Of a stretch of DNA of 64,000 bases, positions 1 to 64,000 are shown in pieces. The stretch spans positions 682,001 to 746,000 of the forward strand of contig NZ_BEWB01000002.1 in NCBI RefSeq assembly GCF_003112555.1. Reading direction: 5' to 3'. A program made the position numbers and the translations under genes. The stretch comes from Streptomyces coelicoflavus. GTDB taxonomy: Bacteria > Actinomycetota > Actinomycetes > Streptomycetales > Streptomycetaceae. A model generated the notes under the pieces. The model made no database searches and was not told where the DNA came from. It was given only the letters and a program-made list of their open reading frames with translations. How positions within the stretch are numbered: position 1 is the stretch's first letter; the number at the start of each line of letters is the position of its first letter.

Positions 1-124
1 CGCCGCCCGGGAACGAGTGCGGCGAAGCGTCGGCGGGGTCGGGGTCGGGCGCGGCCAGGCCGAGGGCGGCGAGGGCCTGCTCACCGGGCCTGCGTGCGGC
101 GGCCGGGGCGGAAGGGTCGGTCAC
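1..124 (-). CDS. Partial CDS, N-terminus of an unrecognised protein
   Basis: The minus strand is open from a GTG at 122-124 to the left edge, giving about 41 residues beginning VTDPSAPAAARRPGEQAL. An AAGGA ribosome binding site lies 7-8 nt before the GTG. The start is rich in Ala and Pro, as is common in Streptomyces. The gene runs in the same direction as the dehydratase and dehydrogenase genes upstream of it, after a 169-nt gap that carries its own TTCG-rich motif, so a role in the same catabolic pathway is likely by context only. I do not recognise the family from this short piece. Confidence 0.6.
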   Translation of the reverse strand, partial: MTDPSAPAAARRPGEQALAALGLAAPDPDPADASPHSFPGG

Positions 125-139
125 AAGCTGTCCTTAGTG

Positions 140-157
140 TTCGGTATGTCGGACGAA
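140..157. promoter_or_regulatory. Candidate operator before the partial gene
   Basis: The 18 bp here begin TTCGGTATGTCG and end CGAA. The first 12 bp match TTCGATATTTCG, found upstream of the dehydratase gene at 2494-2505, in 10 of 12 positions. This suggests one regulator (IclR or GntR type would be typical for sugar-acid catabolism) acting at both promoters. The outer arms TTCG/CGAA are inverted. No regulator gene is visible nearby, so the assignment is inference. Confidence 0.35.
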
Positions 158-293
158 GTTCGCGGCGGCGGGCGTGCGGGGCCGCGGGTGCCGGCCGCGT
201 CCGTCCGCGCCGGTCGCCCGGGTGCGAGTCGTCCGTCCGGTGGGGGTACGCCGGTGCGGAGGCCGTCAGGTCGCCCCCGCACCGGCGTACGGT

Positions 294-1310
294 TCAGGGG
301 AGGGCGTCGGGGTGCAGCAGCACCTTTCCGACCTTCGGGTCGCCGGATCCCACCAGCTCGATGGCCCGGGAGAACTCCGCGAGCGGCAGCTCGTGCGTCA
401 CCAGCGGCCGCGGATCGAGCAGACCGGCGGCGAAGACCCGCACCGTGTGCGCCCAGGCGTCCGGCGGCGCCCCGAAGACGCTGTGCACCTCCAGCTGCCG
501 TACGACCAGGTCGGTCGGGTCGAGGCCGTCGGCGCCCGGGGCCGGGATGCCGGTCAGCACCAGCCGGCCGCCCCTGCGCAGCAGCGCGGCGGCGGTGCGG
601 GCGGCGTCCGCGGACCCGGCGGTCTCGATCACGACGTCGAAGTCGTCCGGGAGCGGCCGGTCCTTGGTCCGGAAGTCGGTCGCGCCGAACTGCCGCGACA
701 GCGCCTCCCGGTCCCCGCGCGTGCCGACGACCAGCAGCTCGGCGGGGGAGGCGGCGCGCAGGAACTGCACGGCGAACATGCCGAGCGTGCCCGTGCCGAC
801 GACGGCGACCCGCTCGCCGGGCCGGGCGTTCGCCTTCAGCGCGGCGGCGGCGATGCAGGCCGCGGGCTCCAGCAGGGCGGCCGCGGTGAGATCGGCGTCG
901 TCGGGCAGGGTGTGCAGCAGCCGGGCGGGCAGGGTCAGCGTCGGCGCCATGGCACCCGGCCGGGTGAACCCGGTCTCCTCGTAGCCGGCCGTGCACAGCG
1001 TCGTCTCGCCCGCGTGGCAGCGGTCGCACACCTGGCAGTTGCGGAAGCCCTCGCCCACGACCTTCCGGCCGACGAGCGACGCGGGTGCCCCGGTGCTGAC
1101 CCGCTCCACCGTCCCGGACCACTCGTGTCCGGGGGTGAGCGGGTAACGCACGTACCCCTCGGGCCGGTTGCCCTGGTAGACCTCGCGGTCGCTGCCGCAG
1201 ATCCCGGCGGCGTGCACCCGCACCAGCGCCTCGCCGGGCCCCGGTTCGCGCGGCTCGTGCGGCACGAGCCGGTGCACCCCTGGCGCCTCGACGAGGACCG
1301 CGCCGCTCAT
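294..1310 (-). CDS. Zinc-dependent alcohol/polyol dehydrogenase (MDR family)
   Basis: A 338-residue medium-chain dehydrogenase. The N-terminal GroES-like domain shows the catalytic-zinc region (CGSDREVY, then GHEWSGTVE) and a structural-zinc set of four cysteines in the stretch from NCQVCDRC to TTLC, near residues 85-105. The Rossmann domain starts with VVGTGTLGMFAV near residue 165. Proteins of this kind oxidise sugar alcohols or L-threonine-like substrates with NAD(P). The ATG overlaps the stop of the upstream dehydratase gene by 4 nt (ATGA), so the two are translationally coupled and probably act in one sugar-acid route. The exact substrate cannot be read from the sequence. Confidence 0.9.
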   Translation of the reverse strand: MSGAVLVEAPGVHRLVPHEPREPGPGEALVRVHAAGICGSDREVYQGNRPEGYVRYPLTPGHEWSGTVERVSTGAPASLVGRKVVGEGFRNCQVCDRCHAGETTLCTAGYEETGFTRPGAMAPTLTLPARLLHTLPDDADLTAAALLEPAACIAAAALKANARPGERVAVVGTGTLGMFAVQFLRAASPAELLVVGTRGDREALSRQFGATDFRTKDRPLPDDFDVVIETAGSADAARTAAALLRRGGRLVLTGIPAPGADGLDPTDLVVRQLEVHSVFGAPPDAWAHTVRVFAAGLLDPRPLVTHELPLAEFSRAIELVGSGDPKVGKVLLHPDALP

Positions 1311-2473
1311 GCCCCGGCCTCCTTGGGGGAGCGCTTCTCCCAGCCCTCGGCCCACAGGTCGAACCGCGCCTGCTGCTGCGGGAACTCGGCCGCCGCGTCG
1401 GTGTCCAGCTCGACGCCGAGACCGGGTGCGTCGGAGAGGTGGAAGCACCCGTCCTCCGGGTCCACCCGGGGGGCGCCCTTGACGACCTGCTTGATCTCCG
1501 CGTCCGCGAAGTCGTTGAAGTGCTCCAGGATCTTGAAGTTCGGGGAGGTGAACCCGACCTGGAGGCTCGCGGCGGTGAGCACGGGCCCGCCGACGTTGTG
1601 CGGGGCGACCAGGGTGTAGTGGGTCTCGGCGGTCGCGGCCAGCTTCCGGGTCTCCCAGATGCCGCCGATGTGGCCGACGTCGGGCTGGATGACGTCCACC
1701 GACTGGTCCTCGAACAGCTCGCGGAACTCGATCCGGTCGTGGATGCGCTCCCCCGTGGCGACCGGGATGTCGACCTTGTCGGCGACCTTCCTCAGTGCCT
1801 TGAGGTTCTCCGGCGGGACCGGCTCCTCCAGCCAGGCCGGCCTGAACGGCGCCAGTTCGCGCGCGAGCCGGACGGCGGTGGAGGGCGAGAACCGGCCGTG
1901 CATCTCCAGCATCAGCTCGGCGTCGGGACCGATGGCGTCCCGCACGGCCTCGATCAGCGACACCGCGTAGTTCGTCTGCTCCTGGTCCAGTTCGAAGTGC
2001 CCGGTGCCGAACGGGTCGATCTTCAGCGCCCGGTACCCGCGCTCCATGACCCCCTGCGCGGCCTTGTGGTACGCCTCCGGGGTCCGCTCGGTGGTGTACC
2101 ACCCGTTGGCGTAGGCCTTGACCTTGTCGGTGACCTTCCCGCCCAGCAGCTGCCACACCGGGACACCGAGCGCCTTGCCCTTGATGTCCCAGCACGCCAT
2201 CTCGACGACCGCGATGCCGGACATCACGATCTCGCCCGCGCGGCCGTAGTCGCCGTACTTCATGCGGCGGACCAGATCCTCGACAGCGAACGGGTCGGAA
2301 CCGAGAATGTGGTTGGCCTCGGCCTCCTTCAGGTAGCCGAGGAGAGCGTCGGTGTGCCCCAGCATCCGGGTCTCGCCGACTCCGGTGAGGCCCTCGTCGG
2401 TGTGCACCTGGACGTAGGTCAGGTTGCGCCACGGCGTCCCGACCACGTGTGTGCTGATTCCGGTGATGCGCAC
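1307..2473 (-). CDS. Mandelate racemase/muconate lactonizing enzyme family, galactonate-dehydratase-like
   Basis: 388 residues from a GTG start (VRITGISTHV) preceded by GAAGGG; upstream in-frame codons extend the frame but have no ribosome binding site. It is an enolase-superfamily acid-sugar dehydratase. Visible landmarks are the Lys-bearing strand YRALKIDPF, the metal/acid motif LMLEMHGRFS with a catalytic-type His, the second ligand WLEEPVPPE, the third VATGERIHDR, and the late His in VAPHNVGGP. The E-x-H pattern and the late His place it near D-galactonate dehydratases, but several MR/MLE subgroups share these, so the substrate is uncertain. It is the first gene of an operon with the zinc dehydrogenase. 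Confidence 0.88.
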   Translation of the reverse strand: MRITGISTHVVGTPWRNLTYVQVHTDEGLTGVGETRMLGHTDALLGYLKEAEANHILGSDPFAVEDLVRRMKYGDYGRAGEIVMSGIAVVEMACWDIKGKALGVPVWQLLGGKVTDKVKAYANGWYTTERTPEAYHKAAQGVMERGYRALKIDPFGTGHFELDQEQTNYAVSLIEAVRDAIGPDAELMLEMHGRFSPSTAVRLARELAPFRPAWLEEPVPPENLKALRKVADKVDIPVATGERIHDRIEFRELFEDQSVDVIQPDVGHIGGIWETRKLAATAETHYTLVAPHNVGGPVLTAASLQVGFTSPNFKILEHFNDFADAEIKQVVKGAPRVDPEDGCFHLSDAPGLGVELDTDAAAEFPQQQARFDLWAEGWEKRSPKEAGA

Positions 2474-2492
2474 GGCGGCTGCCCTTCGCTGT

Positions 2493-2520
2493 GTTCGATA
2501 TTTCGTCACTCGTTCGAAAT
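2493..2520. promoter_or_regulatory. Candidate operator of the dehydratase operon
   Basis: This stretch lies 20-47 nt before the dehydratase GTG. It holds TTCGATATTTCG at 2494-2505 and a perfect inverted repeat ATTTCG-N9-CGAAAT at 2500-2520. The overlap of the two and the related motif at 140-157 make a repressor site for the whole acid-sugar locus plausible. Confidence 0.4.
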
Positions 2521-2687
2521 GCTGGCGTGACAGTAAGGACGGGGTGCGCGGGGTGTCAATGGGTCGGACACATAACGGTTTCGGCAGTTTCGGATCGGGG
2601 GAAGAAACGAGGTCGCGTGCTTCCCCACACAACATTCACAGTGGCCTCTAGGAACGCGCCCGTCCCGGAACTTAACCTTCCCGCGTC

Positions 2688-3446
2688 ATGGACTACTGCC
2701 ACCCGTGCCGACGGCACCTCAACGGCGCCCTCGCCTGCCCGGGGTGCGGCACGCCCGCCCAGGAACTCCACGCCTCCGGCGCCCACCTGACGGGGGGTGA
2801 GGAAGCCCCGAGGTCCGCCGGTGAAGCGGTGACGGCCGACGAAGGGCCCCGGGAAGGCGCGGTGAACGGCCCCGACGAGGGCTACGACGAGGACCCCGGC
2901 GACGCCACGCCGTCCGGCGCCCGCTCCAGCCGCCGCGACCGCAAGGCCGCCGCACACCGCAGGCGCCGCCGCCGGACCCTGCTCGTCACCGCGGGCTTCG
3001 TCCTGGCCGCCGGGGGACTGAGCCTCGCCGAACTCGGCATGGACGCCCCGCACTCCCCCCGGAAGCCGGCCGCGGCGGGCGGCGAGACGACGGACGGCGG
3101 GGCCACCCGCGAGGTGGGGGAGGCGTCGGTGATCCCGGCCGACGACACCTCGCGCACGACCCCGGCCCAGGGCTCGCCGTCCACGTCGGCATCGGCGTCG
3201 ACAACGGTGTCGGCGTCCCCCTCGGAGTCCCCGGAGGCGGAGGAGTCCGGGACGGCGAGCGAGTCCGGCGCGCCCGGCGCTTCCCGCGCACCGGTCCCGA
3301 CCGCCACCCGGCCGCCCTCGGACCTGGACCCGTCGTCCACGGAGCCGAACGACGACCCGCCTCCGACGGCGTCCCCCACCCCGCCGGACTCCCCGGACCC
3401 GACCCCGACGGAAACCTGCGACCGCTTCCTGTGGTGGTGCACGTAG
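2688..3446 (+). CDS. Zinc-ribbon, single-pass membrane protein with Ser/Thr/Pro-rich tail
   Basis: 252 residues. The N-terminus carries a CxxC...CxxC zinc ribbon (CHPC near residue 4, CPGC near residue 17). A charged stretch with RRRRR precedes one membrane segment near residues 97-115 (LLVTAGFVLAAGGLSLAEL). The rest is a long, low-complexity Ser/Thr/Pro/Glu region and ends CDRFLWWCT, with two cysteines flanking an aromatic patch that may form a disulfide or a surface tag. The layout is zinc ribbon inside, membrane anchor, disordered tail outside. No enzyme motif is visible. A second protein of the same general design is at 51508-52689. Confidence 0.8.
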   Translation: MDYCHPCRRHLNGALACPGCGTPAQELHASGAHLTGGEEAPRSAGEAVTADEGPREGAVNGPDEGYDEDPGDATPSGARSSRRDRKAAAHRRRRRRTLLVTAGFVLAAGGLSLAELGMDAPHSPRKPAAAGGETTDGGATREVGEASVIPADDTSRTTPAQGSPSTSASASTTVSASPSESPEAEESGTASESGAPGASRAPVPTATRPPSDLDPSSTEPNDDPPPTASPTPPDSPDPTPTETCDRFLWWCT

Positions 3447-3447
3447 G

Positions 3448-3795
3448 TCACGTTGCCGCCGCGGCGTCCATGGCGGCGGTGACGAAGGAAGCCACGAGAC
3501 GGCGGCGGTCGTCCCGCATCCGGGCGAGGACGAGTCCGCTGCGGGGGGCTTCGGCGACCCCGGGCCCATGCCGGGCCTCGGGCGCTCCGGTCCAGCCCAC
3601 GCCTTTCCAGCGGGGGGGGGGCTCCCGGGCGAGGTCGGAGAGAGTGACCTCGGTGCGTGAGGCGAGGCGGTGGCCGGGCGGCAGGATCGCAACACGGCCC
3701 TCGACCGCCAGGGCTTCGGGGTTCAGGCCGGTCGGATCGTCGAACGGGGAGTCGAGGCCCTGAACGCGGTCCTCACCATGCCCGGGGCGGTCGCA
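3448..3795 (-). pseudogene. Remnant of a LysR-type regulator (effector domain)
   Basis: The minus-strand frame reads DDPTGLNPEALAVEGRVAIL, then PPGHRLASRTEVTLSDLA, and ends ASFVTAAMDAAAAT. This is the pattern of the substrate-binding domain of LysR regulators (the ...RVAVLPAGHRLA... segment and the C-terminal helix), but the N-terminal helix-turn-helix and the middle of the effector domain (about 100 residues after PRW) are missing. A run of consecutive G/C at about 3610-3619 marks a possible slippage site. Codons still favour G/C in third position, so the decay looks recent. The left limit is the in-frame stop; the right limit is approximate. Confidence 0.6.
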
Positions 3796-3864
3796 CTGAT
3801 CAGGCGGTGGCAGGGCCGCCACCCGTACAAGGCGGTCTGGGTCAACCACAGGCCGCTGCCCTGA
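3750..3864 (+). pseudogene. Possible C-terminal gene fragment of unknown family
   Basis: A short plus-strand stretch ends in ALIRRWQGRHPYKAVWVNHR followed by a stop at 3862-3864. Its third codon positions are almost all G or C for about 37 codons, whereas codons before 3750 lose this bias. That looks like the tail of a gene whose front part was lost, abutting the LysR remnant on the other strand. I do not recognise the family. Confidence 0.35.
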
Positions 3865-3931
3865 CCGTCGCGGAGCCGCCGCGGGCGGGGCACCTCCACG
3901 GGTTGCCATACGGGTCCGCCGTGCCGTGAGG

Positions 3932-4387
3932 TCAGCCCTCCGGCGGGCTCTCCCCGACCATCAGCCGCAGCGCGTCCCGCAGGGCCACCCGCTCCCCCTC
4001 CGAGAGCCCCGCCAGCGGCTCCCGGGCGAATCGCAGCGACTCCCGCAGCCCCCGCGCCACCCGGCGCCCCTCCTCCGTCGCCGCCGCGACCTTCACCCGC
4101 CGGTCGCCGGGGTCGGGGCGCCGCTCCACCAGCCCCCGCGCCTCCAGCCGGTCCACGATCCCCGTGACGTTCGACGGCTCGCACTTCAGCTTGTGGGCCA
4201 GCTTCCGCATCGGCAGCGGCTCCAGGGACAGCAGGCTGAGCAGCTTGGCCTGCGCCCCGGTCAGGGCACGCTCCGCCGCCGCCTCCTCGTAGTCCGCGTG
4301 GAACCGGGCCACGACCTCGCCGATCAGCTCGACGACTTCGAGGGTGAGAGCGTCGGGTCGGCGGGGGGTGTCGCGTGGTGTGGCCAT
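3932..4387 (-). CDS. MarR-family transcriptional regulator
   Basis: 151 residues from the ATG at 4385-4387 (MATPRDTPRRP); an alternative ATG at 4403-4405 adds six residues but directly abuts an operator-like repeat. The winged-helix core is clear: LTGAQAKLLSLLSLE, the recognition helix region KCEPSNVTGIVDRLEARGLV, and the wing ERRPDPGDRRVKV. It is divergent from the CurA-like oxidoreductase at 4501 with two inverted repeats between them, so it very probably represses that gene and itself in response to a reactive small molecule. Confidence 0.92.
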   Translation of the reverse strand: MATPRDTPRRPDALTLEVVELIGEVVARFHADYEEAAAERALTGAQAKLLSLLSLEPLPMRKLAHKLKCEPSNVTGIVDRLEARGLVERRPDPGDRRVKVAAATEEGRRVARGLRESLRFAREPLAGLSEGERVALRDALRLMVGESPPEG

Positions 4388-4405
4388 GGAATCCAGGGTA
4401 CCCAT

Positions 4406-4416
4406 TTGTTTGACAA
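4406..4416. promoter_or_regulatory. MarR operator candidate, proximal to the regulator
   Basis: TTGTTTGACAA is an inverted repeat (TTGT/ACAA, 3-nt centre) directly before the regulator's longer possible start. It contains TTGACA at 4410-4415 on the plus strand, a good -35 for the oxidoreductase, so binding here would block that promoter. Confidence 0.45.
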
Positions 4417-4439
4417 CCTGAAATGTTCAGCCGCATGGT

Positions 4440-4458
4440 TGTTTCAGAACATGAAACA
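4440..4458. promoter_or_regulatory. MarR operator candidate, proximal to the oxidoreductase
   Basis: A perfect inverted repeat TGTTTC-N7-GAAACA, in the middle of the divergent region 43-61 nt before the oxidoreductase ATG. With the repeat at 4406-4416 it forms a pair spaced about three and a half helical turns. Confidence 0.5.
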
Positions 4459-4500
4459 TTCTCGGCAGGAACTCCGAGCACGCCCCAGGAAAGGTGCCCC

Positions 4501-5523
4501 ATGACCGACTCCCCCGCCCTCCCCGCCGTCAACCGCGAATGGCACCTGGTCACCCGCCCGGTCGGCTGGCCCAAGCCCGAGGACTTCGCGCTCGTCGAGG
4601 CGGAGGTCCCCACCCCGGGCGACGGGCAGGTGCTGGTGCGCAACCTGTACGTCTCCGTCGACCCGTACATGCGCGGCCGGATGAGCGCCGCCAAGTCCTA
4701 CGCCGCCCCCTACGAGCTGGGCAAGGTCATGCAGGGCGGCGCGGTCGGCGAGGTCGTCGCCTCCAACGCCGAGGGCTTCGCCGCCGGCGACCACGTCCTG
4801 CACTTCTTCGGCTGGCGCGAGTACGCCGCCCTGGACGCGAAGAACGCCGTCAAGGTGGACCCGGACGCGGCGCCGCTGTCGACGTACCTCGGCGTGCTCG
4901 GCATGACGGGGCTCACCGCCTACGCCGGTCTGCTGCGCACGGCGTCCTTCAAGGAGGGCGACTCCGTCTTCGTGTCGGGCGCCGCGGGTGCCGTCGGCAG
5001 CCAGGTGGGGCAGATCGCCAGGCTCAAGGGCGCCTCGCGGGTCATCGGCTCGGCCGGCTCGGACGAGAAGGTCAAGCTGCTCCTCGACGAGTACGGCTTC
5101 GACGCCGCCTTCAACTACAAGAACGGCCCGGTGAGCGAGCAGCTGCGCGCCGCCGCCCCGGACGGCGTCGACGTCTACTTCGACAACGTCGGCGGCGACC
5201 ACCTGGAGGCCGCCATCGGCTCCCTCAACCTGAACGGCCGCATCGCCATCTGCGGCGCGATCTCCGTCTACAACAACACCGAGCCCGCGCCCGGCCCGAA
5301 GAACCTCGCCCGGCTCATCCAGACCCGCGGCCGCATCGAGGGCTTCCTGGTCGGCGACCACTACGACCTCCAGCCGCAGTTCGTCGAGGAGGTCGGCCCC
5401 TGGGTCCGCTCCGGCGAGCTGAAGTACCGCGAGACGGTCGTCGAGGGCATCGAGAACAACCTGGAGGCGTTCCTCGGGGTCCTGCGCGGCGACAACACCG
5501 GAAAGATGATCGTCAAGCTCTGA
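4501..5523 (+). CDS. NADP-dependent oxidoreductase, CurA/LTB4-dehydrogenase type
   Basis: 340 residues from the ATG at 4501, preceded by AGGAAAGG; the frame extends upstream without a ribosome binding site. It is a zinc-free medium-chain reductase. The signature VSVDPYMRGRM near residue 50 and the nucleotide fold with VSGAAGAVGSQVGQIARL near residue 160 are typical of NADPH-dependent double-bond reductases (curcumin reductase, leukotriene B4 12-hydroxydehydrogenase). Such enzymes detoxify alpha,beta-unsaturated carbonyls. The divergent MarR regulator fits induction by an electrophile. Confidence 0.92.
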   Translation: MTDSPALPAVNREWHLVTRPVGWPKPEDFALVEAEVPTPGDGQVLVRNLYVSVDPYMRGRMSAAKSYAAPYELGKVMQGGAVGEVVASNAEGFAAGDHVLHFFGWREYAALDAKNAVKVDPDAAPLSTYLGVLGMTGLTAYAGLLRTASFKEGDSVFVSGAAGAVGSQVGQIARLKGASRVIGSAGSDEKVKLLLDEYGFDAAFNYKNGPVSEQLRAAAPDGVDVYFDNVGGDHLEAAIGSLNLNGRIAICGAISVYNNTEPAPGPKNLARLIQTRGRIEGFLVGDHYDLQPQFVEEVGPWVRSGELKYRETVVEGIENNLEAFLGVLRGDNTGKMIVKL

Positions 5524-5560
5524 CGACGACGTCGCCGGCGGGGGCGGGAGTGGACTTCCC

Positions 5561-5598
5561 CGGATTTCCGGCATGCGGTAGTGTCTTTCCGAAATCCG
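5561..5598. promoter_or_regulatory. Inverted repeat before the Ohr gene
   Basis: CGGATTTC (5561-5568) and GAAATCCG (5591-5598) are perfect inverted arms around a 22-nt centre. The repeat sits 50-88 nt before the Ohr start. It could be a regulator site (Ohr genes are commonly controlled by the MarR-type OhrR) or a hairpin ending the upstream oxidoreductase transcript. Confidence 0.4.
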
Positions 5599-5648
5599 TC
5601 GTGATCGTGGGCGCGAGTCACGGCGGACCGAGGAGGAAGACACCCGTT

Positions 5649-6068
5649 ATGCCCATCCAGCAGTCCGAAGTCCTCTACACCGCCGTCGCCACCGCCGAGA
5701 ACGGCCGCGACGGCCGGGTCGCCACCGACGACGGCAAGCTCGACGTCGTCGTGAACCCGCCCAAGGAGATGGGCGGCAACGGCGCCGGCACCAACCCGGA
5801 GCAGCTGTTCGCCGCCGGGTACAGCGCCTGCTTCCAGGGCGCGCTCGGCGTCGTGGCCCGTCAGGAGGGCGCCGACATCTCCGGTTCGACCGTCACCGCG
5901 AAGGTCGGGATCGGCAAGAACGACGACGGCTTCGGCATCATCGTCGAGATCTCCGCCGAGATCCCGACGGTCGACGCCGCCACCGCGCGGTCGCTGGTGG
6001 AGAAGGCCCACCAGGTCTGCCCGTACTCGAAGGCGACCCGCGGCAACATCACGGTGACGCTCGTCTGA
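5649..6068 (+). CDS. ohr: Organic hydroperoxide resistance protein (Ohr/OsmC family)
   Basis: 139 residues, the usual Ohr length. The two redox cysteines are visible in YSACFQGAL (about residue 60) and in HQVCPYSKATRGN (about residue 124), and the Arg of the active site is in the latter motif. Ohr reduces organic hydroperoxides to alcohols in the cytoplasm using lipoylated partners. It follows the electrophile-detoxifying reductase by 125 nt with its own upstream inverted repeat. Start ATG at 5649 after AGGAGGAAG. Confidence 0.94.
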   Translation: MPIQQSEVLYTAVATAENGRDGRVATDDGKLDVVVNPPKEMGGNGAGTNPEQLFAAGYSACFQGALGVVARQEGADISGSTVTAKVGIGKNDDGFGIIVEISAEIPTVDAATARSLVEKAHQVCPYSKATRGNITVTLV

Positions 6069-6125
6069 CCGGGGCCGTGCCGGGACCGGAAACGGTCCGG
6101 CGCGCCGACCGGTAGAGTGCCGCCC

Positions 6126-6950
6126 ATGCGTGATCTTGGGGCGGGATTCGGCCACCTGATGAAGGGCCAGCGCTGGGTGGCCCGGCACGGCCGGAGCTAC
6201 GGCTTCGGACTCGTCCCGGGCCTGATCACCCTGGTCCTGTACGTGGGCGTACTGATCGCGCTCGCGCTGAGGGGCGAGGACTTCGTCGGCTGGGTGACCC
6301 CCTTCGCCGACGACTGGTCGAGCCCCTGGCTCGGGCTCTTCCGCGGCTTCCTCACCGCCGTGCTGTTCGCCCTCGCCCTGCTCCTGGCCGTCCTCACCTT
6401 CACCGCGGTCACCCTGCTGGTCGGCCAGCCCTTCTACGAGGCCCTCTCCGAGCGCGTCGACCGCGACGTCTCCCCGGACGGCACGGCTCCAGTGTCCTCC
6501 CTGCCGCTCTGGCGCGAGCTGTGGATCTCCGGCCGTGACAGCCTGCGGATCCTGGTCCGGGCCGCCGTCTGGGGCGTGCTGCTCTTCGCGCTCGGCTTCA
6601 TCCCGGTCGTCGGCCAGACGGTGGTCCCGGTGGTCGGCTTCTTCGTCACCGGCTTCTTCCTCACCGAGGAGCTGGCCGCCGTCGCCCTCCAGCGCCGCGG
6701 CGTCGAACTGCGCGAGCGCCTCGCCCTGCTGCGCTCGCGCAGGATGCTGGTCTGGGGCTTCGGCACCCCGCTGGGCGTGTCCTTCCTGGTGCCGTTCGTC
6801 GCGGTGTTCCTGATGCCGGGCGCGGTCGCCGGCGCCACGCTCCTCGCCCGCGAACTGCTGGGCGAGGAGACCCGAGACGGCGCCGGCGACCCGTCCGGCG
6901 GCGACACTCCCGACCCGGCCGTCAGCCCCGGTCCGGCCCCGGGGCACTGA
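6126..6950 (+). CDS. EI24/CysZ-like integral membrane protein
   Basis: 274 residues, with about five hydrophobic segments (near 28-48, 75-105, 145-165, 168-190 and 215-240). The start MRDLGAGFGHLMKGQRWVAR and the motif TLLVGQPFYEALSERVD are typical of the EI24-domain family that includes the sulfate permease CysZ. Transport of sulfate is not certain. A TAGAGT box at 6113-6118 lies 7 nt before the ATG, suggesting a leaderless transcript. The 3' end overlaps the convergent peptidase-like gene by 29 nt. Confidence 0.85.
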   Translation: MRDLGAGFGHLMKGQRWVARHGRSYGFGLVPGLITLVLYVGVLIALALRGEDFVGWVTPFADDWSSPWLGLFRGFLTAVLFALALLLAVLTFTAVTLLVGQPFYEALSERVDRDVSPDGTAPVSSLPLWRELWISGRDSLRILVRAAVWGVLLFALGFIPVVGQTVVPVVGFFVTGFFLTEELAAVALQRRGVELRERLALLRSRRMLVWGFGTPLGVSFLVPFVAVFLMPGAVAGATLLARELLGEETRDGAGDPSGGDTPDPAVSPGPAPGH

Positions 6951-8223
6951 CCGCCACGGCCACGATCGCCCGCGTCTGCGCCACGATGTCCAGCCGGTTG
7001 CGCACGAACTCCGGGTCGGTGACCGCCCCCGTCGCCGGATCGGTGTTCCCCGTCCCGAACTGGAGCACCGGCGTGTGCACGTGCCCGCCCGGCAGCGTGC
7101 CGTGCAGCCCGAGCCGGTCCCGCAGCAGCGTCGCGCGGTAGGCGATCTCGTTGGAGAGGTAATTCCCGCCGCCGCCCTCCCGGGCCGTCGAACCGGGCGT
7201 GGGCCCGTCCGGCCGCACGACCGCTTCGGTGCCGCCCGCCGGGATCTCCGTCACCCGCGTGTTGTCGTACACCGGGAAACGGCCCGTGTCCGCGGCCGTG
7301 ATCGCCGCGTACGGCAGCGTGGTCGTCGTCCACTGCGGCTGCGAGGCGGGATCGGCCACCGGGACCGTCTCCGTGCGGGAGACGTTCTCGTTGTCCGGGA
7401 AGCCGCCCCGCCAGGCCCCGTTGGTCCGCTCCACGTCGAAGCGTCCGACCCGGCCCTGGCTCACCGTGGTGAACAGATCCACCCGCGGCAGATACGGCCG
7501 CAGCGCCCGCTCCACCACGCCCTGCGCGAAGTCCTCCCAGCGCACCGGGAACACGGCCGTCTCCACCCGCGCGGGACCGTCCGGGGTGTCGATCACCGTG
7601 CCGTCCAGGGCGAGCGCGACGGCGCCGGACGGGTTGGAGATCCGGATGTCCCGGTCCAGGGTGAACGGGTCGAAACCGGTGAGCAGCACCCGCTTCACGC
7701 CCTTGCCGCCGCCCTTCCCGTGCCCGTCGCGCGGCAGGCGGAGGTCGCTCTGCCCGCGGGAGGTGCGCTCCAGCTCGGCCAGCAGCGCGGCCCGCTGCCG
7801 CTCGCCCAGCCCGAACCCGGGCTCCCAGGTGCGCAGTTCCCGCGTCATCGCGAGCCGCGCCCAGTACAGCGGCCGGTCGTCGTCGCGGCTGAGGTCCCCG
7901 CGGGCCGGCCCGCGCCCCTGCACCCGGTCCACCGCCCGCCGCCACAGCGCCGCGCCCTCGCGCGCCACCACGGCACGCGCCTCGCCGTAGGTGTCCGCCC
8001 GCCCGAGCTTCCGGGCGAACGCCGGTGCCACCGCGGCGAAGCCGGAGCGCCGCAGGATCTCCCCGGGCACCTCCCCGTCGAGCCGCCGCTCCTCGACGGT
8101 CGGCGCGGGGGCGGTGCCCGCCGGGGGTGTCGCCGCCGCCGTCGTGGGGGCGGCGAGTGGGGTGGCGAGCCCCGCCACCAGGGCCAGTCCGAGTACGCCG
8201 ATCCGAACACGTATGGGTCTCAA
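6922..8223 (-). CDS. Secreted pyroglutamyl-peptidase-like protein with Ser in place of catalytic Cys
   Basis: 433 residues from a TTG start preceded by GGAAGG; the frame upstream has no better start. A signal peptide follows (hydrophobic GVLGLALVAGLATPLA, cleavage near APTTAAA). After a linker, the C15 peptidase fold begins with RVLLTGFDPF near residue 185. The acidic motif FDVERTNGAW and PDNEN match the Glu region of pyroglutamyl peptidase I, and GHVHTPVL matches the His region. The nucleophile motif, usually YLCN, reads NYLSNEIAY, so the cysteine is Ser (about residue 357). It may be a non-catalytic binder or use Ser. Family assignment is firm; activity is doubtful. Confidence 0.82.
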   Translation of the reverse strand: MRPIRVRIGVLGLALVAGLATPLAAPTTAAATPPAGTAPAPTVEERRLDGEVPGEILRRSGFAAVAPAFARKLGRADTYGEARAVVAREGAALWRRAVDRVQGRGPARGDLSRDDDRPLYWARLAMTRELRTWEPGFGLGERQRAALLAELERTSRGQSDLRLPRDGHGKGGGKGVKRVLLTGFDPFTLDRDIRISNPSGAVALALDGTVIDTPDGPARVETAVFPVRWEDFAQGVVERALRPYLPRVDLFTTVSQGRVGRFDVERTNGAWRGGFPDNENVSRTETVPVADPASQPQWTTTTLPYAAITAADTGRFPVYDNTRVTEIPAGGTEAVVRPDGPTPGSTAREGGGGNYLSNEIAYRATLLRDRLGLHGTLPGGHVHTPVLQFGTGNTDPATGAVTDPEFVRNRLDIVAQTRAIVAVAVSAPGPDRG

Positions 8224-8484
8224 GGGAGTCCAGGTCCTTCCGTCGCCGTGGGGGTGCGCTGCGGACGGCGGCAGTATCGCGTGACAGGAGGGGCGGGCGC
8301 CATGGCGCGTGACGACCGACTCGTAGCCGTTTGTGAAGGGTTCGTACGAACTCCTGATCGGACGCGCGATCGCGGGCCGCCGGATCACCACGACGATTAA
8401 CGTCGGACCAGGGACGCCCGCGGGCGCGCCCCGGTGAACAGCCCCGGCCCGGAACCTGACGGCCGGGCCGGGGCTCGGCACCCC

Positions 8485-9456
8485 CTAGCGCACCGAGAAG
8501 CCGTACACCGTCTCCGAGCGGAACACCTCGCCCGGCCGCAGCACCGTGCTCGGGAAGCCGGGCCGGTTCGGGGAGTCCGGGAAGTGCTGGGTCTCCAGCG
8601 CGATCCCGTCACCGGGGGCGAAGGGCTCGCCCAGGTGGTCGGCGGTGTACAGCTGGAGGCCCGGCTCGGTCGTCGCCACCGTGAGCACCCGCCCCGACGC
8701 CGGGTCGTACAGCTCGGCGACCTCCTCGGCGGCGTCTGTCACGCCCTTGTCCAGGACGAAGTTGTGGTCGTACCCCGAGCCGACCTTGCGCGCCCGCCGG
8801 AAGTCGAAGCGGGTGTCCGTCACGTCGTCGAGGCCGCCGGTCGGGATCAGGCCGGCGTCGACCGGTGTGATCCGGGAGGCGGCCAGCCGCAGTTCGTGCC
8901 CGCCCGCGTGCCCGGAGCCGCCCAGGTTGAAGTAGCTGTGGTTGGTCGGGTTCAGCACCGTCGGCGCGTCCGTGACCGCCTCGTACGCGATCCGCAGCGC
9001 GCCCGACTCCTGGAGCGTGTACGTCACCGACATCTCCACGCGCCCCGGGAAGCCCTCCTCGCCGTGCGGCGAGATCCGGCTCAGCCGGACGCCCTCCGCG
9101 ACCGCCTCCACGTCCCACACGCGCTTGTCGAACCCGCGCGCGCCGCCGTGCAGCACGTTCGGCCCCTCGTTGGGCGCCAGCGCGTACGTGCGCCCGTCCA
9201 GCGGGAAGCGTCCGTCCGCGATCCGGTTGGCGTACCGCCCCACCAGCGCACCCAAGTACGGCTCGGGGTGCGTCACATAGCCGTCCAGGTCCGCGAACCC
9301 CAGCACCACGTCGGCGGTGTTGCCGTCCCGGTCCGGAACCTCGGCCGACTGCACGATCCCGCCGTACGACAGGACCCGGACCCGTACGCCGGCCCGCTCC
9401 AGGGTCCAGCGGTGTACCGGGGTGCCGTCGGAAAGTGTGCCGAAGAGTTCGCTCAT
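8485..9456 (-). CDS. galM: Aldose 1-epimerase
   Basis: 323 residues, full length for the family. It interconverts alpha and beta anomers of galactose or glucose. Motifs seen are GRYANRI near residue 73, NVLHGG near 100, the catalytic acid NHSYFNL near 165, GYDHNFVL near 228, and the catalytic base in LETQHFPDSPN near 288. There is no signal peptide, so it is cytoplasmic. It stands as its own transcription unit in front of the SGNH gene on the same strand. Confidence 0.95.
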   Translation of the reverse strand: MSELFGTLSDGTPVHRWTLERAGVRVRVLSYGGIVQSAEVPDRDGNTADVVLGFADLDGYVTHPEPYLGALVGRYANRIADGRFPLDGRTYALAPNEGPNVLHGGARGFDKRVWDVEAVAEGVRLSRISPHGEEGFPGRVEMSVTYTLQESGALRIAYEAVTDAPTVLNPTNHSYFNLGGSGHAGGHELRLAASRITPVDAGLIPTGGLDDVTDTRFDFRRARKVGSGYDHNFVLDKGVTDAAEEVAELYDPASGRVLTVATTEPGLQLYTADHLGEPFAPGDGIALETQHFPDSPNRPGFPSTVLRPGEVFRSETVYGFSVR

Positions 9457-9492
9457 GTGCGGAACTCTAGGACACGCCCAGGTCAGCGGCCG

Positions 9493-9530
9493 GGTCAGGG
9501 ACTCCGGTCAGGGACTCCGGTCAGGGACTC
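9493..9530. repeat. Three tandem copies of a 13-bp unit
   Basis: GGTCAGGGACTCC occurs at 9493-9505 and 9506-9518 and, lacking its last base, at 9519-9530. The SGNH gene's stop codon (9521-9523, read on the minus strand) falls inside the last copy, so the repeats also duplicate the end of that gene. Replication slippage is the simplest origin. Confidence 0.9.
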
Positions 9531-10432
9531 TTCGCGGTGACCGCGCGATACGCGATCTCCGCCAGCCGGGCCTGGCCGTCCACGCTCGGGTGGAACCAGT
9601 CCCAGTGGCTCAACTGGTCCGTGCCGAACCGGAACGCGTGCACCGCGCCGTCGTCGGTGCGGCAGCGCCGGTCCTTCGCGCAGACCTCCCGCAGCACCTC
9701 GTTGTAGTCCTCCACCCGGTCGCGCACCGTGTTGCGCCGCAGCGTCGCCGCCGGGTCCAGGGAGTCCGCGTCGCCCAGCATCGACGGACAGATGCCCAGC
9801 TTCCACACCTGCTTGCCCAGCGGGTTCGTACGCCCCTGGGACCACAGCCGCTTGAGGTCCGGGATGCTCGACACGTACACCTGCGCCTTGGGAAGCTTCT
9901 CGCGCAGGGTGGCCATCGCCTCCTCGAACTGCGCCCGGAAGTCCGCCACCGGCGTCATCGCCGAGGTCGTGGCCCGGCACGCGTCGTTCGCCCCGGCCAT
10001 CACCGCCACCAGCTCCGGCTTCCGCTTCGCCGCCCGCGTCACCTGCCCGGTCAGGTCCGCCATCCGGGCGCCGGTGACCGCGTAGTTCCAGCTGTGCTCG
10101 GCCGCGTCCGCCTTCCCCAGCAGCCGTACGGCCAGCGAGTCGACCTCCGCGCTGCTGCCGGTCGCCCACGACACCTCGGGGCAGTCCGACAGCACCGAGC
10201 AGGCGTCGAAGCCGCGCGTGATGGAGTCGCCCACGGCGGCGACCGACTCGGGGCTCGTGTCCCAGGCCGGGGCCGTCTTCGCCCGCTTCGACGCGCTGCC
10301 GGAGGGGGCGGGGGAGTCGCCGCCCGCGGCGTCGCAGCCCGCCGCGCCCAGGGCGGCGGCGGTCACGACGGCGAGCGCGGCACCCGCCCGGCGACGGACA
10401 CGCCGCGTTCGCCGGTCCGTCCCTCGGCCCAT
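9521..10432 (-). CDS. SGNH/GDSL-family lipoprotein hydrolase
   Basis: 303 residues. A lipoprotein signal with an Arg-rich start (RRTRRVRRR), a hydrophobic core and the lipobox LGAAGC (Cys near residue 33) predicts a membrane-anchored extracellular protein. The SGNH blocks are visible: AVGDSITRGF (nucleophile Ser near residue 70), GARMADL, AGANDAC (Asn) and DWFHPSVDGQ (Asp/His dyad near residue 284). Such enzymes hydrolyse acyl esters of lipids or polysaccharides; the substrate is unknown. Several cysteines suggest disulfides outside the cell. Confidence 0.9.
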   Translation of the reverse strand: MGRGTDRRTRRVRRRAGAALAVVTAAALGAAGCDAAGGDSPAPSGSASKRAKTAPAWDTSPESVAAVGDSITRGFDACSVLSDCPEVSWATGSSAEVDSLAVRLLGKADAAEHSWNYAVTGARMADLTGQVTRAAKRKPELVAVMAGANDACRATTSAMTPVADFRAQFEEAMATLREKLPKAQVYVSSIPDLKRLWSQGRTNPLGKQVWKLGICPSMLGDADSLDPAATLRRNTVRDRVEDYNEVLREVCAKDRRCRTDDGAVHAFRFGTDQLSHWDWFHPSVDGQARLAEIAYRAVTAKSP

Positions 10433-10690
10433 ACCGGTCCCACCCCTCGCCTCGTGCCTCCACCGTGCTCAACCCATGACACCGCGCGAGGGTTCCCGAG
10501 GGCGGCGATGCGACGCCTCACACCCGTACAAGCGTCCTGCCGGGTGAATGGCGGCGTTTTGTCGACGGCGGGACCGACGGTAGGTCACACTCCTTGCCCC
10601 GCCGCACGGTAGCCTCGCCATGAACGTGGCCCGCCCGGTCACGGCCGTTCCACCCCGTTCCGAGATGTCCCGCTCAGCCCGGAGGTTCCG

Positions 10691-11185
10691 GTGACGACAC
10701 GTGGAGTCCTGTACGTGCACTCCGCGCCGCGCGCGCTGTGTCCGCACGTCGAGTGGGCCATCGCCGGTGTGCTCGGCACGCGCGTCGGCCTGGACTGGAT
10801 CCGGCAGCCCGCCGCGCCCGGCACCTGGCGCTCGGAGTTCTCCTGGCAGGGCCAGGCCGGCATCGCCTCCAAGCTCGCCTCGGCACTGCGCGGCTGGCAG
10901 CTGCTGCGCTTCGAGGTCACCGCGGAACCCTCCGCGGGCGTCGAGGGCGAGCGCTACAGCTGCACTCCCGACCTCGGCATCTTCCACGCCGTCACCGGCA
11001 TCCACGGCGACATCATGATCCCCGAGGACCGGCTGCGCGCCGCCCTGGTCCGCTCCCAGCGCGGCGAGACCGACCTCGAGTCGGACATCGCCAAGCTCCT
11101 CGGCAAGCCCTGGGACGACGAACTGGAGCCCTTCCGCCACGCCGGCGAGGGCGCCCCGGTCCGCTGGCTGCACCAGGTGGTGTGA
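10691..11185 (+). CDS. DUF3145 family protein
   Basis: 164 residues from a GTG start with GGAGG 7 nt before it. The sequence (RGVLYVHSAPRALCPHVEWA near the start, then LDWIRQP, GTWRSEFSW and the C-terminal PVRWLHQVV) matches the actinobacterial DUF3145 family, which is near-universal in Streptomyces but has no established function. It sits convergent to fabF with a strong shared terminator between them, so it is not part of the fatty-acid operon. Confidence 0.88.
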   Translation: MTTRGVLYVHSAPRALCPHVEWAIAGVLGTRVGLDWIRQPAAPGTWRSEFSWQGQAGIASKLASALRGWQLLRFEVTAEPSAGVEGERYSCTPDLGIFHAVTGIHGDIMIPEDRLRAALVRSQRGETDLESDIAKLLGKPWDDELEPFRHAGEGAPVRWLHQVV

Positions 11186-11212
11186 CGTGGTGTGACCACC
11201 GGCGCCGTCCGG

Positions 11213-11258
11213 GCACGAGGAAGGCCCCCCACCGGCCGGTGGGGGGCCTTCCTCGTGC
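11213..11258. terminator. Bidirectional terminator between DUF3145 and fabF
   Basis: A 46-bp perfect palindrome with 23-bp arms, starting GCACGAGGAAGG and ending CCTTCCTCGTGC. It lies between the stops of two convergent genes (11185 and 11274) and can fold equally on either strand. Confidence 0.92.
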
Positions 11259-11273
11259 GCGCGGGTGCGTCCG

Positions 11274-12563
11274 TCAGACCGACCGGAACGCGAGAACCAC
11301 GTTGTGCCCGCCGAAGCCGAACGAGTCGTTCAGCGCGGCGATCCGGCCCTCGACCGGCAGCTTGCGGGCCTCGCCGCGGACGATGTCCGCGTTGGCCTCG
11401 GCCTCCGGGTCGATGTTCTCGACGTTGATCGTCGGCGGCGCCACCCGGTGGTACAGGGCGAGCACGGTCGCCACGGACTCCACGCCGCCCGCGCCCCCGA
11501 GGAGGTGACCGGTCATCGACTTGGTGCCGGAGACCGCCATGTGGTCGACGTCGTCGCCGAGGACCTTGCGCAGCGCCTTCAGCTCGGCGATGTCACCGGC
11601 CGGCGTCGAGGTGGCGTGCGCGTTGACGTGCACGATCTCGGCCGGGTCCAGGTCGTTGCGGTCCAGCAGGTTCTGCAGGGCGGCGGAGATGCCGCGGCCC
11701 TCCGGCTCCGGCTGCACGATGTCGTGGCTGTCGGCGGAGATGCCCTGGCCGACCGCCTCCGCGTAGACCCGGGCGCCGCGCGCGGCGGCGTGCTCGGCGG
11801 ACTCCAGGACGAGGACGCCGGCGCCCTCACCGAGGACGAAGCCGTCGCGGCCCGTGTCGAAGGGGCGCGAGGCACCCTGCGGGTCGTCGTTGTTCTTGGA
11901 CATCGCCATCATGTTGCCGAACGCGGCGATGGGCAGCGGGTGGATCGCCGCCTCCGTGCCGCCCGCGACGACGACGTCGGCACGGCCGGTGCGGATCATC
12001 TCGATGGCGTAGCCGATGGCCTCGGCGCCCGACGCGCAGGCGGACACCGGCGTGTGCACGCCCGCACGGGCGCCCACGGCCAGGCCCACGTTGGCCGAGG
12101 GGCCGTTCGGCATGAGCATGGGGACGGTGTGCGGGGAGACGCGGCGGACGCCCTTCTCCTTGAGCACGTCGTACTGGTCGAGGAGGGTCGTCACGCCGCC
12201 GATGCCGGAGGCGATGACCGCACCGAGCCGGTCGGGGTCGACGTGGGCCGCCCCCTCCTCGGCGGGGCTCTCGCCCGCCTTGCCGGAGTACCCGGCGTCC
12301 TTCCAGGCCTCCTGCGCCGCGATCAGCGCGAACTGCGCCGAGCGGTCCAGGCGGCGGGCCTGCGGCCGCGGGATGACCTCGGAGGGGTCCACGGCCACGG
12401 GCGCGGCGATGCGGACCGCCTGGTCGGCGGCCCACTCCTGCTCCAGGGGCTTGACGCCGGACCTGCCGGCGACCAGGCCCTCCCAGGTCGAGGCTGCGTC
12501 GCCACCCAGCGGTGTGGTTGCGCCGATACCGGTGACGACCACGGTGCGATTGGTCGAGCTCAC
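11274..12563 (-). CDS. fabF: Beta-ketoacyl-ACP synthase II
   Basis: 429 residues from a GTG preceded by GGAGAAAG. It condenses malonyl-ACP with acyl-ACP in fatty acid elongation. The thiolase fold active site is complete: Cys near 176 in VSACASGAEAIG, the first His in HVNAHATSTPAGD, the Lys in GTKSMTGH with the second His, and the C-terminal GFGGHN. It is the last gene of the fabD-fabH-acpP-fabF set, separated from acpP by 109 nt that contain a stem-loop. Confidence 0.96.
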   Translation of the reverse strand: MSSTNRTVVVTGIGATTPLGGDAASTWEGLVAGRSGVKPLEQEWAADQAVRIAAPVAVDPSEVIPRPQARRLDRSAQFALIAAQEAWKDAGYSGKAGESPAEEGAAHVDPDRLGAVIASGIGGVTTLLDQYDVLKEKGVRRVSPHTVPMLMPNGPSANVGLAVGARAGVHTPVSACASGAEAIGYAIEMIRTGRADVVVAGGTEAAIHPLPIAAFGNMMAMSKNNDDPQGASRPFDTGRDGFVLGEGAGVLVLESAEHAAARGARVYAEAVGQGISADSHDIVQPEPEGRGISAALQNLLDRNDLDPAEIVHVNAHATSTPAGDIAELKALRKVLGDDVDHMAVSGTKSMTGHLLGGAGGVESVATVLALYHRVAPPTINVENIDPEAEANADIVRGEARKLPVEGRIAALNDSFGFGGHNVVLAFRSV

Positions 12564-12600
12564 GGGAATTCTTTCTCCAACGGGATACGGATTCGTACGG

Positions 12601-12618
12601 CGCCACCGCCGGGTGGCG
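12601..12618 (-). promoter_or_regulatory. Intercistronic hairpin between acpP and fabF
   Basis: CGCCACC (12601-12607) and GGTGGCG (12612-12618) form a perfect 7-bp stem with a 4-nt loop. It follows the acpP stop by about 55 nt. It could attenuate read-through into fabF or stabilise an acpP mRNA end, since carrier protein is needed in excess over the condensing enzyme. Confidence 0.5.
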
Positions 12619-12672
12619 GGGCAGTCTGCCCGGATCTGCCAGATACCCGGGGTATGCCCGAGTATCGGCGGA

Positions 12673-12921
12673 TCAGGCCTGGTGGTCGAGGATGTACTTC
12701 GTCGCGTCGCCGACCGTCTTGAGGTTCTTGACGTCCTCGTCCGGGATCTTGACGTCGAAGCGCTCTTCGGCGGCGACGACGACCTCGACCATGGACAGCG
12801 AGTCGACGTCCAGGTCGTCGGTGAAGGACTTGTCCAGCTGGACGTCCTCAACCGGGATGCCGGCGATCTCGTTCACGATGTCCGCGAGACCGGCGACGAT
12901 CTCTTCCTGAGTGGCGGCCAT
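12673..12921 (-). CDS. acpP: Acyl carrier protein of fatty acid synthesis
   Basis: 82 residues, acidic, with the phosphopantetheine attachment Ser in DVDSLSMVE (Ser near residue 41). It carries the growing acyl chain between FabD, FabH and FabF. The ATG is preceded by a strong GAAGGAG site. Hairpins lie on both sides of the gene (12961-12977 and 12601-12618). Confidence 0.97.
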   Translation of the reverse strand: MAATQEEIVAGLADIVNEIAGIPVEDVQLDKSFTDDLDVDSLSMVEVVVAAEERFDVKIPDEDVKNLKTVGDATKYILDHQA

Positions 12922-12960
12922 GATGGCGCTCCTTCTTTGTTGTCCAGAGGGTGTGGCGGC

Positions 12961-12977
12961 CCGCCGCGTCGCGGCGG
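12961..12977 (-). promoter_or_regulatory. Intercistronic hairpin between fabH and acpP
   Basis: CCGCCGC (12961-12967) and GCGGCGG (12971-12977) form a perfect 7-bp GC stem with a 3-nt loop, about 40 nt before the acpP start. With the hairpin after acpP it frames the gene and may set a processed, stable acpP message. Confidence 0.45.
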
Positions 12978-13023
12978 GTGTTGCTGCTCTCCGTCCCGGA
13001 CCGCATGATCCGGCACGGAGTGC

Positions 13024-14055
13024 CTAGGGGAGGGTAACGACCGTCGCGGCGTAGACGAGACCCGCCCCGAAGCCGATGACGAGGGCGGTGTCGCCGCTCT
13101 TCGCGTCACCCGTCGCCAGGAGCCGCTCCATCGCGAGCGGGATCGAGGCGGCCGAGGTGTTTCCGGTGGTGCGGATGTCACGGGCGACCGTGACGTGCTC
13201 CGGCAGCTTCAGCGTCTTCACCATCGAGTCGATGATCCGCACGTTGGCCTGGTGCGGGATGAAGACGTCCAGGTCGTCCGGGCTGATCCCGGCGGCGTCC
13301 AGCGCCTGCTGCGCGACCTTCGCCATCTCGAACACGGCCCAGCGGAAGACCGCCTGGCCCTCCTGCGTGATCGCGGGGAACTTGACGTTGCCGTCGCGGT
13401 CGAGGGGCAGCTCGGAGACGTCGCCGATCCTGAAACGGTCCCAGGAGACCGTCTGCTTGATCGTCTCGGCCTTGTCGCCCTCCGAACCCCAGACCGTCGG
13501 GCCGATCGCCGGCTCCTGGGACGGGCCGACCACGACCGCGCCCGCGCCGTCGCCGAACAGGAAGGCCGTGGCCCGGTCCTCCAGGTCGGTCAGGTCGGAC
13601 AGTCGCTCCACGCCGATGACCAGCACGTACTCGGCCGAACCTTCGACGACCATGCCCTTGGCCAGCGTCAGCCCGTAGCCGAAGCCCGCGCAGCCCGCCG
13701 AGATGTCGAAGGCCGCGGCCTTGTCGGTGCCGAGCCGGTCGGCGATCTCGGTGGCGATGGCCGGGGTCTGGGCGAAGTGCGACACGGTCGAAACGACCAC
13801 GGCGCCGACCCGGGAGGCGTCGATCCCCGCGTCCGCGAGCGCCTTGCCGGACGCCTCCACGGACATCGCGGCGACCGTCTCCTCGGGGCCGGCCCAGTGC
13901 CGGGTCTCGATGCCGGAGCGCGAGCGGATCCACTCGTCGGACGAGTCGATCGTCTCGAGGATCACCTCGTTCGGCACCACCCGGGTCGGGCGGTATCCGC
14001 CGACGCCGAGGATGCGCGCGTACGGGGCGCCCTTGCTGGGCTTGATCTTCGACAT
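13024..14055 (-). CDS. fabH: Beta-ketoacyl-ACP synthase III
   Basis: 343 residues. It starts fatty acid chains by condensing acetyl- or branched acyl-CoA with malonyl-ACP. The triad is complete: Cys near 122 in SAGCAGFGYG, His in IPHQANVRI, Asn in TGNTSAASIP. The C-terminal GFGAGLVYAATVV is typical. Start ATG with AAGGAG 12 nt upstream and 16 nt after the fabD stop. In Streptomyces this enzyme's preference for branched starters sets the branched-chain lipid profile (family knowledge). Confidence 0.97.
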   Translation of the reverse strand: MSKIKPSKGAPYARILGVGGYRPTRVVPNEVILETIDSSDEWIRSRSGIETRHWAGPEETVAAMSVEASGKALADAGIDASRVGAVVVSTVSHFAQTPAIATEIADRLGTDKAAAFDISAGCAGFGYGLTLAKGMVVEGSAEYVLVIGVERLSDLTDLEDRATAFLFGDGAGAVVVGPSQEPAIGPTVWGSEGDKAETIKQTVSWDRFRIGDVSELPLDRDGNVKFPAITQEGQAVFRWAVFEMAKVAQQALDAAGISPDDLDVFIPHQANVRIIDSMVKTLKLPEHVTVARDIRTTGNTSAASIPLAMERLLATGDAKSGDTALVIGFGAGLVYAATVVTLP

Positions 14056-14071
14056 GCTCTCGCGCTCCTTG

Positions 14072-15004
14072 TCAGGCCTGGGTGTGCTCGGCGACGAGCT
14101 CGCGGGCCGCGTCGAGGTCGGCGGGGGACTTCAGGGCCAGCGTCTTCACGCCGGGCAGCGCCCGCTTGGCCAGCCCGGTCAGCGTGCCGCCCGGGCACAC
14201 CTCGATCAGCGCGGTGACGCCGAGCTCCTTGAACGTCTCCATGCACCGGTCCCAGCGGACCGGGTTGGCGACCTGACCGACCAGCCGCTCCAGCACCTCG
14301 GCACCGGAGGCGACGGCCTGCCCGTCCTTGTTGGAGACGTACGTCACCTTCGGGTCGGTGGGCGTCAGCGTCTTCGCGGCCTCGGCGAGCTTGTCCACCG
14401 CGGGCGCCATGTGGTGCGTGTGGAACGCGCCGGCCACCTTCAGCGGGACGACCTTGCGCACGCCCTCGGGCTTGTCCTCGCCCAGCGCGGCCAGCTGCGC
14501 CATGGTGCCGGCGGCCACGATCTGACCGGCGCCGTTCACGTTCGCCGGGGTCAGGCCGAGCTTCTCCAGGTGCGCGACGCTCACCTCGGGGTCGCCGCCG
14601 AGCAGCGCCGACATGCCGGTCTCGGTGACCGCGGCGGCCTCGGCCATGGCCAGACCCCGACGGCGTACGAGGGACAGCGCGGCGGTGTTGTCGAGGACGC
14701 CCGCGAAGACGGCGGCGGTGATCTCGCCGACGCTGTGACCGGCGACCGCGCCGGGCGCGATCTCGGAAATGTCACCGAGTGCCGCGGCGGAGAGGATTCC
14801 GGCGGCGACCAGCAGCGGCTGGGCGACGGACGTGTCTCGGATCTCGTCCGCGTCGGCCTTGGTGCCGAAGTGGGCGAGATCGAGTCCGATGGCGTCCGAC
14901 CACGCGGCGACGCGGTCAGCGGCACCGGGGAGGGCGAGCCAGTCAGTCAGGAAGCCGGGCGTCTGGGCGCCCTGGCCGGGAGCGACGAGTACGAGCACTC
15001 TCAC
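14072..15004 (-). CDS. fabD: Malonyl-CoA:ACP transacylase
   Basis: 310 residues from a GTG start (VRVLVLVAPGQGAQ). It loads malonate from CoA onto ACP and is shared with polyketide pathways in Streptomyces. The N-terminal APGQGAQTPG, the nucleophile GHSVGE (Ser near 91), the Arg in the VRRRGLAM region and the His in FHTHHMAP are all present. It is the first gene of the fab operon; the gap to fasR upstream holds a clear inverted repeat. Confidence 0.97.
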   Translation of the reverse strand: MRVLVLVAPGQGAQTPGFLTDWLALPGAADRVAAWSDAIGLDLAHFGTKADADEIRDTSVAQPLLVAAGILSAAALGDISEIAPGAVAGHSVGEITAAVFAGVLDNTAALSLVRRRGLAMAEAAAVTETGMSALLGGDPEVSVAHLEKLGLTPANVNGAGQIVAAGTMAQLAALGEDKPEGVRKVVPLKVAGAFHTHHMAPAVDKLAEAAKTLTPTDPKVTYVSNKDGQAVASGAEVLERLVGQVANPVRWDRCMETFKELGVTALIEVCPGGTLTGLAKRALPGVKTLALKSPADLDAARELVAEHTQA

Positions 15005-15064
15005 ACTCTCTCTTGAGGACGGCCACGACCGCCCGTGGGGACAGGGACGAAGAACGGGAGCGGG

Positions 15065-15085
15065 TTTTGTGGACCCTGCACAAAA
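15065..15085. promoter_or_regulatory. Inverted repeat at the fabD promoter, FasR site candidate
   Basis: TTTTGTG (15065-15071) and CACAAAA (15079-15085) are perfect inverted arms with a 7-nt centre, AT-rich in a GC-rich genome. On the minus strand a TAGGAT -10 box overlapping the fasR stop codon (15085-15090) would put the fabD start point inside the repeat. FasR is known in S. coelicolor to bind and activate the fabD promoter; that this exact repeat is its site is inference. Confidence 0.5.
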
Positions 15086-15087
15086 TC

Positions 15088-16293
15088 CTAGAACTGCGGA
15101 TCTCCGTCGGCCAGACGCCCCAGGATGAGCGCGATCCGCAGTGTGAACGCAGACCGTACATCAGAGGGTGACCATCCGGTGACGTCAGTCACACGTCGGA
15201 GCCGGTAGCGCACGGTGTTCGGGTGAACGAAGAGCATCCGGGCCGCACCCTCCAGACTGCTCGCCTGTTCGAGATAGACGCTGAGCGTCTCCAGGAGAGC
15301 CGCCCCCGCCTCCTGCAACGGTCTGTAGATCTCCTCCACCAACTGCTCACGGGCCGAGGGGTCGGAGGCGATCGCGCGCTCCGGCAGCAGATCGTCGGCG
15401 AGCACCGGGCGCGGCGCGTCCTGCCAGGCGGTGCACGCCTTCAGTCCGGCCGCGGCGGCCTGCGCGGACCGGGTCGCGGCCAGCAGGTCCGACACCACGG
15501 GACCGGCGACGACCGGCCCCTGCGCGAACGGCCCGATCAGCGACTTCGCCACCGCGAGCGGATCGTTGCGGCCCCCGGCGATCACGACCAGCCGGTCCCC
15601 GAGCACCCCGGTCAGTACCTGGAGCTTGGCGTGCCGGGCCGCGCGCCGGATGGCCTCCACGGTCAGCTCGGAGTCCCCGTCGGGCGCGGTGCCGAGGACG
15701 ACACAGACGTGCTCGGGCGAGTTCCATCCCAGCGCGGCCGCCCGCGACACGGCCCCCTCGTCGGCCTCGCCGCTGAGCACGGCGTTCACCACCAGCGACT
15801 CGAGGCGCGCGTCCCAGGCACCGCGTGCCTCGGCGGCCTGGGCGTACACCTGGGCGGTCGCGAAGGCGATCTCCCGGGCGTACACGAGCAGCGCCTCGCG
15901 CAGCACGGACTCGTCGCCGGGCGCGGCGACCTCGTCGATCGCGGACTCCATCACCTCGATGGTGGTCCGCACCATCTCCACGGTCTGCCGCAGCGTGATC
16001 GCCCGGGTCAGCTCGCGCGGCGCGGTGCCGAAGACGTCGGTGGAGATGGCCTGCGGCGCGTCCGGCCGCCGGAACCACTCGGTGAACGCGGCGATGCCGG
16101 CCTGGGCGACCAGCCCGATCCAGGAACGGTTCTCCGGTGGCATGGCCCGATACCACGGCAGCGTCTCGTCCATGCGCGCGATGGCCTGCGCGGCGAGCGA
16201 TCCGGAGGACTGCTCCAGCCGTTTCAGCGTCGCGGTGTGCGAGTGAGGGGGCTGGGCGGGGGCGTCGGGCTTGCCGGTTTCGGGTTCGGGCAC
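15088..16293 (-). CDS. fasR: FasR, fatty acid synthesis regulator (PucR/CdaR-type)
   Basis: 401 residues, same strand as and 83 nt before fabD. The N-terminal half is a sensory region without a clear motif beyond LPWYRAMPPENRSWIGL; the middle has a GGDEF-like CdaR domain; the C-terminus is the helix-turn-helix typical of the PucR family (SLEGAARMLFVHPNTVRYRL, then RRVTDVTG and ALILGRLA). Position directly upstream of fabD identifies it with FasR of S. coelicolor, an activator of fabD-fabH-acpP-fabF. The start is a GTG. Confidence 0.93.
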   Translation of the reverse strand: MPEPETGKPDAPAQPPHSHTATLKRLEQSSGSLAAQAIARMDETLPWYRAMPPENRSWIGLVAQAGIAAFTEWFRRPDAPQAISTDVFGTAPRELTRAITLRQTVEMVRTTIEVMESAIDEVAAPGDESVLREALLVYAREIAFATAQVYAQAAEARGAWDARLESLVVNAVLSGEADEGAVSRAAALGWNSPEHVCVVLGTAPDGDSELTVEAIRRAARHAKLQVLTGVLGDRLVVIAGGRNDPLAVAKSLIGPFAQGPVVAGPVVSDLLAATRSAQAAAAGLKACTAWQDAPRPVLADDLLPERAIASDPSAREQLVEEIYRPLQEAGAALLETLSVYLEQASSLEGAARMLFVHPNTVRYRLRRVTDVTGWSPSDVRSAFTLRIALILGRLADGDPQF

Positions 16294-16401
16294 GGGGACA
16301 AGACTGCCTTATCGGGCCGGGCGGGTGTGCCGCCGGGGCGGTACTGCACGGCACGGCCGCGCTCCGGACCGTGCCGCGCCGGGTCTACGGTGAACAGCGT
16401 G

Positions 16402-17064
16402 ATGGACGTACGCCGCGCCGACGAGCGCTATCCGGGCGGTGATCCGGCCGCCGGGATCACCTCCCGCCACGCCTTCTCCTTCGGCCCCCACTACGACCCC
16501 GGCAACCTGCGTTTCGGGGCGCTGCTGGCCTGCAACGAGGAGCACCTCGCCCCCGGCGCCGGCTTCGACGAACACCCGCACAGCCACACCGAGATCGTCA
16601 CCTGGGTCGTGTCGGGCGAGCTGACCCACCGCGACAGCACGGGCCGCGAGACGGTGGTCCGCGCCGGGGACGTGCAACGCCTCAGCGCCGCGGACGGCGT
16701 CCGCCACGTCGAGCGCAACGACGCGCCGGTCCCCCTCACCTTCGTCCAGATGTGGCTGGCCCCGCTGGATCCCGGCGGCGACCCGGCCTACGAGACCGTC
16801 CGGGGCATCGCCGACTCCACCCCGTACGCCGTCCCGGAGGCCGGAGCGATGCTCCACGTACGCCGCCTGTCACCGGGGGAGCGGACGGCGGTGCCGGACG
16901 GGGCGTACGTGTACGTGCATGTGGTGCGGGGCGAGGTGACGCTGGGCGGGGAGGCGCTGGGCGCGGGGGACTCGGCCCGCGTCACGGACGCCGAGGCGCT
17001 GGAAGCGGTGGCGGGGGCGGCGTCCGGCGCGGAGCTGCTGGTGTGGGAGATGGCGGCCCGCTGA
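16402..17064 (+). CDS. Pirin-family cupin protein
   Basis: 220 residues (one more if the GTG at 16399 is used). A bicupin of the pirin/YhhW type: HAFSFGPHYDP, the metal-binding FDEHPHSHTEIVTWV (three His), and GDVQRLSAADGVRHVERN with a further His. Relatives include quercetin 2,3-dioxygenases; the physiological substrate here is unknown. A TACGGT box at 16386-16391 lies 7 nt before the GTG, so the mRNA may be leaderless. It is divergent from fasR. Confidence 0.9.
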   Translation: MDVRRADERYPGGDPAAGITSRHAFSFGPHYDPGNLRFGALLACNEEHLAPGAGFDEHPHSHTEIVTWVVSGELTHRDSTGRETVVRAGDVQRLSAADGVRHVERNDAPVPLTFVQMWLAPLDPGGDPAYETVRGIADSTPYAVPEAGAMLHVRRLSPGERTAVPDGAYVYVHVVRGEVTLGGEALGAGDSARVTDAEALEAVAGAASGAELLVWEMAAR

Positions 17065-17082
17065 CGGGGCAGAGGCCGCGCC

Positions 17083-17493
17083 TCAGGCCAGCGGGTGCGT
17101 GAACGGGCCCGCCGCCCTCTCGAAGGCCGCGAGGGTGATCTCCGGGACGAGAACGGCATCGTGCTCCATGCCTCCGGGGAGGTGTCCGCGGATCTCCTCC
17201 CGGCACAGGAGCGTGCCGTCGGGGAGGAGGACCGCCGCGCGGAGCCGGTCGGCCAGTTCGACGATGATCTTCCACACGTCGCCGGCCTGTGGGCGTATCA
17301 CACAGATCAGGCCGCCGGAGACGCTCACCTCGGCCTCGCTGCCGTCGGCGGCGCGGATCCAGCACTCCGTCGCCCCGTCGATCACCTCCTCGGGCACGGC
17401 TGCGACGGGCGAGAGGACCGCCCGGACCACGTCCATGTCGAACGCGGCCAACTCGCCGTCGGAGAACGAGTACAGGCCCAGGGAGTAGGCCAC
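17083..17493 (-). CDS. Small conserved protein of unknown function
   Basis: 136 residues from a GTG start located 1 nt after the stop of the upstream serine hydrolase, so it is co-translated with it. It begins VAYSLGLYSFSDGELAAFDM, has no signal peptide or membrane segment, and is a mixed alpha/beta, mildly acidic sequence with two conserved-looking cysteines (ECWIRAADG and LLCREEIRG). I do not recognise a catalytic motif. Confidence 0.7.
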   Translation of the reverse strand: MAYSLGLYSFSDGELAAFDMDVVRAVLSPVAAVPEEVIDGATECWIRAADGSEAEVSVSGGLICVIRPQAGDVWKIIVELADRLRAAVLLPDGTLLCREEIRGHLPGGMEHDAVLVPEITLAAFERAAGPFTHPLA

Positions 17494-17494
17494 C

Positions 17495-18316
17495 TCAGCC
17501 GCGCACCTCCGCCAGCACCCCGTCCGTGAACGGCGGCCACGCCTCCACCGCCCAGGGGCCGAAGGCGCGGTCGGTGAGGGCCACGCAGGCGAGGCCCGCG
17601 TCCGGGTCGAGCCACAGGAAGGTGCCGGACTGGCCGAAGTGGCCGAAGGTGCGGGGGGAGGAGGCGGAGCCCGTCCAGTGCGGGGACTTGCCGTCGCGGA
17701 TCTCGAAGCCGAGGCCCCAGTCGTTGGGGTTCTGGTGGCCGTAGCCCGGCAGGACGCCCTTGGTGCCCGGGTACTGGACGGTCATCGCCTCGGCGACCGT
17801 GCGCGGGTCGAGCAGCCGGGGCGCCTGCACCTCGGCGGCGAAGCGGAGCAGGTCCTCGACCGTGGAGACGCCGTCCTTCGCGGGGGAGCCGTCGAGGGCG
17901 GTGGACTTCATGCCCAGCGGCTCCAGGACCGCCTGCCGCGCGTACTCGGCGAACGGCATGTCCGCCGCCTTCGCGATGTGGTCGCCGAGCTGCTCGAAAC
18001 CGGCGTTGGAGTACAGCCGGCGCTCCCCGGGTGCGGAGGTCGTCCGGTGTTCGTCGAAGGCCAGGCCCGACGTGTGCGCGAGCAGGTGACGGACCGTCGC
18101 CCCGGGCGGCCCGGCGGGCTCGTCCAGCTCGATCGCGCCCTCCTCGTACGCCACGAGCGCCGCGTACGCCGCGAGCGGCTTGGTGACCGAGGCGAGCGGG
18201 AAGCGGTGCGTGGTCGGCCCGTGGGTGCCGAGGATCGTGCCGTCGGCGCGTACGGCGCCCGCCGCGGCGGTGGGGACCGGCCAGTTCTCGATCGACGCGA
18301 GGCTCTTCAAGGACAT
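17495..18316 (-). CDS. Serine hydrolase, class C beta-lactamase/DD-peptidase-like
   Basis: 273 residues without a signal peptide. The nucleophile motif is PLASVTKPLAAY (SxxK near residue 43), the second motif is RLYSNAGFEQLGDHI (YxN near residue 103), and the third is HFGQSGTFLW in place of the classical KTG. The family (EstB/penicillin-binding-like) includes esterases and D-amino-peptidases, and the cytoplasmic location argues for an esterase rather than cell-wall work. Downstream it is coupled to a small unknown gene. Confidence 0.88.
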   Translation of the reverse strand: MSLKSLASIENWPVPTAAAGAVRADGTILGTHGPTTHRFPLASVTKPLAAYAALVAYEEGAIELDEPAGPPGATVRHLLAHTSGLAFDEHRTTSAPGERRLYSNAGFEQLGDHIAKAADMPFAEYARQAVLEPLGMKSTALDGSPAKDGVSTVEDLLRFAAEVQAPRLLDPRTVAEAMTVQYPGTKGVLPGYGHQNPNDWGLGFEIRDGKSPHWTGSASSPRTFGHFGQSGTFLWLDPDAGLACVALTDRAFGPWAVEAWPPFTDGVLAEVRG

Positions 18317-18335
18317 GGCACCGAGCCTAAGCGGC

Positions 18336-18812
18336 TCAGAGGTACAGCCGCATCGAGGGGGTCGCGTCGCGCGTGAAGCCCATCGACGCGTAGAGGGGCT
18401 CGGCGTCGGGGGAGGCCGTCAGCATGACGTGCCCCACGCCGCGCTCGCGGAACCACTCCAGCAGCGCGTCCATGCACGCCCGCGCGTACCCGCGGCGCCG
18501 GGCGTCCGGGTCGGTGGCGACGCTGAAGACGTACCCGAGCAGACCGCCCGGCCTGTTCGGACCGCCGATCCGGTACTCCAGCGTCCCCACCACCAGCGCC
18601 GCCAGAGCGTCCGGCCGGTCGGGGTGGTCCGGGTGGTCGACCACGAACGCCGCGAAGTCCCCGTCCGGATCGGCCAGTCTCGACCGCAGGCCGGGCAGCG
18701 ATTCCGTTTGCCAGTCGGTGGAGGCGTCGGGACTGACGGAAGCGATCATCACCTGCCGGAGGCGGAGCACTTCCTCCGCGTCCTCGGCGACGGCACGGCG
18801 TACGAGACTCAT
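18336..18812 (-). CDS. GNAT N-acetyltransferase
   Basis: 158 residues. The acetyl-CoA-binding core shows the beta4-strand LGYVFSVATDPDARRRGYAR with the R-R-G-Y pyrophosphate loop near residue 110, and the C-terminal LYASMGFTRD is typical. The acceptor substrate is unknown. It lies 19 nt before the serine hydrolase on the same strand and probably shares its transcript. Confidence 0.88.
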   Translation of the reverse strand: MSLVRRAVAEDAEEVLRLRQVMIASVSPDASTDWQTESLPGLRSRLADPDGDFAAFVVDHPDHPDRPDALAALVVGTLEYRIGGPNRPGGLLGYVFSVATDPDARRRGYARACMDALLEWFRERGVGHVMLTASPDAEPLYASMGFTRDATPSMRLYL

Positions 18813-18883
18813 GCCCGCACGCTAGTGACCTGCCGGGTCGTGTGTCCTGCGGATTTCCGGCGGTGGGTTCCGGCCGGCGTCGC

Positions 18884-18914
18884 TTGCCTGGAGTGCACTC
18901 CAAGGTCATAGCGT
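18884..18914 (+). promoter_or_regulatory. MerR-type promoter with 19-bp spacer and operator
   Basis: The -35 TTGCCT (18884-18889) and -10 TAGCGT (18909-18914) are 19 bp apart, the overlong spacer on which MerR-family activators act. The perfect 14-bp palindrome TGGAGTGCACTCCA at 18889-18902 sits in the spacer. The start point would coincide with the ATG at 18922, giving a leaderless mRNA under autoregulation. Confidence 0.75.
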
Positions 18915-18921
18915 TGAGGCC

Positions 18922-19419
18922 ATGACGGTGATGCAGACCACGGCGGGGACCCTCGGTCCCGACGCCACCGGCCACGCCACGGGAACCGACATCTGCTCCA
19001 CCCCGCCCCGGCGCCACCCGCGCCCCGACGGGCAGGACCGCTACACGATCAGCGAGGTGGTCGCCTTCACCGGCCTGACGGCCCACACGCTGCGCTGGTA
19101 CGAGCGGATCGGCCTGATGTCCCACATCGACCGCTCGCACACCGGGCAGCGCCGCTACAGCAACGGCGACCTGGACTGGCTCGACTTCGTCGGCAAGCTG
19201 CGGATGACCGGCATGCCGGTCGCCGACATGGTGCGGTACGCGGAGATGGTGCGCGAGGGCGAGAGCACCTACCTCGACCGGCGGGAACTGCTGGAATCCA
19301 CCCGGCGCGACGTGCTGACGCGGATCGCCGAACTCCAGGACACCGTCGCCGTACTCGACCGCAAGATCAGTTTCTACGGGGACGCGGGACGTGCCCGTGA
19401 GGAAGAGGGGAACCGATGA
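18922..19419 (+). CDS. MerR-family transcriptional regulator
   Basis: 165 residues. After a 40-residue variable N-terminus comes the MerR helix-turn-helix: YTISEVVAFTGLTAHTLRWY near residue 41 and the wing GQRRYSNGDLDWLDFVGKL. A long helix with TRIAELQDTVAVLDRKI ends the protein. No cysteine cluster for metal sensing is visible, so it likely senses an organic compound. It overlaps the aldo-keto reductase start by 4 nt (ATGA), and the 19-bp-spacer promoter upstream controls both. Confidence 0.93.
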   Translation: MTVMQTTAGTLGPDATGHATGTDICSTPPRRHPRPDGQDRYTISEVVAFTGLTAHTLRWYERIGLMSHIDRSHTGQRRYSNGDLDWLDFVGKLRMTGMPVADMVRYAEMVREGESTYLDRRELLESTRRDVLTRIAELQDTVAVLDRKISFYGDAGRAREEEGNR

Positions 19420-20432
19420 CCGACAGCAGGATCCCGACGGCCCGGCTCGGCGCGGGCGGCCCGGAGGTGGGCGTCCAGGGCCTCGGCTGCATGGGCATGA
19501 GCTTCGCCTACGGACCGACGGACGCCGACGCCTCGCGGGCGACCCTGGAGCGGGCGCTGGAGCTGGGCGTCACGCTGTACGACACCGCCGACGCCTACGG
19601 CGCGGGCGAGAACGAGCGGTTCCTCTCGCCCTTCTTCAAGGCCCACCGCGACGAGGTCGTCGTCGCGACCAAGTTCGCCCTGTCGATTCCGCCGGACGAC
19701 CCGACCAGGCGGATCATCCGCAACGACGCGCCGTACATCCGGGAGGCCGTCGAGGCGAGCCTGCGCCGTCTGGACCTCGACGTGATCGACCTCTACTACA
19801 TGCACCGGCGCGACGTGAACGTGCCGATCGAGGAGACCGTCGGCGTCATGGCCGACCTGGTCCGCGAGGGCAAGGTCAAGCAGCTCGGGCTGAGCGAGGT
19901 GACGGGGGACGAGCTGCGGGCCGCGCAGACGGTGCACCCCATCGCCGCCGTGCAGTCGGAGTGGTCGCTGTTCAGCCGGGACATCGAGGCGGGCGTGGTG
20001 CCGGCCGCCCGCGAACTGGGCGTGACCCTCGTCCCCTACTCGCCGCTCGGCCGGGGCTTCCTCACCGGCTCCTTCACCGACGCCGAACAGGACCTCACCG
20101 ACGGCGACTTCCGCCGTCAGCAGCCCCGCTTCACCGGCGGCAACGCGGCGGCCAACGCGGCCCTCCTCGCCCCGGTCCGCGCCCTCGCCGAGGCCCACGG
20201 CGCCACCCTCGGCCAGATCGCCCTGGCCTGGGTCCAGCAGCGCGCCCGGATCCACGACCTCCCGGTCGTCCCGATCCCGGGCACGCGGAAGCCGACGCGG
20301 GTGGAGGAGAACACGGGGGCGACGAGGATCGTCCTGACGGAGACCGAGCTGTCCGCACTGGAACCGATCGCGGAAAAGGTCGCAGGCGACCGCTACGCGG
20401 ACATGACGTTCACGTCTGCCGGACGGGAGTAG
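19416..20432 (+). CDS. Aldo-keto reductase
   Basis: 338 residues. NADPH-dependent carbonyl reductase fold (TIM barrel) with the catalytic tetrad visible: Asp and Tyr in YDTADAYGAGENE (near residues 50-55), Lys in VATKFAL (near 88) and His in YYMHRRDV (near 129). The cofactor region near the C-terminus reads VPIPGTRKPTRVEEN. It is translationally coupled to the MerR regulator, the common Streptomyces arrangement for an inducible detoxifying reductase. Confidence 0.94.
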   Translation: MTDSRIPTARLGAGGPEVGVQGLGCMGMSFAYGPTDADASRATLERALELGVTLYDTADAYGAGENERFLSPFFKAHRDEVVVATKFALSIPPDDPTRRIIRNDAPYIREAVEASLRRLDLDVIDLYYMHRRDVNVPIEETVGVMADLVREGKVKQLGLSEVTGDELRAAQTVHPIAAVQSEWSLFSRDIEAGVVPAARELGVTLVPYSPLGRGFLTGSFTDAEQDLTDGDFRRQQPRFTGGNAAANAALLAPVRALAEAHGATLGQIALAWVQQRARIHDLPVVPIPGTRKPTRVEENTGATRIVLTETELSALEPIAEKVAGDRYADMTFTSAGRE

Positions 20433-20454
20433 AGAAGCGCCCCGAGGACGGACG

Positions 20455-21348
20455 CTAAAGCTCCGCCAGCAACTCCGCCTTCTTCGAGGAGAACTCCTCG
20501 TCCGTCACCAGCCCTTGCTGATGCAGCTCCCCCAGATGCCGTATCCGCTCGGCGATGTCCGCCGGGTCACGACGCGGCGCCGGCACCGGAACGGGAACGG
20601 GCGCCACGGCGCCCCGCTCCCGCACCGCCGCCAGCACGGCCGCCGCGAACGGCAGTGACTCGTGCACCGGCCCGTACCCGAGGCCGAACACGACCGCCGC
20701 CGGATCCTGGTCGGCCTGGGGGACGGGCGGTGCGGCCGGGGCGGCCGGGGCAGCCGTACCGGCCACCGCGTCGGCGTCGCGGGGCAGCAGCCGCAGGTAG
20801 CCCTCGAACGTCTCGGGGGACCGCCACTCCACCCCGCCGAGGCCGGCGACCGGGAAGCTCTGGTCGCCGGCCTTCCACTTCGCCGAGGACGCGCCCGTCC
20901 AGGACCACCGGAAGGACACCGCCTTCCCGTCGAAGGACGCCTTCCCGTCGTACGCCTTGAAGTGCAGCGGAGCCTCGGGCGGGGCCACCAGGTAGCGCTC
21001 GGTCCTGCCGGACCCGGTCAGCAGCGCCGTCAGCTCGTCGGCGTAGTACTCCGCGAGCGTCTCCCGTTCGGCGGGCAGTACCAGCCGGTAGGGGTCGCCG
21101 CTCTCCTTCAGCTGTCCGGCCGCCGCCTCGATCAGCGGATCGGCGCCCGCGCGCGGCTGGACGCGCAGCACGACGGTGCCGCGCCTGCCCGGCGTGAGCG
21201 TCACGCCCTCGATCGCCTCCAGGGGCACCCGGCGTTCCCCCAGGGCCTGAAACAGCTTGGGTGTTCGAATCCCCCGTTCGTAGCGGATGAGCACGGAGTC
21301 GGACTCGAACTCCCAGGCGGCATGAAATCCGGCCAGTACGTCACCCAT
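20455..21348 (-). CDS. DUF4429-SHOCT protein
   Basis: 297 residues from the ATG at 21346-21348 (MGDVLAGFHAAWEFESD); ATGs at 21357 and 21369 are alternatives, the latter with a GAGG site. Two DUF4429 units are visible (WEFESDSVLIRYERGIRTP and the later ASFDGKAVSFRWSW), a PH-like beta domain. A Pro/Ala linker leads to a C-terminal SHOCT helix pair (RIRHLGELHQQGLVTDEEFS then KKAELLAEL). SHOCT is a short oligomerisation module; the protein's role is unknown. It is convergent to the aldo-keto reductase with only 22 nt between stops. Confidence 0.87.
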   Translation of the reverse strand: MGDVLAGFHAAWEFESDSVLIRYERGIRTPKLFQALGERRVPLEAIEGVTLTPGRRGTVVLRVQPRAGADPLIEAAAGQLKESGDPYRLVLPAERETLAEYYADELTALLTGSGRTERYLVAPPEAPLHFKAYDGKASFDGKAVSFRWSWTGASSAKWKAGDQSFPVAGLGGVEWRSPETFEGYLRLLPRDADAVAGTAAPAAPAAPPVPQADQDPAAVVFGLGYGPVHESLPFAAAVLAAVRERGAVAPVPVPVPAPRRDPADIAERIRHLGELHQQGLVTDEEFSSKKAELLAEL

Positions 21349-21414
21349 GCGGCTCATCGTATGCGGCATGAGCCTCTTCGTCCCCTCCCCGTGCAAACCG
21401 GAGTTTCTGCGCCT

Positions 21415-22635
21415 CTACGCGCGTCCGGCCGCCGTCGCCACGGACAAATCCGCCCGGCATGTGTCGTCTTCGCCGGCGCAGGCGACCGTGCGGTATGCGC
21501 CAACGCCGATCCCCGCGAAGTTCCGCAGGCTGTCGGTGCCGGGGACGAAGTAGCCGCTGTGTCCCCGGGCGTCCCGCGCCGACAGCACCCGCGCCCCGAA
21601 GTCGGCGGACACCGGGTCGGCCCCGTGCCCGAGCCCGCCGACCTCCAGGTACGGCACGTTCTGGATCCAGTCGTCGGCGTCCCGCATCGCCCACACCCGG
21701 GCGGAGGTGTCCAGGTGGGAGGCGTTCTCGGCGCGCATGCCGGGACTGCCGGCCACCGCTATGTCGGTCACCCGGCGGGGCAGCGTGTCGGCGGCGAGGC
21801 CGCACACCACGGAGCCGTAGCTGTGGCAGAACAGGGAGACGGGCGTCTTGCCGGGCAGTGCGCGCAGCAGGGCGTTCAGCCGTACGGCCCCGTGTGCGGC
21901 GCGGTTCGCCGTGGCCGCCTCCATGCCGAGGCCACTGGGGGAGGTGTAGTCGGCCCAGGCGATCACGGCCGTGCCGGTGCCGGGGCTCGCCGCGCGCTCG
22001 GCCGCGTACAGGGAGCGGGCCATGCCGACGGGCGCCGCGTACTTCTTGCGGTCGGTGCGCTGGAAGGTGAGCAGTTCGGTGTCGACGCCGGGCACGACCA
22101 CGGACACGCGGTCGGCGCGGTTCAGGTTCCCGAACACCTCGGCGACCCTGCCCGAGCCCGCCGGATCGAAGGCGAGGATGTGCCGGCCCGGGTCGAGCAG
22201 CGACTCGTAGTTGTGCATCCGCCGGCCCGCCTCGCGCTGCCCGGCCGGGGACAGGTGCTTGTCGTGCATGCGCTTCCGCTCCACCGACCGCGCCTTGTGC
22301 AGCGCGGAACGGTTGGCGACGTAGCGCAGCTGGACGGGGGCGCCGTTCATGTTGCCGACGGCCAGCGGATACCGGTGGGCCAGGCTGGTGCGCTGCCATG
22401 CGGTGAGCGAGGCGAAGAAGCGGGCCAGCCGGGTGGGCGACGCCTGTGCGTCGGGCAGCCGCCGTCCGTCGATCCGGCCGTGTTCCCAGGCCGTGACCGA
22501 CGCTTCGAGGGCGGTGGGGCCCCGCCGGTCGCGCAGGGCGGTCCAGCCGGTGGTCGCCAGCATCACGAACACCACGGCCAGGGCGAGCAGTACGCGCCAG
22601 ACGTTCAGCTGCGGGGAGGTGTCGAAGGAAGTCAC
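21415..22635 (-). CDS. DUF1023 alpha/beta-hydrolase, membrane-anchored
   Basis: 406 residues from a GTG. An N-terminal hydrophobic segment (VWRVLLALAVVFVMLATTGW) anchors or exports it. The DUF1023 hydrolase domain starts at HILAFDPAGSGRVAEVFGN (near residue 150) with the strand VSVVVPGVDTE, and the nucleophile elbow is LFCHSYGSVVCGL (Ser near residue 270). Family members are predicted secreted lipases/esterases of actinobacteria with unknown substrates. The late His is probably in GHSGYFVPGTDSL. Confidence 0.86.
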   Translation of the reverse strand: MTSFDTSPQLNVWRVLLALAVVFVMLATTGWTALRDRRGPTALEASVTAWEHGRIDGRRLPDAQASPTRLARFFASLTAWQRTSLAHRYPLAVGNMNGAPVQLRYVANRSALHKARSVERKRMHDKHLSPAGQREAGRRMHNYESLLDPGRHILAFDPAGSGRVAEVFGNLNRADRVSVVVPGVDTELLTFQRTDRKKYAAPVGMARSLYAAERAASPGTGTAVIAWADYTSPSGLGMEAATANRAAHGAVRLNALLRALPGKTPVSLFCHSYGSVVCGLAADTLPRRVTDIAVAGSPGMRAENASHLDTSARVWAMRDADDWIQNVPYLEVGGLGHGADPVSADFGARVLSARDARGHSGYFVPGTDSLRNFAGIGVGAYRTVACAGEDDTCRADLSVATAAGRA

Positions 22636-22689
22636 TGGGAGGACACACTAGGAGAACGGGCCGGTCTCGCGTGAATCCAGTGACACGGA

Positions 22690-23373
22690 TCACGTTTCGG
22701 CGCGGCGCCAGTTCCCGGTGAGCGCGGGTGCCACCTGGTCCAGGTAAGTGGTCGTCAGGTCCCGCAGGGCCGCCAGGCCGGCGTCGTCGCGCGCCGACCA
22801 GATCCGCTCGGTGACCCTCATCACGGCGCCGAAGACGGCCACGACCACGCGGGGCCGGGGGTCCCGGTCGATGTCCAGGCCCTCGCGGGCGGCGACGACG
22901 CGGGCGATCTCCTCCTCCAGCTCCGTCGCGCGCCGCAGATGGGCGGCGAGCAGCGCGGGCGTCGACTCGACCACCCGGTAGAAACGCATGTGCAGCTCCA
23001 GCGGGACCAGCTGTTCCACGGCCTCGCCGATGGTGTTCCAGCTCTCCGCCAGGGCCATGCGCAGCGCGTCCAGGGGTGCCTCCTCGGGCGGCCGCGCGTG
23101 CACGGCGTCGACGAAGCGGGACTCCGCGAGCCGGGACACGAAGAACGCCGCGTCCTCCTTGGAGGCGAAGTAGCGGAAGAAGGTGCGCTGCGAGACGTCG
23201 GCGGCCTCGGCGATGTCGTCGACGGTCGTCTCCTCGTAACCGCGTTCGGTGAACAGCTCGAGGGCGGAGCGCAGCAGCAGGTCCCGGGTGCGCTGTTTCT
23301 TGAGTTCGCGCAGGCCGGGGCGGGAGGCCGCGGGGGCGGTCTCCGGCGGTGCCGACGTGCCGGCCACCTTCAA
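22690..23373 (-). CDS. TetR-family transcriptional regulator
   Basis: 227 residues from a TTG start with GAAGGAG 7 nt before it, which decides the start. The DNA-binding domain is clear: KKQRTRDLLLRSALELFTER, then YEETTVDDIAEAADVSQRTF and FRYFASKEDAAFF (residues about 25-75). The C-terminal ligand domain is generic. It is divergent from an MFS drug pump and is the likely repressor of it, with an inverted repeat in between. Confidence 0.93.
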   Translation of the reverse strand: MKVAGTSAPPETAPAASRPGLRELKKQRTRDLLLRSALELFTERGYEETTVDDIAEAADVSQRTFFRYFASKEDAAFFVSRLAESRFVDAVHARPPEEAPLDALRMALAESWNTIGEAVEQLVPLELHMRFYRVVESTPALLAAHLRRATELEEEIARVVAAREGLDIDRDPRPRVVVAVFGAVMRVTERIWSARDDAGLAALRDLTTTYLDQVAPALTGNWRRAET

Positions 23374-23425
23374 AAGTCGTCTCCTTCGTACGTTTCCCCA
23401 GTTCAGGCTAAATGGGGGATGTCTT

Positions 23426-23438
23426 GTCAGTTACTGAC
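23426..23438. promoter_or_regulatory. TetR operator candidate
   Basis: GTCAGT-T-ACTGAC is a perfect inverted repeat around one base in the TetR/MFS divergent gap. Further TGTCA half-sites recur at 23453, 23459 and 23469, so the region may hold more than one dimer. Confidence 0.5.
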
Positions 23439-23451
23439 TCGTGAATTGGTT

Positions 23452-23480
23452 TGTCAACTGTCAGCGGCTGTCATTAGCCT
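23452..23480 (+). promoter_or_regulatory. Promoter of the MFS gene
   Basis: TTGTCA (23452-23457) and TAGCCT (23475-23480) are spaced by 17 bp, a good housekeeping-type promoter. The predicted start point falls on or next to the ATG at 23488, so the transcript is probably leaderless. The -35 overlaps a TGTCA half-site of the candidate operator. Confidence 0.65.
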
Positions 23481-23487
23481 CATCGGT

Positions 23488-25098
23488 ATGACTAGTCAGA
23501 CCACCATCGACAAGCCGGGACCGGGTGACGGCACCCCGGCGGGTTCAGCGCCCGCCAAGGGATGGCGGGGCCATCCGTGGGTCACTCTCGTCACCGTCGC
23601 GGTCGGGGTCATGATGGTGGCCCTGGACGGCACCATCGTGGCGATCGCCAACCCGGCCATCCAGGACGACCTGGACGCGAGCCTCGCGGACGTCCAGTGG
23701 ATCACCAACGCATACTTCCTCGCCCTCGCGGTCGCGCTGATCACCGCGGGCAAGCTCGGTGACCGCTTCGGCCACCGGCAGACCTTCCTCATCGGCGTGG
23801 CGGGCTTCGCCGTCTCCTCCGGCGCCATCGGGCTGTCGGGCAGCATCTCCGCGGTCATCATCTTCCGCGTCTTCCAGGGCCTGTTCGGCGCGCTGCTGAT
23901 GCCGGCCGCGCTCGGCCTGCTGCGGGCCACCTTCCCGGCCGAGAAGCTCAACATGGCCATCGGCATCTGGGGCATGGTCATCGGCGCCTCCACCGCGGGC
24001 GGCCCGATCCTCGGCGGCGTGCTGGTCGAGCACGTCAGCTGGCAGTCCGTGTTCTTCATCAACGTGCCGGTGGGCATCGTCGCCGTCGTGCTCGGCGTGA
24101 TGATCCTGCTGGACCACCGGGCCGAGAACGCGCCGCGCTCCTTCGACGTCCTCGGCATCGTGCTGCTCTCGGCCTCGATGTTCGCCCTCGTCTGGGCGCT
24201 GATCAAGGCCCCCGAGTGGGGCTGGGGTTCGGGGCAGACCTGGCTGTTCATCGCCGGGTCGGTGGTGGGCTTCGTCCTGTTCTCCGTCTGGGAGACCAAG
24301 GTGAAGGAGCCGCTGATCCCGCTGGCGATGTTCCGCTCGGTGCCGCTGTCGGCCGGTGTGGTCCTGATGGTCCTGATGGCCATCGCCTTCATGGGCGGTC
24401 TGTTCTTCGTCACCTTCTACCTGCAGAACGTCCACGGCATGAGCCCGATCGACGCCGGTCTGCACCTGCTGCCGCTCACCGGCATGATGATCGTCGCCTC
24501 TCCGCTGGCCGGCGCGATGATCACCAAGGTCGGCCCGCGCATCCCGCTGGCCGGCGGCATGGTGTGCACCGCGGTCGCCATGTTCGGCATCTCGACGCTG
24601 GAGACGGACACCGGCAGCGGTCTGATGTCGATCTGGTTCGCCCTGCTCGGCCTCGGCCTCGCGCCCGTCATGGTCGGCGCCACCGAGGTCATCGTCGGCA
24701 ACGCGCCGATGGAGCTCTCGGGCGTGGCCGGCGGACTCCAGCAGGCCGCGATGCAGATCGGCGGCAGCCTCGGCACGGCCGTGCTGGGCGCCGTGATGGC
24801 CTCCAAGGTCGACAGCGACCTGCCGGGCAACTGGGCGGACGCGGGACTGCCCGAGCTGACGCCGGAGCAGGCGGACCAGGCCTCCGAGGCGGTCCGGGTC
24901 GGCGTCCCGCCGGTGGCGGAGGGCACCCCCGCCGAGGTCGCCGGGAAGATCGCGGACGTCGCCCACGACACCTTCATCTCCGGCATGAGCCTCGCCTCGC
25001 TCGTCGCCGCAGGCGTCGCGGTCGTGGCCGTCTTCGTCGCCTTCCTCACCAAGCGCGGTGAGAACGCGGACGCGGGCGCGGGCGTGGGCCACATCTGA
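23488..25098 (+). CDS. MFS transporter, DHA2/EmrB-QacA type
   Basis: 536 residues with about 14 membrane segments. The DHA2 signature is seen in MMVALDGTIVAIANPAIQ (motif D1, near residue 45), ITAGKLGDRFGHRQTFLIG (motif A) and GIWGMVIGASTAGGPILGGV (motif C, antiporter motif). It should export hydrophobic or cationic drugs in exchange for protons. The divergent TetR gene and the repeat between them fit a drug-inducible pump. Confidence 0.93.
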   Translation: MTSQTTIDKPGPGDGTPAGSAPAKGWRGHPWVTLVTVAVGVMMVALDGTIVAIANPAIQDDLDASLADVQWITNAYFLALAVALITAGKLGDRFGHRQTFLIGVAGFAVSSGAIGLSGSISAVIIFRVFQGLFGALLMPAALGLLRATFPAEKLNMAIGIWGMVIGASTAGGPILGGVLVEHVSWQSVFFINVPVGIVAVVLGVMILLDHRAENAPRSFDVLGIVLLSASMFALVWALIKAPEWGWGSGQTWLFIAGSVVGFVLFSVWETKVKEPLIPLAMFRSVPLSAGVVLMVLMAIAFMGGLFFVTFYLQNVHGMSPIDAGLHLLPLTGMMIVASPLAGAMITKVGPRIPLAGGMVCTAVAMFGISTLETDTGSGLMSIWFALLGLGLAPVMVGATEVIVGNAPMELSGVAGGLQQAAMQIGGSLGTAVLGAVMASKVDSDLPGNWADAGLPELTPEQADQASEAVRVGVPPVAEGTPAEVAGKIADVAHDTFISGMSLASLVAAGVAVVAVFVAFLTKRGENADAGAGVGHI

Positions 25099-25118
25099 TC
25101 CGGCCCGCGGAGTTCGCC

Positions 25119-25153
25119 GGCCCCCTGTTTCGTCCATCAGGGTGACAGGGGCC
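25119..25153 (+). terminator. Terminator after the MFS gene
   Basis: GGCCCCCTGT (25119-25128) pairs with ACAGGGGCC (25145-25153) with one bulged C, 20 nt after the stop codon. Confidence 0.7.
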
Positions 25154-25560
25154 GCGAACCCTCCCCTCCACCAGACCTCGCAGGTCACAGTGGGTCATGT
25201 CCTCCGCAGGGCACGGAGGGCGTGCGGCTGCGGCGCGCTGCCGGAGGGGGGCGGCGCGCAGGCAGCATGTTCGAAGCAGGCATGACACTCGGCACGGGGG
25301 TACTCGAACTCCACAAGGAGTTCAGGGCGTTGACGGCGAGCCTCGAACAGGGATCGCGCAGGTGCCCCCGCTCACGTGGCCGGACGTGGTCATGGACCGG
25401 GCAGGATCGCGCGACGCTCGCAACCGCCGGTCCGTACTCGGTCACGGCGTCACCCTTCGCCCAGGTGTTCTCACCCCCGCCCGTCACTGACGGACGGGGG
25501 TGAGCCATGTGCCGTCCCTGGGCTCCCGGCAGGCGGTACGGGGTACAGGGGTGACGAAAA
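25154..25560. other. Gap between convergent MFS and aceE genes
   Basis: About 400 nt without a convincing gene. A plus-strand frame from the ATG at 25267 reads MFEAGMTLGTGVLELHKEFR then ALTASLEQGS with moderately G/C-biased third positions, but it loses the bias and turns into Arg/Ser-rich noise after about 30 codons; it may be a worn gene start or chance. An aceE terminator is near the right end. Confidence 0.4.
25471..25503 (-). terminator. Terminator after aceE
   Basis: Arms TCACCCCCGCCCGTCA (25471-25486) and TGACGGACGGGGGTGA (25488-25503) pair with a single mismatch around one base. It lies 58 nt beyond the aceE stop and could also act in the other direction. Confidence 0.75.
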
Positions 25561-28317
<2,757 letters not shown>

Positions 28318-28726
28318 GCTGTTCCTTCGCTGTCGGAGGGCCGTTTTCCGGTGTTTTTTCGGTTTCTTTCCGGGTGTCTGCGCCGATTGCCCCGCTGATT
28401 CCCCATCGTGGACCTCGCGGCGGCAATCGTCATCTGTACCGTGGGGTAACCGGTTCTCCCGTGAGAATCGGGGGCACGTTCATTCGAGTCTCGTACCCAC
28501 ACATGGTTCCCAAATACGCAAACGGGGCAGATAGGTGTGGTGTACGTCACCTTCAGGCTGGACGGCATGGCTGGAGTTGCGTCGACACGGCCGGGATCGT
28601 CACCGTTTCGGCGGTCCCGGACGCCGGGTACTTGCGCGATCCGTCCCGCCCGTGTGGACTACGGCCAAGCTTCGCGCACGCGCGAGGCCACAAGACATCT
28701 ACCGAAACATGATCAGGAGGCAACCC
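28318..28726. promoter_or_regulatory. Divergent control region of aceE and DUF3052 gene
   Basis: A 409-nt gap, rather AT-rich for this genome, with C/T-rich runs next to aceE. It holds a small inverted repeat TTCTC-CCGT-GAGAA at 28454-28467 near the middle, which may bind a regulator of either gene. No open frame here has coding-like codon use. I cannot place promoters with confidence. Confidence 0.5.
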
Positions 28727-29164
28727 GTGAGCGCGACCGCGGACCACGCGGAGGAGCGGACGAACCCTGCCGCCAGGCTGGGTTTCCAGCCCGGGCAGGT
28801 GGTCCAGGAGATCGGCTACGACGACGACGTCGACCAGGAGCTCCGCGAGGCCATTGAGGGCGCCGTCGAGGGCGAGCTGGTGGACGAGGACTACGAGGAC
28901 GTGGCCGATGCCGTCGTGCTGTGGTTCCGTGACGACGACGGCGACCTGACGGATGCGCTGGTGGATGCCACCACGTACATCGAAGAGGGCGGGTCGATCC
29001 TCCTTCTCACGCCGAAGACCGGCCGTGACGGGTACGTCGAGGCCAGTGACATCTCGGAAGCCTCGACGACCGCCGGACTGACGGCGTCCAAGAGCGTCAG
29101 CGTCGGCAAGGACTGGAGCGGCAGCCGGCTGGCGACGCCGAAGGCCGCCAAGTCCAAGCGGTAG
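28727..29164 (+). CDS. DUF3052 family protein
   Basis: 145 residues from a GTG with AGGAGG 6 nt before it; upstream in-frame ATGs lack such a site. Acidic, single domain: [20 protein letters not shown] near the start, then [19 protein letters not shown] and [16 protein letters not shown]. This matches DUF3052, conserved in actinobacteria and often adjacent to aceE; its function is not established. The fold may resemble a nucleotide-free methyltransferase-like domain, which I cannot verify. Confidence 0.88.
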
Positions 29165-29193
29165 CCCCCGGGCTCCGCGACGAACCGGACCCC

Positions 29194-29228
29194 GGACGGG
29201 CCGGCAGCCGACCGCTGTCGGCCCGTCC
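29194..29228 (+). terminator. Terminator after the DUF3052 gene
   Basis: GGACGGGCCG (29194-29203) and CGGCCCGTCC (29219-29228) are perfect arms, extended inward by CAGC/GCTG pairing, 30 nt after the stop. Confidence 0.85.
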
Positions 29229-29294
29229 GCGGGCCGCGACCGTCCCTGCGTAGGGTGTTCCCAGCGAACCACCCTCGGAAGGGATGTACGGGAC

Positions 29295-29753
29295 ATGGCG
29301 ATCCAGGTCGGCGACAAGGCCCCCGACTTCGAACTCAAGGACAACCACGGCGCGACCGTCCGGCTGTCCGAGTTCCGCGGCCGCAAGAACGTCGTGCTGC
29401 TCTTCTACCCCTTCGCCTTCACCGGCGTGTGCACGGGCGAGCTGTGCGAGGTGCGCGACAACCTGCCGCAGTTCTCCGACCGGGACACCCAGGTGCTCGC
29501 CGTGTCCAACGACTCCATCCACACCCTGCGCGTCTTCGCCGAGCAGGAGGGCCTGGAGTACCCGCTGCTCTCCGACTTCTGGCCGCACGGCAACGTCTCG
29601 CGCGCCTACGGCGTCTTCGACGAGGACAAGGGCTGCGCGGTCCGCGGCACCTTCGTCATCGACCAGGAGGGCGTCGTGCGCTGGACCGTGGTCAACGGTC
29701 TGCCCGACGCCCGTGACCTGACCGAGTACGTGAAGGCGCTCGACTCCCTGTGA
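29295..29753 (+). CDS. AhpE-type peroxiredoxin
   Basis: 152 residues. The thioredoxin-fold peroxidase motif is [17 protein letters not shown], with the peroxidatic Cys near residue 46 preceded by the conserved Thr. [18 protein letters not shown] is a hallmark of the mycobacterial AhpE group. A second Cys lies five residues on (C-x4-C, near 51), the place of the resolving cysteine in PrxQ/Bcp proteins and absent from M. tuberculosis AhpE as I recall it. It reduces peroxides in the cytoplasm with mycothiol or thioredoxin as likely donors. Confidence 0.92.
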
Positions 29754-29759
29754 CCGGCG

Positions 29760-29777
29760 CCCGGCGCCGACGCCGGG
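29760..29777 (+). terminator. Hairpin after the peroxiredoxin gene
   Basis: CCCGGCG and CGCCGGG form a perfect 7-bp stem with loop CCGA, 7 nt after the stop codon. Confidence 0.65.
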
Positions 29778-29918
29778 TACCGGCCCCGGGTGCCGACACC
29801 ACGTGATTTGTCGGCTCCGGGGACTGCGGGGGGCGGGAACCCGTCACTAGGATCGACTCGTTGATCCGATATCCACGCACTACGGGGCACCCCGCCCCTG
29901 GACACCAATGGAGGACTC

Positions 29919-30494
29919 GTGGGAGTCAGCCTCAGCAAGGGCGGCAACGTATCGCTGACCAAGGAGGCCCCCGGCCTGACCGCGGTCATCGTCGGTCTGG
30001 GGTGGGACATCCGCACCACGACCGGCACCGACTTCGACCTCGACGCCAGCGCGCTGCTGCTGAACAGCGGCGGCAAGGTCGCGAGCGACGCGCACTTCAT
30101 CTTCTTCAACAACCTGAAGAGCCCGGACGGATCGGTCGAGCACACCGGCGACAACATCACCGGTGAGGGCGAGGGCGACGACGAGCAGATCAAGATCAAC
30201 CTCGCCACGGTCCCCGCCGACATCGAGAAGATCGTCTTCCCGGTCTCGATCTACGACGCCGAGAACCGCCAGCAGTCCTTCGGCCAGGTGCGCAACGCGT
30301 TCATCCGCGTCGTCAACCAGGCCGGCGAGGCCGAGATCGCCCGCTACGACCTGAGCGAGGACGCCTCCACGGAGACCGCCATGGTCTTCGGCGAGCTGTA
30401 CCGCCACGGCGCGGAGTGGAAGTTCCGCGCCATCGGCCAGGGCTACGCCTCGGGCCTGCGCGGCATCGCCCAGGACTTCGGCGTCAACGTCTGA
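29919..30494 (+). CDS. terD: TerD-family stress protein, first copy
   Basis: 191 residues from a GTG with GGAGGA before it, the classic TerD length. Calcium-binding features known from TerD structures are present: [10 protein letters not shown] near residue 40 and the acidic loop [14 protein letters not shown] near residue 78. The end [20 protein letters not shown] is the family signature. TerD proteins act in cytoplasmic complexes at the membrane with TerC and protect against tellurite, oxidative and phage stress. It is about 70% identical by eye to the next gene, a tandem duplicate, and each has its own terminator or leader. Confidence 0.95.
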
Positions 30495-30568
30495 GCGGGT
30501 CTGGGCGACCGACCGACTGAACGGCCGGGACGACGGCCTCGATCGTCCGGCGAGGCACGGTCTCGACA

Positions 30569-30605
30569 CGTCCGGCGCCGCACGGTTTACGTGCGGCGCC
30601 GGACG
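30569..30605 (+). terminator. Strong terminator between the two terD genes
   Basis: Perfect 16-bp arms starting CGTCCGGCGCCG with a GTTTA loop, 44 nt before the second terD start. It should separate the two transcripts unless read-through is regulated. Confidence 0.85.
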
Positions 30606-30648
30606 CGCAGGAAACCCAAGAACCATCACCCGGGGAGGGACCATCACC

Positions 30649-31224
30649 ATGGGCGTCACGCTTGCCAAGGGCGGCAACGTCTCCCTGTCCAAGGCCGCAC
30701 CGAACCTCACACAGGTACTGGTCGGGCTCGGCTGGGACGCGCGTTCCACCACCGGAGCACCCTTCGACCTCGACGCGAGCGCACTCGTGTGCGGCGGCGG
30801 CCGGGTGCTCGGCGACGAGTGGTTCGTGTTCTACAACCAGCTCAAGAGCCCGGACGGCTCGATCGAGCACACCGGCGACAACCTCACCGGTGAGGGCGAC
30901 GGCGACGACGAGTCGCTGCTGGTCGACCTCGCCAGGGTGCCGGCGCACTGCGACAAGATCGTCTTCCCGGTCTCCATCCACATGGCCGACGAGCGCGGCC
31001 AGGCCTTCGGCCAGGTCAGCAACGCCTTCATCCGGGTCGTCAACCAGGCCGACGGCCAGGAACTGGCCCGCTACGACCTCAGCGAGGACGCCTCCACGGA
31101 GACCGCGATGATCTTCGGCGAGCTCTACCGCTACCAGGGCGAGTGGAAGTTCCGTGCAGTGGGGCAGGGGTACGCGTCGGGGCTTCGCGGCATCGCTCTA
31201 GACTTCGGAGTCAACGTTTCGTAA
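30649..31224 (+). CDS. terD: TerD-family stress protein, second copy
   Basis: 191 residues, ATG start after GGGAGGG. It keeps both calcium motifs ([12 protein letters not shown] near residue 40; [14 protein letters not shown] near residue 77) and the C-terminal [17 protein letters not shown]. Compared with the first copy it has two extra cysteines (VCGGGR and PAHCDKI). It is followed after 49 nt by the TerC-like gene in the same direction, so they probably share a transcript and act together at the membrane. Confidence 0.95.
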
Positions 31225-31273
31225 AGCCGAGTACGGCGCGGGGGAGCCCCGTACACACACGATTGGGTAGCCA

Positions 31274-32416
31274 GTGCTTCTGAAAACCTTCGGCTGGTCG
31301 TTCGCGGTCACCGCGCTCGGCCTGGTCGCGGCGGTCTTCTACGGGGGGTGGACCGCCTTCGGCATCGTCGCGATCCTCTCCATCCTGGAGATCTCGCTGT
31401 CCTTCGACAACGCGGTGGTCAACGCCGGGATCCTGAAGAAGATGAATGCCTTCTGGCAGAAGATCTTCCTCACCATCGGCATCCTCATCGCGGTGTTCGG
31501 CATGCGTCTGGTGTTCCCGGTCGTGATCGTGGCGATCAGCGCCCAGCTCGGACCGATCGAGGCCGTCGACCTCGCGCTCACCGACAAGGACCGCTATCAG
31601 GAGCTGGTGACGGACGCCCATCCGTCGATCGCCGCCTTCGGTGGCATGTTCCTTCTGATGATCTTCCTTGACTTCATCTTCGAGGACCGGGACATCAAGT
31701 GGCTGGCCTGGCTGGAGCGTCCGCTGGCCAAGCTCGGCAAGGTCGACATGCTGTCGGTCTGCATCGCCCTGATCGTGCTGCTGGTCTCCGCCATCACCTT
31801 CGGCGCCCATGCCCATCAGCACGGGGGCGCACACGCCGACAAGGCGGAGACCGTCCTGCTCGCGGGCATCGCCGGCCTGATCACCTACATGATCGTCGGT
31901 GGCCTCTCCGGCTACTTCGAGGACAAACTCGAAGAGGAGGAGGAACGCGAGCACGAGGAGGAAGAGGCGGCGGAACGCGCCGGGAAGCCCAAGTCGGCCG
32001 TCAAGCTGGCGGGCAAGGCCGCGTTCTTCATGTTCCTCTACCTGGAGGTCCTGGACGCGTCGTTCTCCTTCGACGGCGTCATCGGCGCCTTCGCCATCAC
32101 CAACGACATCGTCCTGATGGCCCTGGGCCTCGGCATCGGCGCCATGTACGTCCGTTCGCTGACGGTTTACCTGGTCCGCCAGGGCACCCTCGACGACTAC
32201 GTCTACCTGGAGCACGGCGCCCACTACGCCATCGGCGCCCTGGCCCTCATCCTGCTGGTCACCATCCAGTACCAGATCCACGAGATCATCACCGGCCTCG
32301 TCGGTGTCATCCTGATCGGCTGGTCCTTCTGGTCCTCGGTGCGCCGCAACCGCGCACTGGCGGCGGCCGGCGGAGGCGGCGACCAGGAGAAGGCGGAGGT
32401 CTCCTCCGGGGTGTGA
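31274..32416 (+). CDS. TerC/DUF475 family integral membrane protein
   Basis: 380 residues from a GTG, with about nine membrane segments. The two conserved acidic membrane motifs of the TerC superfamily are clear: LEISLSFDNAVVNAGIL near residue 38 and LEVLDASFSFDGVIGAF near residue 258. A His-rich loop (GAHAHQHGGAHAD) and a Glu-rich coiled stretch (EEEEEREHEEEEAAE) face the solvent and may bind metal. TerC proteins anchor TerD-type proteins and are linked to Mn2+ or Ca2+ movement. A 6-bp stem-loop (GTACGG/CCGTAC) lies between this gene and the upstream terD. Confidence 0.93.
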   Translation: MLLKTFGWSFAVTALGLVAAVFYGGWTAFGIVAILSILEISLSFDNAVVNAGILKKMNAFWQKIFLTIGILIAVFGMRLVFPVVIVAISAQLGPIEAVDLALTDKDRYQELVTDAHPSIAAFGGMFLLMIFLDFIFEDRDIKWLAWLERPLAKLGKVDMLSVCIALIVLLVSAITFGAHAHQHGGAHADKAETVLLAGIAGLITYMIVGGLSGYFEDKLEEEEEREHEEEEAAERAGKPKSAVKLAGKAAFFMFLYLEVLDASFSFDGVIGAFAITNDIVLMALGLGIGAMYVRSLTVYLVRQGTLDDYVYLEHGAHYAIGALALILLVTIQYQIHEIITGLVGVILIGWSFWSSVRRNRALAAAGGGGDQEKAEVSSGV

Positions 32417-32433
32417 AACCCTTGATCTCCGGG

Positions 32434-32450
32434 CCGGGACGCGCTCCCGG
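32434..32450 (+). terminator. Hairpin after the TerC-like gene
   Basis: CCGGGA (32434-32439) and TCCCGG (32445-32450) form a 6-bp stem with a 5-nt loop, 17 nt after the stop. Weak, so it may attenuate rather than end transcription into the TerA-like gene. Confidence 0.45.
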
Positions 32451-32567
32451 TGCGCCCATGCCCCTGGTGTGAACCCGGCCCGGACGAGGAACGCTCTGAG
32501 CGGGGCGGCCGACGAGGACGACTCCTCGGGGCCGCCCCGTCGGCGGTGACGCGAAGGTGGGGCGGGA

Positions 32568-33305
32568 ATGGGCTTCTTGGACGGGCTGTGGCGCGGCCGC
32601 GAGTCCGAGTTCGACTCGGGCAGCGCGGCGACCAACTCCATACAGCTGACCAAACGGCACAGCCAGGTCTCCCTGACCAAGCAGGGAGCGGCCACCGGCA
32701 ATCTCCGCGTCAACCTCTCCTGGCGGATGCGGACCTCCGACATCTCGGGCGTCCAGCGGGAGAGCCTGCTGCGGCACCCCTTCAAGGCGCTCAAGCCCCC
32801 CGAGGTCGTCGGCCACAGCCAGAGCATGGTCAACGTCGACCTCGACCTCGGCTGCCTCTACGAACTCCAGGACGGCACCCGCGGGGTGGTCCAGCCGCTC
32901 GGCGGCTTCCTGGGCGACGTCAACGCCCCGCCCTACGTCAAGCTCAGCGGCGACGACCGCTTCGGCTCGGCCTCCGGCGAGACGCTGTACATCAACCTCG
33001 ACCACAAAAACGCCATCAAGCGCCTGCTGCTCTTCGCCTACATCTACGACCAGACCCCGGCCTTCGACCGGACGCACGCAGTCGTCACGCTCTACCCGAG
33101 CAACGGCCCCCGCATCGAGATCGGCCTCGACGAGCGCCATCCGCAGGCCCGGTCGTGCGCCGTGGTGATGCTCGAGAACGTCAAGGACGAGATCATCGTC
33201 CGCCGCGAGGTGAAGTTCGTGTACGGCTTCCAGGGCGAACTGGACCGGCTGTACGGGTGGGGCCTCCAGTGGGGCCGGGGGCACAAGAGCAAGGCGGACC
33301 GCTGA
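32568..33305 (+). CDS. TerA-like tellurium resistance protein
   Basis: 245 residues. It begins MGFLDGLWRGRESEFDSGSA, then SIQLTKRHSQVSLTKQGA, and has the TerD-fold landmarks NVDLDLGCLYELQDG near residue 87 and VKLSGDDRFGSASGETLYIN near residue 125, ending FVYGFQGELDRLYGWGL. This matches TerA, which shares the TerD beta fold but has a modified ligand loop. Same strand as terD and TerC genes, so part of the Ter unit. Tandem repeats overlap its stop codon. Confidence 0.87.
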   Translation: MGFLDGLWRGRESEFDSGSAATNSIQLTKRHSQVSLTKQGAATGNLRVNLSWRMRTSDISGVQRESLLRHPFKALKPPEVVGHSQSMVNVDLDLGCLYELQDGTRGVVQPLGGFLGDVNAPPYVKLSGDDRFGSASGETLYINLDHKNAIKRLLLFAYIYDQTPAFDRTHAVVTLYPSNGPRIEIGLDERHPQARSCAVVMLENVKDEIIVRREVKFVYGFQGELDRLYGWGLQWGRGHKSKADR

Positions 33306-33361
33306 GCCCGTACCCGGACCACTGAGCCGGTACCCGGACCACTGAGCCGGTACCCGGGCCC
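33302..33361. repeat. Three tandem copies of a 20-bp unit at the end of the TerA-like gene
   Basis: Units at 33302-33321, 33322-33341 and 33342-33361 begin CTGAGCCSGTACCCGG; the first two differ by one base and the third by two more near its end. The first copy contains the gene's TGA stop (33303-33305), so each later copy adds a duplicate stop. Confidence 0.9.
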
Positions 33362-33398
33362 CTGCGCGTCCCGCGGCCGTGCGGCCCCTCCGCGGCGA

Positions 33399-34316
33399 CT
33401 AGCGGCCGAGGAACTGCGGCCCCTGCGGGGGCAGCCGGAAGTCCGGGTCGGGCGCCCCGGTGACCGGCTGCGGATAGCCGTACCCGGACTGCGCCCCGGT
33501 GACCCCGGCCGCTGCGGGCGCCTGCGGGTACCCGTAGGCGGGCTGGGCCGCCGGCTGCTGCGGATAGCCGTAGGCGGGCTGCGCCGGTACGCCGGCGGGC
33601 TGCTCGGGCGGCAGCGGCCGGGAGACCTCCGGCAGGGGCTGCACCGCCGTCGGCTGGTCGGGACCGACCACCGGCGGGGCCGACACGGACGGGTCGGGCG
33701 TGGACTGGGACTGGGCGGGGGCCGGCGGGGCCGGGTCGGGCCGGGGGGCCGACATGGGATCGTCCGCGCCCTCCGACTCGTCCACCGAGATGCCGAAGTC
33801 GGTCGCCAGGCCCTTGAGCCCGTTGGAGTAGCCCTCGCCCAGCGCCCGGAACTTCCAGCCCTCCCCGCGCCGGTACAGCTCGCCGCAGATCAGCGCCGTC
33901 TCCTGGCCCGTCTCCGGCTTGACGTCGAAGTACGCCAGCGGTTCCGCGTCGGCGGCCGCGGCGTCGTACAGCAGGATGCGCAGCGACGTGACCCGGTCGA
34001 AGGCGACCCCGTCCGCCGAGGCGACCAGCAGGATCCGGCCCACGGAGGGCTCGACCCCCGAGAGGTCTGTCTGGATCGTGTCGGTCAGCCCCTCGGCGAC
34101 CCGCTTCTTGCCGAGCCGCCAGACCTGGCCGGACGGGTGCCGGGGCTGGTTGTAGAAGACGAAGTCCTCGTCGGAACGCACACGGTCGTCCGGCCCCAGC
34201 AGCAGCGCGGAGGCGTCGACGTCGGGGACCCCCTGCCCGGGAGTCCAGCGCAGCACGGCGCGTACCGTGGTGGCTTGCAGCGGGACGTTCGACCCCTTCA
34301 GCATCGCGTGCGTCAT
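33399..34316 (-). CDS. Divergent TerD protein with Tyr/Gln/Pro-rich tail
   Basis: 305 residues (a start at 34304, MLKGSNVPL, is an alternative). The TerD domain covers about 1-180: [28 protein letters not shown] and the signature [19 protein letters not shown]. The usual acidic [13 protein letters not shown] loop is replaced by [13 protein letters not shown], so one calcium site is probably lost. The tail, about 120 residues, is Pro/Gln/Ala-rich with several YGYPQ copies, likely a disordered interaction or self-assembly segment. It is convergent to the TerA-like gene and divergent from the lyase gene. Confidence 0.9.
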
Positions 34317-34524
34317 GCCGTCATCCTGCCCTCTCGGTCCTGGTCACGACAACGCGGGGGCGGGTACTCGGCCCGTGTCCGCCCGCCCCGGCTCGCCGTC
34401 ACCGACACGGCCGGGTTACCTGGAATTCATGCCCGGTGGGAACCTCCGACACGGATACGTACGTACTATTACCGGCCACCTTTCGCCGCTCAACAGGTTG
34501 CCCAGACACCACGGGGGAGTTTAA

Positions 34525-35691
34525 ATGCGTCACTTCGGACAGATAGCCCCTGATGTGCGGAAGCGTCTCTTCCATCAGGAGCCGTGCTCCTTCACGGCGG
34601 ACTCCCCGGCCCGGCTGCTGTCCGCGGCCCTGGGCGCCACGCTCTACAGCCCGGCCACCCGGCCGAGCCTCGCCGACGACATCCTGAAGCAGGGTGCCCG
34701 CGGTCTGGTGTCGATGGTGCTGTGCCTGGAGGACTCGATCGACGACGCCGACGTGCCCTTCGGCGAGGAGAACCTCGTCCGCCGGCTCACGGACCTGGCG
34801 GAACGTTCCGGCGTCGACCTGCCCCTCCTGTTCATCCGGGTCCGCACCCCCGAGCAGATACCGGACCTCGTCCATCGCCTGGGCCCCGCCGTGCGGCTGC
34901 TGTCCGGATTCGTACTGCCGAAGTTCACCGAGGAACGCGGCATGCCCTTCCTGGAGGCGCTCGCCGCGGCCGAGGCCACCAGCGGCCGCAGGCTCTTCGC
35001 CATGCCGGTGCTCGAGTCCCCCGACCTGCTCTACCGGGAGACCCGGGTGCAGACGCTGGAGGGAATCTTCCGCGCGGTCGACAAGTACCGGGACCGCGTC
35101 CTCGCCCTGCGGCTCGGCGTGACCGACTTCTGCTCCTCCTACGGGCTGCGCAGAGGCCCCGACATGACGGCCTACGACGTCCAGATCGTCGCCTCCGTGA
35201 TCGCCGACGTGGTGAACATGCTCGCCCGCGCCGACGGCACCGGCTTCACGGTGACCGGACCCGTGTGGGAGTACTTCCGCGTCCAGGAGCGCATGTTCAA
35301 ACCGCAGCTGCGGCAGAGCCCCTTCCTCGAGGGACAGGCCGTCGAACTGCGCCAGAAGCTCATCGAGCACTCGATGGACGGCCTGCTGCGCGAGATCTCC
35401 CTGGACCGGGCCAACGGCCTGCTGGGCAAGACCTGCATCCACCCCTCGCACGTGCTCCCCGTGCACGCGCTGTCCGTGGTCAGCCACGAGGAGTACAGCG
35501 ACGCCCAGGACATCCTGCGGCCCGAACGGGGCGGCGGGGGCGTGATGAGGTCCGCCTACACCAACAAGATGAACGAGGTGAAGCCCCATCGCGCCTGGGC
35601 CGAGCGGACCCTGCTGCGCGCCGAGGTCTTCGGGGTGGCGAACGAGGACATCGGCTTCGTGGAACTGCTCGCCGCCGGCCTGTCCGACTGA
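34525..35691 (+). CDS. HpcH/HpaI aldolase / citrate-lyase-like enzyme of the Ter locus
   Basis: 388 residues, ATG after a GGGGGAG site. TIM-barrel lyase features: VSMVLCLEDSIDDADVP (metal acid, near residue 68), LLFIRVRTPEQ (Arg), FVLPKFTE, AMPVLESPDLLY (Glu near 168) and LRLGVTDFCSSYGLRRGPDM (Asp). The C-terminal TCIHPSHVLPVHALSVVSHEE matches the citrate lyase beta/malyl-CoA lyase group. Lyases of this subgroup are recurrent partners of TerD and PRTase genes in bacteria and are predicted to help build a nucleotide-like compound. It heads a three-gene unit. Confidence 0.9.
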   Translation: MRHFGQIAPDVRKRLFHQEPCSFTADSPARLLSAALGATLYSPATRPSLADDILKQGARGLVSMVLCLEDSIDDADVPFGEENLVRRLTDLAERSGVDLPLLFIRVRTPEQIPDLVHRLGPAVRLLSGFVLPKFTEERGMPFLEALAAAEATSGRRLFAMPVLESPDLLYRETRVQTLEGIFRAVDKYRDRVLALRLGVTDFCSSYGLRRGPDMTAYDVQIVASVIADVVNMLARADGTGFTVTGPVWEYFRVQERMFKPQLRQSPFLEGQAVELRQKLIEHSMDGLLREISLDRANGLLGKTCIHPSHVLPVHALSVVSHEEYSDAQDILRPERGGGGVMRSAYTNKMNEVKPHRAWAERTLLRAEVFGVANEDIGFVELLAAGLSD

Positions 35692-35769
35692 ACGCCGGGT
35701 GACCGGACCCAAGCGATCCATGACCGACGCCGGGCGCACGCCGCGGCGGACAACGGGAGGCACGAGTAC

Positions 35770-38349
35770 ATGACCGAGAGGGCGCACGCCGAAGCGCACG
35801 CCGAAGAGCCCGTCGGAGTCTGGTCCGGCAGCTGGGTCGCCGAGCGGCTCGGCGTCGAACTCGCCGGCGACGAGGCGCTGACCGGCCTGCTGGGGCTCGC
35901 CCTGCGCCGCAACCCCAAGCGGGCGCACCTGCTCGTCTCCAACGTGCTCGGCAAACACGTCCCGCAGTCGCCCTCCGTCGTGTACGGGCACGGCGTCGCC
36001 CTCGGCCGGCGGGTCCGCGAGCTGCTCGGCGCGGACGCGGCCGAACGCGCGGTCGTCCTCGGCTACGCGGAGACCGCCACCGGACTCGGCCACTCCGTCG
36101 CCGACGGCCTGGGCCCCGCCCCGTACCTGCACTCCACCCGCCGTCCGGTCGCCGGAGTCGCCCGGGCGGGCGGCTTCGAGGAGTCCCACTCGCACGCGAC
36201 CTCCCACCTCCTGCTGCCGGAGGACCCCGCGCTGCTGGCCGGGGACGGGCCGCTGGTCCTCGTCGACGACGAGTTCTCCACGGGGAACACGGTGCTGAAC
36301 ACCGTGCGCGATCTCCACGAGCGTTATCCGCGGGAGCGGTACGTGGTGGTCGCCCTGGTGGACATGCGGTCGGCGGCGGACGCGGGGCGCCTCGAGGAGT
36401 TCGCGCGGGAGATCGGCGCGCGGGTGGATCTCGTAGCGGCGGCCTCGGGGACGGTGCGGCTCCCCGACGGGGTGCTGGAGAAGGGGCAGGCCCTGGTGAC
36501 GCGGTACGAGGCGGACAGCGCGCAGGCCGGTGGTCGGCCGTCCGCGGCGCCGTCGTGGCCGGTCGCGCAGTTCCCCACGCCCCTGGAGGGCGTCGTCGGC
36601 CCCGCACACGACCACCGCACCCGCCCCCACGCCACCCCCGTGGACCTGCGCTGGCCCGCCGGTCTTCCCGACGGTGGCCGGCACGGCTTCACCGCCGCCC
36701 ACCGGGTCCGCCTCGAAGCCGCCCTCCCCGCCATGGCCGCCCGGATCGCCGAGGCGCTGCCCGCCGGCGCCCGGCGGGTGCTCGTCCTCGGCTTCGAGGA
36801 GCTGATGTACGCCCCGCTCCGCCTGGCCCGGGCGCTGGAGCAGGCCGCCGGCGACGACGTCGACGTGCGTTACTCCACCACCACCCGCTCTCCCGTCCTC
36901 GCCGTCGACGACCCCGGCTACGCGATACGCACCCGCCTGGTCTTCCCCGCGCACGACGACCCGGCCGACGGCCCCGGCGAGCGCTACGCCTACAACGTCG
37001 CGGGCGCCGGTTTCGACGCCGTGGTCGCCGTCGTCGACTCGGCGGCCGACACCCCCGCGCTGCACGCCCCGGACGGGCTGGCCGCCCGGCTCGCCGCCCA
37101 CGTCCCCCACGTCCTGCTCGCGGTCGTCCCGTCGTACGTCCCCGACGTCCCCGACATCCCGCCCGTCCCGCAAGCCCCCGAAAGGCCCTCCATGCTGCCC
37201 GAGCCGCTGCGCGGCCCCGCGTTCTCCTCGTACGCGCCCGAAGAGGTCGGCTGGCTGCTCCAGGACCTCTCCGACGTGACGCTGGAGGCGCCGACCGAGG
37301 AGCGCGAGGAGGCGATCCAGAGCGGCGGCGCGCACTACGCCGAGTCGCTGCCCGTGGAGTACCAGCCCAGCGAGCAGTACCAGGAGCTGTTCCACGCGGC
37401 GCTGGAGGCGTCCGCCGCCCGGCTGGCGCGCGCCGTCGGCGCCGTCACCGAGATCGTCCTCGCGGAGCGCTCGCCCCGCCCGGTCCTGGTCTCCCTCGCC
37501 CGCGCGGGCACCCCCGTCGGCGTGCTGATGCGCCGTTGGGCGCGGTACCGGCACGGCCTCGACCTCGCCCACTACGCGGTGTCGATCGTCCGGGGGCGCG
37601 GCATCGACGCCAACGCCCTGCGCTGGCTGGCCGGCCACCACGACCCCGCCGACGTCGTCTTCGTCGATGGCTGGACCGGCAAGGGCGCCATCACCCGCGA
37701 ACTAGCCGCCGCCCTGCGCGACTTCGAGGCCTCCGACGGCGTCACCGGCTTCGACCCGGAGATCGCCGTACTGGCCGACCCCGGCTCCTGCGTACGCACC
37801 TACGGCACCCGGGACGACTTCCTCATCCCCTCGGCCTGCCTCAACTCCACCGTCTCCGGCCTGATATCCCGCACCGTGCTCCGCGCCGACCTGGTCGGCC
37901 CGCACGACTTCCACGGCGCGAAGTTCTACCGCGAACTCGCCGGGGCCGACCTGTCACCGGCCTTCCTCGACGCCGTCTCCGCCCGCTTCCCCGAGGTCAC
38001 GGACACGGTCGACGCCCACGCCAAGGAGCTCCTCTCCGCCGACCGCACCCCCACCTGGGAGGGCTGGGCCGCCGTCGAGCGCATCAGCGAGGAGTACGGC
38101 ATCCACGACGTGAACCTCGTCAAGCCCGGCGTCGGCGAGACCACGCGGGTGATGCTGCGCCGCGTGCCGTGGAAGGTGCTGGCCCGGGCGGGCGCCGGCG
38201 CCGACCTGGACCACGTCCGGCTGCTGGCCGAGCAGCGGGGCGTACCCGTGGAGGAGGTCGACGGCCTGCCCTACACCTGCGTCGGGCTGATCCACCCCCA
38301 GTACACGCGGGGCGCCACCGGCGCCGACGGCAAGGCGGTGACCCTCTGA
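35770..38349 (+). CDS. Fusion of phosphoribosyltransferase, TRSP and StiP (second PRTase-like) domains
   Basis: 859 residues. N-terminal PRTase (about 20-270) starts RRNPKRAHLLVSNVLGKHVP, then VVYGHGVALG and the PRPP loop VLVDDEFSTGNTVLNTV near residue 165. The TRSP domain follows (about 300-475). A Pro-rich linker leads to MLPEPLRGPAFSSYAPEEVG near residue 475, the usual beginning of the StiP/PRTase_1 family, whose loop VVFVDGWTGKGAITREL is near residue 630. In many bacteria these are two genes. An ATG at 37192 with AAAGG before it could give a separate 385-residue StiP form. Predicted role: ribosyl transfer in synthesis of a nucleoside-like metabolite for the Ter system. Its TGA overlaps the HAD gene's ATG by one base. 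Confidence 0.88.
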   Translation: MTERAHAEAHAEEPVGVWSGSWVAERLGVELAGDEALTGLLGLALRRNPKRAHLLVSNVLGKHVPQSPSVVYGHGVALGRRVRELLGADAAERAVVLGYAETATGLGHSVADGLGPAPYLHSTRRPVAGVARAGGFEESHSHATSHLLLPEDPALLAGDGPLVLVDDEFSTGNTVLNTVRDLHERYPRERYVVVALVDMRSAADAGRLEEFAREIGARVDLVAAASGTVRLPDGVLEKGQALVTRYEADSAQAGGRPSAAPSWPVAQFPTPLEGVVGPAHDHRTRPHATPVDLRWPAGLPDGGRHGFTAAHRVRLEAALPAMAARIAEALPAGARRVLVLGFEELMYAPLRLARALEQAAGDDVDVRYSTTTRSPVLAVDDPGYAIRTRLVFPAHDDPADGPGERYAYNVAGAGFDAVVAVVDSAADTPALHAPDGLAARLAAHVPHVLLAVVPSYVPDVPDIPPVPQAPERPSMLPEPLRGPAFSSYAPEEVGWLLQDLSDVTLEAPTEEREEAIQSGGAHYAESLPVEYQPSEQYQELFHAALEASAARLARAVGAVTEIVLAERSPRPVLVSLARAGTPVGVLMRRWARYRHGLDLAHYAVSIVRGRGIDANALRWLAGHHDPADVVFVDGWTGKGAITRELAAALRDFEASDGVTGFDPEIAVLADPGSCVRTYGTRDDFLIPSACLNSTVSGLISRTVLRADLVGPHDFHGAKFYRELAGADLSPAFLDAVSARFPEVTDTVDAHAKELLSADRTPTWEGWAAVERISEEYGIHDVNLVKPGVGETTRVMLRRVPWKVLARAGAGADLDHVRLLAEQRGVPVEEVDGLPYTCVGLIHPQYTRGATGADGKAVTL

Positions 38350-39161
38350 TGCCGGTGCTCGTCGCCAGCGACCTCGACCGCACGCTCATCTACTCCGCGG
38401 CCGCCCTCGGACTGACCATGCCCGACCTGCGGGCACCCCGCCTGCTGTGCGTGGAGGTCTACGAGAGCAGACCCCTGTCCTACCTGACCGAGACGGCCGC
38501 CCAGTTGCTGACCGACCTCGGCGACACGGCGCTCTTCGTGCCGGCCACCACCCGGACCCGCAAGCAGTACCAGCGGATCAACCTGCCCGGCCCGCCGCCG
38601 AAGTACGCGATCTGCGCCAACGGTGGCCACCTGCTGGTGGACGGCGTCTCCGACCCCGCCTGGCACGCCCGGGTGACCGCGCGGCTGGCCGACGAATGCG
38701 CGTCGCTGGCCGAGGTCCGCGACCACCTGACGAACACCGCCGACCCGCTGTGGGTGCGCAAGCACCGGGTCGCCGAGGACCTCTTCGCCTACCTCGTCGT
38801 CGAACGCGACCTGCTGCCCCAGGACTGGGTGAAGGAACTCGCCGTGTGGGCCGAGAACCGCGGCTGGACCGTGTCCCTCCAGGGCCGCAAGATCTACGCC
38901 GTGCCCAAGCCGCTCACCAAGAGCGCCGCCGTGCGCGAGGTCGCGCGCCGCACCGGCGCCGAACTCACCCTCGCCGCGGGCGACTCGCTCCTCGACGCCG
39001 ACCTGCTGCTCGCCGCCGACCGGGGCTGGCGCCCGGGCCACGGCGAACTGGCCGACTCCGGGTGGACGGCCCCGACGATCAGCGCTTTGCCCGAGCGCGG
39101 CGTCCTGGCCGGTGAGCGGATCCTCCGGGAGTTCCTGCGCGCGGCGAGCCCGGCTCGCTGA
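38349..39161 (+). CDS. HAD-superfamily hydrolase of the Ter biosynthetic unit
   Basis: 270 residues. HAD motifs: VASDLDRTLIY (nucleophile and acid Asp near residues 8-10), FVPATTRTRKQYQRI (motif II Thr), a Lys in PLTKSAAV (motif III) and TLAAGDSLLDADLL (motif IV Asp pair). The large cap between motifs II and III is of the Cof/sucrose-phosphatase type. Probably a phosphatase for the sugar-phosphate product of the preceding PRTase. The start shares a base with the PRTase stop, so the two are coupled. Its end overlaps the convergent DedA gene by 83 nt. Confidence 0.9.
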   Translation: MPVLVASDLDRTLIYSAAALGLTMPDLRAPRLLCVEVYESRPLSYLTETAAQLLTDLGDTALFVPATTRTRKQYQRINLPGPPPKYAICANGGHLLVDGVSDPAWHARVTARLADECASLAEVRDHLTNTADPLWVRKHRVAEDLFAYLVVERDLLPQDWVKELAVWAENRGWTVSLQGRKIYAVPKPLTKSAAVREVARRTGAELTLAAGDSLLDADLLLAADRGWRPGHGELADSGWTAPTISALPERGVLAGERILREFLRAASPAR

Positions 39162-39837
39162 ACCTGTCGTCCGGGCCCCGCCTGCGGTGGCCGGCGCCCG
39201 GACGCAGCAGACGCATGACGACGAAGACCAGCAGGGCGAGGGCGGCCGCGGCCAGGATCACCTTCGAGTAGGTCGACGCGATCCCCGAGACGTCGGACCA
39301 GTTGTCCCCCAGCGCATAGCCGGCCAGGACGAAGACGGTGTTCCAGATCGCGCTGCCCAGCGTCGTCAGGGCGAGGAAGACGGGCAGCCGCATCCGTTCG
39401 ACACCCGCCGGGACGGAGATCAGGCTGCGGAAGATGGGGATCATCCGGCCGAAGAACACGGCCTTCGTCCCGTGCTTGAGGAACCACGCCTCCGTCTTCT
39501 CGATGTCGGACACCTTCACCAGCGGCAGCTTCCCCGCCATCGCCACCGTGCGGTCCCGGCCGAGCAGCGCACCGATCCCGTACAGGGCGAGCGCGCCGAT
39601 CACCGAACCCGCCGTCGTCCACAGCAGGACGGCGATCAGGTTCATCCGGCCGGAGCTCGCGGCGAACCCGGCCAGCGGCAGGATCACCTCGCTCGGCAGC
39701 GGAGGGAAGAGATTCTCCAGAGCGATGGCGAGACCGGCACCCGGTGCGCCGAGGGCGTCCATGAGGTCGTTGATCCACTGCGGGCCCGCGCCGCTGTCCG
39801 CGGCCGGCTGCGCTGCGATGGCTGTCATGACGCCCAC
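39079..39837 (-). CDS. DedA-family membrane protein
   Basis: 252 residues with five or six membrane segments. Family motifs: ENLFPPLPSEVILPLAGF near residue 42, FFGRMIPIFRSLISVPAGV near residue 128 with the two functional Arg, and LGSAIWNTVFVLAGYALG. DedA proteins flip lipid carriers such as undecaprenyl phosphate or phosphatidylethanolamine (known for relatives). The basic C-terminal tail of about 40 residues reads antisense through the end of the HAD gene; codon bias supports the HAD frame, so the tail may be a recent extension. ATG at 39828 is an alternative start. Confidence 0.92.
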   Translation of the reverse strand: MGVMTAIAAQPAADSGAGPQWINDLMDALGAPGAGLAIALENLFPPLPSEVILPLAGFAASSGRMNLIAVLLWTTAGSVIGALALYGIGALLGRDRTVAMAGKLPLVKVSDIEKTEAWFLKHGTKAVFFGRMIPIFRSLISVPAGVERMRLPVFLALTTLGSAIWNTVFVLAGYALGDNWSDVSGIASTYSKVILAAAALALLVFVVMRLLRPGAGHRRRGPDDRFSEPGSPRAGTPGGSAHRPGRRARAKR

Positions 39838-39987
39838 GCTAGGAAACCGCGGCTGAAGGGATCCTGAGGAAGGGCACGGGGCACACTGCGGCTCCCTTCG
39901 CTGTCCGCTGCGGACGCCTTCCTCCGCGGGTTCCTCGCCGTGCCGGGATCATGCGGCCGGGGGAGCGGGCAGCCCGTCGCGGCAGGC

Positions 39988-40206
39988 TCAGCCGCAGCAG
40001 CCCCCGCCGCAGCAGCCTCCGCCGCCACCCGACGAGGGCGCCGGCGCGGACGCGGAGGCCGAGCCGCCGACCGCGACCGTCGACAGCAGCTTCACCGTGT
40101 CGCCGTGACCCGCCGGGCAGGCGGCGGGAGCGGAGGACTCGGCCATGGGACGGCTCAGTTCGAAGGTGTCGCCGCAGGTCCGGCAGCGGTACTCGTAGCG
40201 AGGCAT
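39988..40206 (-). CDS. FmdB-type zinc-ribbon protein with Cys-rich tail
   Basis: 72 residues from the ATG at 40206 (MPRYEYRCRTCGDTFELSRP). The FmdB ribbon has CRTCG and ACPAGHG as metal ligands. After a Ser/Ala stretch the protein ends with GGGGGCCGGGCCG, a Gly/Cys tail with two CC pairs that could bind metal. The family is often called a regulatory protein, but no function is proven. It stands alone between DedA and a coiled-coil gene. Confidence 0.88.
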   Translation of the reverse strand: MPRYEYRCRTCGDTFELSRPMAESSAPAACPAGHGDTVKLLSTVAVGGSASASAPAPSSGGGGGCCGGGCCG

Positions 40207-40258
40207 GCGCACAGGTTAACCGGCACGGCCGGCCGGCGGACCCGGTCGTCCCGGGCGA

Positions 40259-41671
40259 TCACTGACCGGCCCCGCGCTCCTCGCGGATCCGGGTGACCAC
40301 CTGGGCCACCGCCTGCCGGACCGCCTCCGTCTCCGTCAGGAAGTGCCAGTAGTCGGGGTGCCGCCCCTCCAGCGTGGTGACCGCCCGCTCCAGCCGGGCC
40401 ACGGCCTCGTCCAGCGGGCGCGCGTGGCGTGGCTCGGGGGTGTTGCGGCCGGCCATGGCCAGGCGCTGGGCGTCGCGGATGGCGAAGCGGGTGCGTTCGA
40501 TCTCCTGCTGCGGGTCCTTCTGCACGGCGTTGAGCTGCCGCAGCCGGTCGCCGGCCGCCGAGACGGCCTCGTCGGTCGAGTTCAGCAGCGCCCGCACCGT
40601 CGACAGCAGGGCGGTGGCGTCGGGCCAGCGCTGCTCGTCGCGGGCGGCCTGCGCCTCGGCCAGCTTCTGCTCGGCCTGCCGGACCGACTCGGTGGCCTGC
40701 TCCGGCACGTGCTGGAGGTCCTGCCAGCAAGCGGCCGTGAAGCGCCGGCGCAGCTCGCTGAGGACCGGCTCGACCTGTCCGGTGCGGGTGGTCAGGGCCT
40801 GGGCGCGGGTGCGCAGGGAGACCAGCCGGTGGCCGGTCTCGGCGGCGCGCTCGGGCAGCCGTTCCGCCTCGGCGCGGACCGCCTCGGCCTCCCGGGTGAC
40901 CCGCTCGGCGCGCTCGAGGGTCTGGGGCACTCCGTGCTGTCCCGCGCCCTGGTTCAGCCGGGTCAGCTCCGGGCCGAGACGGGCGAGACGGGTGGCGAGG
41001 TCGTCCGCCTTCAGACCGGATCCGCGCGCGGAGTCCAGGGCGTCGGAGGCGGCGAGCAGGGCCTGCCGGGCGCGCTCCACGGCGGGGGCCAGCCGCGCCA
41101 GCTGGGTCTCGGCCTTGCCGAGGAGGGGGCCGAGCCCCTCGGCGAAGCGGTCCAGTTCCTGCTTGACCCGGCCCAGCTCGGTCCTGGCCGCGGTCAGTTC
41201 GCCGCGGGCGTGCGCGGCGGCCGACGCCTCCAGGTCGTCCCGGTCCAGGTCGTGGGCGTCGACGGCACTGATGTACTGGTGGCTGACCTCGTCGATGCGC
41301 CGGCCGAGGGCCTCGAAGTCGGTGACCGCGCGCCGGGCGGCGGGGGAGGAGTCGACCGCCGCGATCGTCTCTATGGAGATCCGCAGGTCCCGCTGGGCGG
41401 TGTCCAGCTCGTAGAAGGCGGCGGCCGCGTCGTCCTTGGCGGTCTGGGCCTCGGCCCGCTGGCTCTCGGCCCGCCCGCCGAACCAGCGGCGGGTACCGCC
41501 CCCGGCGAACGCGGCGGGCAGGGCCAGCACGGCGAGCAGGGGCAGGCCCATCAGGGCGAGCGCGTCACGGACCGGCCGGGGCGCCCGGGGACGGGAGCGG
41601 TGGGAGCGGCGCGGTGGGCGCTGGGCGCGCACCGCCATCGGCGAGTACGGCTGCGATGGCGTCGCCGTCAC
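40259..41671 (-). CDS. Membrane-anchored coiled-coil protein of unknown function
   Basis: 470 residues from a GTG. A basic N-terminus (RRSHRSRPRAPRPVRD) precedes one membrane segment (ALMGLPLLAVLALPAAFAGG, near 38-57). The rest is almost wholly helical with long heptad-like runs rich in Ala, Glu, Arg and Gln and no catalytic motif; it resembles TPM/septation-ring-type rods only in shape. It could be a cytoplasmic or extracellular scaffold. It runs in the same direction as, and 71 nt after, the DUF4097 lipoprotein gene. Confidence 0.75.
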   Translation of the reverse strand: MTATPSQPYSPMAVRAQRPPRRSHRSRPRAPRPVRDALALMGLPLLAVLALPAAFAGGGTRRWFGGRAESQRAEAQTAKDDAAAAFYELDTAQRDLRISIETIAAVDSSPAARRAVTDFEALGRRIDEVSHQYISAVDAHDLDRDDLEASAAAHARGELTAARTELGRVKQELDRFAEGLGPLLGKAETQLARLAPAVERARQALLAASDALDSARGSGLKADDLATRLARLGPELTRLNQGAGQHGVPQTLERAERVTREAEAVRAEAERLPERAAETGHRLVSLRTRAQALTTRTGQVEPVLSELRRRFTAACWQDLQHVPEQATESVRQAEQKLAEAQAARDEQRWPDATALLSTVRALLNSTDEAVSAAGDRLRQLNAVQKDPQQEIERTRFAIRDAQRLAMAGRNTPEPRHARPLDEAVARLERAVTTLEGRHPDYWHFLTETEAVRQAVAQVVTRIREERGAGQ

Positions 41672-41742
41672 ATCACTCTCCCGTGTCGTCCGTCCTGCCC
41701 GGGTTCATTCTCCCACCCGTTGAGGACGAACACACGGGCCGG

Positions 41743-42513
41743 TCAGTTCGCGGTTCGGACCGTGATTTTGCCGTCACCGGACCGGGCGTCGACCACGTGC
41801 GCGCTGGTGTCGTCCGTGGGCACGGACACGTCGACCGCGCCGTCACCGGTGTCGGTGGACACCTTGTACGTGGCCCGGGGCAGCGAGATCGTCACGGAGC
41901 CGTCGCCCGTACGGGACTCGACCTCGTCCGGGACGGCGCCGAGGTCCAGCCGGACCGAGCCGTCGCCGGTGTGCGCGCTGACCCGGCGGGAGGAGACCGC
42001 GGCCCGTACGGAGCCGTCGTCGGTGCGCAGCCTCAGCGGCCCGGAGGAGTCGGTGACGTGCACGGAGCCGTCGCCGGTACGGATGTCCAACGCGTCCTCG
42101 AACCCGCTCGCCCGCACGCTGCCGTCCCCGTCCCTCACCTTGACGGCGATGCCGCGCGGCACCTCGACGCGGTGCTTGGCCGCGCAGTCGGCGATGACGC
42201 CGGAGCAGTGCATCCGCAGCACCAGCCGGTCGCCGTCCATCTTCCAGGTCGCCTCGGGGTCCGAACCGACGGCGACCGACCCGGAGAACCACCGGGTCAC
42301 CTCGATCCTGCCGGACGCGTGGTCGTCCGAGGCGACGACTTCCAGGGCGGAGTCGTCGGTGTCCACGGTGAGGGTGCGGCCCGGCAGGTCGAACGACCGG
42401 TGCTCGGGGTCCTTGTCGTCCGACGCGGAGGCGCAGGCGCTCAGGCCCGCGACGAGAACGGCGACGGCGCCGACGGCGGCGGACACGCGGACGGGAACGG
42501 TACGGGCAGGCAT
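41743..42513 (-). CDS. DUF4097-type beta-helix lipoprotein
   Basis: 256 residues. Lipoprotein signal with lipobox VAGLSAC (Cys near residue 27). The mature part is a DUF4097 (adhesin-like) repeat protein: the tetra/pentapeptide GDGSV recurs five or more times at about 20-residue spacing (RDGDGSVRAS, RTGDGSVHVT, HTGDGSVRLD, RTGDGSVTIS), giving one beta-helix coil each. Two cysteines (MHCSGVIADCAAK) may form a disulfide. It is likely exposed on the outer face of the membrane; the ligand is unknown. Confidence 0.88.
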   Translation of the reverse strand: MPARTVPVRVSAAVGAVAVLVAGLSACASASDDKDPEHRSFDLPGRTLTVDTDDSALEVVASDDHASGRIEVTRWFSGSVAVGSDPEATWKMDGDRLVLRMHCSGVIADCAAKHRVEVPRGIAVKVRDGDGSVRASGFEDALDIRTGDGSVHVTDSSGPLRLRTDDGSVRAAVSSRRVSAHTGDGSVRLDLGAVPDEVESRTGDGSVTISLPRATYKVSTDTGDGAVDVSVPTDDTSAHVVDARSGDGKITVRTAN

Positions 42514-42740
42514 GACGGTCTCCCCCTGGAACGGACGACGAGGTGCCGCGCCCGAGCCCCTCCGCGGTGGCGGACGGCCCCGTCGGCGAGGCTCTTCGAC
42601 CGTACGGAGCGCGGGCCCCCGCCGGGATCCGGACCGCTACCGGATCCGGGGTGGGGATAACCCCCGGCCCGTCGGCCGGGCACGGTGCGAACACGTTTGC
42701 CGGGCAGCGCCCCGGGCCATGTAGGCTGTCGACTCGTCCT

Positions 42741-42815
<75 letters not shown>

Positions 42816-42838
42816 GGACCGGCGCCGTCGTCGGCGCG

Positions 42839-42867
42839 AAGGCCCCCGGAGTTCTTCCGGGGGCCTT
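42839..42867 (+). terminator. Terminator after the tRNA
   Basis: Perfect 12-bp arms AAGGCCCCCGGA and TCCGGGGGCCTT with a 5-nt loop, 23 nt after the tRNA. Confidence 0.9.
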
Positions 42868-42906
42868 ACGCGTGCGCTCGTTCCCCGCCTCCCTAGGATG
42901 AGGTCC

Positions 42907-43371
42907 GTGAGAAGCCCCGAGCAGTACGTCCCGCGACCGCCCGCGCGGTGGTGGCGGGCCGTGTGCGTGCTCGGGCTGTTCGCCGGACTCCTCGGCATGC
43001 ACGGGCTGGCGCCCGGCGGCGGCCTCCCGGAGCACTCCGCCGGGCACCGGCACGCGTCGGCGGCACCGATGGCCGCCTCCACGGGCCCGGGCACGCACAC
43101 GCGTTCGGCGGGGTCCCCGACGACGGGCGCGGGCGCGGCGCACGCGGGCTGCCCGCAGGACGACGGCTCCTGCGGCGGCGGCCATCTCCGGCATGCCGAC
43201 GCGATGTGCGCGTCCGGCGCGGTGAGCGACGGACCGGTGCTGCCGGCGCCGGTCCCCGACCCGGTCCCCGTCGTCGGGTGCGACGGGATCGTACGCGCGT
43301 ACGCGGCCGCCGCACCGGACGGTGCGCGGGCGCCGCCCTCCCTCGCCGAACTCCAGCTCCTGCGGATATAG
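42907..43371 (+). CDS. DUF6153 family membrane/exported protein
   Basis: 154 residues from the GTG at 42907; an ATG at 42898 overlaps the TAGGAT -10 box (42894-42899), so the GTG, 8 nt after the box, is the likely leaderless start. One hydrophobic segment near the start (VCVLGLFAGLLGMHGLA) is followed by a His-rich stretch (HSAGHRHASA), a Cys pair in CPQDDGSCGGGH and another in MCASG/GCDG. DUF6153 proteins are small Streptomyces envelope proteins without known function. His and Cys content and the neighbouring DUF305 gene hint at metal handling. Confidence 0.78.
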   Translation: MRSPEQYVPRPPARWWRAVCVLGLFAGLLGMHGLAPGGGLPEHSAGHRHASAAPMAASTGPGTHTRSAGSPTTGAGAAHAGCPQDDGSCGGGHLRHADAMCASGAVSDGPVLPAPVPDPVPVVGCDGIVRAYAAAAPDGARAPPSLAELQLLRI

Positions 43372-43453
43372 ACACCGCCCCCCGCACCCGCGCCGCCAGG
43401 GCGCGGCGCGGTGCACCGGCATGTCCATCCCCCCTCACAGCAGGAGTTCACGC

Positions 43454-44158
43454 ATGACCAGCAGGACCAGCATCCGTATCCGCACGCGCCGTACCGCCCT
43501 GGCGGCGGCGACGGCCACCGCCGCGTTCCTCCTCGCCGCCTGCGGCGACGGCGACGGCGGCAGCGGTCACGAGGGCCCGCACGCCTCCGCCTCCGCGGGC
43601 GCCGAGGCGGGGAGCACGGCCGGGAACGAGACCGGCGAGAACGCGCACAACGCCCAGGACGTCGCCTTCGCGCAGGGCATGATCCCGCACCACCGGCAGG
43701 CGCTCGAGATGGCACGGCTGGCCGCGGACCGGTCGGCGTCGGCCGGGGTCGAGGACCTCGCCGCGCGCATCGAGAAGGCACAGGACCCGGAGATCACGAC
43801 CATGACCGGCTGGCTGACGGCCTGGGGCGAGGAAGTGCCGGAGTCGATGCCCGGCATGGACCACTCGGCGCACTCGGGCATGCCCGGGATGATGGGCGAC
43901 GAGGACATGGCGAAGCTGAAGGAGGCTTCCGGCCGGGAGTTCGACACGATGTTCCTGACCATGATGGTCGAGCACCACGAGGGCGCCGTCGAGATGGCCG
44001 GGACCGAGAAGGCCAAGGGCCGCTACGCCCCGGCCAAGGACCTCGCCGACGCCATCGCCACCGCGCAGAACGCCGAGATCACCGAGATGAACAAGCTCCT
44101 CGGCAAGGACGGCGGGAACGGCGGGAACGGCAAGGACGGCGCGAACGACAAGGACTGA
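43454..44158 (+). CDS. DUF305 four-helix lipoprotein
   Basis: 234 residues, ATG after AGGAG. Lipobox FLLAACG (Cys near residue 30). The mature part is a tandem ferritin-like DUF305 domain with two H-H motifs (AQGMIPHHRQALEMARLA near residue 80 and MTMMVEHHEGAVEMA near 175) and a Met-rich bridge (ESMPGMDHSAHSGMPGMMGD), features of periplasmic copper-binding members. Ends with a Gly/Asn/Lys/Asp tail. Likely an extracellular copper chaperone or buffer, paired with the DUF6153 gene 82 nt upstream. Confidence 0.9.
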   Translation: MTSRTSIRIRTRRTALAAATATAAFLLAACGDGDGGSGHEGPHASASAGAEAGSTAGNETGENAHNAQDVAFAQGMIPHHRQALEMARLAADRSASAGVEDLAARIEKAQDPEITTMTGWLTAWGEEVPESMPGMDHSAHSGMPGMMGDEDMAKLKEASGREFDTMFLTMMVEHHEGAVEMAGTEKAKGRYAPAKDLADAIATAQNAEITEMNKLLGKDGGNGGNGKDGANDKD

Positions 44159-44209
44159 GTCTCCGGCCGTCCCCGGCCCGGCACACCGGTCCCGCCCGCG
44201 TGACGTTCC

Positions 44210-44551
44210 TCAGGCGTCCTCGGGCGGGGCCTCGTGGGCGCGCTTCAGCGCCGACCGGGCGCTCACCTGGTCGGGGCCGGTGATCTCCGACCAGTAGCGA
44301 TGGGTGCTGACGAACACGGCCAGCTCGCGCTCGCGCTGCCGGAGCTTCTCGACCTCGGCCTGGTCGTCCGCCGACCAGCCGGGCGAGGCCGGGCGCTCGA
44401 CCTTGCGCCAGCCGTTGTCGTCGCTGAACCCGTCGAGCGGTTCGACGGACCACGGCAGTCTCTTCAGCAGGGCCGCCAGCTCGGCCCGGACCTGATGCAG
44501 TTCCTCCTGACCGGCGAGGAGGTCACTGGGGAAATCATAGGTCGTAGCCAC
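44210..44551 (-). CDS. Conserved small helical protein of unknown function
   Basis: 113 residues from a GTG. It begins VATTYDFPSDLLAGQEELHQ and has a helical, charged middle (DDQAEVEKLRQRERELAVFV) with several tryptophans (LPWSVEPLDGF, PGWSADD, RYWSEIT). No membrane segment or cysteine. A TATCAT box on the minus strand (44558-44563) lies 6 nt before the GTG, so the mRNA is probably leaderless. Conserved-looking in Streptomyces but the family is not known to me. Confidence 0.7.
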   Translation of the reverse strand: MATTYDFPSDLLAGQEELHQVRAELAALLKRLPWSVEPLDGFSDDNGWRKVERPASPGWSADDQAEVEKLRQRERELAVFVSTHRYWSEITGPDQVSARSALKRAHEAPPEDA

Positions 44552-44666
44552 ATTCCAATGATACGCCTGTTCGATTTTGAGGCGCGCGTTCCCTTCGGTG
44601 GTTCACGCGAAAGGGTGGCGCCGCGGGCCGGTCCGGCTGTCAGACCCCTGCCCTACCGTGAAAGAC

Positions 44667-45212
44667 ATGGACGGTGTGGACGAGTTCGACGGCGGGCGGA
44701 CCGGGGCGGGCGGGCAGCAGGTGAGCCTGGTCCCCTGGGCGGAGGGGGACCTGTGGCTGCTGCGCAGGCTGAACAGCCCGGAGATGACGGCGCACCTGGG
44801 CGGCCCGGAGAGCGAGGAGCAGCTCCTGCTCCGCAACCGCCGGTACGTGGAGCCGGCGCCGGGGCGGATGTACCGGGTGACCCTGGCGGCGGGCGGCGAG
44901 ACCGTCGGCTCCGTCGGGTACTGGCGGCGGACCTGGCAGGGCGCCGAGATCTGGGAGGCCGGCTGGGGCGTGCTGCCCGAGTTCCAGGGGCGCGGGCTGG
45001 CCGTGCGGGCGGCCCGCGCCGTCCGGGAGGCGGCCGGGGCGGACGGGTCCCACCGGTATCTGCACGCGTTCCCGAGCGTCGGCCACGCCGCGTCCAACGC
45101 GGTCTGCCGGGGAGCCGGGTTCACGCTGCTCGGGCAGGCCGACTTCGAGTATCCGAAGGGCCACTGGATCAGGTCCAACGACTGGCGCGTGGACCTGGAG
45201 AGGGAGGACTGA
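44667..45212 (+). CDS. GNAT N-acetyltransferase (RimJ/RimL-like)
   Basis: 181 residues from the ATG at 44667; TACCGT at 44654-44659 lies 7 nt before it, so leaderless. Acetyltransferase core: VGSVGYWRRTWQGAEIWEAG near residue 72, WGVLPEFQGRGLAVRAARAV with the CoA loop near residue 105, and the C-terminal SNAVCRGAGFTLLGQ. Substrate unknown. It is 4 nt upstream of the DUF2277 gene. Confidence 0.88.
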   Translation: MDGVDEFDGGRTGAGGQQVSLVPWAEGDLWLLRRLNSPEMTAHLGGPESEEQLLLRNRRYVEPAPGRMYRVTLAAGGETVGSVGYWRRTWQGAEIWEAGWGVLPEFQGRGLAVRAARAVREAAGADGSHRYLHAFPSVGHAASNAVCRGAGFTLLGQADFEYPKGHWIRSNDWRVDLERED

Positions 45213-45216
45213 CGTC

Positions 45217-45450
45217 ATGTGCCGCAGCATCAAGACCCTGCGTCCGCCGGTGCTGGCCGAGGAGGCCACCGAGGACGAGATCAGGGCCGCAGCCCTTCAG
45301 TACGTACGCAAGGTCTCCGGCTTCCGCGCGCCCGCCGCGCACAACCAGGAGGCCTTCGACCGCGCCGTCGAGGCCGTCGCCGAGGCCACGGCCGAGCTGC
45401 TGGCCGGCCTGGAGATTCGGGGAGGCGGCGGCGCGCGACGGGCCTCCTGA
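45217..45450 (+). CDS. DUF2277 family small protein
   Basis: 77 residues. MCRSIKTLRPPVLAEEATED near the start, AALQYVRKVSGFRAPAAHN and the C-terminal amphipathic helix AVAEATAELLAGL match DUF2277, a small actinobacterial family of unknown function with a conserved N-terminal Cys. It begins 4 nt after the GNAT stop with GGGAGG within that gene, so it is co-translated. Confidence 0.85.
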   Translation: MCRSIKTLRPPVLAEEATEDEIRAAALQYVRKVSGFRAPAAHNQEAFDRAVEAVAEATAELLAGLEIRGGGGARRAS

Positions 45451-45464
45451 CGCCGTCCGGCGGG

Positions 45465-45526
45465 ACCGCGCCCGGCCCCGTGCCGCTCGGGCCGCACCGC
45501 GCCCGGCCCCGTACCACTCGGGCCGC
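45465..45526. repeat. Two tandem copies of a 31-bp unit
   Basis: Copies at 45465-45495 and 45496-45526 begin ACCGCGCCCGG and differ at two positions; a 6-base start of a third copy follows. They fill the gap between the convergent DUF2277 and DedA genes. Confidence 0.9.
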
Positions 45527-45562
45527 ACCGCGGCACCTGCCGCCATGAGGCCGGTGCCGCTG

Positions 45563-46198
45563 CTACGAGGCCTCGGCGGTCCGGGGCTGGCGGCGCATCA
45601 GGTACGCCGCGCCCGCCCCCGCGCCGAAGAGCGCCGCCAGTGACACGCCCGTCGTCAGCCAGCTCGCGCCCAGCCACTGGCCGCCGAAGTAGCCGAGGGC
45701 GACGCTGTAGGCGGCCCAGGCCAGCCCGGCCAGGGCCGACCAGGGGAGGAACTCGCGGATCCGGCGATGGGCCGCGCCGGCGACCAGCGAGACGACCGAG
45801 CGGCCGGCCGGGGCGAAGCGGGCCAGGACGACGAGGGCGCCGCCGCCGCGGGCCAGGGCGCCGCCGAGACGTTCCTGCGCCGTGGTCAGCCGCCGGGACC
45901 GGGCGATGGCGCGGTCCAGCCGTGCCCCGCCGCGCCAGGCGAGGCGGTAGACGGCCAGGTCGCCGAGGACGGAGGCGGTCGCCGCGCAGAGCGTCAGGAC
46001 GAGGATGTCGGGGACGTCCTGCGGCACCCGTCCGGCAGCCGCCGCTCCCGAACCGGCGGCCGCCGCCGTCGCCGCCGTGATCACCAGGACGCCGCTCGGC
46101 AGCACCGGCAGGAAGATGTCGAGGAGCACCGAGACGGCCACCAGCGCATAGATCCACGGGCTGCTGACCAGTGCCCCGACGACTCCCAGACTCTCCAC
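45563..46198 (-). CDS. DedA/SNARE-associated family membrane protein
   Basis: 211 residues from a GTG at 46196-46198 that has GGGGAG 8 nt before it; upstream codons in frame lack such a site. Four or five membrane segments. DedA features: LLDIFLPVLPSGVLVITAA near residue 20, VLARFAPAGRSVVSLVAGA near residue 122 with the membrane Arg, and ALAGLAWAAYSVALGYFGG. It is more divergent than the DedA at 39079-39837 and probably handles a different lipid carrier. Confidence 0.85.
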   Translation of the reverse strand: MESLGVVGALVSSPWIYALVAVSVLLDIFLPVLPSGVLVITAATAAAAGSGAAAAGRVPQDVPDILVLTLCAATASVLGDLAVYRLAWRGGARLDRAIARSRRLTTAQERLGGALARGGGALVVLARFAPAGRSVVSLVAGAAHRRIREFLPWSALAGLAWAAYSVALGYFGGQWLGASWLTTGVSLAALFGAGAGAAYLMRRQPRTAEAS

Positions 46199-46411
46199 GA
46201 CCACAACTCCCCGACGACTCCCCCGTGGGCCGGGCCTGCCGCGAGACGCGGGGACGGCAGGATCGGCCAATGACAGCCATACAGCGTACGCCCGGGGTGT
46301 GACAGAGGGTTCACAGGGGGCTCGTGTGTTCGGCGCGTGACGTTCACACCGAAGTCGACCGCGCAGGGCTCCGCCGGCGTGCGTGACGACGGGGAGCCCC
46401 GCGCGGTCCGG

Positions 46412-46873
46412 TCAGGCCGCGACCGGCGTCTTCGGTTCCGGGGCGGGCTGCTTCCGCTCGGACGTGCGCCGCGCGAGGAGCCGGTCCAGGCCGAAGGCGC
46501 CGGAACCGGTGAAGGCGAGCAGCAGGAAGACCCAGCAGAACATGACGGAGGCCTCGCCGCCGTTCTCCATCGGCCACAGGGCGCCCGGCTGGTGCACCTT
46601 GAAGTACGCGTAGGCCATGGAGCCGGAAGAGACGACCGCCGCGGCTCGGGTGCCGAGGCCCAGCAGGACGAGGCCGCCGCCGACCAGTTGGATCACGGCC
46701 GCGTACCAGCCCGGCCAGGTGCCCGCGTCGATCGTGCCGCCCGAGCCCGCCGCGCCGCCGAGGACGCCGAACAGGGAGGCGGCGCCGTGGCAGGCGAACA
46801 ACAGGCCGACGACCATGCGGAACAAGCCGAGTACGTAGGGCTGGGCGTTGGTGCCGTTGAGGCGTTCGGGCAT
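46412..46873 (-). CDS. DoxX family membrane protein
   Basis: 153 residues with four membrane segments. DoxX pattern: LGLFRMVVGLLFACHGAASL near residue 15, WYAAVIQLVGGGLVLLGLGT near residue 57, AYAYFKVHQPGALWPMENGG and VFLLLAFTGSGAFGLDRLL. Family members are linked to thiosulfate oxidation or redox stress complexes, with no proven reaction here. The upstream gap has two palindromes (46946-46974), one resembling an iron box. Confidence 0.88.
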   Translation of the reverse strand: MPERLNGTNAQPYVLGLFRMVVGLLFACHGAASLFGVLGGAAGSGGTIDAGTWPGWYAAVIQLVGGGLVLLGLGTRAAAVVSSGSMAYAYFKVHQPGALWPMENGGEASVMFCWVFLLLAFTGSGAFGLDRLLARRTSERKQPAPEPKTPVAA

Positions 46874-46945
46874 GGGGGGTTGCTCCTTCGGTCGACCGGC
46901 CGAGGGCGCGGCCGGCGGGGGACGGAACCGAGTGGGCTGCCCACG

Positions 46946-46974
46946 TTAGGTGTGCCTAATGAGTACTTGCAAGT
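46946..46974. promoter_or_regulatory. Two palindromes before the DoxX gene
   Basis: TTAGG-TGTG-CCTAA (46946-46959) is a perfect inverted repeat resembling the ends of Streptomyces DmdR/IdeR iron boxes (TTAGG...CCTAA) but 5 bp shorter than the consensus I recall. ACTTGCAAGT at 46965-46974 is a second perfect palindrome, 5 nt away. Either may bind a regulator of DoxX. Confidence 0.45.
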
Positions 46975-47126
46975 TCAACATTTAGCCATAGCCTGACGTG
47001 CGGTCACCTGCACGGCATGGACGCCGAGGCAGGTGGGAGCGCTCCCACGCCCGCGGTGCGGCCTGCGGACGTGACTCAATTCATACCCCGCCCCGCCCGC
47101 CGCACGCCCCGCCCGGCGTATCCCGC

Positions 47127-48779
47127 CTACGCCAGTTCCCGGTCCGTGATCATCCGGAGCACGTTCGTGCCGTCGCGGTTCGCCCGGGCCTGCTCCAGGC
47201 GCAGTCGCGCCGACCGGCCCCGCAGCGTCAGCGTCATGATCTGGTTGCCGAACCAGGGGCCGCCCGTCCTGCGCCAGCTCACCGCCGGCGGCGCACAGCG
47301 TCCGTGCCGGGCGATGCGCCGCCCGAGCGCTCGCGCCGGGGCGCTCCAGCCGAAGCGGAAGCCGAGGCGGATCGAGAGCGGCACGGAGTTGTGCACCGGG
47401 GAGCAGGTCAGCTGGGCCACCCGCGCGTCGGGCGCACGCCCCGCCCACGAAGGCTCGGCCACGTAGGCGTGGTGGACGTCGCCGGACAGCACGCTCACCG
47501 TCGCGGGCGCCCCCGGTCCCGTACCGGCCTCGGCGATCAGGTCGCCGAGCGCGTCGAAGGACGACGGGAACGCGGCCCAGTGCTCGAGGTCGGCCCCGCG
47601 CCGGATCCACTCGCCGCGCCGCGCCCAGCGCTCGCCCCGCTCGCCGCCGCACATCGCGGCGTTCCACGCCTCCACGTCGTGCACCAGGTGGGGCAGCAGC
47701 CAGGGCAGGGAGGTGCCGATCAGCAGGTGGTCGTACGCGCTGTCGCTGTCACTGTCGCCCCGTCCCTCCAGGATCTGTTCGCGCAGCCAGGCGGCCTCGC
47801 CCGGGTCGAGCATCGTGCGGCGGTCCTCGTCCAGGACGCGTGCCGCGCGGGAGTCCACCATCAGCAGCCGGGTGCGCCCGAAGTCGCGCCGGTAGCTCCA
47901 GCGGACGGAGGCCGGGTCGGAGTCCGCCCGGGCGGCGAACGCGCGCAGGGCGTCGGTGCCGTCGGGGGTCCCGCGGACGGCGGCGTAGAGCGGGTCGGCG
48001 GTCAGCTCGTCGGGGGAGAGGTTGCCCAGCTGCTGGTACACCCAGTACGACATCAGCCCGCTCAGCAGCCGCTCCTGCCACCAGTCGGTGGCCCGCATGT
48101 CGGCGAGCCAGGCGGCGGAGGTGTTCCAGTCGTCGATGACGTCGTGGTCGTCGAAGATCATGCAGCTGGGCACGGTGGACAGCAGCCAGCGCACCTCGGG
48201 GTCGAGCCACGATTCGTAGTAGAGGCGGGTGTACTCCTCGTAGTCGGCGATCTGGTCGCCTGGGGGCCGGTCCAGGTCGCGGCGGCCGGCGAGCCAGTGG
48301 CGGGTCGCGTCGGAGACCTCGTCCGCGTACACCTGGTCGCCGAGCAGCAGCAGGACGTCGGGGCGGGCGCGCTCGGGGTCGGCCGCGAGACGGGCGGAGA
48401 GGGTGTCCAGGGCGTCCGGGCCCACCGAGTCCTTGCCGCCGGCCGGTGGCGCGGCCCAGCGGCAGGAGCCGAAGGCGACGCGCATGCCGTCGTCGTCCGT
48501 GGGCGTGGCGATCACCGAGGGCGGGAAGCGGGAGTCGGCCGGCGGCCACACGCTCGCGCCGTCGAGGAGTACCTCGTACTCCGTCGCCGTACCCGGGGTC
48601 AGACCGCCGACCGGGACCAGGGCGTAGTGGTGGCCCGCGATCCGGAAGGTGCGGGCCGTGCCCCGGGCGCCGTCGGCGCAGCGCACCTCGGCGGTGCAGG
48701 GGCCGCTCGTCTCCACCCAGACGGTCGCGCACGAACCGTCGGCGTATCTCAGCAGTGGGCCCAGGCGCAGTCCCGCCAT
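47127..48779 (-). CDS. PhoD-like metallophosphatase, cytoplasmic form
   Basis: 550 residues with no signal peptide, unlike secreted PhoD. An N-terminal fibronectin-like domain (LRLGPLLRYADGSCATVWVE) precedes the phosphatase domain: RVAFGSCRWA near residue 100, LLLLGDQVYADEVSD near 145, CMIFDDHDVIDDWN near 207 and VSVLSGDVHHAYVAEPSW near 435. These are the metal ligands of the purple-acid-like phosphatase fold. The substrate (phosphodiester or phosphomonoester) is unknown. Confidence 0.9.
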   Translation of the reverse strand: MAGLRLGPLLRYADGSCATVWVETSGPCTAEVRCADGARGTARTFRIAGHHYALVPVGGLTPGTATEYEVLLDGASVWPPADSRFPPSVIATPTDDDGMRVAFGSCRWAAPPAGGKDSVGPDALDTLSARLAADPERARPDVLLLLGDQVYADEVSDATRHWLAGRRDLDRPPGDQIADYEEYTRLYYESWLDPEVRWLLSTVPSCMIFDDHDVIDDWNTSAAWLADMRATDWWQERLLSGLMSYWVYQQLGNLSPDELTADPLYAAVRGTPDGTDALRAFAARADSDPASVRWSYRRDFGRTRLLMVDSRAARVLDEDRRTMLDPGEAAWLREQILEGRGDSDSDSAYDHLLIGTSLPWLLPHLVHDVEAWNAAMCGGERGERWARRGEWIRRGADLEHWAAFPSSFDALGDLIAEAGTGPGAPATVSVLSGDVHHAYVAEPSWAGRAPDARVAQLTCSPVHNSVPLSIRLGFRFGWSAPARALGRRIARHGRCAPPAVSWRRTGGPWFGNQIMTLTLRGRSARLRLEQARANRDGTNVLRMITDRELA

Positions 48780-48879
48780 GATGATCCTCTCCTCCGTCGC
48801 ACCGTACGGTACGGAACGACGGAGGCCGGCGGGGAGGTTCCGGGCCGAACGGATGGACGAACGGACGGTGGACGGCGCG

Positions 48880-49524
48880 TCAGCAGTTCGCGAGGTAGCC
48901 CTGGAGGGCGGACTTCTCCGCCGAGTCGACCGAGAGGTCGTAGTAGTACTTCACCTGCACCCAGGCGCGCACGTACGTGCAGCGGTAGGCGCTGCGCGAG
49001 GGCATCCAGGTGGCCGGGTCCTGGTCGCCCTTGGACTGGTTGACGTTGTCGGTGACCGCGAGGAGCTGGGGCCGGGTCAGGTCGTTGGCGAAGGACTGCC
49101 GGCGCGAGGTGGTCCAGGAGTCGGCGCCCGAGTCCCAGGCTTCGGCGAGGGGGACCATGTGGTCGATGTCCACGTCGGAGGAGGCGGACCAGGTGGCGCC
49201 GTCGTACGGGGAGTACCAGGTGCCGCTGGTGGCGGCGCAGGAGGAGTTGGTGACGACGTCCTCGCCGTCCCGCTTGAGGATCGTCTCGCGGGTGTTGCAG
49301 GTGCCGGACTGGGTGATCCAGTGCGGGAAGAGGTCGCGGTCGTAGCCGGTGCGGTCCTCGGAGGCCACCGTGAGGGAGGAGAGGTAGGTGCGGGCGGTGG
49401 CGGCGCTGACCGGGGTGGGGAGGGCGGCGGAGGCGGCCGGGCCGTTGAGGAGCCCGGCGGAGGCTATGAGCCCGGTGAACGCGGCGAGGAAACCGAGCCG
49501 TCGACGCGCGTAGAACTTCGGCAT
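48880..49524 (-). CDS. Secreted HNH-family nuclease (GmrSD/DUF1524-like)
   Basis: 214 residues from the ATG at 49524, preceded by AAGGGAG. A signal peptide with twin basic start (MPKFYARRRLGFLAAFTGLI) is cleaved near ASAALP. The catalytic motif DVDIDHMVPLAEAWDSG near residue 122, followed by FANDLTRPQLLAVTDNVNQS and KGDQDPATWMP, is the HNH active site (DHxVPL...N). Four cysteines probably form two disulfides. It likely degrades extracellular DNA for nutrition or during lysis of the mycelium. Confidence 0.9.
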   Translation of the reverse strand: MPKFYARRRLGFLAAFTGLIASAGLLNGPAASAALPTPVSAATARTYLSSLTVASEDRTGYDRDLFPHWITQSGTCNTRETILKRDGEDVVTNSSCAATSGTWYSPYDGATWSASSDVDIDHMVPLAEAWDSGADSWTTSRRQSFANDLTRPQLLAVTDNVNQSKGDQDPATWMPSRSAYRCTYVRAWVQVKYYYDLSVDSAEKSALQGYLANC

Positions 49525-49723
49525 GCGAACTCCCTTGAGGTGTGGGGGTGTTGGGACGCGGGCAGGGGAATGCTCGCGACGCCGCATGACGCACAGGTGT
49601 GCGGTCGGTAAGAAGTTAGTGACGTGTGCATGGCACGTCTAGGAGTGTGACGGGACTCGTCACAGGACCTTGACGGGACTCGGCGCGGGACTTTCGGCCC
49701 TCGGTCCCGTCCGGAGGTTCGCG

Positions 49724-49729
49724 TACTAT
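49724..49729 (+). promoter_or_regulatory. -10 box of the riboswitch-controlled gene
   Basis: TACTAT sits 12-14 nt before the first riboswitch stem. No convincing -35 is visible. The 200 nt between the HNH gene and this box hold nothing I can name. Confidence 0.5.
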
Positions 49730-49736
49730 GGACGGC

Positions 49737-49845
49737 GCAGAAGGGGAGTAGCTCTTCGCCGGACCGTCGACATACTGCTCAGCCCGCCTGAGCCGGCGCC
49801 CGGAGGCAGGCCTCGTGCGCGAGGCTGGCCAGCGAGACCTTCGGC
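49737..49845 (+). promoter_or_regulatory. yybP-ykoY (manganese) riboswitch aptamer
   Basis: The conserved start AAGGGGAGTAGC (49741-49752) and the downstream partner GGCTGGCCAGCGAGACCTTC (49823-49842) are those of the yybP-ykoY class. P1 is closed by GAAGG (49740-49744) and CCTTC (49838-49842). An internal stem lies in between (GCTCAGCCCGCCTGAGC, and CCTCGTGCGCGAGG). This class senses Mn2+ and very often precedes GDT1/UPF0016 exporters, as here. Confidence 0.8.
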
Positions 49846-49857
49846 AAGCAGTGCACG

Positions 49858-49936
49858 CCCGTGCCGTACGGCACGGGTGGATCCGTGTGCTGCCGTGCCG
49901 AGGTGTCGCGCGTCGCGCGGATCGTGGGATCCGCGC
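49858..49936 (+). promoter_or_regulatory. Expression platform hairpins downstream of the aptamer
   Basis: Two strong stems follow the aptamer: CCCGTGCCG/CGGCACGGG with a 2-nt loop (49858-49877) and GCGCGGATC/GATCCGCGC with loop GTGG (49915-49936). GGATCC also occurs at 49879-49884, allowing an alternative pairing with the second stem. They could act as terminator/antiterminator or control access to the GAGGA site at 49972. Confidence 0.5.
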
Positions 49937-49979
49937 AATCAGCACTCTCGGTGGGGTGGCCCCGACCGATTGAGGAATC

Positions 49980-50561
49980 TTGATCAGCCTGACCGTGACG
50001 GCGCTCGTCTTCGGTGTCGTCTTCCTCGCCGAACTGCCGGACAAGACCGCCCTCGCCGGCCTCGTCCTCGGCACCCGCTACCGCGCCTCGTACGTCTTCG
50101 CGGGCGTCGCCGCCGCCTTCCTGCTGCACGTCGTGCTCGCGGTCGCGGCCGGCAGTGTGCTGACCCTGCTGCCGCAGCAGCTCGTGCACGCGATCACCGG
50201 CGTGCTGTTCCTCGGCGGTGCCGCCGTGCTGCTGATGAAGAAGGACGACGAGGACGAGGAGGTCCGCAAGCCGCAGGACCAGTCCTTCTGGAAGGTCTCC
50301 GGGGCGGGATTCATGCTCATCCTGGTCGCCGAGTTCGGCGACCTGACGCAGATCATGACGGCCAACCTCGCCGCCCGCTACGACGATCCGCTCTCCGTCG
50401 GTCTCGGTGCGGTGCTCGCGCTGTGGGCGGTGGCCGGGCTCGGCATCGTCGGTGGAAAGGCCCTGATGAAGCGGGTGCCGCTGGCGCTGATCACGAAGAT
50501 CGCGGCCGTGCTCATGCTGGGCCTGGGCGTGTGGAGCCTGTGGGAGGCGATCAGCGGCTGA
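49980..50561 (+). CDS. GDT1/TMEM165 (UPF0016) family manganese transporter
   Basis: 193 residues from a TTG start with GAGGA just upstream; family members typically begin with the sequence ISLTVTALVFGVVFLAEL. Six membrane segments in two repeats, each with the E-x-G-D-[KR]-T/S motif or its variant: FLAELPDKTALAG near residue 17 and LVAEFGDLTQIMTANL near 120. These acidic motifs carry Mn2+/Ca2+ in exchange for protons. The riboswitch upstream fits induction by excess Mn2+ to export it. Confidence 0.93.
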   Translation: MISLTVTALVFGVVFLAELPDKTALAGLVLGTRYRASYVFAGVAAAFLLHVVLAVAAGSVLTLLPQQLVHAITGVLFLGGAAVLLMKKDDEDEEVRKPQDQSFWKVSGAGFMLILVAEFGDLTQIMTANLAARYDDPLSVGLGAVLALWAVAGLGIVGGKALMKRVPLALITKIAAVLMLGLGVWSLWEAISG

Positions 50562-50593
50562 GTGCCGGCCGGCCCGGGCCGCCACCGGTCCGC

Positions 50594-50633
50594 GGGGGCG
50601 GTCGGCGGGGGCGGTCGGCGGGGGCCGGGCGGG
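50594..50633. repeat. G-rich tandem repeat, possible G-quadruplex
   Basis: GGGGGCGGTCGGC occurs at 50594-50606 and 50607-50619, and GGGGGCCGGGCGGG follows. Several G runs on the plus strand could stack as a quadruplex between the transporter gene and the HAD promoter. Structure is inference. Confidence 0.6.
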
Positions 50634-50676
50634 CATCGGTGGCGCGGGCCGCTGGCGCTATCCCCGCTCCGTTTTG

Positions 50677-50740
50677 TACCGTGGATGAACAAAGTGGCTC
50701 CCGCCCGTTCTCCCTGACCGGCGGGCGGGGCCACCTTGTT
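50677..50740 (+). promoter_or_regulatory. Promoter and long 5' leader hairpin of the HAD gene
   Basis: TACCGT at 50677-50682 is a -10 box whose start point would fall at about 50689. From 50688 to 50740 the leader folds into a long stem: AACAA, GTGGC and CCCGCCCG pair in order with CGGGCGGG, GCCAC and TTGTT, broken only by small bulges. It is followed by a C/T run (TCTCCTCCCC) that can pair with the GGAG at 50758-50761 before the ATG, so translation control is possible. I know no named RNA class for it. Confidence 0.5.
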
Positions 50741-50768
50741 TCTCCTCCCCGTGCCTTGGAGTCTGCCG

Positions 50769-51434
50769 ATGACGGCCACCGCCACCACCGTTCTGCCCGC
50801 CCGTGCCCTGCTGCTCGACATGGACGGCACCCTCGTCAACTCGGACGCCGCCGTCGAGCGCGTCTGGCGGCGCTGGGCCGACCGGCACGGGCTGGACGGC
50901 GACGAGGTCATGAAGGTCGTCCACGGACGGCAGGGCTACGCCTCGATGGCGCTGCTGCTGCCGGACCGGCCCATGGAGCAGAACCACGCCGACAACGCGC
51001 GCATGCTCGCCGAGGAGACCGCCGACACCGAGGGCGTCGTCGCGATCCCCGGCGCTTCGGAGTTCCTCGCCTCGCTGCGCGGGCTGCCGCACGCCCTGGT
51101 GACCTCGGCCGACGTGGCCCTGTCCACCGCGCGGATGGCCGCCGCCGGGCTCGCACAGCCGGACGTCCGGGTCACCGCCGAGTCGGTCGGCGCGAGCAAG
51201 CCCGACCCGGAGGGCTTCCTCAAGGGCGCCGCCGAGCTCGGCATCGCCCCCGCCGACTGCATCGTCTTCGAGGACTCCGGCGCCGGCATCGCGGCCGGGC
51301 GCGCCGCCGGGATGCGCGTCGTCGGGGTCGGGCCGCGCGCCGGGCTCCACGGGCCGGACGTGGTCGTGGAGGACCTCACGCGGGTGCGCGTCGAGGCCGG
51401 CGCGGACGGCACGCTGCGCCTGCACATCGGCTGA
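50769..51434 (+). CDS. HAD phosphatase, beta-phosphoglucomutase/phosphatase type
   Basis: 221 residues from the ATG at 50769 with GGAG 8 nt before it. Motifs: LLLDMDGTLVNSDAAVERVW near residue 15, ALVTSADVAL (motif II), SVGASKPDPEGFLKGA (motif III Lys) and CIVFEDSGAGIAAGRAAGM (motif IV Asp). A small helical cap follows motif I. Such proteins dephosphorylate sugar phosphates (2-deoxyglucose-6-P, mannitol-1-P, glycerol-P). The long structured leader is unusual for the family. Confidence 0.92.
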   Translation: MTATATTVLPARALLLDMDGTLVNSDAAVERVWRRWADRHGLDGDEVMKVVHGRQGYASMALLLPDRPMEQNHADNARMLAEETADTEGVVAIPGASEFLASLRGLPHALVTSADVALSTARMAAAGLAQPDVRVTAESVGASKPDPEGFLKGAAELGIAPADCIVFEDSGAGIAAGRAAGMRVVGVGPRAGLHGPDVVVEDLTRVRVEAGADGTLRLHIG

Positions 51435-51461
51435 CGGGACGGCCGGGACGGCCGGGACAGC
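51435..51461. repeat. Three tandem copies of a 9-bp unit after the HAD stop
   Basis: CGGGACGGC occurs at 51435-51443 and 51444-51452, with CGGGACAGC at 51453-51461, directly after the TGA. Confidence 0.85.
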
Positions 51462-51507
51462 CATCGGGGGCCCGCCTGCCCGGGCTCCTGGCCCGCCCCT
51501 CGTGCGG

Positions 51508-54992
<3,485 letters not shown>

Positions 54993-55002
54993 AGGGGCGC
55001 CG

Positions 55003-55503
55003 TCAGGAGTCGCGGCGCAGCGGCTTGGCGAACCAGTGCTCGGCGTAGGGACTCTCGTTGTACGCCTCGGTCTCGGTGTAGCCCAGGCGCGCGTACAGGG
55101 CGCGGGCCTCGATCAGGTCGCCGCGCGTGTCCAGGACCATGCGCTCGGCCCCGAGCGTGCGTGCCACGTCCTCGGCGGCCCGCACGAGCAGCGCGGCGCC
55201 GCCCCGGCCGCGCATCCCGGCGTACAGGAACACCCGGGTCAGCTCGGCGGTCGCGTCGTCCAGCAGCCGCACGCCCGAGGTGCCGGCCGGTTCACCGCCG
55301 TAGCGCGCGACCAGCAGCCCGCCCCGGGGCGGTACGAGGTCGGAGCCGGAGTACGCGGCGATCTCCCGCTCCAGCTCGTCGGGGTCGGTGGAGCGCCCCT
55401 CGTACAGCTGGTACCAGCGGTCGCTCACCTCCGTGTAGTACGCGCGCCAGAGGGCGGCGGCGACGGGGGAGTCGTACGGTTCCGGGGCGACGGTCCAGGT
55501 CAT
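55003..55503 (-). CDS. GNAT N-acetyltransferase
   Basis: 166 residues from the ATG at 55503; ATGs at 55512 and 55521 are alternatives and no ribosome binding site decides. CoA-binding core VFLYAGMRGRGGAALLVRAA near residue 95 and the C-terminal LYARLGYTETEAYNESPYAE are typical. Substrate unknown. It is convergent to the MFS fusion gene with 10 nt between stops. Confidence 0.87.
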   Translation of the reverse strand: MTWTVAPEPYDSPVAAALWRAYYTEVSDRWYQLYEGRSTDPDELEREIAAYSGSDLVPPRGGLLVARYGGEPAGTSGVRLLDDATAELTRVFLYAGMRGRGGAALLVRAAEDVARTLGAERMVLDTRGDLIEARALYARLGYTETEAYNESPYAEHWFAKPLRRDS

Positions 55504-55666
55504 GACGGGCATGGTCGGCAGGGACCGGTGGACGGAGCAAGCGTATTTTCCCACCGATGCGCCCTCGGCGCACGCCGTGCGCCGTTTGAGCGCGGCCCCG
55601 GAGGCAACCCGAACCGCGAACCGGCTTGCTCGGAGAGCCGGCAGGCGGAATACCCGGAAGGCACTC

Positions 55667-56353
55667 ATGTCCACAGGCGTGATCATCGCTCTGATCGTGG
55701 TCGTGGCGGTCGTGCTCGTCGCCGCGGCCGTCCTTGCCCTGCGCGCACGGGGCCCCCAGCACGGCGGAAGTCTGAAGCGCCGCTTCGGGCCCGAGTACGA
55801 CCTGGCCGTCGCCCGGCACGACGGCGACACCAAGGCCGCCGAACGCGAACTGACCGAACGGGTGCGGCGGCACGGGTCGTTGCGCACACGGCCCCTGGAG
55901 TCCGCCGAGCGCGAGCGCTTCGAGGCGCGCTGGACCGCGGCCCAGGAGCGCTTCGTCGACTCCCCGCGCGAGGCGGTCGCCGAGGCGGACCGGCTGCTCG
56001 CGGAACTCGCCGGCGCGCGGGGCTTCCCGGACGGCGGGCAGTACGAGGAGCAGCTCACGGCGCTGTCCGTGCACCACGCCCACCACGTCGAGGGCTACCG
56101 CCGCGTGCACCGCGTGACCCACGCGCGCGTGGACGACGCCCGGGACGGCGGTGGCGCGGGGACGGAGGAGATGCGCGCGTCCATGGTCGAGGCCCGCGCC
56201 CTGTTCGAGGCCCTGATGCGCCCGGCCCGCCACGACGGCGGCGACGGGCGGCGGACCGGTACCGAAGCCGGCGAACCGGCACCGGCACCGACTCGCGCGG
56301 CCCGGGCGCCGCACGGGTGGTCGCTCGGCAAGCGCCGGCCGAAGGAGAGCTGA
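55667..56353 (+). CDS. Membrane-anchored helical protein, first of a paralogous pair
   Basis: 228 residues, ATG after GGAAGG. One N-terminal membrane segment (VIIALIVVVAVVLVAAAVLA) followed by a cytoplasmic helical domain. Its core, RFVDSPREAVAEADRLLAEL then HHAHHVEGYRRVHRVTHARV, is shared with the next gene. RRFGPEYDLAVARHDGDTKA near residue 40 is a conserved-looking motif. Function unknown. It runs 4 nt before the next gene and is co-transcribed with it. Confidence 0.8.
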   Translation: MSTGVIIALIVVVAVVLVAAAVLALRARGPQHGGSLKRRFGPEYDLAVARHDGDTKAAERELTERVRRHGSLRTRPLESAERERFEARWTAAQERFVDSPREAVAEADRLLAELAGARGFPDGGQYEEQLTALSVHHAHHVEGYRRVHRVTHARVDDARDGGGAGTEEMRASMVEARALFEALMRPARHDGGDGRRTGTEAGEPAPAPTRAARAPHGWSLGKRRPKES

Positions 56354-56357
56354 GGCA

Positions 56358-56927
56358 ATGTCCGACGTGACAGGCACCACAGGCAAGATCGGCGGCACGG
56401 CTGCCGACCGCGGCACCCCTGCCGATACCGGTCCCGATCCCGGCATCGCCGCCGACCCCGGCACCGCCGCCGATCCCGGCGCGGTCGCCGATCCCCGCAC
56501 CCCTGCCGGTCCCGGCACCGGGGCCGACCCCGTCCCCAACTCCGGCGCCGCCCCCGGCACCCGGGCGGGCGGCGACGCCGCCACTGCCGCCGTGTCCCGC
56601 ACCGCCGCCGGGGCAACCCCGGCGACCACCCCCGCGTCGGCCCCCGCGCTCCTCCCGCCCGGTGCGTCCGACCGGCTCGGTGAGCGGCTGCACCACGCGG
56701 TGGCCGGGTTCGTGGACGCGCCGCGAGCCTCCGTCGAGGAGGCCGACCGGGTCCTGGAGGAGGTCGCCGCCGTCCTCACGGACGCCGTGGCGCACCGTCG
56801 GCAGGCCCTGCGCACCTCCTGGCAGGAGGCCGGGCAGGCCGGCGGCGCGCCCAGCACGGACACCGAGCAACTCCGCCTGGCGCTACGGGACTACCGCGAG
56901 CTGGCGGACCGTCTGATGCGCCTGTGA
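56358..56927 (+). CDS. Helical protein with Ala/Asp/Pro repeats, second of a paralogous pair
   Basis: 189 residues. The first 90 are low complexity with ADPGTAADPG-type repeats and no signal peptide. The C-terminal half repeats the core of its neighbour: GFVDAPRASVEEADRVLEEV aligns with RFVDSPREAVAEADRLLAEL, and both end in a long helix. It lacks the membrane segment of the first protein, so the two may form a membrane-attached pair. Function unknown. Confidence 0.78.
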   Translation: MSDVTGTTGKIGGTAADRGTPADTGPDPGIAADPGTAADPGAVADPRTPAGPGTGADPVPNSGAAPGTRAGGDAATAAVSRTAAGATPATTPASAPALLPPGASDRLGERLHHAVAGFVDAPRASVEEADRVLEEVAAVLTDAVAHRRQALRTSWQEAGQAGGAPSTDTEQLRLALRDYRELADRLMRL

Positions 56928-56937
56928 GCGACGGGCG

Positions 56938-57345
56938 TCACCGCTCCGCCCGGCCCTCCCGCCACCGCCGTACGACCTCTTCGACGTCGTAGGGCTTCAG
57001 ACCCAGCGGGGGGCCGGGCGGCGGTTTGAACATGACGTCGCGGATCTTGACGTTGATCTCCTCGACGATGCGGCGGACCACCCGCTCCGACGGGGCCTTC
57101 GCCGCCGCCTCCAGGGCGTCCTCGGCCTCCTTGCGGAGGGCCAGTGTGGGCGGCAGTACGGAGAAGCCCTCGCGGGCCATCTTCCGCTTGACCCACCACA
57201 GTTCGTCGTAGGTGCTGTCCATCTCGCTCGGCAGGGGCTTGCCGACGCCGGGCAGTTCGGCGAACTCGCCGCGCGCGTCCGCATCACGGATCTGTTTGTC
57301 GACCCAGGACTCGAAGTCGACGCCAGGTGGCTTTCGCTCGGTCAT
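56938..57345 (-). CDS. DUF1992 (DnaJ-homologue) family protein
   Basis: 135 residues. The core motif DKQIRDADARGEFAELPGVG followed by KPLP and NVKIRDVMFKPPPGPPLGL matches DUF1992, a small family distantly related to the J-domain C-terminal region of eukaryotic DNAJC28. No HPD of a true J domain is present. Role unknown; it stops 10 nt from the convergent paralogous pair. Confidence 0.9.
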   Translation of the reverse strand: MTERKPPGVDFESWVDKQIRDADARGEFAELPGVGKPLPSEMDSTYDELWWVKRKMAREGFSVLPPTLALRKEAEDALEAAAKAPSERVVRRIVEEINVKIRDVMFKPPPGPPLGLKPYDVEEVVRRWREGRAER

Positions 57346-57426
57346 GACCCCATTGTGCCGGACAGCACACCACCGGTCGATCTATCATGCGGCGGCGACA
57401 GGCCAACGGACCCAGAAGGAGCGCAC

Positions 57427-57819
57427 GTGCTCGAACTCACCATGGCCGCCGTCACCGCGGCGGACGCGGGCGCCACGGCCGGCATGCAGATGGCCGACGC
57501 GCCCAGCGAGCCGGACGCGGTGCTGCGCGTGGGCAGGGACAGGTCCGTGTGCCGGCTGTCGACGCCGGACGACTGGCTGTTCGTCTCCCGGGTCCACCTG
57601 GAGTTCCGCTGCGGGGCCGACGGCACCTGGCGGCTGAGCTGGCTGCGCGGTTCCCAGCCGGACCCCTCCAGCGAGGTCCGGCTGACCATCGGCGAACACT
57701 TGCAGTCCCTGCCGTACGGCGGCACGGTGCCGCTGCCCAGGGGCGGCAGCGGCGAGGTCGTGGTCCAGGACCGCGCGGAGCCGCGCAGCGTCAACGTCGG
57801 CTTCTACCACGAGGCGTAG
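57427..57819 (+). CDS. FHA-like domain protein
   Basis: 130 residues from a GTG with AGAAGGAG before it. LRVGRDRSVCRLSTPDDWLF near residue 33 followed by VSRVHLEFRCGADGTWRLSW is the FHA pattern (G-R...S-R-x-H), which binds phosphothreonine. The rest, VPLPRGGSGEVVVQDRAEPR, closes the beta sandwich. It has no other domain, so it may be a free adapter for a Ser/Thr kinase substrate. It is divergent from the DUF1992 gene. Confidence 0.75.
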   Translation: MLELTMAAVTAADAGATAGMQMADAPSEPDAVLRVGRDRSVCRLSTPDDWLFVSRVHLEFRCGADGTWRLSWLRGSQPDPSSEVRLTIGEHLQSLPYGGTVPLPRGGSGEVVVQDRAEPRSVNVGFYHEA

Positions 57820-57832
57820 CCGCTCGGCGGGG

Positions 57833-58504
57833 TCAGGCCAGCACGCGTGCCAGGGCGAAACCGTCGTACCCCTTGGTGCCGACCGTCTGGACCGCGGTGC
57901 CGCTGAGCCGCGGATGGCTGCCGATCAGCTCGATGGCGGCGCGGGTGCCGCGCACGTCGTCGCCGGTGTCGCCGGCGTCGGCCACGCGGCCGCCGCGGAC
58001 CACGTTGTCGATGACGATCAGGCTGCCGGTGCTGGTGAGCCTGAGGGCCCACTCGAGGTAGTGCGGGTTGTTGCCCTTGTCGGCGTCGATGAAGACCAGG
58101 TCGAAGGGCGGCGGGTTCTCGTCGGCGAGCTTCGGCAGGGACTCCAGCGCGGGACCCACCCGGACGTCGACGAGGGCGTCGAGGCCGGCGCGGGCGATGT
58201 TGCGGGTGGCCACCTCCGCGTGCCGGGCGCTGTACTCCAGGGTGACCAGGCGGCCGTCGGAGGGCAGGGCGCGGGCCAGCCAGATGGTGCTGTAGCCGCC
58301 GAGGGTGCCGATCTCCAGGATGGTGCGGGCGCCCTGGATCTGGGCGAGGAGCTGGAGGAGCTTGCCCTGGTTGGCGGCGACGTTCACCGGGGGGAGCCCG
58401 GCGGCGTCACTCTCCCCGCGGGCGGCCGCCAGGGCGTCGTCGTCCGGTGCGAGGTGGCTGATGAAGTAGCTGTCGACGTCGTCCCAGACCTTCGACTCGC
58501 TCAT
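57833..58504 (-). CDS. O-methyltransferase, catechol type
   Basis: 223 residues. SAM-dependent caffeoyl-CoA/catechol O-methyltransferase family: GARTILEIGTLGGYSTIWLA near residue 58 (SAM loop), LVTLEYSARHAEVATRNI, FDLVFIDADKGNN near residue 132 (metal and catalytic Asp/Lys) and LIVIDNVVRGG near residue 157. It methylates a catechol-like hydroxyl; the substrate is unknown. The start overlaps the GNAT stop by 4 nt (ATGA), so the two are coupled. Confidence 0.93.
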   Translation of the reverse strand: MSESKVWDDVDSYFISHLAPDDDALAAARGESDAAGLPPVNVAANQGKLLQLLAQIQGARTILEIGTLGGYSTIWLARALPSDGRLVTLEYSARHAEVATRNIARAGLDALVDVRVGPALESLPKLADENPPPFDLVFIDADKGNNPHYLEWALRLTSTGSLIVIDNVVRGGRVADAGDTGDDVRGTRAAIELIGSHPRLSGTAVQTVGTKGYDGFALARVLA

Positions 58505-59058
58505 GCGGGGCCTCCCGTGTACGTCGTGACGTGTTCCCGGTGCGCGGGCCGGACCCGTGCCCCGAGGCGGAAGAGCTGGCGGGAGCCGCCCTCCGGGCCG
58601 GGGGCGACGACTTCGGCGGGGGTGAAGCCGAGGCGTTCGTAGAAGGCGCGGGCGCCGCTCTCGGTGGCGCCGGGGTGGTCGGCGCCGAAGGTGACCACCT
58701 CGACGTCGGCCGGTTCCCGCACCCATCTGCGCATCGCGTCCCGCATCAGGGCACGGCCGACGCCGCCCGCGCGGGCCTGCCGGGACACGACCAGCCAGTG
58801 GACGTGGTGGACCGGCGCGTCCGCCTCCGTGTCCGTGCCGAACAGGAGCCCGCCGAGCAGCTCCGCGCCCGCACCCGGGCTCGCGCCGGTGTCCGGGGCC
58901 GGGGCGACGGCGACCAGGGCCGCGCCCCGGCGGATGTGCTCGCGCACCGCGTCGTGGAATCCGGCCTCCTCGACCATCGGGCCGAACCAGTGCTCCACCT
59001 GGCCCGCCAGGCCCAGGAATCCGGGGAAGTCTCGCTCCTCGGCGAGTCTGACCATCAT
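58501..59058 (-). CDS. GNAT N-acetyltransferase
   Basis: 185 residues. The core reads HHVHWLVVSRQARAGGVGRA near residue 95 with the CoA loop, and the C-terminus ARAFYERLGFTPAEV. Its substrate is unknown. It is translationally coupled to the O-methyltransferase, so the pair may modify the same small molecule. Confidence 0.88.
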   Translation of the reverse strand: MMVRLAEERDFPGFLGLAGQVEHWFGPMVEEAGFHDAVREHIRRGAALVAVAPAPDTGASPGAGAELLGGLLFGTDTEADAPVHHVHWLVVSRQARAGGVGRALMRDAMRRWVREPADVEVVTFGADHPGATESGARAFYERLGFTPAEVVAPGPEGGSRQLFRLGARVRPAHREHVTTYTGGPA

Positions 59059-59084
59059 CCTGGCAGTCTCTCAGACGGGGGCGA

Positions 59085-60470
59085 TCAGCGCCGTCCCTCC
59101 ACCGCCGGTGCCGAGCCCGGCAGCGGGCGGCCCGCCGACTCCGTCATGAACCACACCGCCACGCCGCCGACCACGGCCGCGGCCATCATGTAGTACGCGG
59201 GCATCATCATGTCGCCCGTCGCTCCGATCAGCGCCGTCACCACCAGCGGTGTCGTCCCGCCGAACAGGGACACAGACACGTTGAAGCCGATCGACAGCGA
59301 GCCGTAGCGCACCCGGGTCGGGAAGAGGGCGGGCAGCGCGGACGGCATCGAGGCGGTGAAGCAGACCAGCAGCAGGCCCAGCGCGCCCATGCCCAGGGCG
59401 ACCGCGAGCAGGCTGCCCTCGCGGATCAGCAGCAGCGCCGGGACGGACAGCAGCAGGAAGCCCGCGCAGCCCGCCGCGATCACCGGCCGCCGTCCGACCC
59501 GGTCGGTCAGCGCGCCCGCGAACGGCTGGACGACCATCATCAGGGCCATCACGCCCAGCACCACGAGCAGCCCGTGCGTCTCGTCGTACTCCAGCTCGCT
59601 GGTCAGGTAGCTCGGCATGTACGACAGCAGCATGTAGTCGGTGACGTTGAAGACCAGCACCAGGCCGACGCAGAGCAGCAGCGCCCGCCACTGACCGGTG
59701 ACCATCTCGCGCAGCGGCACCTTCACCCGCGCCGTCTCCGCCTTCTCCACCTCGGCCGCGAACGCCGGGGTCTCCTCGAGCCGCATCCGCAGGTACAGGC
59801 CGACGATGCCCATCGGGCCCGCGATCAGGAACGGGATGCGCCAGCCCCACGACATCAGGTCGCCGTCCGACAGCAGCGCCGTCATCAGCGTCACCAGGCC
59901 GGCGCCGCCGATGTACCCGGCGAGCGTGCCGAACTCCAGCCAGCTCCCCAGGAACCCGCGGCGCCGGTCCGGCGCGTACTCGGCGATGAAGGTGGACGCG
60001 CCCGCGTACTCACCGCCGGTGGAGAAGCCCTGCACCAGCCGGGCGAGCAGCAGCAGCACCGGCGCCCAGACGCCGATCGTCGCGTACGACGGGATCAGGC
60101 CGATGGCGAACGTGCCCGCCGCCATCATGATCATCGTGACGGCGAGCACCTTCTGCCGGCCGACCCGGTCTCCGAGCGGACCGAAGACCATGCCGCCGAG
60201 GGGACGAACCAGGAAGGCGGCGGCGAAGGCGCCGAAGGTGGAGAGCAGCTGCGCGGTCGGATTGCCCGACGGGAAGAAGACCTTGCCCAGCGTCACGGCG
60301 ATGTAGCTGTAGACGCCGAAGTCGAACCACTCCATCGCGTTGCCCAGCGCCGCCGCCTTGACGGCACGCCGGACGAGCGCGGGATCGGTGGCGGTGGGGG
60401 CGCCGGAGGCACGCGGGACGGGTGCGGGGGTCGTGCGGGACGGGGGAGTGGCGACGGGGGCGGCCGACAA
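59085..60470 (-). CDS. MHS-family (ProP/ShiA-like) metabolite:proton symporter
   Basis: 461 residues from a TTG at 60468-60470, the only near start codon before the first helix; an AGCAGG lies 12 nt upstream, so the start is tentative. Twelve membrane segments. MHS motifs: ALGNAMEWFDFGVYSYIAVT near residue 60, FGPLGDRVGRQKVLAVTMIM and the central RRRGFLGSWLEFGTLAGYIG. It takes up osmolytes or organic acids (proline, betaine, citrate, shikimate types). The 424-nt gap upstream holds two GTGCAC palindromes. Confidence 0.9.
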   Translation of the reverse strand: MSAAPVATPPSRTTPAPVPRASGAPTATDPALVRRAVKAAALGNAMEWFDFGVYSYIAVTLGKVFFPSGNPTAQLLSTFGAFAAAFLVRPLGGMVFGPLGDRVGRQKVLAVTMIMMAAGTFAIGLIPSYATIGVWAPVLLLLARLVQGFSTGGEYAGASTFIAEYAPDRRRGFLGSWLEFGTLAGYIGGAGLVTLMTALLSDGDLMSWGWRIPFLIAGPMGIVGLYLRMRLEETPAFAAEVEKAETARVKVPLREMVTGQWRALLLCVGLVLVFNVTDYMLLSYMPSYLTSELEYDETHGLLVVLGVMALMMVVQPFAGALTDRVGRRPVIAAGCAGFLLLSVPALLLIREGSLLAVALGMGALGLLLVCFTASMPSALPALFPTRVRYGSLSIGFNVSVSLFGGTTPLVVTALIGATGDMMMPAYYMMAAAVVGGVAVWFMTESAGRPLPGSAPAVEGRR

Positions 60471-60894
60471 AACTACGCTCGCCTGCTTTCGACGGGGACA
60501 GGGACGGAGGCGGGGGAACGCCGTGTGACCCGTACGGCGGCGCTGTCGCCGGGCCGGAAAGAGCCCGCGGCACTCGGCCACGGGCAGAAAAGCGACCATA
60601 GGCGCTGATGCGCCGTTTACGCCCGGTATGCTTTTCGTTGCACTGTGCACCGAAATGGCGTGCACGCAGGGGACATGCGCGCGCCGTGCGCGGTTCCCTC
60701 GGCCGCGAGCTGTGATCCTTCTCGCTCGCCGGATCGAAAGGCGGGCGGTTGTCAGGTTGAGTGGGGGGTGCTCGCGTCTTCCTCCGAAGGTGGTGCGAGC
60801 CTCATAGGGTTCGCAGGGACGACACACCGCGTACACGAACGCGGTACGTAGGGTACGTGCGGACGGTACGAACGGGGCGGGAGGCCGACGAGGC
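60471..60894. promoter_or_regulatory. Divergent control region, MHS transporter and GT87-PAP2 gene
   Basis: It contains a hairpin GGCGC-TGAT-GCGCC (60601-60614), a perfect inverted repeat TGCAC-T-GTGCA (60639-60649) and the perfect palindrome GCGTGCACGC (60658-60667), so two GTGCAC cores 16 nt apart, a likely regulator site for the transporter. On the plus strand TAGGGT at 60849-60854 is a -10 box for the right-hand gene, set in a cluster of four GTAC elements (60831-60880). No gene is evident in the gap. Confidence 0.5.
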
Positions 60895-62979
60895 GTGGCG
60901 AATGCGGAGCACAGTGGGCGACCGGCGGATTCCTTCGGAGCCACGGCCGCCGACGCGACCAGAGCACGGCTGCGCGTCGCACGTCTCGGCCTGTGGCTGA
61001 TCGCCGCCGTCCTGGCCGTACGGCAGGTGGCGTCGGTCCTCGGCACCCCGCGCGGGGAACGCCTGACGGACCTGGAGACCTGGGTCGGCGAGCACGGCGT
61101 CCTGCACGTGGAGGGGTCGCTGTACGACTCCACTCAGTTCACCGGCACGCCGTTCGTCGGCCTCGTCCTCAAACCCTTCACCCGGGCGGCCGAACAGGCC
61201 CTCGGCTGGGGCTGGACCTTCGGCTCGCTGCTGCTGGTGGTGGCCCTCGGCCTGGTCGCCGCCCGCGCCCTGCCCCAGCCCGTCGGACGCCGTACGGCGC
61301 TGCTGGCGGCGCCCGTCGCCATCAGCCTGCTGATGCTGTCCCTCCCGGTGCGCAACGCGTTCTGGCTCGGCCAGACCAGCATCATCCCGGTCCTGCTGGT
61401 CCTGCTGGGCTGCTTCGCCGTACGGGGGGCGCAGGGCGACCGGGTGGGCGGCGTGCTGATCGGCGTCGCCGCCGCCTTCCAGCCGACCGTCCTCCTCTTC
61501 GTCCCCCTGCTGTGGTTCACCGACCGCAGACGCGCCGCCGTGTCGACCGCGATCACGTTCGCCGCCTGCACCGCCGTCGCCTGGGCGGCGATGGCGCAGG
61601 ACTCGTACACGTACTGGGTGCACCACATGGCCGGCGTCGGCCTGGGCGGCGAGGCCGACGACCTCGCCAACCAGTCGCTGCACGGCGTCCTGCTCCGCCT
61701 CGGCCTGAACGGTCCGCTGGAGATCGCCCTCTTCCTCCTGCTCGGCGCCGCCGTCGCCGTCCTGGCCCTGCGCCGCGCGGTGCGCTACGCCCGTGACGGC
61801 CAGCTGCTGCTCGCGGTGGCCGTCACCGGCTGCGCGGCCGTCGTCGTCTCCCCGGCCACCTGGCAGCACCAGCTGCTGTGGGTGCTGCCCGCGCTCGTCG
61901 GCCGGGTCGGCAAGCGGGCCTCCGACCGGTACGTGTGGCCGGTCGCCGTCGTCCTGGTGATGACGCTGCCCGCGAAGATGATGCTGCCGAACATGGAGGC
62001 GCTGTACCCGCTGCGGGACAACGTCGTGCTGCTCGCCGCGCTGGCCGCCGCCGTCGCCGTGCCCTTCCTGCCGCGCACGTCGCCCTACTTCGAGAACCCG
62101 ACCCCGACCGCCTACGCGCCGCCGGTCCCGGCCCGCTTCAAGCACGTCCCGCTGCTGCCCTTCCTGCGCCGGGTCCTCACCCGCCCCAACCTCCTCCTCG
62201 AGCTGCTGCTCATCCGGGTCACCTACGCCGCCTACTCCCAGGTCCGCCTCGCCGCGACCGGGGGCAGCAACTCGGCGGGCCGGGCGCGGGCCGAGGAGCA
62301 CGGGACGCAGATCCTGGACCTCGAGCGGTTCCTGCACATCGACATCGAGCACACGATCAACCACGCGGTGGTCGGCGTCGGCTGGCTGCGGGACTTCTTC
62401 GACTTCTACTACACGTCGTTCCACTTCATCGTCCCGCTGACCGTCCTCGGCATCCTGTACTGGCGCCGCCCGGTCGACTACCGCTGGGCCCGCGCCTCCC
62501 TCGGCTTCGCCACGCTGCTGGCCCTGGTCGGCTTCTGGCTCTACCCGCTGGCCCCGCCGCGGCTGATGCCGGGCCTCGGGATCATCGACACCGTGCACGG
62601 CGTGCAGGACTTCTCCAAGCCGGACTACGGCACGCTGACCCACCTCACCAACCAGTACGCGGCGATGCCGTCGCTGCACTTCGGCTGGTCGCTGTGGTGC
62701 GGGGTGGTGATCGCGGTCATCGCGCCGAGGATGTGGATGAAGGCCCTGGGCCTGCTCCACCCGCTCTTCACCGTCTCGGCGATCGTGGCGACCGGCAACC
62801 ACTGGGTGCTGGACGCGGTGGGCGGCGCGGCCGTGGTCGCGGCGGGCTTCGGGCTGACGTACTGGTTCCAGGGCCCGCGGGCCCGGACGGCCGTGGCGGC
62901 GGCGAAGGAGCCCGCGGAGCCCGCGCCCGGCGTCAGCAGCGGCCCCCCGGCCCCGGCGAAGGACCGTACCGCGAGCTGA
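60895..62979 (+). CDS. Bifunctional GT87 glycosyltransferase / PAP2 (AUR1-like) membrane protein
   Basis: 694 residues from a GTG with GGGAGG before it. Residues about 1-420 are a GT87 (PimE-like) polyprenyl-mannose-dependent transferase with about ten membrane segments; the catalytic-type acid is in GERLTDLETWVGEHG near residue 55. Residues about 440-670 are an AUR1/PAP2-type domain with MPSLHFGWSLW near residue 590 (first His) and TGNHWVLDAVGGAAV near residue 640 (second His, Asp). It may build and modify a mannosylated inositol or phosphate lipid. The C-terminus overlaps the convergent gene by 47 nt. Confidence 0.9.
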   Translation: MANAEHSGRPADSFGATAADATRARLRVARLGLWLIAAVLAVRQVASVLGTPRGERLTDLETWVGEHGVLHVEGSLYDSTQFTGTPFVGLVLKPFTRAAEQALGWGWTFGSLLLVVALGLVAARALPQPVGRRTALLAAPVAISLLMLSLPVRNAFWLGQTSIIPVLLVLLGCFAVRGAQGDRVGGVLIGVAAAFQPTVLLFVPLLWFTDRRRAAVSTAITFAACTAVAWAAMAQDSYTYWVHHMAGVGLGGEADDLANQSLHGVLLRLGLNGPLEIALFLLLGAAVAVLALRRAVRYARDGQLLLAVAVTGCAAVVVSPATWQHQLLWVLPALVGRVGKRASDRYVWPVAVVLVMTLPAKMMLPNMEALYPLRDNVVLLAALAAAVAVPFLPRTSPYFENPTPTAYAPPVPARFKHVPLLPFLRRVLTRPNLLLELLLIRVTYAAYSQVRLAATGGSNSAGRARAEEHGTQILDLERFLHIDIEHTINHAVVGVGWLRDFFDFYYTSFHFIVPLTVLGILYWRRPVDYRWARASLGFATLLALVGFWLYPLAPPRLMPGLGIIDTVHGVQDFSKPDYGTLTHLTNQYAAMPSLHFGWSLWCGVVIAVIAPRMWMKALGLLHPLFTVSAIVATGNHWVLDAVGGAAVVAAGFGLTYWFQGPRARTAVAAAKEPAEPAPGVSSGPPAPAKDRTAS

Positions 62980-64000
62980 TCCGGTACTCGCCCGGCTCGT
63001 CGACCGTCAGCCGGGTGAACTCGCCCTCCTGCGCGAGACACCCGCCGTCGCTGCGCAGCCACGGCGACCAGGCGACCCGCACGGTCACCGCGCCGGGCCG
63101 CGCCACGCGCAGTACGAGGTCGGCGGGGCCGGTGGAAACGACGGTGCCGGGCGCGGAGACGAGCGGTACGGCGTCCCGCACCCGGTACACCTGCCAGTGC
63201 GCGTCCCGCCAGACGGGCTCCAGCCACTCGGGCCGCCGCTCCGGGTCCCGGACCAGCTTCGCCTCGGCCCTCGCCGGACCGTCCGGCTTGCCGAGCGGGG
63301 CGACGACGAAACCGACCGCCCACCGGTCCAGCCACTCCCGGTAGGTGGCCGCGGAGAAGCTGCCGTCGTAGAACAGGCGTCCGCGTTCCACGTCGAGCTG
63401 CCGGTTCCAGCCGCGGGCCATGTTGACGTGCGGGGCGAGCAGGGTGGCCTCCCGGTGATTGCGGGCGGGCACCACCTCCACCCGCGTCCGGTCGGCGCCG
63501 AACCCCTCCAGAGCCGCCACGACACCCTCCGTCTCGGCGGCCCAGGCGGGCACGACGGTGGACACCCTCAGGTCGCTCACGGTCTTGCCGCCCACCCACC
63601 ACACGGAGTAGGCGAGCGCGACGGCCAGCAGCCCCCGCGCGAGCCGCCGCACCCGGTCCGCGGTGAGCGCGGGCGGGGCGGTGAGCAGGGCCGCCAGCAG
63701 CACGGCGGGCGCGAACAACTCGGCGAACCGCTCGACGTTCGTCCCGACCGGCGAGGCGATCAGATACGTCAGCACGGTCCCCAGCGCGTACACGGCCCCG
63801 CTCCACCGGGCGACCCGCCAGGTGTGCGGGGCCAGCACGGTGACGGCGAGACCGAGCAGGACCGGCGGCCAGATGCGGGCGAACGGCATCGGCTGCTCCC
63901 CCGTGAAGGGGAAGAACAGCGTCGTCAGCCCGACCACGGCCGCCGGGGGTATGAGCAGGACGAGGGCGCGCCCCCAGTCCCGTACGAGCAGGAACGCGGC
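62933..64000 (-). CDS. Partial integral membrane protein, unrecognised family (C-terminal part)
   Basis: The minus frame is open to the right edge of the window, giving at least 355 residues. It starts in membrane segments (LLIPPAAVVGLTTLFF, then PVLLGLAVTVLAP, LGTVLTYLIAS and APAVLLAALLTAP) and ends in a soluble extracellular domain of about 200 residues with REATLLAPHVNMARGWNRQ, LFYDGSFSAATYREWLDRWA and WQVYRVRDAVPLV. The layout is that of an actinobacterial polytopic glycosyltransferase or arabinosyl/mannosyltransferase-associated protein, but the catalytic N-terminus is outside the window. Next to a GT87 enzyme, so envelope glycan work is likely. Confidence 0.8.
   Translation of the reverse strand, partial: AAFLLVRDWGRALVLLIPPAAVVGLTTLFFPFTGEQPMPFARIWPPVLLGLAVTVLAPHTWRVARWSGAVYALGTVLTYLIASPVGTNVERFAELFAPAVLLAALLTAPPALTADRVRRLARGLLAVALAYSVWWVGGKTVSDLRVSTVVPAWAAETEGVVAALEGFGADRTRVEVVPARNHREATLLAPHVNMARGWNRQLDVERGRLFYDGSFSAATYREWLDRWAVGFVVAPLGKPDGPARAEAKLVRDPERRPEWLEPVWRDAHWQVYRVRDAVPLVSAPGTVVSTGPADLVLRVARPGAVTVRVAWSPWLRSDGGCLAQEGEFTRLTVDEPGEYRISSRYGPSPGPGGRC

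Follow-up and report, generated by a model that had tools for sequence, protein, structure and literature searches.

Classical pyroglutamyl peptidase (Pcp; MEROPS family C15, clan CF, PF01470) is a short single-domain protein without an export signal. A bare change of its catalytic Cys to Ser yields an inactive form of the enzyme. In a 2025 review, clan CF is described as consisting of one family with a Glu-Cys-His triad (PMC12445089). Among the open-access papers listed, none described a serine form of C15 in its title or at the start of its abstract. Pyroglutamyl-peptidase domains were counted among polymorphic toxin and PVC-system domains in a 2012 survey (PMC3482391). In Shewanella xiamenensis, a gene named "peptidase C15" was reported beside blaOXA-48-like genes and followed by an sprT-family gene; the available text does not mention its nucleophile (PMC3480492).

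Here, a relative of Pcp with Ser at the nucleophile position was analyzed in a 64,000-nucleotide stretch of the Streptomyces coelicoflavus genome (the window; contig NZ_BEWB01000002.1, positions 682,001 to 746,000). The open reading frame at 6922-8223 lies on the minus strand, starts with TTG at 8223, ends with a stop codon at 6922-6924, and encodes 433 amino acids. The TTG start is credible, since the corresponding position is Met in 12 of 20 homologues (alignment A1). The features of the gene are as follows.

6922 to 8223, minus strand: whole gene, TTG start, 433 amino acids, no Cys
8131 to 8223, minus strand: putative export signal, residues 1 to about 31 (sequence; crude hydrophobicity rule)
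7729 to 8097, minus strand: N-terminal helical domain, residues about 43-165 (alignment A3; AlphaFold2)
6925 to 7695, minus strand: pyroglutamyl-peptidase-like catalytic domain, residues 177-433 (profile and fold comparisons)
7429 to 7431, minus strand: Glu265, equivalent of the catalytic Glu (hhalign; Glu in 169 of 179 sequences)
7153 to 7155, minus strand: Ser357 in YLSN, position of the catalytic Cys (hhalign; Ser in 173 of 179, Cys in 0 of 179)
7075 to 7077, minus strand: His383, equivalent of the catalytic His (hhalign; His in 169 of 179)

Residues 1-31 have the appearance of an export signal, with an Arg-rich start, a hydrophobic core, and an AxA-like end. The export and the long N-terminal extension proposed in an earlier sequence-only reading of this DNA were borne out by the sequence and, as a prediction, by a crude hydrophobicity rule. 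That reading had also considered that a Cys elsewhere in the structure might occupy the active site. The protein contains no Cys at all, and therefore no other Cys is able to replace Ser357.

The family to which the window protein belongs shares with Pcp the fold, the order of Glu, nucleophile, and His, and the GF(D/E)PF and GxxHxP motifs. It differs from Pcp in having Ser for Cys, an N-terminal helical domain of about 120 residues, an insert between Glu and the nucleophile, and usually a predicted export signal. In the 37-row alignment A3, W94 and the DDR-LYW residues (115-117 and 119-121) are invariant, and a long variable insert precedes Ser357. AlphaFold2 predicted six helices for the N-terminal domain, with a mean pLDDT of 86. 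When this domain alone was submitted to Foldseek, no match was obtained at an E value of 0.001 or better. Its best structural Z score was 7.7, to a designed protein, so that it has no clear known fold, which does not imply that the fold is novel.

Pfam Peptidase_C15 matched residues 177-284 with an E value of 2.2e-4 and 21.8 bits, just under the cut-off of 22.7. The scores of three NCBIfam Pcp models were 13.5 to 17.8 bits, far short of their cut-offs of 199 to 274. At an E value of 0.01 or better, the Pfam model was found in 31 of the 37 family members in alignment A3, and some members exceed its cut-off, such as a gene of the plasmid pOXA436 (L205; 33.7 bits). For hhalign, a profile of 56 non-redundant family members was compared with a profile of 11 short Pcp sequences. 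The probability was 97.7%, and Glu265, Ser357, and His383 fell on the catalytic Glu, Cys, and His, respectively. The recognizable C15 Glu and His, and the YLSN in place of YLCN, both pointed out in the sequence-only reading, were thus placed at individual residues. When PDB sequences were searched with the family profile, all matches were Pcp (11 distinct sequences; best E value, 1.1e-4). In two of the PDB alignments, the family YLSN was aligned with the YLSN of a Pyrococcus chain. Related PDB entries mention an engineered form without cysteine in their titles, and on this ground we assume that these Pyrococcus chains are of that kind.

The AlphaFold2 model built from 80 Streptomyces-type sequences had a mean pLDDT of 69. 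The N-terminal domain and the core were good, and model positions 224-269 and 278-319 were poor. The model is poor near Glu265 and in the loop preceding Ser357, where the geometry of the triad cannot be read; the predicted Ser357 (model position 322) lies at the start of a helix and His383 (348) within a strand. A Foldseek search with the whole model returned nothing at an E value of 0.001 or better, and Pcp was not ranked first. The 1000 best Foldseek chains were then realigned (VIA-align). Rows 1-23 of the realignment were all Pcp, with Z scores of 10.9-13.0, and unrelated folds followed, with 9.3 in the next row and less further down. We identify a predicted pyroglutamyl-peptidase fold, which is supported by both the profile and the fold comparisons. 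Of the features that mark C15, the Pcp fold and the catalytic Glu and His were found, and the catalytic Cys, the short single-domain form without an export signal, and a score above the curated cut-offs were not. Because the defining Cys is absent, the family was not filed under C15, and we describe it as a serine-bearing sister branch with the same fold.

The sequence-only reading had treated the Ser as a peculiarity of one protein. This part did not stand, as Ser is standard in a two-domain family that occurs in several groups of bacteria. The nucleophile motif was YLSN in 88 of 88 matched loci, including the window copy (5 of 93 loci were unmatched). With alignment A3 as the profile, 187 distinct rows were matched, and 8 partial rows were set aside, which left 179 full-length sequences including that of the window. 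They cover actinobacteria, Burkholderiales, a plasmid gene of probable Shewanella origin, and Bacteroidota; within the family, identity to the window protein reaches down to about 32%. Ser357 was present in 173 of these, Cys in none, and Glu265 and His383 in 169 each. The full set of Ser, Glu, and His was found in 166 of 179 sequences, and in 66 of 76 after thinning to 80% identity.

In the sequences with an incomplete set, the loss of Ser accompanied that of His. Three sequences keep Ser and His and have Asp or Gln for Glu. Ten sequences have lost His383; six of them are also without Ser (replaced by Ala or Phe), and four keep it. Ser was lost in 6 of the 10 His383-less sequences versus 0 of the 169 His-bearing ones (Fisher p = 5e-9, not corrected for kinship). 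All 13 odd sequences retain His381, which stands two positions away from His383, and the loss of His383 is therefore specific. On a maximum-likelihood tree of 79 rows (L251 stands outside it), the fewest changes were four for Ser, three for His, and three for Glu. Among three to four independent pairs, Ser and His changed in the same direction in 2.6 to 2.9 on average and never in opposite directions, the events being too few to reach 0.05 in this test. Losses of Glu and His were linked by the plain Fisher test and showed no linkage in the tree-based pairs. In general, the sequence evidence for coupling of Ser with His is good though phylogenetically thin, and that for Glu rests on conservation.

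Except for one Tenacibaculum sequence with Asp for Glu, all odd sequences fell into a single clade with a support of 100/100. This clade X contains 28 of the 179 rows, with near-copies assigned by best match, and triad residues are changed in 12 of them. Outside clade X, Ser was found in 151 of 151 sequences, His in 151 of 151, and Glu in 150 of 151, with Asp in the exception. A stretch resembling an export signal was present in 142 to 144 of the 151 sequences outside clade X versus 0 of 28 inside, by our own crude hydrophobicity rule, the range depending on the upstream reading distance. Ser is still borne by 22 of the 28 leaderless members. The idea that Ser serves as an oxidation-proof nucleophile for export was set aside as at most a partial explanation, given these Ser-bearing leaderless members. 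Within clade X (e.g., L172, L164, L243, L249, and L251), Ser, Glu, and His have decayed repeatedly with the rest of the protein kept, and these proteins may have a non-catalytic job. In L251, a broken-up row outside the counts, all three residues are lost, with Pro, Pro, and Leu at the positions of Ser, Glu, and His. The partial loci L143, L195, L207, and L253, also outside the counts, have Ser and His together with Glu or, in L207, Asp.

Phe184 was found in 75 of the 76 non-redundant members and Phe or Tyr187 in 73 of 76; both belong to the GFDPF motif, whose Phe residues we take to line the Pcp pocket. Gln256, presumably near the pyroglutamate pocket, is kept in 64 of 76 members. The remaining 12 members have Arg, Glu, or Met at this position, and therefore specificity may vary.

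The family is also carried by plasmids. The profile matched 8 of 72,556 plasmid records, with YLSN in 8 of 8, in Tsukamurella, Streptomyces, Kitasatospora, Burkholderia, a member of the Comamonadaceae, Enterobacter, and Tenacibaculum. The Streptomyces and Kitasatospora genes are annotated as "pyroglutamyl peptidase"; of the others, five are labeled as hypothetical proteins and one is unannotated. By our own reading of the sequence, the N-termini of the Burkholderia and Comamonadaceae members contain lipobox-like motifs (LAGC and LSAC). On the Enterobacter plasmid pOXA436, the family member (L205, 5773-6930) lies between blaOXA-436 and an sprT-family gene. It carries YLSN together with the Glu and the His, and in the matched region its identity to the window protein is about 39%. 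The order of neighbors is the same as that described for the Shewanella "peptidase C15" gene (PMC3480492). From the common neighbors, the pOXA436 gene appears to be the counterpart of the Shewanella gene, which was compared by its description.

On a Tenacibaculum finnmarkense plasmid, the family member (L206, 5176-6960) forms the C-terminal part of a 594-residue protein. It stands directly behind a VgrG-like gene with type VI baseplate-injector domains and is overlapped by a gene of 186 residues (L206, 6926-7486) without a Pfam match. Such an arrangement is typical of a type VI effector with its immunity protein, and the 186-residue product could be such an immunity partner. By its place in a type VI secretion locus, the Tenacibaculum member resembles the polymorphic toxin and PVC-system domains of the 2012 survey (PMC3482391).

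From the conservation pattern, we consider it likely that the window protein is an active enzyme that uses Ser357 for catalysis. In the proposed mechanism, Ser357 would act as the nucleophile of an exported hydrolase with the clan CF fold, His383 would serve as the general base, and Glu265 would orient His383. Ser357 would form an acyl-enzyme, and the substrate would be an N-terminal pyroglutamyl group or a similar cyclic amide. The N-terminal domain with its DDR-LYW residues would be constantly paired with the catalytic domain and would probably shape the substrate site.

A trivial origin of the Ser, by a sequencing or frame artefact or by a stray mutation of one strain, has a negligible probability and is refuted by the YLSN of every matched locus and the Ser of 173 of 179 sequences. 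The sequence-only reading had left the choice between a serine variant and a protein that binds pyroglutamyl termini. A non-catalytic exported protein for binding or sensing, which kept the pyroglutamyl pocket when the Cys-to-Ser change ended catalysis, would agree with the inactivity of engineered Ser forms of classical Pcp and with the retained pocket Phe residues. The changed triads of 12 of the 28 clade X members also indicate that the fold can be kept without catalysis. However, if the enzyme were dead, nothing would explain why, outside clade X, His is kept in all 151 sequences and Glu in 150 of them, over a range of identity down to about 32%, or why Ser disappears only together with His. 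We thus regard a purely binding protein as unlikely, and the serine variant has gained from the same counts. Between a dead pyroglutamyl-binding protein and an active Ser-His-Glu hydrolase, we favor the latter, because a Ser-His catalytic pair would give the joint loss of Ser and His. The near-total retention of the triad in divergent, mostly exported members, combined with joint decay in the leaderless branch, likewise argues for an active serine enzyme.

An active serine enzyme with another reaction, or with a substrate other than pyroglutamate, such as an amidase, esterase, or transferase working on cell-wall or other peptides, overlaps with the favored hydrolase, since it makes the same Ser-His-Glu claim with a different substrate. 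The additional N-terminal domain with DDR-LYW invariant in 37 rows, the long variable insert before Ser357, and the replacement of Q256 in 12 of 76 members all speak for this alternative. So do the varied settings (secreted, lipoprotein-like, leaderless, and in the type VI locus of Tenacibaculum), and a pure exopeptidase would be an odd type VI weapon. Against it stand the retained pocket residues of the Pcp GFDPF motif, and a different substrate is a serious candidate with somewhat less than an even chance. From the sequences, the pocket residues would argue for a pyroglutamyl-like group, and the added domain and the varied settings would argue for caution.

With less assurance than for the activity of the window protein itself, we lean toward the view that clan CF has another branch besides the Cys family, built of two domains and distributed over several phyla. 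This branch would have a Ser-His-Glu triad and be mostly exported, with recruitment to a type VI secretion locus in Bacteroidota and repeated non-catalytic decay in the branch without signals. If this is true, the serine branch would offer a natural case of how a nucleophile is exchanged inside one fold. Short relatives with Cys and degenerate ones that lack the Ser would be at hand for comparison, and testable residues are named by the present analysis. Current gene labels, for example "pyroglutamyl peptidase" and "peptidase C15", would then need correcting, and so would the name given to the gene beside blaOXA-48-like genes.

The genome of the window also contains a separate classical Cys Pcp (G000:C7:444726-445319); thus, the window gene is not a simple replacement. 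In a phylum sample, 9 of 396 genomes matched the family profile, namely, eight of the window's genus and G316, in which the profile picked up the classical Pcp. The family is therefore patchy at the phylum level. Among the 12 genomes of the window's genus in this sample, with the window's own included, eight have the Ser gene, five a full-length classical Pcp, and three both. Short classical Pcp was present in 25 genomes of the phylum sample, and the nucleophile was Cys in 25 of 25. In G008, of the same class, the classical Pcp is split over two frames (L125 and L131, G008:C11:831046-831664). Matches were obtained in 51 of the 150 genomes of the family sample, and of the 38 listed, 27 belong to the window's genus. 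The class sample gave 44 of 345, again including G316, and the family of G608 gave 41 of 150.

Several candidate matches were discarded. YVSN in four short Pcp genes (L118-L121) was due to a regular expression that matched an upstream stretch, and the alignment shows Cys as the nucleophile. The single-sequence matches in G108, G134, G141, and G220 were weak, were not recovered by the profile, and were attributed to chance. A phage origin was also rejected, as the phage collection held no relative and the 34 pattern matches among viral contigs included 0 relatives.

In the window, an EI24-family gene (6117-6950, plus strand) is convergent with the gene at 6922-8223 on the minus strand, and the 3' ends overlap by 29 bases. 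In 79 of the 80 Streptomyces-type loci, the fetched stretch includes an EI24-family gene, the orientation being read in the window only. An aldose 1-epimerase gene was found in the fetched stretch of 47 of the 80 loci; in the window, it is located upstream on the same strand with a gap of 261 bases. This EI24/epimerase neighborhood was considered as a functional clue, and no function was drawn from it. Possibly by coincidence, the serine-C15 gene has an OsmC-family gene nearby in the window (5640-6068, plus strand) and again in seven loci that belong to one other genus (L167-L170, L173, L174, and L177).
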